A stretch of DNA of 34,410 bases from Patescibacteria group bacterium (GTDB taxonomy: Bacteria > Patescibacteriota > Minisyncoccia > Phycocordibacterales > DATDWN01): the NCBI GenBank assembly GCA_013816135.1, contig JACDEV010000009.1:1-34410 (forward strand). Direction: 5' to 3'. The notes beneath the pieces are model-generated. The model searched no databases. It saw only the letters and a program-made list of their open reading frames with translations, and was not told where the DNA came from. The position numbers and the translations under genes were made by a program. Below, in pieces: positions 1 to 34,410 of this stretch; the first letter of the stretch is position 1, and each line of letters begins with the position of its first letter.

Positions 1-182
1 GGGCATATGTCCTCGTGGGCCTGGCGAGCCAGATCCTCGCATTCCTGCAACAGGCGGGTCAGGCGAGATTCCTTCCGGTGAAACTTTCGGTGCCGTGCTG
101 CGGCTCCTCGTTTTCCTAGCTCACTGAGCTTCTTCTTATCGTTCTTGCGTCTTGCTTGAACGACCTGTTCTGACATACTCAT
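1..182 (-). CDS. hypothetical small basic protein, truncated by the window edge
   Basis: Open minus-strand frame from ATG at 182 to the window edge: MSMSEQVVQARRKNDKKKLSELGKRGAAARHRKFHRKESRLTRLLQECEDLARQAHEDIC...; SD-like AGAGGT upstream; consensus promoter TTGACA-N17-TATAAT on the same strand. Confidence 0.6.
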   Translation of the reverse strand, partial: MSMSEQVVQARRKNDKKKLSELGKRGAAARHRKFHRKESRLTRLLQECEDLARQAHEDIC

Positions 183-200
183 GGGTAACCTCTACTTATT

Positions 201-229
201 ATTATAATATCACTATATACTATTGTCAA
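201..229 (-). promoter_or_regulatory. sigma70-type promoter TTGACA-N17-TATAAT for the left-edge minus-strand gene
   Basis: Minus strand reads TTGACAATAGTATATAGTGATATTATAAT; both hexamers match consensus with a 17-nt spacer. Confidence 0.75.
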
Positions 230-243
230 GTATATTGTGCACA

Positions 244-699
244 CTAAGCTAACAATTCCTCTACAACAGATTTTACAGTATCACCATCTGCTTTACCTTT
301 GAGGTCTTTCATTAATGCACCCATGAACATACCCATTTTTGATTTGTCTATTACTCCCATTTCTGTCATTTTTGCTTTAGCAATTGTCATAACTTCCTCT
401 CGAGGCATGCTTGCTGGTAGGTAGGCTTCTAGTAACGCAAGTTCTTCTTTTTCTGGCGCCGCTAAGTCTTCACGTCCACCTTTTGTAAATTGATCAATCG
501 AATCCTTCCTCTGCTTAACAGCTCGTCTAATCACGTTCAAAACTTCCTCGTCAGAAAGTTCGTCTTGAGGTGTCCTTTTTAAGTTTAGTAATTCGTTTGT
601 AAAGCTAGAAACTAAGCCTCGAACAACTCCGAGTCTTACTGCATCCTTAGCTTTCATAGCTTCTTTTACTTGGTCTTTAATGTTTTGTTGTAGTGTCAT
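244..699 (-). CDS. yqeY: GatB/YqeY domain-containing protein
   Basis: 151-aa ORF; MTLQQNIKDQVKEAMKAKDAVRLGVVRGLVSS...EAYLPASMPREEV is typical of the YqeY family. Confidence 0.92.
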   Translation of the reverse strand: MTLQQNIKDQVKEAMKAKDAVRLGVVRGLVSSFTNELLNLKRTPQDELSDEEVLNVIRRAVKQRKDSIDQFTKGGREDLAAPEKEELALLEAYLPASMPREEVMTIAKAKMTEMGVIDKSKMGMFMGALMKDLKGKADGDTVKSVVEELLA

Positions 700-720
700 A
701 TTTTGTTATTGTTCGGCTTT

Positions 721-830
721 AAGATTTAGCGTATTTCGTTGTTGGAAAGCAAAAAATAATCCTCACCTTACCACTAAGTAAGGCTCGACTTCTTTTTCAC
801 TTTCCGCCTAGAACTACATCTGAATCTTGA
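721..830. repeat. intergenic structured repeat element, copy A
   Basis: Nested inverted repeats: AAGATTTAG/CTGAATCTT, GGAAAG..AAAAA/TTTTT..CTTTCC, CCTTAC/GTAAGG. Shares CGTTGTTG, CTCACCTTA, TAAGGCTC and CGCCTAG in the same order with 33648-33750. Confidence 0.65.
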
Positions 831-885
831 AGCCTTTAATCTATATAGGTTACCATAAGCAATCTTTTTTTGGTAGAATTAAGAG

Positions 886-1929
886 ATGGATATATCGACT
901 ATTATTTTTTTGCTAATGGCTTTGGGATTGGGGGCATTAGTTATGTACGCTTTTAGACCAAAACAGACAGCTAATGAAACAGGTTTAAATCTGATACTCC
1001 AACAAATAAATGAATTGAATCGCGTAGTTGATTCCAAGATAGGGGAAAGCACTCGTCAGATGAATGATTCAGTTAGAATGCAACTAGGAGAGTCAGCAAG
1101 CCTTATCCGTGAAGTTACTATAGGCCTTACAAAGCTCGATGAGACAAATAGACAAGTAGTTTCTTTTGCTGACCAGCTCCAAAGCTTGCAGGATATCTTG
1201 AAGAACCCAAAACAGAGAGGAATATTGGGTGAGTATTACTTAGAAACTTTATTAAAAAATGTTCTAGCTCCTAGCCAATACCAGATGCAGTATTCCTTTG
1301 GAAATGGAGAAATCGTGGATGCTGTGGTGTTCGTAAAAGATAAAATAATTCCAGTTGATTCAAAGTTTTCACTCGAGAACTATAACCGCTTATCAGAAAC
1401 CAATGACAAGACAGAAAAAGATAGACTGGAAAAACTTTTTGTTAATGACTTAAAATTACGAATTACCGAAACTGCAAAATATATCCGACCAGAAGAAGGT
1501 ACAATGGATTTTGCTTTTATGTTCATTCCTCACGAAGCTATCTACTATGATCTATTAATTAATAAGATTGGGGCCATGAGCGAAGATACTGAAAATTTAA
1601 TCCAACGGGCTGCTGGTAAATACAAGGTAATTATTGTTTCCCCAACTTCATTTTTGGCTTATCTTCAGACAGTTTTACAAGGACTTAAAGCAATGCAGAT
1701 TGAGGAAACTACAAAGGACATTATAAAAAGAGTAGGGGAAATTGGTACTCATTTGAAAAAATATGAGGACTATCATAAACGTTTAGGAAATTCACTAGAA
1801 ACTGTAGTAAATCATTACAATAGTTCGAGCAAGGAGTTTAAAAAAATAGACAAGGACGTAGTGCGTATTACTGGTACATCTTTGGAAATAGACACGTTAC
1901 TTATCGATAAACCAGAGTCAGAAGAATAG
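886..1929 (+). CDS. rmuC: DNA recombination protein RmuC family
   Basis: 347 aa; N-terminal TM helix, coiled coil, then RmuC-like core (LKNPKQRGILGEYYLETLLKNVLAPSQYQMQY, VDSKFSLENYNRL, FIPHEAIYYDLL). Confidence 0.93.
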   Translation: MDISTIIFLLMALGLGALVMYAFRPKQTANETGLNLILQQINELNRVVDSKIGESTRQMNDSVRMQLGESASLIREVTIGLTKLDETNRQVVSFADQLQSLQDILKNPKQRGILGEYYLETLLKNVLAPSQYQMQYSFGNGEIVDAVVFVKDKIIPVDSKFSLENYNRLSETNDKTEKDRLEKLFVNDLKLRITETAKYIRPEEGTMDFAFMFIPHEAIYYDLLINKIGAMSEDTENLIQRAAGKYKVIIVSPTSFLAYLQTVLQGLKAMQIEETTKDIIKRVGEIGTHLKKYEDYHKRLGNSLETVVNHYNSSSKEFKKIDKDVVRITGTSLEIDTLLIDKPESEE

Positions 1930-1962
1930 CGAAAAAACTCATATTTTAAAGTATATATTGCA

Positions 1963-1991
1963 TTGACACATCACATATATAGTGATATTAT
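1963..1991 (+). promoter_or_regulatory. sigma70-type promoter TTGACA-N17-TATTAT with a dyad in the spacer
   Basis: TTGACA 1963-1968, TATTAT 1986-1991; spacer dyad ATCAC-atatata-GTGAT at 1970-1986. Confidence 0.75.
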
Positions 1992-2032
1992 TTTCGCGGA
2001 ACAGTTCTCAACAATTTTTTTGGAGTGTGTAC

Positions 2033-2782
2033 ATGTCTAACGATACGATTGCTAAAAATGAAATTGCAAGTCAGCGAAATGCTCTCGTTCCGACAAATCC
2101 GTCGGTAATGAAACTTGCGAAGCGTCTTCGATGGAGTCCTGAACGTGCGATTATCAGGATTCAGCGAGCATTACCTGCTCTATTCGAACAGCAGATCTAT
2201 CTCGAGCTCGCTTCCGACTTCGGCATCTTGCCGGAATCTATGGCAAAGCTTCTCCGTTTTTACATGGGAGAAGAAGAACTCGATTTGGAAGATTTGGAGT
2301 TCAGACAGGCAGGTAATAACCTGGTCACATCTAAGTTCGTGGACTTCGCGGAGTTTCTTCGAGAATGTCTCAATTTGCTCAAGATTGTAGCTAAAGAATT
2401 CACTTCGTTTTCTTTGACTGTTAACCACGCTGCAATGATTGTGTACCACTACGGGACTGATCAACCCGAACTGTTGATCGAGATGGTAGACGGTAACCTT
2501 GAGGAACTGTGTGAAGTGCTCGGCGTAAACAATGAGCACCCTTACAGTCAGCGGATGCGACTGTGCATCTGGCTTATGGTTACTAAAGTCATCCCTGAAA
2601 ACCGTTCGGAGGGTCGGCCGGACTTCCTCGACATCAGCGACATTTTGTCAATCTCTTCGGCTCGTCGACGCGCTCTGCGTCGTGAGCTTTTGGAAGATTT
2701 ACCAGACTACTTGTCAGCTGACAGCGACGAACTCCGACACCATCCATCGCTCGAGACGTTGAAAAAGGAGGGAATAATCTGA
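2033..2782 (+). CDS. hypothetical protein, first gene of a two-gene operon with the J-domain-like protein
   Basis: ATG at 2033 preceded by TTTGGAG; the longer ORF from GTG 1982 would begin inside the promoter. TGA stop overlaps the next ATG at 2782. GC-richer than neighbouring genes. Confidence 0.8.
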   Translation: MSNDTIAKNEIASQRNALVPTNPSVMKLAKRLRWSPERAIIRIQRALPALFEQQIYLELASDFGILPESMAKLLRFYMGEEELDLEDLEFRQAGNNLVTSKFVDFAEFLRECLNLLKIVAKEFTSFSLTVNHAAMIVYHYGTDQPELLIEMVDGNLEELCEVLGVNNEHPYSQRMRLCIWLMVTKVIPENRSEGRPDFLDISDILSISSARRRALRRELLEDLPDYLSADSDELRHHPSLETLKKEGII

Positions 2783-3948
2783 TGGACGCGTTTACCAAGA
2801 GCCTCAAGATGGCTTTGGGTCAAGGATCGACAAGTTGGGACATAAACCCGCTTATTGTCATCGGCCTTACTGAAGCCATGCTCGATCTTCGTCTTTCGGA
2901 GGACCAGATGTATGCGGCTGTTCACAGTTATGTGCGCCAGCTGGCAAGTCAGGTTCATCCCGATCGTACTCAATCGACAAACGTATCCGAAGAACGTCGA
3001 CGGCAAATCTTCGATGCATTCGAAATCCTCGATGATCGCGGCAAGTTCTTGCTGGCACTCGCTGAATTCCGGTCACTCAAATCGAGTGACCGGAATGAGG
3101 TGAATATCCTGCGAGGAGCCTTGCATACTGCGAGGGAACGTCTCAATGCTTATCAAGGCAAAGAAGTCTACCTTTCGCAGGGTGCGAGTAAACTTACTCG
3201 TCAGCGAGAGGAGTTCGAAAAAGAGGAGAAGAAACGTAGGCAAGTTGAACCAAACCTCCGAGCTGAGGTTTCTCGCCTTACGCGGCGAGTTAAGCGTTCT
3301 GAGAAAGCTGCTGCTGATAGGGAAAAGAAGTACAACAAAAGTGTTTTTTATGTAACTTCATTAGGTTCCAGTAAACCTGTACAACCTATAAATGGTGCGG
3401 TACATGTATTTGATGCTCAATGGGTAGCTATCACCTCACTTGTTTCGGCTAGAATCATGAAGAATGATTCAAGCTTGCTATCAGGTCAGTTGGAATTAGA
3501 TGTTCTTGATGAATCCAGTCGGTTTGAGCTAAGGATAAGAAAAGTTCTGAAGTCTATCGGGGCTTCGGAAGCTATCGCTCCAAGTATTCTCAAACGCTGG
3601 GCAGACTGTGCGGCAAAAGTTGGAACTGCCGAATTTAGGGAGTTTCGAACAAACTACTGTCTTCGGCTCAGTATGTTCGAAATATCTGCAGGAAGGCCTA
3701 AATTCATATATGGCTGGGACAAAGCAATTACAGGGCGAATCCTTGGGTCACTTCCACCCGATGGTGTAGAGATCGTTCGGCGTCAGCTAACGAATGTGGT
3801 TGAAAGAGAGACCACGTTGGAGACGATGTCGCCCTACCTGGTTCCCGGTGGACTTCTGGTTTTTCAAAGCAAGAGAAACTATACAGGCGAGGAAGGTCGA
3901 GACACTGTAGTGTTTGACTCAAAACAGATTATCCTAGGAGTTGGATAA
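2782..3948 (+). CDS. J-domain-like (DnaJ-like) coiled-coil protein with unknown C-terminal domain
   Basis: N-terminal ...AAVHSYVRQLASQVHPDRTQSTNVSEERRRQIFDAFEILDDRGKF carries an HPD tripeptide and J-domain-like helix pattern, followed by a charged coiled coil; SD GGAGGG upstream. Confidence 0.72.
   Translation: MDAFTKSLKMALGQGSTSWDINPLIVIGLTEAMLDLRLSEDQMYAAVHSYVRQLASQVHPDRTQSTNVSEERRRQIFDAFEILDDRGKFLLALAEFRSLKSSDRNEVNILRGALHTARERLNAYQGKEVYLSQGASKLTRQREEFEKEEKKRRQVEPNLRAEVSRLTRRVKRSEKAAADREKKYNKSVFYVTSLGSSKPVQPINGAVHVFDAQWVAITSLVSARIMKNDSSLLSGQLELDVLDESSRFELRIRKVLKSIGASEAIAPSILKRWADCAAKVGTAEFREFRTNYCLRLSMFEISAGRPKFIYGWDKAITGRILGSLPPDGVEIVRRQLTNVVERETTLETMSPYLVPGGLLVFQSKRNYTGEEGRDTVVFDSKQIILGVG
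3066..3096. repeat. in-frame perfect inverted repeat inside the J-domain-like gene
   Basis: ATTCCGGTCACTC-aaatc-GAGTGACCGGAAT: 13-bp perfect arms, 5-nt loop. Confidence 0.85.
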
Positions 3949-3994
3949 AATTCAAATAAATAGTTCGACACTTATGAGGTAGTGTAAAAACCTT

Positions 3995-4023
3995 AAGGCC
4001 CGTGCAGAAATGCCGGGTCTTTT
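3995..4023 (+). terminator. intrinsic terminator of the J-domain-like operon
   Basis: AAGGCCCG-tgcagaaatgc-CGGGTCTTTT. Confidence 0.65.
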
Positions 4024-4050
4024 CATATATTTATAATCCTAAAAATTTAA

Positions 4051-4079
4051 TAGACAAACTTTATATCACAGAGTAGTAT
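4051..4079 (+). promoter_or_regulatory. promoter of the candidate ncRNA
   Basis: TAGACA 4051-4056, 17-nt spacer, TAGTAT 4074-4079; predicted start falls at about 4086-4087, the first base of the terminal helix. Confidence 0.65.
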
Positions 4080-4086
4080 TAATTTT

Positions 4087-4306
4087 GGAAAAGGAAGGGA
4101 GATAGCTCTGCTAAAACCAGACCACAACGCTCGGGGATTTCCGGTTTCTTATCCGGATTGAAAGAGTGAAAAACTATGGTTTAGCCAGTCGATTGGGACA
4201 CTGCGATAGTCCGACATAGTCTACCTTTACCGAGGGGCCTTAGGGCTTAAAAGACTTCTATGGGCCTGGTAATCCATAGCGTAGGGGTGTTCTAGACCCT
4301 TTTCCA
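4087..4306 (+). ncRNA. candidate structured non-coding RNA, family not recognised
   Basis: Terminal helix GGAAAAGG (4087-4094)/CCTTTTCC (4298-4305). Internal helices GCTAAAaCC/GGTTTAGC, CGCTC/GAGTG, CTATGG/CCATAG, GGGT-GTTCTAG-ACCC. Dedicated promoter and terminator; no convincing ORF. Confidence 0.65.
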
Positions 4307-4308
4307 CT

Positions 4309-4338
4309 GGCGGTCAATTGTAAGATTGACCGCCTTTT
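4309..4338 (+). terminator. intrinsic terminator of the candidate ncRNA
   Basis: GGCGGTCAAT-tgtaag-ATTGACCGCC-TTTT, perfect 10-bp stem plus U tract. Confidence 0.85.
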
Positions 4339-4347
4339 CTTATTTAC

Positions 4348-4376
4348 TTGCAATTTTGAGCCATTTTTTGTAGTAT
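4348..4376 (+). promoter_or_regulatory. rplU promoter, near-leaderless
   Basis: TTGCAA-N17-TAGTAT; -10 ends 9 nt before the ATG at 4386. Confidence 0.6.
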
Positions 4377-4385
4377 GTGAGGACT

Positions 4386-4700
4386 ATGTTTGCAGTTATA
4401 AAAACAGGCGGAAAGCAATATAAGGTCTCAGCTGGAGATACACTAAAAATTGAGAAAATCACTGGTGATTTCAAGGTAGGAGATAAAATCGTTTTTAACG
4501 AAGTGATGCTTGTTGCAGGGGATAAAGAAACAACTATTGGTACTCCTCTTGTAGCCAAGGCTTCAGTTGAAGGAACACTTGAAGAAGTTGGACGAAATAA
4601 AACAGTTGAAGTTATAAAATACAAGCAAAAGAGCAGATATTTCAAGAAGAATGGTCATAGGCAACCTTGGTTCAAAGTTAAGATCTCAGGTATCAAATAA
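4386..4700 (+). CDS. rplU: 50S ribosomal protein L21
   Basis: MFAVIKTGGKQYKVSAGDTLKIEKI...KYKQKSRYFKKNGHRQPWFKVKISGI; ATG 4386 preferred over the ORF-track start at 4377. Confidence 0.97.
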   Translation: MFAVIKTGGKQYKVSAGDTLKIEKITGDFKVGDKIVFNEVMLVAGDKETTIGTPLVAKASVEGTLEEVGRNKTVEVIKYKQKSRYFKKNGHRQPWFKVKISGIK

Positions 4701-4705
4701 GTTAA

Positions 4706-4731
4706 AAGGCGCTCCCCTCGGAGTGCCTTTT
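4706..4731. terminator. bidirectional intrinsic terminator between rplU and a convergent small gene
   Basis: AAGGCGCTCC-cctc-GGAGTGCCTTTT. Confidence 0.7.
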
Positions 4732-4740
4732 GTTTTGTTT

Positions 4741-4953
4741 CTATAAATGAGTATGGCGAATTTTGGCAAAATTCTGAAGTAGCCAGTCTACTTGACTATC
4801 GCTAAATCCAGCCTCCTTCGCCCTTTCTTTGAACTTTATTTCTGCTTCCTTCTTTGCTTTCTCTTCGTCTCTTTTTCTTTCCCGATTCATCTGACCTTCA
4901 ATCCTATTTAAAGTTCGACGACTGACTGGACGTACAATCCCAACTCTTCTCAT
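4741..4953 (-). CDS. hypothetical small basic/charged protein (70 aa)
   Basis: ATG preceded by AAGGAGG SD; TTGAAA-N17-TACTTT upstream; terminator downstream. Confidence 0.7.
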   Translation of the reverse strand: MRRVGIVRPVSRRTLNRIEGQMNRERKRDEEKAKKEAEIKFKERAKEAGFSDSQVDWLLQNFAKIRHTHL

Positions 4954-5005
4954 TTAGCCTCCTTAGCCAAAGTATCACATGGATTGTTATTTTTCAACAT
5001 ATTAG

Positions 5006-5033
5006 AATTGGCGTCCCTTTCGGAACGCCAATT
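5006..5033. terminator. hairpin terminator downstream of the 59-aa minus-strand gene
   Basis: AATTGGCGT-ccctttcgga-ACGCCAATT. Confidence 0.55.
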
Positions 5034-5040
5034 ATCAGGT

Positions 5041-5220
5041 CTATTGGACTCTTGCTTCTGCTTCCTTTTGTGTGCCAAGAAAGTTTAGCCACATTCTTTC
5101 AGCAACAGCCGGAGTTGTGCCATTTTGAAGCGTTGCTTCGATGAATGTTTCTTTTTGTCGCCGAAGCTGTCCTTCACGGATGATTTCTTCTTGACGTTTG
5201 TCTTCTGAGATAAATGTCAT
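5041..5220 (-). CDS. hypothetical small protein (59 aa)
   Basis: MTFISEDKRQEEIIREGQLRRQKETFIEATLQNGTTPAVAERMWLNFLGTQKEAEARVQ*, not in the supplied ORF track; strong SD CGGAGGGATC-ATG. Confidence 0.65.
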   Translation of the reverse strand: MTFISEDKRQEEIIREGQLRRQKETFIEATLQNGTTPAVAERMWLNFLGTQKEAEARVQ

Positions 5221-5273
5221 GATCCCTCCGAGAAGAATATTACATATTTTGTCAAAAAATACAATATTTAGGT

Positions 5274-5882
5274 TTATTGCCTATTTTTCAGCGCGTTTTT
5301 TATTGTTTCAGAATCAGAATATTCTAATTCAGTGCCAGTAGATAAACCTCGGGCTAATGTGGAGATTTTGATGCTATACTTATCAGTAATTGGTTTCAAA
5401 ATTTGAGTTAAATACGCCTGTGTGTTCTCACCTTCAGGATTGTAATTTAGTGCCATAATGATTTCTTTTAAACCCTCAACAACTTTCTTTTCAATCGTAC
5501 TTATTAACTGATTCTGTCTTATCCGTCGTTCAGGATTTTTTTCAAGAATAGGGACATTACCTCCTAAGATAAAATAGTATCCATTGTATGAATGTGTTCT
5601 TTCGATATTCTCAAAATCCACATCATGAGAGACTAACATCAAAGAATTTTTATCTCTTTGTTCATCCCTACATATGGAACAAGTAATATTATTATTCGGA
5701 AAAAAACGAAAACATGAATCACATGAATGCATTGTCGATCTTACCTCTTTTATAAGTTTCGATAGATCACTCGCATATGCTGGGTTTCTGTTCAATAAAA
5801 AATAGACGAAGCGTTTTGCTTGTCTTGGTCCTATGCCAGGAAACTCCCTAAATAGTTCTATAAGTCTGTCTGTATTGTCCAT
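5274..5882 (-). CDS. recR: recombination mediator RecR
   Basis: FPGIGPRQAKRFVYFLL, CxxC zinc-finger region, Toprim-like segment (VSHDVDFENIERTHSYNGYYFILGG), GTELEYSDSETI. Confidence 0.95.
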   Translation of the reverse strand: MDNTDRLIELFREFPGIGPRQAKRFVYFLLNRNPAYASDLSKLIKEVRSTMHSCDSCFRFFPNNNITCSICRDEQRDKNSLMLVSHDVDFENIERTHSYNGYYFILGGNVPILEKNPERRIRQNQLISTIEKKVVEGLKEIIMALNYNPEGENTQAYLTQILKPITDKYSIKISTLARGLSTGTELEYSDSETIKNALKNRQ

Positions 5883-5965
5883 TATGTTAATTATACCAAA
5901 CTTCCAAGAGATGTTCAGTTAAAATCTCGTTGAATAAAACTTATAAAGAGAAAGAGATTTAAATC

Positions 5966-7372
5966 TCAAAACTCTGAAAACTCTTTATCTGCTCCCGCAT
6001 ACTTTGATTTATCAATTGACTCAAATGTAGCTTTCTTTTCATTGAAGAATAAGTCTACTTTTCCTGTTGCACCGTTTCTATGCTTTTCTATAAGGATTTC
6101 TGCAATGTTAGTTCTCTCAGATTCATCTTTATATTTGTCTTCACGGTGAATAAACATAACTACATCTGCGTCTTGTTCGATAGATCCTGAGTCTCTAAGG
6201 TCAGATAGTCGTGGGCGTCCTCCTCTCTGTTCTATGGCTCGAGAAAGCTGTGAGAGAGCCAAAACTGGGACTTCTAGTTCTCTAGCTAAGTTCTTGAGCG
6301 ATCTTGATATTTCAGTAACCTGTTGGACCACGTTGTCATTTTTGGTTTGAGTAGGAACCATTAGCTGTAAGTAATCTACTACAATAAGTCCAAGACCTTT
6401 TTCGCTCTTCAATCTTCTCGCAATAGATCGCATCTTTAAGATATTATTTCCTGGTTGATCATCTATGTAGATCGGAGCCTTATTTAGTTTGTCCAATGAT
6501 TCACGGATAGCTTCGAAGTCGTCCTGGCGCGAAAGTTTTCCTGTTCTTAGTTTCCATGCATCGACATTGGATTGGGCTGCTAACATACGATCCACAAGCT
6601 GTTGAGAGCTCATTTCTAGAGAAAATATTCCCACTGAAGTATTGTGTGTTACCGCAGCATGACGAGCCATATCAAGAGCCAGAGCTGTTTTTCCCATAGA
6701 TGGTCTTGCAGCGAGGATAATCAAGTCTGATTTTTGGAAACCTGAAAGTTTACTATCGATGTCAGCAAAGCCTGTTTGTATTCCTCTGATTCCTACACCA
6801 TCACTATGTAGCCTTTCCAATCTTTCCCATGCCTCAGCTAGCTCATCCTTAATTGGTATAAATTTGTGGGCTGTGTTGAAGTTGGTAACATCAAAGAGTT
6901 TTTTTTCCGCGCTGTCTAACATCTCCTCAAGTTCTTTGTTTTCATCATAGCCAATCTGGGAAATATGATCAGAAGCTTCAATAAGTCTTCTCATCATATG
7001 TTTCTTTTGTACAATCTCGCCGTAATACTTGATGTTTGCAGAAGACGGAACTACATTTACAACTTCAGTTAGATAAGTATTTCCACCGATTTGATCTAAC
7101 CAACCTTTTTCAGAAAGACGAGAAGAAACAGAAAGTAAATCAATAGGTGAGCGTTTTGTGAAAAGCTCCATCATTGAGTCAAAAATTACTCGGTGTTTTT
7201 CAGAATAAAAAGAATCTGCTGTTACGACTTCTGTAATGTCGTAAAGAGCATCTGGTCTTAACATTATCGAACCGAGGAGGGCCATTTCGGCGTCTAGACT
7301 TTGTGGTGGTATTCTCATGCGATTAGGCATGGTTTGAGGTATAAAAGTCTGAGGCATAAAACTATTGTACAT
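5966..7372 (-). CDS. dnaB: replicative DNA helicase DnaB
   Basis: Walker A ARPSMGKTALA, SLEMSSQQL, VDYLQLM, ALSQLSRAIEQRGGRPRLSDLRDSGSIEQDADVV. ATG 7372 or 7357 are more plausible starts than TTG 7393. Confidence 0.96.
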   Translation of the reverse strand: MYNSFMPQTFIPQTMPNRMRIPPQSLDAEMALLGSIMLRPDALYDITEVVTADSFYSEKHRVIFDSMMELFTKRSPIDLLSVSSRLSEKGWLDQIGGNTYLTEVVNVVPSSANIKYYGEIVQKKHMMRRLIEASDHISQIGYDENKELEEMLDSAEKKLFDVTNFNTAHKFIPIKDELAEAWERLERLHSDGVGIRGIQTGFADIDSKLSGFQKSDLIILAARPSMGKTALALDMARHAAVTHNTSVGIFSLEMSSQQLVDRMLAAQSNVDAWKLRTGKLSRQDDFEAIRESLDKLNKAPIYIDDQPGNNILKMRSIARRLKSEKGLGLIVVDYLQLMVPTQTKNDNVVQQVTEISRSLKNLARELEVPVLALSQLSRAIEQRGGRPRLSDLRDSGSIEQDADVVMFIHREDKYKDESERTNIAEILIEKHRNGATGKVDLFFNEKKATFESIDKSKYAGADKEFSEF

Positions 7373-7435
7373 TGTAAAGTTTTCGCCCGCCAATTACAGA
7401 AAGTTCATAAGTCTGTGGGAAAGTTGGGGAGAGGA

Positions 7436-8818
7436 CTATACTGGGCTTACATTTGTACCTTCTGGAGTGTCTTTGATTTCGTAGCCTAATTTTTCGATTT
7501 CTTTACGTAATTCGTCACTTTTTTCGAAGTTTTTATCATTTCTTGCTTCATTTCTCTCATTTATCAATACCTTTACATTTTCAGGAATTTCAAATTCTTC
7601 ATGTTTATTGAGTTGAAGTCCTAATACTTTATCAAATCTTAAGACCATTTCTTTTTTGTCAGCCTCTCCAAGACTTTGATCTTTTAAAACTTCCCATACT
7701 AAAGATAATGCTCTAGGAGTATTCAGATCATCATTTATATATTCAGAAAATTCGTTTCTATATTTTTCTATATTTTCTGAATCAGGTTTTATATCAACTG
7801 ACAATAATGATATTTTTTCTTTGAGTTTTTTCCAAGCGGTCTGTGCCCCCTCTAATGCTTCCCAGCTAAATTGAAGTGGTGAAGAATATTGCCCGGACAG
7901 TAGTAAATATCGATAAGCCAATGGATCAATACTTTTTTCTTTCAAAGTATTCAAAGTAATAAAATTCTCTTCAGATTTTGCCATTTTACCAGATTCGACA
8001 GTCAGAAAAGCATTATGCATCCAATATCTTGCAAAAGGATAACCAGCACCCTCAGCTTGGGCTATTTCGTTGTTATGATGAACAGGAATGTGGTCAATGC
8101 CGCCAGTATGAATATCAAATTCTTTTCCTAAATATTTTACTGACATTGCAGTACATTCAATGTGCCACCCTGGAAAACCTTTTCCAAAAGGTGTTTCGTA
8201 ACCCATTTCATTATTAAATTTCCATAGGGCAAAATCTTTCTGATTTCTTTTTTCAGGATTTGCCCCTATTCTGGAATGGCTTTCATCTACTGATCTGATA
8301 TTTCCAAGTTTCCCATATTCTGGAAATTTATCTGTATCAAAATAAAGACCGTCCGAGGTTGTATAAGTAAAACCATTTTCTCCAAGTTTTTTTATAAGTT
8401 CGATATCTTCTTGTATATTGTCACTAGCAAAAGGGAACTCAGAAGGTAGTTCTATATTTAAAGCTAAAAGATCTTCCTTAAATTTATCAAAGTAAAAATT
8501 TGCAACTTCTCGCATAGCGGGCAATGTCAAAGGCTTACCTTCACGCTTCAAAGCTTTGGTCATTTTATCTTCTCCGTCATCATTGTCACTAGAAAGATGT
8601 CCAATATCTGTAATATTTATGACTTGTTTTATTTCGTATCCGTTATATTCGAACATTCGTCTCAAGACATCAGCGAAAACATAACTTCTGAGATTACCAA
8701 GATGAGCGTAATTATAAACTGTCGGTCCACAGTTATACATCAACACTTGGTTTGGTGTTATGGAGGTGAATTTATCTTTCTTTCCAGAAAGAGTGTTTTG
8801 CAAAAATATATCTTTCAT
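7436..8818 (-). CDS. cysS: cysteinyl-tRNA synthetase
   Basis: YNCGPTVYNYAHLGNLRSYVFADVLRR, GFPGWHIECTAMS, HHNNEIAQAEG, KMAKSEENFITL. Confidence 0.97.
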   Translation of the reverse strand: MKDIFLQNTLSGKKDKFTSITPNQVLMYNCGPTVYNYAHLGNLRSYVFADVLRRMFEYNGYEIKQVINITDIGHLSSDNDDGEDKMTKALKREGKPLTLPAMREVANFYFDKFKEDLLALNIELPSEFPFASDNIQEDIELIKKLGENGFTYTTSDGLYFDTDKFPEYGKLGNIRSVDESHSRIGANPEKRNQKDFALWKFNNEMGYETPFGKGFPGWHIECTAMSVKYLGKEFDIHTGGIDHIPVHHNNEIAQAEGAGYPFARYWMHNAFLTVESGKMAKSEENFITLNTLKEKSIDPLAYRYLLLSGQYSSPLQFSWEALEGAQTAWKKLKEKISLLSVDIKPDSENIEKYRNEFSEYINDDLNTPRALSLVWEVLKDQSLGEADKKEMVLRFDKVLGLQLNKHEEFEIPENVKVLINERNEARNDKNFEKSDELRKEIEKLGYEIKDTPEGTNVSPV

Positions 8819-8822
8819 CCGC

Positions 8823-9743
8823 TTACATTAACCTTTTATGCTTTGCAATGGAAATGGTAATCAGCGCAATAGCACACATAGCTCCTATAATGATCCAAAA
8901 CGCATTAGGGTTTTCTATTAACGGCATTCCAGAAGTTCTCATAGCAAATATTACCGCGATTAGGTTTAAAGGGAGCACTATAGAGCCAACAACTGTTAGA
9001 TTTTTTACAGTTTCATTTTGTTTAGAAGTCAGTAATGAGTTGTTGGTGTCGCGAAGTTCTCTAAGTAGTTCTAGATTTGATCTTATTGTGGTATTTATTT
9101 TTAAATAATCCAAAATAATCATATCAATTCCAGAAGAAAATTCTTCCCCGAATATTTTTTTGCCTTGAGAACGCAGAGATTCAAGGATTTCATGATGCAT
9201 ATCAGTGATTTTTTTAAAATTCAGAAGTGTACGAGTGATTTCTGATATAGCCACAACCATTTCCTTCTCTTTACCTTTGAATATTTTTGAAGTGATATTT
9301 TCTGTAGTGTCTTCAATGTATTCTAGTTCATCAAAAAGTGCAGTATATAATTCTCGTAACACTCCCATAAATAACAAATGAGACTTTGAATGTTTTGAAG
9401 TGTCCTTACCTAGAATTTCGTTAACCTCTATCTTCTTACCAAATTTATGAAGGGCATCGATAGTGTCATATCGAGCAGTTATAAGAAATTCCTTTCCAAT
9501 TACAAAATCCACTTCCTGATTGTTGTTGTTTTTTGAGTGAGTGTGCTTCCAAGCGGGAAAATGAAGTATTGTAAAGATATAGTTTTCATGGAATTCTAAT
9601 CGAGGCTTAGGAGTTGAAGAAGTGAGTTCATTTGCAACAAATGGATGTATACCATACTTGTCCATAATTTCATGCATTTCTTCGGGAGTACCATCGACTA
9701 CATCTATCCAAGTCTCTCCACTGTATTTGTAAGTGCTTATCAT
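8823..9743 (-). CDS. corA: CorA-family magnesium transporter
   Basis: C-terminal two-TM region with the variant signature IFAMRTSGMP; N-terminal domain typical of the family. Confidence 0.88.
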   Translation of the reverse strand: MISTYKYSGETWIDVVDGTPEEMHEIMDKYGIHPFVANELTSSTPKPRLEFHENYIFTILHFPAWKHTHSKNNNNQEVDFVIGKEFLITARYDTIDALHKFGKKIEVNEILGKDTSKHSKSHLLFMGVLRELYTALFDELEYIEDTTENITSKIFKGKEKEMVVAISEITRTLLNFKKITDMHHEILESLRSQGKKIFGEEFSSGIDMIILDYLKINTTIRSNLELLRELRDTNNSLLTSKQNETVKNLTVVGSIVLPLNLIAVIFAMRTSGMPLIENPNAFWIIIGAMCAIALITISIAKHKRLM

Positions 9744-9796
9744 AATGTAAAGTATATCTGAATGTTAATTTGACCACAATGCATTTAACTGAGAGA

Positions 9797-11035
9797 ATGT
9801 ATCAAATGGATAATTTTTCTAAGTACCGTAATCAGATTTTGAGCAGTTTGCTCTTAGCTATCTGTGTATTTTTTGCAGGTTACTATTTTGGACATAATAA
9901 TATTTCAGAGGCTGATAAAGTAGTGTCTGTTATAAATAAAACAGATCCAGCAGGGACTAATGTAGATTTCCAGGCTTTTTGGAAAGCATGGAATGTTATT
10001 GACCAGAAGTATGTGCCTACAAACAGTACAACCACTGACAAGAAAGTTGATTCTCAAACTAGAGTCTATGGCGCTATTGAAGGAATGGTAAAGGCTCTAG
10101 GGGATCCTTACACTACTTTCTTTCCTCCAGTAGAAGCAAAAACCTTTAATGAAGAAATAAGTGGAAACTTTGAAGGAGTCGGTATGGAGGTTGGAGTCAA
10201 AGATAAAATTCTTACGGTTATAGCTCCACTTAAAGGAACACCAGCATATAGAGCGGGAATAAAAACAGGAGATAAGATTGTAAAGATAGATGAAACATTT
10301 ACAGAAAAACTAAGTACAGAAGAAGCAATAAAAATAATTAGAGGAAAGAAGGGAACAGCTGTAAAATTCCTAATAGTTCGAGAAGGCGTTAAAGATCCAT
10401 TCGAGATCACAGTTCTTAGAGATGTAATAAATATGCCGACAGTTGATACTGAAACAAAAGGAGATGTATTTGTCATAAGGCTTTACAGCTTCTCAGCTAT
10501 TTCACCAAATCTTTTCAGAGATGCTCTACGTCAATTCGTACAATCCGGCAAAAACAAGTTAATTATCGACTTACGAGGTAATCCCGGTGGATATCTTGAA
10601 GCTGCTATAGATATGGCCTCATGGTTTCTTCCAGCAGGTAAGGTAGTCGTCCAAGAAGATTTCAGAAACGCTCAAGACGCTCAAATATACAGAAGCAAGG
10701 GTTACAATATTTTTAACAACAAGTTAAAGTTAGTCATTCTGATTGACGGTGGTTCAGCTAGCGCTTCCGAAATTCTTGCAGGAGCATTGCATGAGCAAGG
10801 AGTAGCCACACTTGTAGGAACACAATCTTTCGGTAAAGGATCTGTTCAAGAGTTAGTTGATATTACTTCTGATACATCGTTAAAAGTAACAATTGCAAAA
10901 TGGCTAACTCCAAATGGAACATCTATCTCTCACGGAGGCCTTACTCCTGATGTGGTTGTTAAATTAGATGAGGCTGAGTTTAAGAAAGGTAATGACACTC
11001 AAATGGCGAAAGCATTAGAAATTCTTTCAAAATAG
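9797..11035 (+). CDS. S41 family C-terminal processing peptidase with PDZ domain
   Basis: TM anchor; YGAIEGMVKALGDPYTTFFPP, PDZ FEGVGMEVG..APLKGTPAYRAGIKTGDKI, DLRGNPGGYLEAAIDMASWFL, GGSASASEILAGAL, GTQSFGKGSVQ. Confidence 0.94.
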   Translation: MYQMDNFSKYRNQILSSLLLAICVFFAGYYFGHNNISEADKVVSVINKTDPAGTNVDFQAFWKAWNVIDQKYVPTNSTTTDKKVDSQTRVYGAIEGMVKALGDPYTTFFPPVEAKTFNEEISGNFEGVGMEVGVKDKILTVIAPLKGTPAYRAGIKTGDKIVKIDETFTEKLSTEEAIKIIRGKKGTAVKFLIVREGVKDPFEITVLRDVINMPTVDTETKGDVFVIRLYSFSAISPNLFRDALRQFVQSGKNKLIIDLRGNPGGYLEAAIDMASWFLPAGKVVVQEDFRNAQDAQIYRSKGYNIFNNKLKLVILIDGGSASASEILAGALHEQGVATLVGTQSFGKGSVQELVDITSDTSLKVTIAKWLTPNGTSISHGGLTPDVVVKLDEAEFKKGNDTQMAKALEILSK

Positions 11036-11039
11036 TTTC

Positions 11040-11231
11040 GTCGAATATATATTTTTTAGACACGTATAAATCGCTGGTGCGATTTTACTATGCTCGGATA
11101 TCAAGAAAACAATCTCCTAACTACTTAGCCCTTTCGCAAACTCGCTTCGCTCAAACAGTGCTTCGGTCTTTAAGTAGTTTGATTGTTGTTTTCTAATATC
11201 CTTTGCAATGTCTCAAAAATACATACTCGAC
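11040..11231. repeat. nested inverted-repeat element (MITE-like or large RNA hairpin) between ctpA-like and rplI
   Basis: Outer arms 11040-11062 (GTCGAATATATATTTTTTAGACA) and 11209-11231 (TGTCTCAAAAATACATACTCGAC), 20/23 complementary; inner arms 11096-11127 and 11171-11201; side hairpin AAATCGC-tggt-GCGATTT at 11068-11085. Confidence 0.75.
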
Positions 11232-11260
11232 TCCAAATGGGGTTGTGGTAATATGTTCGT

Positions 11261-11704
11261 ATGAAAGTAATTTTACTAAAAGACATTGCCAAAGTTGGGA
11301 AAAAATACGATGTAAAAGACGTTGCAGACGGTTATGCATTAAACATGCTTATCCCAAGAGGGTATGCAAAAGTTGCAACTGAACAATCACTTCGAAGCTT
11401 AGACATGTTGAAGCAAAATGATCTAACAGATAAGAAGATTCAAACTGAACTTTTGATTAAGAATCTAGAAACTATAAAAAATCTCAAGATAACTTTAAAA
11501 GAAAAAGCAAATGACAAAGGAGTATTGTTTGCCGGCGTAACAAAAGAAACGTTGGTTAATGAGATAATGAAGGAAACAAGACTGAATATTGATCCAAGTT
11601 CGATTATGATGAACAAACCTTTGAAAGAAGTAGGGGAGCATAAAGTAACTGTAGAAGCTTTAGGAAAGCAGACACAATTTACAGTAAATATTGAATCAAA
11701 ATAA
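11261..11704 (+). CDS. rplI: 50S ribosomal protein L9
   Basis: MKVILLKDIAKVGKKYDVKDVADGYALNMLIPRGYAKVAT. Confidence 0.97.
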   Translation: MKVILLKDIAKVGKKYDVKDVADGYALNMLIPRGYAKVATEQSLRSLDMLKQNDLTDKKIQTELLIKNLETIKNLKITLKEKANDKGVLFAGVTKETLVNEIMKETRLNIDPSSIMMNKPLKEVGEHKVTVEALGKQTQFTVNIESK

Positions 11705-11709
11705 GAAAC

Positions 11710-11736
11710 AAAAAACCTCCATCTGGAGGTTTTTTT
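11710..11736. terminator. bidirectional terminator between convergent rplI and rpmA
   Basis: AAAAAACCTCC-atct-GGAGGTTTTTT. Confidence 0.9.
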
Positions 11737-11737
11737 G

Positions 11738-12013
11738 TTAGGCGACTACGTGAACGATTTTTTTAATGGAAGACTTATTGTCAAAGTGCATCTTGCGCTT
11801 TGTTCCGAACTTTATAGTTCCAGCAATTAATGCAAATAGAGTGTGATCTTTACCCATTCCTACATTTTTTCCAGGCAAAACATCAGTACCTCTCTGTCGA
11901 ATAATCACAGATCCTGGCTGTGCTTTATCTCCTTCAGTTATTTTAACTCCAAGATACTTAGGATTTGAATCTCGGCCGTTTTTTGTTGTTCCAGCGGACT
12001 TTTTATGTGCCAT
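11738..12013 (-). CDS. rpmA: 50S ribosomal protein L27
   Basis: [62 protein letters not shown]. Confidence 0.97.
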
Positions 12014-12036
12014 GAATGTGGTAAAATATTAACCAA

Positions 12037-12426
12037 ATGAGTATAAAGGATTTGGGAGAAAAAATCAAGCCGTTTTACATACTACTGTTAATTTTGGTAA
12101 TTGCGTCTATTTTCTTTGGCCTAGGCCGTCTTTCTGTTGTTTTAGAACGTAAAAGTCCTATCAAAATCTCATATCCAAATAGCTTAGGGACAGCTACAGT
12201 GGAACAGGCAATTGAATCTACTTCTGCTTCAGATAATACAGAACTCAGCACTCTGAGGCCACAATCAGGTGGGGTAATCGGATCAAAAAGTGGTAAAAAG
12301 TACTATTATCCATGGTGCGGTACAGTTAAACGGATCAAGCCTCAAAATCAAGTAAAATTTGAATCTGTTGAAGCTGCAAAGGCCGCAGGATATAAACCAG
12401 CAGGAAACTGTAAGGGATTGAAATAA
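12037..12426 (+). CDS. membrane-anchored protein with C-terminal Ada-like/'sunset' Zn-binding-type domain
   Basis: N-terminal TM helix; C-terminal GSKSGKKYYYPWCGTVKRIKPQNQVKFESVEAAKAAGYKPAGNCKGLK. Confidence 0.75.
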   Translation: MSIKDLGEKIKPFYILLLILVIASIFFGLGRLSVVLERKSPIKISYPNSLGTATVEQAIESTSASDNTELSTLRPQSGGVIGSKSGKKYYYPWCGTVKRIKPQNQVKFESVEAAKAAGYKPAGNCKGLK

Positions 12427-12488
12427 TACCTTGATATTTAAGGGTTTTTGCTCTAAGGTAGTAATAAGTTTGAGTTATTATATTTTTT

Positions 12489-13388
12489 ATGGATGAATAC
12501 CAAATTATTCTTTTTTATAACTATACTCACGTCGAAGATCCAGAAGAACTTCGGCATTTTCAGCATGCACTATGTAAACGATTAGATTTAAAAGGAAGAG
12601 TTATTGTCGCTAAGGAAGGTATAAACGCAACTCTTGAAGGTAAAACAGAAAACATAAATGCTTATTTAGAAGAATACTTGGCAGACTCTAGATTTTCCAA
12701 TACTCATATAAAGAAAAGTAAAGGAATTGGGGATGCTTTTCCAAAGCTTTCAGTAAGGAATCGCAAAGAAATTGTATCTCTGAACCTCGAGGAAGATTTC
12801 AGTCCAACAGAGGTGACTGGTAAGAAACTTAAACCAGAAGAATTGAAACAATGGTTTGAATCAGGCAAGGATTTTCATATTGTAGACATGAGAAATGATT
12901 ATGAATATAAAGTGGGGAGATTCAAGGATTCTATTATGCCAAAACTTGAGAATTTTCGTGATGTACCAAGGGTACTAGGAGAATTAGAAAATCTTAAAAA
13001 CAAGCCAGTACTGACAGTGTGTACAGGTGGGGTTCGATGTGAGAAAGCCTCAGGCTTTCTAAAGAAGAATGGTTTTAATGACGTGTATCAACTTGATGGA
13101 GGAATTGTAAGTTATATGGAGAAATTTCCCGGTGAAGAATTTCAGGGTTCTTTGTACGTATTCGACAAAAGAATAACTATGAGCTTTGATCCGGAAGATA
13201 AACATGTGGTAGTAGGAAACTGTGATATATGCAACGTTTCTTCCGAAAGATACGTTAATTGTAAAAATCCGAGATGCAATAAGCATTTTATTTGTTGCAG
13301 AGAATGTTCTGAAGAAGATGGAAAATCCACTTGTAGTATGGAGTGTAAATTGATTATGAATACAGCTGAATTAGTTTCAGCTAAATAG
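12489..13388 (+). CDS. trhO: tRNA uridine(34) hydroxylase TrhO/YceA (rhodanese domain)
   Basis: N-terminal FYNYTHVEDPEELRHFQHALC...KEGINATLEG, rhodanese loop CTGGVRCEKASG, Cys-rich C-terminus. Confidence 0.92.
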   Translation: MDEYQIILFYNYTHVEDPEELRHFQHALCKRLDLKGRVIVAKEGINATLEGKTENINAYLEEYLADSRFSNTHIKKSKGIGDAFPKLSVRNRKEIVSLNLEEDFSPTEVTGKKLKPEELKQWFESGKDFHIVDMRNDYEYKVGRFKDSIMPKLENFRDVPRVLGELENLKNKPVLTVCTGGVRCEKASGFLKKNGFNDVYQLDGGIVSYMEKFPGEEFQGSLYVFDKRITMSFDPEDKHVVVGNCDICNVSSERYVNCKNPRCNKHFICCRECSEEDGKSTCSMECKLIMNTAELVSAK

Positions 13389-13389
13389 A

Positions 13390-14067
13390 ATGAAAAAATT
13401 GAATTATTATGGCCCTTTGTTTTTACAGAAAGTCGGCTACTTAGTATTTTTATTTTTATATAAAGTTTTTCTAAATATTGAGATCAAAGGTAAGGAAAAT
13501 CTAAAAGATCTTAAAGGACCAATAATAATAGCTCCAAATCATACGAGCGAACTTGACGTGACAGCTATGCCTCTACTTTTTCCATTTTTCTCTTCGCTTT
13601 ATCCGATATATTTTGTTGCAAATTCCAGAGCCAAGTTTATGGGTTTTGGATGGCGGAAATATGTGTATGGCGAAGCTTTTTTCAATATGCTTGGTGGATA
13701 TTCTACGAATTCAGGACATAGAGATTATGTAGTATCTCTTGAAGATCATATAAAATTACTTTCCAATAAACATACTATTTGTATTTTCCCAGAAGGAAGA
13801 AGGACATTGGATGGTAATTTGGGTCCTGCACGAGGTGGAATGGGTTATATGGCATTCACATCAAGGGCTACAGTTGTTCCTGTAGCGATCGATACATTTT
13901 TCAATATTTCACCATGGGATCTTTTTATGAGAAAAAGGAAAGTAGTAATAACTGTTCTCAAACCAGTCACAACAGAAGAAATTTTTCAGACCAATAATCC
14001 TGAAGTTGTTGATTTCCAGCATGCTTCCGAAATGATATTAGAAAGGATTTCATCTGTGTTACAATAG
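13390..14067 (+). CDS. plsC: 1-acyl-sn-glycerol-3-phosphate acyltransferase (PlsC family)
   Basis: Acyltransferase motifs NHTSELD (NHx4D) and FPEGRRTLDG. Confidence 0.9.
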   Translation: MKKLNYYGPLFLQKVGYLVFLFLYKVFLNIEIKGKENLKDLKGPIIIAPNHTSELDVTAMPLLFPFFSSLYPIYFVANSRAKFMGFGWRKYVYGEAFFNMLGGYSTNSGHRDYVVSLEDHIKLLSNKHTICIFPEGRRTLDGNLGPARGGMGYMAFTSRATVVPVAIDTFFNISPWDLFMRKRKVVITVLKPVTTEEIFQTNNPEVVDFQHASEMILERISSVLQ

Positions 14068-14087
14068 AAATAATAATTTATAAAAAT

Positions 14088-15251
14088 ATGGCAGTTATTT
14101 CTGGGTTACTATTTGATCTTTGGTATATTTTCAAAGGCAAATATATTAAAACTGGCAAAGAAAAAAAATACAAATTTGCCTTCATTGTTCATTCAAGGAA
14201 TTATTTGGATATTTACAGAAAATTTCCATTAGCTAGGAAACTCCCTAAGGATATCGTGCTTTTTTTTATGAAACATCTTTGGCCAATCACTTTATCCAAG
14301 GTGACTGGTGTAATATCCAGTGAAACAAAAAAGGAAGTTCCTGGTTTTGTATTAGGTATTACAATGCCTGCTGACCTTATGCTTTTGGATAGGCCTTATG
14401 CATTAAAAAAAATAAGACAGGCGCTTTATTTGGCGAAAGGACAAGGAGTGACCATCATTGGACTAGGAGGTCTAACTTCATCACTCTCAAAAGGAGGATT
14501 AGATCTTTTGGATATACCTATAAATATAACAACAGGTCATGCATATACTGCATATAATATAGTTCAGAATTTACTAAAACTAACAAATATTTTTGAGGTT
14601 CCAAAGGAATCGATAAGTGTTACTGTTGTAGGTGCTGCGGGATCCATTGGCTCAATGTCGAGTATGCTTATTGCTCGAGAAAGTTATCATTCATTAACGC
14701 TCATAGACACAAAAAGAAAACAGGATAAGGTCAAAGAACTATCTGAAGAGATAAAAAAAATAAACTCAAAAATAGTGATAAAAATTTCGGATAAGATTTC
14801 TGATATATTAGATTGCGATTTTGTAATTACAGCTACAAACACCGCTGAAGCATTAGTGACTCCTGATCATGTATCGGATGGAATGGTAATAATTGACGAT
14901 GCACAACCTTCTGATATCCATCCTGATGTTTTGAAGATGGAGAATGTACTGGTCATCGAGGCGGGAGTCGTTCATACCCCAAATATTAACAGTAACTTTA
15001 ATTATGGGTTGAAAAGTCGAACTGATAATTTTTGTTGTATGGCGGAGCTTTTGGTCCTCGCAAGCTACGGTTGGAATGAACATTATGTCATCAACAAAGC
15101 AACTTTAGAAAACATTGATCATATATCTGAAATGGGAAAAGCACTCGATTTCAGAGTTGCATCATTCCAAAACTTCCAAGAATCCATTACAAATGATAAG
15201 ATTGAGAAAGTAAAAAAAGTCTTTTGCAATAAACATGGAATTTCATTTTGA
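14088..15251 (+). CDS. long-chain acyl-ACP reductase-like protein (cyanobacterial AAR-like)
   Basis: GLGGLTSSL..TTGHAYTAYNIV, Rossmann VTVVGAAGSIGS, IEAGVVHTP and NFCCMAELLVLASYGW align by eye with AAR segments ALGGFTSI..FTTGNTHTAYVI, VAVVGATGDIGS, GGVVEH and MFACFAEAMLLEFEGW. Confidence 0.78.
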   Translation: MAVISGLLFDLWYIFKGKYIKTGKEKKYKFAFIVHSRNYLDIYRKFPLARKLPKDIVLFFMKHLWPITLSKVTGVISSETKKEVPGFVLGITMPADLMLLDRPYALKKIRQALYLAKGQGVTIIGLGGLTSSLSKGGLDLLDIPINITTGHAYTAYNIVQNLLKLTNIFEVPKESISVTVVGAAGSIGSMSSMLIARESYHSLTLIDTKRKQDKVKELSEEIKKINSKIVIKISDKISDILDCDFVITATNTAEALVTPDHVSDGMVIIDDAQPSDIHPDVLKMENVLVIEAGVVHTPNINSNFNYGLKSRTDNFCCMAELLVLASYGWNEHYVINKATLENIDHISEMGKALDFRVASFQNFQESITNDKIEKVKKVFCNKHGISF

Positions 15252-16848
15252 TGCCATCAATATCATAATATTGGTCGTCACAGTACTTAACTTATCTCTT
15301 GGTATCATTGTTTTTCTGACTAAAAGACAAAGCCGGGTCAATCAATCTTTTTTTGTATTCTTAATAGCGGCAACAGGATGGTGTATCTCAATGTTTCTGT
15401 TTAGAAGTCTTGCTAATACGAATATCGCTCTATTGCTAGCGCGAGTTTTATATATGAGCGCTGCTTTGATTCCTTTATCACTCATTTATTTTATTGAGGT
15501 CTTTCCAAAAGAAGAGAAAAATCTTCCTTATATACTTAATTTATTAATGCCCGTTCCTTTGCTTGTAGTTTTGGCCATTTCTTTTTTCCCATTACTTATC
15601 ATTGGAGTTAATTATATTTCAGGTAAAGAACCAGTGATCTTGTTCAACCCTTCTTATCATACTGCTTATGCTATTTATATTGTTTCTTATTTTACGATCT
15701 GTTATGTTTTGCTTTTTGTTAAATATCTCCATTTTCAAAACGACGAAAAAAAACAGATATTGTATATTTTTGCAGGAACATTGATCGCGACATTGATTGG
15801 GGTTTCAACAAATTTGACAATGCCATATTTTGGAGATTTTCGTTTAAATTGGATGGGTCAAGTAGGTATTATTGCCATGATAGGTGCTATCTCTTATTCC
15901 ATCATCAAGCACAGACTTTTCAATTTAAAGATAGTTGCTACACAATTCATTGTTTTTGTACTCTGCGTTTCACTTTTTATAAGGTTATTGTTGTCTTCGA
16001 ATAGGTCAGATCTGCTTATAAATCTTATTTTCCTACTAATCATGATGATTATAGGCTGGTTCCTGGTTAAAAGTGTTATTGAAGAAGTTAATCAGCGAGA
16101 AAAAGCAGTTCATCTCGCAGAAGATCTCGATAAGTCGAACAGCATGTTAAAAGAAGCAAATCAAGGTCAAGCAAGCTTGATGCATTTTATGAATCATCAG
16201 ATCAAGGGACGATTCGGAAATACCAAGAATATATTCGCAGAACTTCTGAGCGGGGATTATGGCACAATGCCGTCTGATACATTACCTCTTTTGGCAAAAG
16301 GTTTGGACGAAGCAAATATAGGTGTGAATTATGTGCAAGGAATACTTAAAGGTGCTAGTGCAGAAAGCGGGACTTTGCCATATGAGATGAAACAAATGGA
16401 TTTTAGAAAACTTGTTGAAAGTGTAGTGCTCGGTCAAAAAGAATATGCCGAGAAAAAAGGCCTAGCATATATATCTGAAATTTTGCCAGGGGATTATTCT
16501 ATTAATGGTGATGCACTTCAGCTCAGCGAGGCAGTAAGAAATCTTATCGATAACTCAGTGAATTACACTGAAAAAGGAAGTATTAAGATGAATCTATCTG
16601 TAAATAAAGACTGGATTGAGCTCATTGTAAAAGATACTGGGATTGGAATATCGGATCAGGATAAGTTAAGGCTTTTTACTTCTGGTGGAAGAGGAGTGGA
16701 TTCCTTGAAGGTAAATGTTAATGCGACTGGCTTTGGATTGGTTTTTGTTAAAGGAGTCGTTGAGGCACACAAAGGGAAAGTTTGGGCAGAATCAGAAGGA
16801 GTGGGAAAAGGATCTACTTTTTATATAAATCTTCCCGTTCAGTCTTAA
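15235..16848 (+). CDS. membrane sensor histidine kinase (multi-TM N-terminus)
   Basis: About 7 TM helices, DHp-like FMNHQIKGRFGNTKN, N-box NLIDNSVNYT, G1 DTGIGIS, G2 GFGLVFVKGVVEAHKGKVWAESEGVGKGSTF. Start overlaps the upstream gene. Confidence 0.9.
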   Translation: MEFHFDAINIIILVVTVLNLSLGIIVFLTKRQSRVNQSFFVFLIAATGWCISMFLFRSLANTNIALLLARVLYMSAALIPLSLIYFIEVFPKEEKNLPYILNLLMPVPLLVVLAISFFPLLIIGVNYISGKEPVILFNPSYHTAYAIYIVSYFTICYVLLFVKYLHFQNDEKKQILYIFAGTLIATLIGVSTNLTMPYFGDFRLNWMGQVGIIAMIGAISYSIIKHRLFNLKIVATQFIVFVLCVSLFIRLLLSSNRSDLLINLIFLLIMMIIGWFLVKSVIEEVNQREKAVHLAEDLDKSNSMLKEANQGQASLMHFMNHQIKGRFGNTKNIFAELLSGDYGTMPSDTLPLLAKGLDEANIGVNYVQGILKGASAESGTLPYEMKQMDFRKLVESVVLGQKEYAEKKGLAYISEILPGDYSINGDALQLSEAVRNLIDNSVNYTEKGSIKMNLSVNKDWIELIVKDTGIGISDQDKLRLFTSGGRGVDSLKVNVNATGFGLVFVKGVVEAHKGKVWAESEGVGKGSTFYINLPVQS

Positions 16849-17411
16849 ACGTGATAAATATAAAGTCTCTTTCCTAAATTTAAGTATTCATTATCCAGTT
16901 CAACAATCTCAACTGGTGTATGTTCTTCAGATTCAAAATCACAGGAAACCACTCTCACTTCTTTTTTTGTGTGATCTTGCATTATAGGAATAAGTTTTCT
17001 TAATAAGCCTGGATACAAGTAAGTAAAAAAATGTGTAGCCTCACTCATATCTGTTTCAAAAAAATTGGCACGCTTTATAGTAATATTCTGAAAATTTCTA
17101 GTTCGTAGTTTGGCCAAAAGATAAGGGAAAAAAGCTCTCTCAATACCCACGGCTTTTATTTGTGGATGAGTAAGTACTGCTTCAACAAGTACCTTTCCAT
17201 TTCCACATCCTAAATCGTACAAAACACTGTTATGAGATAACTTAAGGCTAGCTACGATTTGTTCAAGAACTTCGTCAGGCACAGGTACAAATGGAGCATG
17301 AGTAGAAAAGGCCGCAATGATCTGCAAAGCCATAAAAATTATAAATAAAATCGAAAATAACAGACTGAGAAGGAGTAAAATTGTGTATAAGATCATGTAT
17401 ATAATATACAT
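16845..17411 (-). CDS. membrane-anchored class I SAM-dependent methyltransferase-like protein
   Basis: N-terminal TM helix; motif I LYDLGCGNGKVLVEA, then AVGIER. Confidence 0.8.
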   Translation of the reverse strand: MYIIYMILYTILLLLSLLFSILFIIFMALQIIAAFSTHAPFVPVPDEVLEQIVASLKLSHNSVLYDLGCGNGKVLVEAVLTHPQIKAVGIERAFFPYLLAKLRTRNFQNITIKRANFFETDMSEATHFFTYLYPGLLRKLIPIMQDHTKKEVRVVSCDFESEEHTPVEIVELDNEYLNLGKRLYIYHV

Positions 17412-17449
17412 TAAATTATATTTTCCAACAATTATGCTAGTATCTGCTC

Positions 17450-18148
17450 ATGGCACAAGAAAAAGCATGGGAAAATGAATATAGGAAATCTAAGCTTTTA
17501 ACTAAAGATAATAAACCCCAATCTGATGTCGTTCGATATGTTCAGTATCTGATAAAGCAAGAAAAAATAGATTTAGAAAATTTAAATATATTGGATTTAG
17601 GCTCAGGAGCTGGAAGAAATAGTTTTTATTTTGCAGAAATGGGAAACAATGTGATTGGATTGGAAATATCCAAAACTGCAATAGAAATAGCCAAAAAATA
17701 TTTTAATGAATTAATGTCAAGGACTGTCCTTGACATTAAATACGTAAAGCAGAGTATTGGAGAAAAGTTTCCAATTGATGATAATTCCATCGATATAGTC
17801 TTGGATGTTACATCTTCAAATTCTCTCACAGAAACAGAGAGAGAAGTGTATCTACAGGAAACTAAAAGAGTCTTAAAGCCCGAAGGACATTTTTTTGTAA
17901 AAGCATTATGCAAAGATGGGGATGATAATGCTAAACACTTATTGAAGGATTTTCCAGGTGTAGAGAAGGACACATATAAGATGCCCGGCTTAGAGGTCGT
18001 AGAGAGAGTATGGACAAAGGAAGACTTCGTAAGAACATATGAGCCATATTTTAATATATTAAAGTTAGAAAAAAAGACTAGTTATCCTCGTATGAATAAC
18101 CGTAGTTACAAGAGAAACTTTTGGTTAGCATATTTACAAAATAAATAA
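17450..18148 (+). CDS. class I SAM-dependent methyltransferase
   Basis: NILDLGSGAGRNSFYFAEMGNNVIGLEISKTAIEIAKK; DNSIDIVLDVTSSNSL. Confidence 0.9.
   Translation: MAQEKAWENEYRKSKLLTKDNKPQSDVVRYVQYLIKQEKIDLENLNILDLGSGAGRNSFYFAEMGNNVIGLEISKTAIEIAKKYFNELMSRTVLDIKYVKQSIGEKFPIDDNSIDIVLDVTSSNSLTETEREVYLQETKRVLKPEGHFFVKALCKDGDDNAKHLLKDFPGVEKDTYKMPGLEVVERVWTKEDFVRTYEPYFNILKLEKKTSYPRMNNRSYKRNFWLAYLQNK
17711..17739. repeat. in-frame perfect palindrome inside the methyltransferase gene
   Basis: TTAATGTCAAGGAC-T-GTCCTTGACATTAA: 14-bp perfect arms, 1-nt centre. Confidence 0.92.
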
Positions 18149-18154
18149 ACACAC

Positions 18155-18182
18155 TTGACATTTTTGTCAAATTAAGTAGGAT
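18155..18182 (+). promoter_or_regulatory. promoter of the small-ORF transcript
   Basis: TTGACA-N16-TAGGAT; the -35 lies in the hairpin TTGACA-ttt-TGTCAA. Confidence 0.55.
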
Positions 18183-18191
18183 GTAATGATC

Positions 18192-18323
18192 ATGAAAAAC
18201 ATGAAACACATCTCAAATATTGGTATGAAAGGCCGAAAGTGGCTTGCCTCTTTTGCTGTCTCTACATATACAACAAATAACCCTGTTTCTACAGGAAAAT
18301 TACGCTGTATTTTGATTACTTAA
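18192..18323 (+). CDS. candidate 43-aa small protein upstream of the ABC exporter
   Basis: MKNMKHISNIGMKGRKWLASFAVSTYTTNNPVSTGKLRCILIT*; ATG 9 nt after the -10 box; own terminator downstream. Coding status uncertain. Confidence 0.4.
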   Translation: MKNMKHISNIGMKGRKWLASFAVSTYTTNNPVSTGKLRCILIT

Positions 18324-18350
18324 ACCTCTAACAGACTTTTAAACAATCGG

Positions 18351-18377
18351 AATGCCGCGGAATTCGCGGCATTTTTG
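18351..18377 (+). terminator. intrinsic terminator after the small ORF
   Basis: AATGCCGCG-gaatt-CGCGGCATTTTTG. Confidence 0.85.
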
Positions 18378-18419
18378 TTCTTTGAAATATAAATTACATA
18401 GTTTACATGGAGGTGACAG

Positions 18420-20315
18420 ATGGATTTCGAAGATGGTAAGAAAATTCCCAACACAGTACGAGAGTACCTAACAAGTGGCAAAGAATCCATTCGTATGCTC
18501 GCGTGGATCTGGAAACATCTCCAGAACGCCGAGCAGAAGTTTTGGATACGAAAAATGTCTGTTTTTCTCTTTCTGATGGTTGTGACCCAAACTCTTAATC
18601 CCTTTGCGGTTTCATACATCTTCAAAGGATTGGAAAAAAGAAATAGCTGGATTATTATCTGGGGGATATTAGGCTCGTTTACGCTCATATTTCTTCAGAA
18701 GTTATTCGATTACAAAAAAGCAATATATCGAGAAAGAGTTCTGAGCTTACTTCAAGAAAACATTGACTCGTACATTACGCGACAGCTTTTTGAGAAGTCT
18801 TTGGGACAACATGCACATCACAGCTCGATACTAAACGTAGGCAACATCGACAAAGGAAGATGGAAACTTCTAGAACTTCAGTCTCAAATGCTATACGATG
18901 GTTTTCAGGTGATAATCACTTTGGCACTTTCGTATACGTTGCTTTTTCTTATATCTCCCATCTCAGGATTGTTCATCACGTTTGCTGTAATCGCTAATAT
19001 TGGATGGACATTTTTTCTCAATCACAAAGTTGTGATTGAGTGCACTTCGATCGAAAAACGATTCCGGAAATTGAATCGTTGGATTGTTGAGCTTTGGGAG
19101 AAAGTCGAACGAGTAAAAACTAGTGGCAAAACGAATCAGATGAAGCGAGAGATCACTGCTGAATTTAAAAGCATTTCGCAGGATGATGTACGTTTCTGGC
19201 ACTGGTTCATCGGGCAGAATTACTACAGAGATGTCGTTACTATGACGACTCACACCGTTGTAGTTGCGTACGGTGCCTGGCAGGCATATCACGGTAAGAT
19301 TCTCTATGGGGATCTCTACCCGATTTATGCATGGTCAGGAGCTGTCGTCATGAACATTTGGAATGTCAGCAGAATCGAACATATGATCAACTGGAATATG
19401 CCATCGATCAAGTCCAAACTTGATGCTTTGGTAATACCTCCAGAGGCAACAGACTCTAACGATGCGATTGAAATTTCAAAAGACGAGTCGATTGTGCTGG
19501 ATTTTCGAAATGTTTCCTATCTATATCCGGAAAAGTCTGGTGATGAAGGGAAAGATGAAGTACCACATGCTCTTCGTCATGTAACTTTTTCAGTCGGACT
19601 AGGTGAAAAAGTTGCAATTATAGGAAAATCTGGTGCTGGAAAATCCACTTTGATGAAACTAGCCTTGCGTTCGATGGATCCCACAAATGGAGAAGTCTAT
19701 GTAAATGGTCTAGATCTTCGAAATGTGAAATACGATTCCTGGATGCGAGCAATCGGTTACATTCCTCAGAAACCTCAAGTTTTCGATGGTACCATACGTT
19801 ACAACATGATGTATGGTGTTGATGAAGATTTGGCAAAGGAAATCACAGACGAAGCGATCTGGGAACTTATGGGAGAACTTCAGATTGATTTCGGCAAACG
19901 TCTGCGAAATGGTCTCTATACCCAAGTTGGACATAACGGCATCGAATTGTCTGGAGGTCAGGCTCAGCGACTGATTATAGGAGCTGCTGCCATCAAAAGT
20001 CCGCGGATAATGCTTATCGATGAAGCAACATCCTCACTTGATCCAACAACCGAGCGAAAAGTTCAGGCAGGATTAGCAAAACTACTTACGAAAGATGTTT
20101 CGGCAGTGGTTATAGCTCATCGACTTTCAACAGTAAGACATCTCTGTACAAAATTCGTAGTACTGAAAAGTACTGACGACCTAAAGGAGGAAGATTCCCA
20201 AGTGGAAGCATGCGCCAGTTCCTTCGAAGAACTCTACGAGATATCACCAACATTCCGAATGCTCTGGGATGATCAGGAGATAAAACTCGAAGAAAGAATT
20301 GTCGCAAACATGTAA
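18420..20315 (+). CDS. ABC transporter, fused permease/ATPase exporter type
   Basis: TM domain plus NBD: Walker A GKSGAGKSTL, signature LSGGQ, Walker B IMLIDEATSSLD, H-loop IAHRLS; SD GGAGGTGACAG-ATG. Confidence 0.93.
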   Translation: MDFEDGKKIPNTVREYLTSGKESIRMLAWIWKHLQNAEQKFWIRKMSVFLFLMVVTQTLNPFAVSYIFKGLEKRNSWIIIWGILGSFTLIFLQKLFDYKKAIYRERVLSLLQENIDSYITRQLFEKSLGQHAHHSSILNVGNIDKGRWKLLELQSQMLYDGFQVIITLALSYTLLFLISPISGLFITFAVIANIGWTFFLNHKVVIECTSIEKRFRKLNRWIVELWEKVERVKTSGKTNQMKREITAEFKSISQDDVRFWHWFIGQNYYRDVVTMTTHTVVVAYGAWQAYHGKILYGDLYPIYAWSGAVVMNIWNVSRIEHMINWNMPSIKSKLDALVIPPEATDSNDAIEISKDESIVLDFRNVSYLYPEKSGDEGKDEVPHALRHVTFSVGLGEKVAIIGKSGAGKSTLMKLALRSMDPTNGEVYVNGLDLRNVKYDSWMRAIGYIPQKPQVFDGTIRYNMMYGVDEDLAKEITDEAIWELMGELQIDFGKRLRNGLYTQVGHNGIELSGGQAQRLIIGAAAIKSPRIMLIDEATSSLDPTTERKVQAGLAKLLTKDVSAVVIAHRLSTVRHLCTKFVVLKSTDDLKEEDSQVEACASSFEELYEISPTFRMLWDDQEIKLEERIVANM

Positions 20316-20327
20316 ATTTGTATTTTT

Positions 20328-20358
20328 AAATCCCGTTGCTGTAAAGCAACGGGATTTT
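20328..20358 (+). terminator. intrinsic terminator after the ABC transporter
   Basis: AAATCCCGTTGC-tgtaaa-GCAACGGGATTTT. Confidence 0.9.
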
Positions 20359-20392
20359 CTTTTGATTGAAAGGTTGTTACAATGTATTTACT

Positions 20393-21343
20393 ATGAAAAA
20401 AACCTTACTTTCAGGAGTTAAACCCACTGGACGACCGCATATTGGTAACTATTTCGGGGCAATGAAGCAATTTGTGGATTTGCAGGACGAATATCAGGCA
20501 ATGTATATGATTGCTGACTATCATGCGCTAAACTTTATTCAAAATAGAGAAGAGTTAAATAAAGGAATAATTGATCTTACTTTGGATTATCTAGCAATTG
20601 GATTGGATCCACAAAAATCTGTAATTTTCAAGCAATCAGATGTTTCCGAACACACTGAGTTGTGTTGGGTATTTGATGCAATAACCACAATGCCTTATCT
20701 AATGCGTGCTCACGCTTACAAAGACGCAGAAGCCAAGAATAAAGAGATAAGTGTTGGAGCTTTCAATTATCCAATGCTAATGGCCGCGGATATATTACTT
20801 TATGATGTCGACCTTGTGCCAGTTGGTCAAGATCAAAAACAGCATGTGGAGTATGCAAGAGATACAGCACAAAAATTTAATCACACGTTTCAAAAAGAAG
20901 TATTTAAATTACCTGATGTAAAGATAATTTCAGAAGTTGCAGTGGTGCCTGGAATAGATGGCCAGAAAATGAGTAAAAGTTATGGAAATACTATTCCACT
21001 TTTTGCAGAAGATGTAGAAATAGAAAAAGCAGTCATGTCTATCGTGACTGACTCATCAGGGGATAGACCTGAAAATGTATATGCGATTCATAGACTATTG
21101 AAAAGTGAAGAAGAACTAAATACTTTGTATGAAGAAAACAAAGGAAAGTATAAGATCTTGAAAGAAGCTCTCGTGGCGGACATGAAGGCATTTATAACTC
21201 CACTTCGAGAAAAGAGAGCTCAACTAGCAAATGATACGGATTATGTAATGGATGTACTTAAAGAAGGAGGAAAACGAGCAAAAATGAAAGCAGAAAGAAA
21301 AATGGATTCAGTAAGAGAAGCAATTGGAGTTAAGCTCTACTAA
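20393..21343 (+). CDS. trpS: tryptophanyl-tRNA synthetase
   Basis: SGVKPTGRPHIGNYFGAMKQ; MLMAADILLYDVDLVPVGQDQKQHVE; GQKMSKSYGNTI. ATG 20393 preferred over the ORF-track start. Confidence 0.96.
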   Translation: MKKTLLSGVKPTGRPHIGNYFGAMKQFVDLQDEYQAMYMIADYHALNFIQNREELNKGIIDLTLDYLAIGLDPQKSVIFKQSDVSEHTELCWVFDAITTMPYLMRAHAYKDAEAKNKEISVGAFNYPMLMAADILLYDVDLVPVGQDQKQHVEYARDTAQKFNHTFQKEVFKLPDVKIISEVAVVPGIDGQKMSKSYGNTIPLFAEDVEIEKAVMSIVTDSSGDRPENVYAIHRLLKSEEELNTLYEENKGKYKILKEALVADMKAFITPLREKRAQLANDTDYVMDVLKEGGKRAKMKAERKMDSVREAIGVKLY

Positions 21344-21344
21344 A

Positions 21345-21827
21345 ATGAGTAATTTTGAATCTCAAGAGTCAATTGAAAAACCAAAGTTTCTTTATCATGG
21401 TTCGCCTAATGGAGATATAGAGGAGTTTATTCCTAGAATAAGTATGGGTAGTGGTGAGAAATACGGACCCTTAGTGTATGCATCGGATGATATAGTAGTT
21501 GCTTCTGTACTTACAGCAAGACCAGGGAAAACATGGGGTTCTGGGTTTCATAATGGCAAACATTTCGCTTGGATTCCTATGACAAGGGAGGAATTTAAAA
21601 AAGTAGATAAAGGTGGATGGATATATAAGTTTGATAGTCAAAATTTTTCCAGTGAAGAAGGCCGTGGTATGGGTGAAAAAGAATGGGCATCAAGTATCCC
21701 TGTAAAGCCTATTGAGAAAATTAGGATAGAATCATCTTTAGAAGAAATGATAAAGAATGGAGTTACTGTCTATTTCATTGATGATGAAGGGTATGAAGAA
21801 GTTAAAAATTTGGATAATAAAAAATAA
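21345..21827 (+). CDS. hypothetical protein with ADP-ribosyltransferase-like (PARP-like) motifs
   Basis: FLYHGSPNGDIEEFIPR...YGPLVYASDDIVVAS resembles the H and Y strands of H-Y-E ART folds. Function unproven. Confidence 0.5.
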   Translation: MSNFESQESIEKPKFLYHGSPNGDIEEFIPRISMGSGEKYGPLVYASDDIVVASVLTARPGKTWGSGFHNGKHFAWIPMTREEFKKVDKGGWIYKFDSQNFSSEEGRGMGEKEWASSIPVKPIEKIRIESSLEEMIKNGVTVYFIDDEGYEEVKNLDNKK

Positions 21828-21894
21828 TATTACGAATGAAAAATTTTAAAGAATATTTTAAAAGTAAATAAATTGTGTTAATATGCCTAATATT

Positions 21895-23241
21895 ATGAAA
21901 CGAACTTATATAAAGGATTTGAGCCAATTTGTCGGTCAGGAAGTGGTTATAAATGGCTGGGTAGATGTCAGACGTGACCAAGGGAAGATGGTCTTTATGG
22001 ATATGCGAGACATGTCTGGAAAAGTCCAGTGTGTAGTGCTTCCGAATCATGCAGAAGCTATTGAACAAGTTAAAGACGTAAGACTTGAATGGGCTTTGAA
22101 AGTAACTGGGTTGGTAAACAAGCGTCCTGAAAGAAATATAAAACAAGGTGTTCAGAATGGCGATATAGAAGTAGAGATTACAAAGGTAGAAGTTTTGGCT
22201 CAAGCTGCTCCGTTACCTTTTGATATGTCTATGGATGGTTACAATCTAGACTTGACTACTGAATTAGATAACAGAGCTCTGGTTTTAAGACAGCCAAAAG
22301 TTCAAGCTGTATTTAAAGTACAAGAAACAGTGATAGATTCTTTCCGTGAGTTCATGAAGAAAAATAATTTCTTTGAATTTCAGGCTCCGTCTATTACACC
22401 AGCTACAGCTGAAGGAGGAGCAGAAGTTTTTCAAATAGATTATTTTGATAAAAAAGCTTATCTAACACAGTCGCCACAGCTCTATAAGCAAATTGTCATG
22501 TCTGCTTTTGAAAGATGTTTTTCTGTAAACAAAGTTTTCAGAGCTGAACCATCTTCTACAACTCGACATCTTACCGAAATAGTTTCTCTTGATGCTGAAA
22601 TGGCATTCATAGATTCATGGACCGATGTTCGAGATATGGCAGAGGAGACTGTACGATATATGCTTAAGCAAATTGAAGAAAAAAACTCTGAACATCTTAA
22701 GATTTTGAATGCGACTATTCCCGTTATGATAGATAAAACGCCAACAATTACATTAGCTGAGCTCCAGCAAAAGATTTTTGATAAATCAGGACGTGACGTT
22801 CGAGGAGAAAAAGATACTAATCCTCAAGACGAAAGAGAAATTTGCGAGATAATCAAGGAAGAAACAGGCTCAGATTTCGTTTTTGTATATGGTTATCCAA
22901 CAAGAAAAAAACCTTTTTATGTTTTTCCAGATCCAGAAAATCCTGAATTCAATCAAGGAATGGATTTACTATGCAGAGGAGTTGAATGGTTGTCAGGAGG
23001 TAGAAGAGTAAATGAATATGAACAGCTCATGAAGCATGTTGAGACATGGGGAATGGACCCAAATAAAATAAAAATGTTTCTTCAGGCTTTCAAATATGCA
23101 GTTCCACCTGAAGGCGGATTTGCACTCGGAGCAGAACGTATAACTATGCAAGTACTAGGATTGAAAAATGTTCGTGAGGCCTCTATGTTTCCAAGAGACA
23201 TGAACCGAATCGATGAGAAACTGAACAATGACGGATATTAA
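21895..23241 (+). CDS. aspS: aspartyl-tRNA synthetase, archaeal/nondiscriminating-type architecture
   Basis: Class II motifs FRAEPSSTTRHLTEIVSLDAEMAFID and FALGAERITMQVLGLKNVREASMFPRDMNRI; ~448 aa, too short for the GAD insertion of typical bacterial AspRS. Confidence 0.88.
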   Translation: MKRTYIKDLSQFVGQEVVINGWVDVRRDQGKMVFMDMRDMSGKVQCVVLPNHAEAIEQVKDVRLEWALKVTGLVNKRPERNIKQGVQNGDIEVEITKVEVLAQAAPLPFDMSMDGYNLDLTTELDNRALVLRQPKVQAVFKVQETVIDSFREFMKKNNFFEFQAPSITPATAEGGAEVFQIDYFDKKAYLTQSPQLYKQIVMSAFERCFSVNKVFRAEPSSTTRHLTEIVSLDAEMAFIDSWTDVRDMAEETVRYMLKQIEEKNSEHLKILNATIPVMIDKTPTITLAELQQKIFDKSGRDVRGEKDTNPQDEREICEIIKEETGSDFVFVYGYPTRKKPFYVFPDPENPEFNQGMDLLCRGVEWLSGGRRVNEYEQLMKHVETWGMDPNKIKMFLQAFKYAVPPEGGFALGAERITMQVLGLKNVREASMFPRDMNRIDEKLNNDGY

Positions 23242-23271
23242 AAATCATACACTTATTATAACAATTACAAT

Positions 23272-24156
23272 ATGAGTGATTTAGAAAAACCATCTTTCGA
23301 TTATGAAGATGAAAATGATTTATTTAATAAAAAGTTTGAACTAAAAAAACTTGAATCTCATGGGACTGTGGTTGAATATGTTGATTTAATACCAGATAAC
23401 TCAGAATCAAACCCAGTTTTTTTAGCTCCTGGTTGGGCTGAAACACCAGAAACTTTTAAGGAAACCATAAAAACTATTTACAACTCTTGAAGAAGAATTG
23501 TATCTATAAAACATTCAAGTAAGAGAAGTAACTCATCTGATGATGGTCTAAGTTTAGAGATTCAGAAATCTGAAGCAATAACTGATGTAATAAATAAGAT
23601 AGGGATAGAAAAAGTATTGGGGGTAGGTCATTCGGAAGGTTGCATCAATCTTTTGCTCGCAGTTGAAAAAAATCCGGAAATATTTTCTAATATTATTTTG
23701 GTTGCTCCGGCAGGGTTGACTGGTCCAGATGGTTTTTTCTATATAATAGGCAGATTTCTTAAGAGTATCAAAGAATCAGATGAGAAAAATCTATATTATA
23801 ATGAAAAAAGTCAAAGGGTAATCACAACAATAAAAGAGACAAGTAAGTATCTAGTAAAAAATCCAACTAAGTCTTTTGGGGAAGTTTATGAAATATCTCA
23901 GAGTGATACTGTGGAATTATTAAAAAAGATACATGACATGGGCGTAGGAATAAGTATTATTCACGGCACTGAAGACGGTGTTTTTTCAATGGAAAAAATG
24001 CAAAATATAGTTAGCGCTGGGATAGTAGACGGTTTTTATTCAGTATCAGGTGATCACAATGAAATTTTTGTTTCTCCCGACAAATATGCCAAGTTAACAA
24101 TTAAGGCTGGTGAAGATTTAGAAAAAAGAAAGAAAGATGAATACAAAAAAGTCTAA
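23272..24156 (+). pseudogene. alpha/beta hydrolase interrupted by an in-frame TGA
   Basis: ORF 23272-23490 continues in the same frame after TGA (23488-23490) into ORF 23617-24156: ...ETIKTIYNS*RRIVSIKHSS...GVGHSEGCINLL (GxSxG elbow). Confidence 0.75.
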
Positions 24157-24733
24157 AAGAATTGGTTTTGATTTGGATGATGTTTTGCTAAATTTTAATG
24201 AGGCACTACTGGATCACGCAAATAAAAAATACGATAAAAATGTTGAAAAAAAAGACATAAAAACATTTCTGTTCCTTGAGGAAAACTTCGGAATTCCTAC
24301 AGTAGATGCTATCAGCATGCTGGACAATTTCTTTTTCCATGATGATCATTTGAATGTTCTACCAGTGGAGGGAGCACAAGAGGTAGTTAAGAAATTAAGT
24401 GAGTATAACGAGCTGTTCATTATAACTGCAAAACCTGATGCATTAGAAGAAGTTACAAAGAAATGGTTAGAAAAGTATTTCACAGGTTTATTTGAAAATG
24501 TTCACTTTGCCAATCATTTTTTATCTGTTGATAAAAGAAGAAAAAAGTCAGAAATTTGTCTTGAATTGCAACTTGATTATTTTATTGATGACTCTATAGA
24601 TTATGCGACTGATGTTGCAAGTGTCGGCATTCCAGTACTACTTCTAGATACACCCTGGAATCAGACAGATAAATTACCTGAAAATATTACAAGAGTCTAT
24701 TCATGGACTGATATAGAAAAAAAATTGTTGTAA
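24137..24733 (+). CDS. HAD superfamily hydrolase, 5'-nucleotidase-like
   Basis: IGFDLDDVLLNFNEAL, FIITAKPD, DYFIDDSIDYATDVASVGIPVLLLDTPWN. Confidence 0.82.
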   Translation: MNTKKSKRIGFDLDDVLLNFNEALLDHANKKYDKNVEKKDIKTFLFLEENFGIPTVDAISMLDNFFFHDDHLNVLPVEGAQEVVKKLSEYNELFIITAKPDALEEVTKKWLEKYFTGLFENVHFANHFLSVDKRRKKSEICLELQLDYFIDDSIDYATDVASVGIPVLLLDTPWNQTDKLPENITRVYSWTDIEKKLL

Positions 24734-24765
24734 GGATAAAACTTATCGATATTATTGTTAACTTA

Positions 24766-24791
24766 AAGGCAGTCCGATAGGACTGACTTTT
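24766..24791. terminator. bidirectional hairpin terminator between convergent genes
   Basis: AAAGGCAGTCC-gata-GGACTGACTTTT. Confidence 0.65.
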
Positions 24792-24798
24792 GAAATTG

Positions 24799-25011
24799 CT
24801 AGTGTACTCTGCTGTTTTCGTATACCTTATCAAGATCATGCAAGAGCTTAATCTGCTCATCTTCAGTTGAATCCGTGTTTGACAAAGCTTCCTCCAGTTC
24901 TGATCGGTAATACCCCTCAACATCCTTTATATTCAAACCTTTTTCGCTGAGAATTTTACTTAACTCTCGCATCATATCTAGGACAAGTTCTGTTCTTCGA
25001 TCATCAGTCAT
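24799..25011 (-). CDS. hypothetical small acidic helical protein (70 aa)
   Basis: MTDDRRTELVLDMMRELSKILSEKGLNIKDVEG...; SD AAGGAGTTG; preferred over overlapping ORF 24687-24923. Confidence 0.65.
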   Translation of the reverse strand: MTDDRRTELVLDMMRELSKILSEKGLNIKDVEGYYRSELEEALSNTDSTEDEQIKLLHDLDKVYENSRVH

Positions 25012-25116
25012 AACGACAACTCCTTAGTGTTCTTTTTATTATTTAACATTTTATATAGACTTAAGCAAATCCATTAATTATTTTTTGTATGTGATTATTT
25101 TTGCTATAATCAATAA

Positions 25117-25845
25117 ATGGATTCAGATTTTCAAGTCAAAACTCACATATTTGAAGGACCGTTGGATACTTTACTTTCTCTTATTGAGAAGCGTAAGCTT
25201 TTTATAAATGATATTTCACTTGCTCAAGTTGCAGATGACTACATCGCATACATTAGAGGACTTGAGAATTTTCCTATTGCAGACTCAGCTCACTTCATCC
25301 TTATTGCCTCCACATTAGTTCTGATTAAATCAAAATCTCTGTTGCCTACGCTTACGCTAACAGAGGAGGAAGAGCACAGTATCGAGGATTTGGAAGCTAG
25401 ATTAAGGGAATATCAAAAATACAAAGCTTTGGCACTTCATTTGAAAGAAAGGTTTGGAATTCATACAGAATATTTCAGACTACCTTCAAAGGAAAAGAAG
25501 GTAGTCTTTACTCCAGATAGCAACATTTCTATTCAAAGAATCGAAGAAACAATCACAGCAGTTATACTTCAGATACCTAAAAAAGAAATTGTTCCGAAGG
25601 CAGTGGTAAAACAAATAGTAAGTCTCGAGGAAACGATTGAAAACCTTACAAAGAGAATAACTGAAAGCATGAAGATGAGTTTCAAAGATTTTGCTGGAAT
25701 AGGCAAAGCCGAGAAAGTAAATGTGATAGTAAGTTTCTTGGCTATGCTAGAATTAGTGAAGCAAGGAATAATTCATGTAAGACAAGATAGGGAATTCCAT
25801 GATATTGAAATGGAAACTCATACTATAACCACTCCTAGATACTAA
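25117..25845 (+). CDS. scpA: segregation and condensation protein A
   Basis: FEGPLDTLLSLIEKRKLFINDISLAQVADDYIAYI..LVLIKSKSLLP; C-terminal FLAMLELVKQGIIHVRQ. Confidence 0.95.
   Translation: MDSDFQVKTHIFEGPLDTLLSLIEKRKLFINDISLAQVADDYIAYIRGLENFPIADSAHFILIASTLVLIKSKSLLPTLTLTEEEEHSIEDLEARLREYQKYKALALHLKERFGIHTEYFRLPSKEKKVVFTPDSNISIQRIEETITAVILQIPKKEIVPKAVVKQIVSLEETIENLTKRITESMKMSFKDFAGIGKAEKVNVIVSFLAMLELVKQGIIHVRQDREFHDIEMETHTITTPRY
25477..25507. repeat. perfect inverted repeat inside scpA
   Basis: AGACTACCTTC-aaaggaaaa-GAAGGTAGTCT, 11-bp perfect arms. Confidence 0.75.
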
Positions 25846-25851
25846 TTTACT

Positions 25852-26187
25852 ATGTCGAGTTTAATTTCGTTCATTATAATAATTTGCTTAGCTATTGTTG
25901 GTGTATCTGCTGATTATTTTATAAAGCTTTCTGGAAATAGCGAAAAATACATAATTATATCTTACTTTTTTATTGGAATGGTTATTTATGCTCTGACTGC
26001 TTTTGGTTGGTTTTATGTAATGAAGAATACAAGACTTAGTGTGTTAGGTATTATTTATTCAGTTAGCACAAGCGTTTTATTGTTGATGATAGGAGTTATC
26101 TTTTTTAAAGAACAGCTAACCGTGTATAATGTGATTGGTGTAGTTTTAGGAATTATTTCTATTATTTTTCTGTTTAAATTTTCTTAA
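25852..26187 (+). CDS. small four-TM EamA/SMR-like membrane protein
   Basis: 111 aa, four hydrophobic helices, DMT-like spacing; sits between scpA and scpB. Confidence 0.7.
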   Translation: MSSLISFIIIICLAIVGVSADYFIKLSGNSEKYIIISYFFIGMVIYALTAFGWFYVMKNTRLSVLGIIYSVSTSVLLLMIGVIFFKEQLTVYNVIGVVLGIISIIFLFKFS

Positions 26188-26188
26188 C

Positions 26189-26755
26189 ATGTCTGATAAA
26201 ACTTCCATATCAAATTCAATAGAAGCAATACTTTTTTACCTTGCAGAACCAGTAAAGATAAGTTTTTTGGCTAAAACGTTAGAAGTTTCCGATGAAGAGA
26301 TAACTTCATCAATTCAAGAACTGAAAGGTAGTCTTTCAACACGAGGATTGAGACTGGTTGAAAATGAAAATGAAATCTTTCTAGTGACAGCTCCTGAGTT
26401 CTCACTTCTTATTGAAAAAATGATAAAAGAAGAAAGAGAGCGTGATCTTGGAAGGGCAGGAATAGAAACACTATCTATAATTGCTTACAAAGGTCCAGTT
26501 TCGCGAAAAGAAATTGATTATATTCGTGGAGTAAACTCTCAATATGCTTTACGTAATCTATTACTCCGAGGCTTGGTAGAAAAAAAGAGCAACGCGAATG
26601 ATGAACGCATGCTAGTTTACAGTATTACCGGAGACACTTTGAGATTTTTGGGACTTAGTAATGTATCTGAATTACCAGAATACATTGAAACAAATAGGAA
26701 ACTAGAAGTAACGGAAGAAATAGAAGAAAAAGAATCAGATGAACATTCAGAATAA
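26189..26755 (+). CDS. scpB: segregation and condensation protein B
   Basis: SIEAILFYLAEPVKISFLAKTLEVS...ETLSIIAYKGPVSRKEIDYIRGVNSQYALRNLLLRGLVE. Confidence 0.95.
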   Translation: MSDKTSISNSIEAILFYLAEPVKISFLAKTLEVSDEEITSSIQELKGSLSTRGLRLVENENEIFLVTAPEFSLLIEKMIKEERERDLGRAGIETLSIIAYKGPVSRKEIDYIRGVNSQYALRNLLLRGLVEKKSNANDERMLVYSITGDTLRFLGLSNVSELPEYIETNRKLEVTEEIEEKESDEHSE

Positions 26756-27698
26756 CGAGGAATCAGAGAAAATATCAAAAAAGTTACTTATTTTTGACGG
26801 AATAATGGTCGTTGTTCTTTTGATTATGGTTTTTGCTGTGTATGGATCTTTGCATCCAAACTTAAAGGTTGAGATCAACAAAAATAATAAAGCTATATCG
26901 CAATCAAATCCTTTTAGTAAATTATTATTGAAATCTAAAGCTGTTTATGTGTTAGATGTAAAAACAAATAAAGTAATGTTTCAGCTCAATAGCTCAACTC
27001 CACTTCCATTGGCGTCTATAACAAAATTGATGATGGCATATACTGCTGCAGATCTAGTTTCAGTAAATTCTAAGATAACAGTGCAAAAGGAATTTCTTGA
27101 AGAAGAAGGTGATACTGGTCTATTAGCAGATGAAACTTGGAAACTCCAGGATCTTTTAGATTTTTCTTTACTTGTTTCTTCAAATGATGGTGCTAGGACG
27201 ATAGCTTCTGTTGTTGGAGCATTAAGTTTGCATACAGATAACTATGATCTAGGGCGTAAAGATTTTATTACAAAAATGAATAACAATGCTCAAAAAATGG
27301 GATTGAAGCAGACTTATTTCCTAAACGAAAGTGGGTTAGATGAGAACGGTACTAGTGGGGGATATGGTTCAGCTGAAGATATTGCCAACCTGATGAGTTA
27401 TATATTAGAAAACAAACCAAAATTACTAGAAGCCACTAAGTATCATATTTCTAGCATAAATTCTCTTATTCAAACTCATGTTGCAGAAAATACCAATACT
27501 GGAATGGAAAATATCCCTGGACTTTTGGCTTCCAAAACTGGATACACTGATCTCGCTGGCGGAAATCTCGCTATTGCATTTGATGCTTCTATCGGTAGAC
27601 CTATTATTGTAGTTGTTCTTGGCTCAACTATTGATGGTCGCTTTGATGATGTTTATAAACTGGTTAAAGCTAGTTTGGAATATATTTACAAAAATTGA
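26739..27698 (+). CDS. serine-type D-alanyl-D-alanine carboxypeptidase
   Basis: SxxK in PLASITKLMMAY, SxN in SSNDGA, KTG in SKTGYTDLAGGN; N-terminal TM. Confidence 0.93.
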   Translation: MNIQNNEESEKISKKLLIFDGIMVVVLLIMVFAVYGSLHPNLKVEINKNNKAISQSNPFSKLLLKSKAVYVLDVKTNKVMFQLNSSTPLPLASITKLMMAYTAADLVSVNSKITVQKEFLEEEGDTGLLADETWKLQDLLDFSLLVSSNDGARTIASVVGALSLHTDNYDLGRKDFITKMNNNAQKMGLKQTYFLNESGLDENGTSGGYGSAEDIANLMSYILENKPKLLEATKYHISSINSLIQTHVAENTNTGMENIPGLLASKTGYTDLAGGNLAIAFDASIGRPIIVVVLGSTIDGRFDDVYKLVKASLEYIYKN

Positions 27699-27726
27699 AA
27701 AAGAGTACCGCGGCGGTACTCTTTTT
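27698..27726. terminator. bidirectional hairpin terminator
   Basis: AAAAAGAGTACCGC-G-GCGGTACTCTTTTT, 14-bp perfect arms. Confidence 0.88.
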
Positions 27727-27733
27727 CTCGCGT

Positions 27734-27994
27734 CTAGTCGAGTCGGATTGTCGAACCTTTCAGCACTCCGGAACAGACCGTTCCAGTGACTGTTTTTCCG
27801 GTTGGTCCTTTGGCTCGGAAACCGGTGTGGAAAGCATCATCTTCTGAACAGGAGAAGGCCTTGTAGCCTGTCCAGGTGATGTCGGTGTATCCAGCGCCTG
27901 TCAGAGCACGCTTTGCGTCTGATTCAGATGTGCATGCCGACGACCCTAACACCAGAGCGAGCGTGAGAATGAAAAGAGCAATTCTGAATTTCAT
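27734..27994 (-). CDS. small secreted/lipoprotein-like protein, likely horizontally acquired
   Basis: Signal peptide MKFRIALFILTLALVLGSSACTSES; SD TTGGAGGACTG-ATG; promoter TTGACT-N16-TATAAT. Confidence 0.8.
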   Translation of the reverse strand: MKFRIALFILTLALVLGSSACTSESDAKRALTGAGYTDITWTGYKAFSCSEDDAFHTGFRAKGPTGKTVTGTVCSGVLKGSTIRLD

Positions 27995-28104
27995 CAGTCC
28001 TCCAATATGGTTTATTAGTATTATACATTATTATAATATAAAGTCAAATAATTATTTTACCTATATTCTTGGACACTTTTTAGACTTTTAGTTATACTCA
28101 ATAA

Positions 28105-29946
28105 ATGTGCGGAATAGCTGGCTTAATTGACCCTAAAATATCAAATAAAGAGAAGGTGATTGGAGATATGGTGTCTGCAATTGTTCATCGAGGACCGGAT
28201 AACGATGGTTTTTATGTTGATGGAAATGTGGGACTTGGTATGAGACGCTTATCTATAATTGACTTAGCTACTGGAGAACAGCCTATTACCTCCAAAGATG
28301 GAACCTTACTTATATTTTTCAATGGGGAAATATACAATTTTAAAGAGTTACGAGAAGATCTAGTTGTCCGAGGTTATGCTTTTAAAACTCACTCTGATAC
28401 GGAGGTAATTTTGCATATGTATGAGGAGTACGGGGAAAAAATGCTTACAAAGCTAAGGGGAATGTTTACCTTCTGCATTTATCACACTATCGATAAAAAA
28501 ATATTTATTGCCAGAGATTTTTTTGGAATAAAACCATTATACTATCTTTTACAAGGTGAGAAAATTGTTGGATTTTCATCGGAAATTAAAAGTTTTTTGC
28601 AATTTCCCGGATTTAAAAAAGAGATAAATGACAATGCAGTCTACAACTATTTGTCTTTTCAATATAACCCCCTTATAGAAACTTTTTTTAAAAATGTATT
28701 CAAACTTCCTCCTGGACACTTCCTTTCAATTGATTTAAATAACAATCGAACTGAGATAAAAAAATACTGGTCATTTGATTTTTCTCCTGAAGAAAGACTT
28801 TCTGAAGATAAGACTAGAGAGAAAATATATGAAACTATGAAGGACTCTGTCGAGCACCATATGATTGCAGATGTTCCAGTCGGAGCATTTCTTTCAGGTG
28901 GAATTGATAGCAGCATCATCACTACTTTGATGCAAAAAATAAGAGGGGAGAGAAAAATAAAAACTTTTACAGTTGGATTTAGCACTTTAACAGAAGGGAA
29001 TGAAGCAAAAGAAACTTCTAATTTTCTTGGCACAGATCACACGGAAATAAAAATAGGCCCAGAGGAGTATTTCAAAGTATTACCGAAAGCAGTTTACCAT
29101 TTCGATGAACCAGTTGCAGATCCTTCAGCTATTGGATTGTATTTTGTTGCAAGAGAAGCAAGAAAGCATGTCAAAGTAGTTTTGTCAGGTGAAGGAGCAG
29201 ATGAGCTTTTTGGTGGTTATAATATTTATCTTGCACCAATTGCAAGAGAAAAAATGATTTGGTTACCCAAATCTTTTATAAGTTTATTTATCAACCTACC
29301 GTTTTCTTTTTTTGGAAAGAATTATTTAAAAAGAGTTAGTATGAGATTAGAAGATTGGTACATTGGTAACGCCTCTATTTTTAATAAAAAAGAAGTAGAT
29401 CTTCTGTGGAAAGATAGGAGAAAAAATGAAGTCAAAACACTTTCATTGGACTCTCTTTACAAACAAGCTTCTGCTTTAAACGATTCCGAAAAAATGCAGT
29501 ATATAGATATTAATACTTGGCTAGTAGGGGATATCTTAGCAAAAGCCGACAAGATGACTATGGCTAATTCCTTGGAATTACGTGTGCCATTTTTGGATAT
29601 TGAAGTAGCTAAGCTAGCCAGAACACTTCCTGCAAAATTCAAATGGAAAAATGGAGTAACAAAATATTTATTGAGAGAAGCTTTTCAAAAAATTATTCCA
29701 GAAAACACACGAAATAGAAAAAAACTAGGTTTTCCTACTCCAATAAGAGATTGGTTTACCAAGGATAGAACAGATGTTTACGATACGATTTTGGATAACG
29801 AATATATAAATACCCACCTCAATACAAAAAATATTAGAAATTTAATTGATGAGCATATAGCAAAAAAAGTCGATAATTCCAGAAAAATTTACCTCTTACT
29901 TATGTTGGCAATATGGTATGATGTTTTTATAAAGCAAAAAGTATGA
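28105..29946 (+). CDS. asnB: asparagine synthase (glutamine-hydrolyzing)
   Basis: MCGIAGLID N-terminal nucleophile GATase, RRLSIIDLATGEQPI, FLSGGIDSSIITTLM, LSGEGADELFGGY. Confidence 0.96.
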   Translation: MCGIAGLIDPKISNKEKVIGDMVSAIVHRGPDNDGFYVDGNVGLGMRRLSIIDLATGEQPITSKDGTLLIFFNGEIYNFKELREDLVVRGYAFKTHSDTEVILHMYEEYGEKMLTKLRGMFTFCIYHTIDKKIFIARDFFGIKPLYYLLQGEKIVGFSSEIKSFLQFPGFKKEINDNAVYNYLSFQYNPLIETFFKNVFKLPPGHFLSIDLNNNRTEIKKYWSFDFSPEERLSEDKTREKIYETMKDSVEHHMIADVPVGAFLSGGIDSSIITTLMQKIRGERKIKTFTVGFSTLTEGNEAKETSNFLGTDHTEIKIGPEEYFKVLPKAVYHFDEPVADPSAIGLYFVAREARKHVKVVLSGEGADELFGGYNIYLAPIAREKMIWLPKSFISLFINLPFSFFGKNYLKRVSMRLEDWYIGNASIFNKKEVDLLWKDRRKNEVKTLSLDSLYKQASALNDSEKMQYIDINTWLVGDILAKADKMTMANSLELRVPFLDIEVAKLARTLPAKFKWKNGVTKYLLREAFQKIIPENTRNRKKLGFPTPIRDWFTKDRTDVYDTILDNEYINTHLNTKNIRNLIDEHIAKKVDNSRKIYLLLMLAIWYDVFIKQKV

Positions 29947-31016
29947 ATATAGATATACTCAAGGTAGTTGTTCCAACACTTTTTACGTTTCTTTTGGCGA
30001 TATTTATAACTCCATTTTTGACACATTATTTGTTCAAATATGAGATGTGGAAAAAGCGGCCAAGACACGATGATTCTATCGGCGGTTTAGAAGAGATCTC
30101 ACCTGAATTTAAAAGAATTCAAAGCAATACAGGAGAAATGAAAACACCACGACCTGGTGGAATTGTAGTGTGGCTGTCATTTCTTTTGTCTGTAGTTATA
30201 TTTTTTGTGCTTTCTAGGTTCTTAACTTCTAATGGAATGATAAAATATAACTTTTTAAGCCGTAATCAAACTTGGCTACCTTTTTTCAGCTTGATGGCTG
30301 GATCAATTGTAGGATTAATTGATGATCTTTTAACTATTAACTCAAAAAAAGGAATTTTTGCTAATGGGTTCCCTAGAAAATGGATGATAGCAATAGTTTC
30401 GCTCATTGGCCTTATTTCAGGCCTGTGGTTTTATTACAAACTTGATGTTTCTTCAATTCATATTCCATTTGGTGGGACACTTGAGCTTGGATGGCTCATT
30501 GTGCCTTTCTTTTTACTTGTATTTTTAGCTACATTCTCATCAGGAGTGATTGATGGAATAGACGGACTGGCAGCAGGAGTAATGGGGGCTATATTTGTTG
30601 CGTTTGGAGCTATAGCTTTCTTTCAAAATCAGATAGATATCGCTACTTTTTGCGCAGCACTTGCGGGAGCCCTCCTTGCATTCCTTTGGTTTAATATTCC
30701 GCCCGCTAGGTTTTATCTAGGAGAAACAGGAATGCTGGGTTTGGTATTCACACTACCCATTATCGCTTTTTTGACCAATCAAATATTACTACTTCCTGTT
30801 ATTGCTTTTATATTAGTAATTACTTCTCTATCGTCCTTTATACAAATTTTTTCAAAAAAATTAAGAGGTCCAATAAAAGGAAAAGTTTTTCGTGTTGCTC
30901 CACTTCATCATCATTTTGAAGCAATAGGCTGGTCTAGAGAGAAGATCGTAATGCGATATTGGGTTATCAGTATTGTTTTCGCAATGGTTGGGGTGATCCT
31001 TGCAATGATAAGTTAA
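29943..31016 (+). CDS. mraY: phospho-N-acetylmuramoyl-pentapeptide-transferase
   Basis: MKTPRPGGIVVW, GLIDDLLTI, GVIDGIDGLAAGVMG, FYLGETGMLGL, PLHHHFEAIGWSREKIVMRYW. Confidence 0.95.
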   Translation: MNIDILKVVVPTLFTFLLAIFITPFLTHYLFKYEMWKKRPRHDDSIGGLEEISPEFKRIQSNTGEMKTPRPGGIVVWLSFLLSVVIFFVLSRFLTSNGMIKYNFLSRNQTWLPFFSLMAGSIVGLIDDLLTINSKKGIFANGFPRKWMIAIVSLIGLISGLWFYYKLDVSSIHIPFGGTLELGWLIVPFFLLVFLATFSSGVIDGIDGLAAGVMGAIFVAFGAIAFFQNQIDIATFCAALAGALLAFLWFNIPPARFYLGETGMLGLVFTLPIIAFLTNQILLLPVIAFILVITSLSSFIQIFSKKLRGPIKGKVFRVAPLHHHFEAIGWSREKIVMRYWVISIVFAMVGVILAMIS

Positions 31017-31023
31017 AGTGAGA

Positions 31024-31053
31024 AAGGGCGACGTTCTAAAGAACGCCGCCCTT
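31024..31053. terminator. hairpin terminator between mraY and a convergent small gene
   Basis: AAGGGCGacGTTCT-aa-AGAACgcCGCCCTT. Confidence 0.7.
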
Positions 31054-31061
31054 ATCTAGAT

Positions 31062-31283
31062 TTAGTTCTGTACCTTCATGAACTTCGTGGTGTTGTACAG
31101 TCTCGGTGAGCCGTCGAAGTTTTTCTGGGGTGGACCATCGAGATCTCTACCCAGAATTGCCCCTCCGTGCACTTCGTCTAAAGCCTGCACAACAACATCC
31201 AGAATCAAACGTCCGAGCCCGATCTGAACGACTTGCTGAAGTCGATCGCCGCGCGCAACGGTCTCACCTGTGATTGTTTGCAT
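31062..31283 (-). CDS. hypothetical small protein (73 aa) inserted in the cell-wall gene cluster
   Basis: SD CAGGAGG before ATG; promoter TTGCTA-N16-TAAGAT; GC-rich relative to neighbours. Confidence 0.65.
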   Translation of the reverse strand: MQTITGETVARGDRLQQVVQIGLGRLILDVVVQALDEVHGGAILGRDLDGPPQKNFDGSPRLYNTTKFMKVQN

Positions 31284-31386
31284 TAACTTAGAACCTCCTG
31301 AAATATCTTACCATATTTATAATAAATAGCAAGTCTTATCCACAGGGTGATAAGTAAGACAAATGCTATAATTTGATTGCTATATT

Positions 31387-32493
31387 ATGAAAAAACTGAA
31401 AGTAGACATACCTTTTTTGATATCAATTTTGATCCTAATAGTGGCGGGCTATCTTATTTTTGCATCAGCTTCGCTAGGGCTTCTTTCAAAGCAAGGTGCT
31501 AAATACGCTAACGTCGCTTTCAATCAAACTTTTTTTGGTTTATTTCTAGGTTCATTAGCTTGTCTTATTACTTCTCAAATAGACTATAAGATATACAGGA
31601 AATATTCTTTTTATATTTATGTTGCTTCATGTATCGCTACGCTTCTAGTTTTTGTTCCTCATATTGGTTTTGCTCATGGCGGTGCACATAGATGGATTAG
31701 TTTAGGTCCGATATCATTTCAACCTTCAGAATTTCTTAAGATAGGCTTTATTTTATTTTTTTCTGCTTGGCTTGCTAAGGCAAAAGATAAAGCTGCTACA
31801 TTTAAGCAAGGTTTTCTTCCATTTATTATTCTTTGTGCCATAACCGGAGCAATCCTACTTGCACAGCCAGATACTGATACTTATCTCATAATAGTTTTTT
31901 CTGGCATTGCAATATTTATTGCTGGTGGAGGAAGATGGAAGTATATGTTTATTTTGGGAATATGCGGAATCATGGGACTTGCAGTTATTGCTTATTCAAG
32001 GCCATATGTGATGAGTCGTATAACAACATTCATGCATCCTGATCAGAACGCTTTAGGAAGTGGATATCAGATACAACAGTCGCTTATTGCTGTTGGTTCC
32101 GGAGGAATGTTTGGTAGGGGATTCGGGCAAAGTATCCAGAAGTTTAATGTTCTACCAGAACCGATAGGGGATTCAATTTTTGCTGTAGCTTCAGAAGAAT
32201 TTGGTTTTGTTGGAGCAGTAGGAATAATAATGTTATTTATATTTTTCTCCTTTAGGGGATTGAAGATTGCAGGTAAGGTAGGGGATCCATTTGGTAGACT
32301 AATAGTAGTCGGAATTGTTATACTTATCATATCCCAAGCCTTTGTAAATATAGCGGCGATGGTTGGTGTTTTACCCTTATCTGGCATCACTCTACCTTTT
32401 ATAAGTCATGGAGGGACTGCGCTATTTATGACTTTAGCGGAGGTTGGAATCATTCTGAATATTTCAAAGAATCAAAAAAAATCAACTGCTTAA
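31387..32493 (+). CDS. ftsW: FtsW/RodA/SpoVE family peptidoglycan polymerase
   Basis: Multi-TM SEDS protein: AHRWISLGPISFQPSEFLKIG, GSGYQIQQSLIAVGSGGMFGRGFGQS, PEPIGDSIFAVASEEFGFVG, PFISHGGTAL. Confidence 0.94.
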   Translation: MKKLKVDIPFLISILILIVAGYLIFASASLGLLSKQGAKYANVAFNQTFFGLFLGSLACLITSQIDYKIYRKYSFYIYVASCIATLLVFVPHIGFAHGGAHRWISLGPISFQPSEFLKIGFILFFSAWLAKAKDKAATFKQGFLPFIILCAITGAILLAQPDTDTYLIIVFSGIAIFIAGGGRWKYMFILGICGIMGLAVIAYSRPYVMSRITTFMHPDQNALGSGYQIQQSLIAVGSGGMFGRGFGQSIQKFNVLPEPIGDSIFAVASEEFGFVGAVGIIMLFIFFSFRGLKIAGKVGDPFGRLIVVGIVILIISQAFVNIAAMVGVLPLSGITLPFISHGGTALFMTLAEVGIILNISKNQKKSTA

Positions 32494-32494
32494 T

Positions 32495-33634
32495 ATGAAA
32501 ATACTACTTACTGGAGGCGGAACTGGCGGACACTTTTACCCAATAATTGCGGTTGCTGAAGAACTAAATCAAATATCCAAAGATAACAGACTACTTAAGC
32601 CTGAACTTTATTACATGTCCACGGAGCCTTATAACGAAGGTTTGCTTTTTGAGAACAATATGATGTTTGAAAAAATAAGTTCAGGAAAGATAAGACGAAA
32701 GGTTAGTTTCTCGAACGTCATTTTGAATTTTTTTGACATAGGCTTTATTGCTATTGGTATGGTTTCTGCAGTTTGGAGACTTTTTGTAATTTATCCTGAT
32801 GTTGTTTTTGGTAAAGGTGGATATGCCAGCTTTCCAGCTATTTTTGCTGCAAGGATTCTGAGAATTCCTGTGGTCATTCACGAATCAGATAGCATTCCTG
32901 GAAAAGTAAATAATTGGGCAGGAAAGTTTGCACGTAAAATTGCTATATCATATCCGGATGCAGGAAAGTATTTTAATAAAGAAAAAACTGCATACACAGG
33001 AAATCCAATTAGAAAAGAAGTGGAAATTCCTCTTACTTCAGAAGCTCACGAGCTCTTAGGACTTAGTCCTGGAATTCCAACTATTTTAGTTCTTGGGGGG
33101 TCACAAGGAGCAAGGTTCATAAACGAGATAATCATTGATGCTCTTCCACATCTTATCTCAAAGTATCAAGTTGTTCATCAAACTGGGAAAAACAATATTA
33201 AGGTGATCGAAGAGACTCGTAATGTAATTCTTCAAGGTAACGAAAATAAAGATAGGTATAAAATGTTTGACTACCTAAATGTTTTAAATCTTCGTGCTGG
33301 AGCTGGTGTAGCTAATCTTATTATTTCAAGAGCGGGCTCTACAATATTCGAGATAGCTTGTTGGGGAAAGCCATCTATCATTATTCCGATTCCAGAACCT
33401 ACTTCACATGATCAACGATCAAATGCATATGCTTATGCTAGATCTGGTGCTGCTATAGTTATTGAAGAAAAGAATCTATCTTCAGGAGTACTGCTTTCTG
33501 AAATAGATAGAATATTATCAAGTCCTCAGACATTAAAAAATATGTCTGATTCCGCAAAATCATTTGCAAGACCAGATTCCGCAAAACTTATTGCTCAGGA
33601 GATTCTTAGTATTGCCTTGGAACACGAAAAATAA
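32495..33634 (+). CDS. murG: UDP-N-acetylglucosamine transferase MurG
   Basis: LLTGGGTGGHFYPIIAVAEEL, GKGGYASFPAIFAARIL, VIHESDSIPGKVN, LGGSQGARFIN, SRAGSTIFEIACWGKPSIIIPIP. Confidence 0.96.
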   Translation: MKILLTGGGTGGHFYPIIAVAEELNQISKDNRLLKPELYYMSTEPYNEGLLFENNMMFEKISSGKIRRKVSFSNVILNFFDIGFIAIGMVSAVWRLFVIYPDVVFGKGGYASFPAIFAARILRIPVVIHESDSIPGKVNNWAGKFARKIAISYPDAGKYFNKEKTAYTGNPIRKEVEIPLTSEAHELLGLSPGIPTILVLGGSQGARFINEIIIDALPHLISKYQVVHQTGKNNIKVIEETRNVILQGNENKDRYKMFDYLNVLNLRAGAGVANLIISRAGSTIFEIACWGKPSIIIPIPEPTSHDQRSNAYAYARSGAAIVIEEKNLSSGVLLSEIDRILSSPQTLKNMSDSAKSFARPDSAKLIAQEILSIALEHEK

Positions 33635-33647
33635 TGAAAACAAATAA

Positions 33648-33750
33648 AATCATTTCATCTGCGTTGTTGCGGTTCAATTTTGTTCACTCACCTTATACTT
33701 ATAAGGCTCACTCACAAAACTTCCCGCGCCTAGCATCTAAAACGATTTAA
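33648..33750. repeat. intergenic structured repeat element, copy B
   Basis: Nested hairpin GCGG..ATTTTGT..CCTTATA-ct-TATAAGG..ACAAAA..CCGC with outer AAATCATTT/AAACGATTT; shares ordered motifs with copy A. Confidence 0.65.
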
Positions 33751-33764
33751 TTTATTTTAAAACT

Positions 33765-34410
33765 ATGGATGACTCAAATAAAAAAGTAGTTACTCGTTTT
33801 GCTCCGTCTCCGACGGGTTTTATACATGTAGGTAATCTGAGAACAGGTTTATATGCCTGGCTACTTGCTAGAAAGTATAATGGAACTTTTATTTTACGAA
33901 TTGAAGACACAGATAAAAAGCGTGAAGTTCTCGGTTCAATCGAACACATTAAGAAAGCAATGCTGTGGATTGGTATGAATTGGGATGAAGGTCCTGATGT
34001 GGGAGGTCCACATGCACCATATCTTCAGTCTGAGAGACTGGAATTATATAAATCTTACGCACAGACTTTGATTAACTCAGGTTTTGCATATGCAGATTCA
34101 TCTAGTGCTGAAGAAATAGATACTTGGAAAAAAAATGCTGAATCAGAGAAAAAACCTTTTCTCTTTCGAGAGCACAGACCAGAGAATCCTCCTATGTGGG
34201 ACGGAACATTGCCACTACGTTTTAAAGTTAAAGAACTAAAAAGATATTCTTGGACTGATGCTGTCAGGGGAGAACTATCTGCAGGCGAAGAAGCTTTAGA
34301 TGATTTCATACTTATAAAAAGTGATGGCTTCCCTACATATAACTTTGCTCACATTGTTGATGATATAGAAATGGGAGTGACTCACGTAATGCGTGGTCAA
34401 GAATTCATTG
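33765..34410 (+). CDS. gltX: glutamyl-tRNA synthetase, truncated by the window edge
   Basis: VVTRFAPSPTGFIHVGNLRTGLYAWLLARKYNGTFILRIEDTD...FPTYNFAHIVDDIEMGVTHVMRGQEFI. Confidence 0.96.
   Translation, partial: MDDSNKKVVTRFAPSPTGFIHVGNLRTGLYAWLLARKYNGTFILRIEDTDKKREVLGSIEHIKKAMLWIGMNWDEGPDVGGPHAPYLQSERLELYKSYAQTLINSGFAYADSSSAEEIDTWKKNAESEKKPFLFREHRPENPPMWDGTLPLRFKVKELKRYSWTDAVRGELSAGEEALDDFILIKSDGFPTYNFAHIVDDIEMGVTHVMRGQEFI

Follow-up and report, generated by a model that had tools for sequence, protein, structure and literature searches.

We propose that the stretch between ORF2 and rplU, the gene of ribosomal protein L21, in one Patescibacteria-type genome carries a stand-alone gene for a non-coding RNA, specific to this lineage and forming the 3′-end of a cassette that was acquired between rmuC and rplU, a reading that we judge to be about evenly balanced between right and wrong. 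The genome, assigned to the Patescibacteria (CPR) type by its size and gene content, comprises 789 kb in 27 contigs and is 98% complete. The candidate RNA lies on contig C2, within a stretch of 34,410 nucleotides that was analysed as a whole and is called the window below. The cassette would consist of ORF1, the J-domain protein gene ORF2, and the RNA, inserted together between rmuC and rplU (Table 1). Transcription would begin at G4087 and end, about 250 nt later, at the downstream hairpin. The ends of the predicted RNA would pair as a closing helix, its 5′-part would form a long hairpin domain, and its 3′-half would adopt no single well-defined fold. Most likely, such an RNA would act in trans as the accessory small RNA of the cassette, although this role is a guess. 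Whether the stretch encodes a functional structured RNA at all is close to an even call, and at present it stands as an unproven single-genome candidate.

Table 1. Features of the rmuC–rplU insert and of the candidate RNA gene, in window positions.
Feature	Position	Strand	Description
ORF1	2033–2782	+	Opens the insert; ~249 aa, with TTGGAG ahead of its ATG start
ORF2	2782–3948	+	388 aa; weakly matches the J-domain (DnaJ), with HPD motif; start overlaps the ORF1 end
Intrinsic terminator of ORF1–ORF2	3995–4021	+	Hairpin of -16.6 kcal/mol, z -4.57, followed by T's
Promoter-like TAGACA-N17-TAGTAT	4051–4079	+	9/12 consensus matches; chance frequency in the region
Candidate non-coding RNA	4087–4305	+	GC 0.484; contig GC 0.364
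Closing helix, 5′ strand GGAAAAGG	4087–4094	+	Folding and shuffles
Closing helix, 3′ strand CCTTTTCC	4298–4305	+	Folding and shuffles
5′ hairpin domain, three stacked helices	4110–4185	+	z -3.1 / -3.05
Intrinsic terminator	4309–4338	+	Perfect 10-bp stem plus T tract (hairpin 4309–4334)
rplU promoter TTGCAA-N17-TAGTAT	4348–4376	+	Sequence, and similar promoters in relatives
rplU (ribosomal protein L21)	4377–4700	+	Conserved downstream gene, outside the RNA unit

The gene layout supports a non-coding transcription unit apart from rplU. The stretch is flanked by ORF2 and rplU, and stop codons break all six reading frames, none of which is open throughout. One terminator precedes the element and another follows it, the conserved rplU promoter lies further downstream, and the element is absent at rplU in relatives, which supports a separate unit and not an L21 leader, in agreement with an earlier reading made from the sequence alone. 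The perfect 10-bp hairpin plus T tract and the separate rplU promoter described in that reading are both present. The latter recurs in related genomes, where a -35 element TTGCAA or TTGCAT and a TATA-like -10 element are found upstream of rplU at the equivalent place. The same reading had placed a promoter ahead of the closing helix and the transcription start at its first G. The hexamers TAGACA (4051–4056) and TAGTAT (4074–4079) are indeed separated by 17 nt, with G4087 seven bases further downstream, but four promoter-like sites were found in the region against 4.2 expected, and the match is therefore no better than chance. The -10 hexamer TAGTAT is common to this site and the rplU promoter. 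Judged as a stand-alone RNA gene, the stretch has clear terminators on both sides and a promoter match at the chance level.

The succession of promoter, structured RNA, terminator, and gene is also the classic order of an attenuator. The stretch might then be a cis-acting rplU leader, in which transcription from the promoter at 4051 would yield a folded leader with the downstream hairpin as a regulated attenuator. We regard this as very unlikely, because a promoter of rplU itself lies beyond the hairpin and has an equivalent in relatives, the element stands at rplU in none of them, and neither the L21 leader nor any other cis-regulatory family matches the stretch.

The predicted fold of the candidate RNA supports part of the structure proposed from the sequence. 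The 5′-end GGAAAAGG and the 3′-end CCTTTTCC form the anticipated closing helix, starting from the first G, over 8 bp with a pair probability of about 1. Among mononucleotide shuffles, 0.06% showed Watson-Crick pairing over 8 bp between their 14-nt ends, and with G-U pairs allowed, the closing helix was matched in 2.5% of dinucleotide shuffles. The proposed long helix GCTAAAaCC/GGTTTAGC, which encloses CGCTC/GAGTG and the TCCGG/CCGGA hairpin, is also probable, with pair probabilities of mostly 0.7–1.0 and of about 0.45–0.67 around the bulge. The 5′ domain comprising these helices is more stable than its shuffled counterparts at z about -3, a value for a sub-segment picked after looking. The 3′-half folds at the level of shuffled sequence (z about 0), and the stability of the whole RNA minus its terminator is not unusual (z -0.75). 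The z-score of -2.49 for 4088–4338, which includes the terminator, therefore rests largely on the terminator hairpin.

Two further hairpins of the sequence-only reading fared poorly in the same models. The helix CTATGG/CCATAG has a pair probability below 0.25. CTATGG is present twice (at 4174 and 4258), and both copies compete for one CCATAG. The T-arm-like hairpin GGGT/ACCC, which had been thought to stack on the terminal helix, likewise stays below 0.25. Its ACCC strand (4296–4299) overlaps the 3′ strand of the closing helix at C4298–C4299, and since these two bases are common to both, the full T-arm and the full closing helix are mutually exclusive. The full combination, as proposed, costs 6.3 kcal/mol relative to the minimum free energy structure. 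The proposed fold is thus only half supported: the predictions bear out the 5′ domain and the closing helix, whereas the T-arm together with the 8-bp closing helix, and the 3′ hairpins, are inconsistent or no better than chance.

In favour of an RNA gene stand the terminator of the upstream operon, the promoter-like site, the downstream terminator, the separate conserved rplU promoter, the rarity of the closing helix among shuffles, the stable 5′ domain, the broken reading frames, the raised GC content of the RNA and of the insert ORFs, and the short or differently filled gap in relatives. Against it stand the chance-level promoter match, the ordinary stability of the RNA without its terminator, and the absence of homologues wherever they were searched for. 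The latter points, together with the ordinary folding of the 3′-half, the confinement of the stretch to one genome, and the unrelated inserts at the same site in relatives, would also suit filler sequence or a non-coding remnant of the insert that lies between two ordinary terminators and pairs by chance. The RNA gene has its main rival in such a chance or decaying stretch. We consider this rival possible, if on the unlikely side, given that the rare closing helix takes up precisely the interval from the inferred start to the terminator, and that a second terminator directly follows the RNA when that of the upstream operon is already in place.

The candidate RNA gene occupies the 3′-end of an rmuC–rplU gap of about 2.4 kb, which also holds ORF1 and ORF2, whereas in many relatives, with nothing inserted, rmuC ends 61–143 nt before rplU. 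The ORFs of the insert have a GC content of 0.47 against 0.36–0.38 in the flanks, and the GC content of the RNA is comparable to that of the RNase P RNA (0.444) and tmRNA (0.402) of the genome. ORF1 belongs to no recognisable family, and the match of ORF2 to Pfam DnaJ (E 5.6e-5) is below the curated cut-off. Neither ORF matched a defence, phage, or RNA-binding family, and relatives of the two were likewise absent from all genomes and viral contigs that were searched, which left no route to homologues of the RNA through its neighbours. The contents of the gap, among them various small genes, differ between relatives, suggesting that insertions at this site turn over frequently. On the basis of the GC-rich gap contents, the two ORFs without relatives, and the variable content of the site, we take the RNA unit to be part of a lineage-specific insert, which was probably acquired.

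As the RNA, ORF1, and ORF2 share one insert, one strand, and a similar GC content and are jointly absent from relatives, they could constitute one functional RNA-protein system, e.g., a mobile or defence cassette. This appears rather unlikely to us: the RNA has a promoter-like site and a terminator of its own, the ORFs match none of the defence, phage, and RNA-binding families, and their single-sequence AlphaFold models (mean pLDDT of 42 for ORF1 and 39 for ORF2) were too poor for use and were set aside. It is very doubtful that the structured RNA of 220 nt, the J-domain protein, and the second protein of no known family form an undescribed RNA-protein cassette that moved as a unit into the rmuC–rplU site.

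Across relatives (L038–L066), the rmuC–rplU gap ranges from 61 to 1001 nt, the larger gaps measuring 180 to 1001 nt. In a genome of another family of the order (L059, G025), the gap contains a 109-nt element on the minus strand (1983–2091) with a perfect 9-bp closing helix, GACAGAGGG/CCCTCTGTC, and a z-score of -4.65. A promoter-like sequence lies ahead of it and a hairpin with T's, resembling a terminator, behind it; it has no Rfam match. This element folds much better than the candidate RNA and may be the better non-coding RNA candidate. In a member of the same genus (L038, G007; minus strand), the rplU promoter and start codon are separated by an insert of 193 nt that is rich in hairpins and has paired ends GAACTT/AAGTTC and no Rfam match at the gathering threshold.

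The sequence-only reading had suggested collecting homologues of the RNA, and had named the absence of homologues or of covariation in relatives as what would refute it. The former is largely what we observed, as homologues were absent in every search. BLAST with the RNA against 61 and then 397 genomes of the order, the latter set covering most available members of the genus and family, returned only the window and short chance matches, and 287 genomes of the phylum gave only short chance matches besides the window. A single-sequence covariance model of the RNA, whose sensitivity is uncalibrated, found only the window and two weak matches among the 397 genomes, and a more sensitive run on 39 genomes produced weak matches only, which were partial, poorly paired, or over ORFs. 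No relatives of the RNA were found in phages, plasmids, and viral contigs or by a 19-mer scan of genome contigs. Our literature search found nothing on such an RNA in this lineage. Since homologues are absent from all these searches, the structure and function of the candidate are unproven.

The individual matches were all rejected on inspection. The best BLAST match (G023, E 0.001) lies inside a gene resembling trigger factor, and the 17 nt matched in three viral contigs, whose flanks bear no resemblance, are roughly what chance would give. Of the two weak covariance-model matches, L072 (G067) appears to be located in unrelated genes, and L073 (G049) is unrelated sequence adjoining an IS200-type transposase. 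L078, L079, and L081 are weak or partial (12–20 bits) and pair poorly; L078 runs over ORFs, covering among others the start of one of 417 aa, and the match of L079 extends over 50 nt only.

The other long gaps of the window have no sequence in common with the gap of the candidate RNA. One of them (11036–11260) contains several imperfect inverted repeats (CTCGCTTCGCTC-like palindromes) and resembles a repetitive intergenic element. Several small ORFs of 59–86 aa stand alone between conserved genes, at 4741–4953, 5041–5220, 24799–25011, 27734–27994, and 31062–31283 (minus strand). Two of them reside in gaps of 44–45% GC, compared with 36% overall, and the two that were tested gave no family. At 23272–24156, an alpha/beta-hydrolase-like gene (weak match to Pfam Hydrolase_4) is interrupted by one in-frame TGA at 23488–23490, which is a nonsense mutation, a sequencing error, or a recoding site.

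The sequence-only reading could not match the candidate to tmRNA, RNase P, SRP, or 6S RNA and recommended an Rfam scan that would also include raiA. Rfam 15 gave the same answer, with no family in the whole window at gathering thresholds; when matches with E up to 10 were admitted around the stretch, all were at the chance level, and raiA was found at neither setting. ARAGORN detected neither a tRNA nor a tmRNA. There was also no covariance-model match to tmRNA (RF00023) or tRNA-like domain at this place, and none to RNase P RNA (RF00010); the tmRNA (101.7 bits) and the RNase P RNA (104.2 bits) of the genome are encoded on other contigs. Neither SRP RNA (RF00169) nor 6S RNA (RF00013) matched anywhere in the window or the genome. 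The small SRP RNA (RF00169) was thus not detected in this 98% complete genome (G000), although a control search finds it in most reference genomes.

The two missing families leave room for the idea that the candidate is a housekeeping RNA, either SRP RNA or 6S RNA, in a copy too divergent to be recognised. This is extremely unlikely, as a housekeeping RNA should be kept within the genus, whereas the element is absent from all relatives searched, and the sensitive scans gave not even a weak SRP or 6S match. The predicted fold is branched, unlike the 6S rod with its central bubble, and tmRNA and RNase P RNA are accounted for elsewhere in the genome.

If transcribed, the stand-alone RNA gene proposed here would add an orphan structured RNA to a lineage for which our searches of the literature returned no report of such RNAs. 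It also points to a site at which small cassettes are swapped among relatives, with at least one of them (L059) also resembling an RNA gene. Like the L21 leader and other ribosomal-protein leaders, the candidate RNA lies just upstream of rplU; unlike them, it terminates before a separate conserved rplU promoter and is absent at rplU in relatives. The closing helix and a 3′-end hairpin recalling a T arm are reminiscent of tmRNA and tRNA-like RNAs, but the candidate T arm clashes with the closing helix, and its loop lacks the T-loop consensus. The raiA motif is a stand-alone bacterial structured RNA with a closing helix and an intrinsic terminator. Whereas the candidate has no Rfam match at E up to 10, is found in one genome only, and offers no homologues from which covariation could be read, it resembles the raiA motif and similar stand-alone RNAs in its length of about 200 nt, its paired ends, a promoter-like site and a terminator of its own, and a predicted multi-domain fold.
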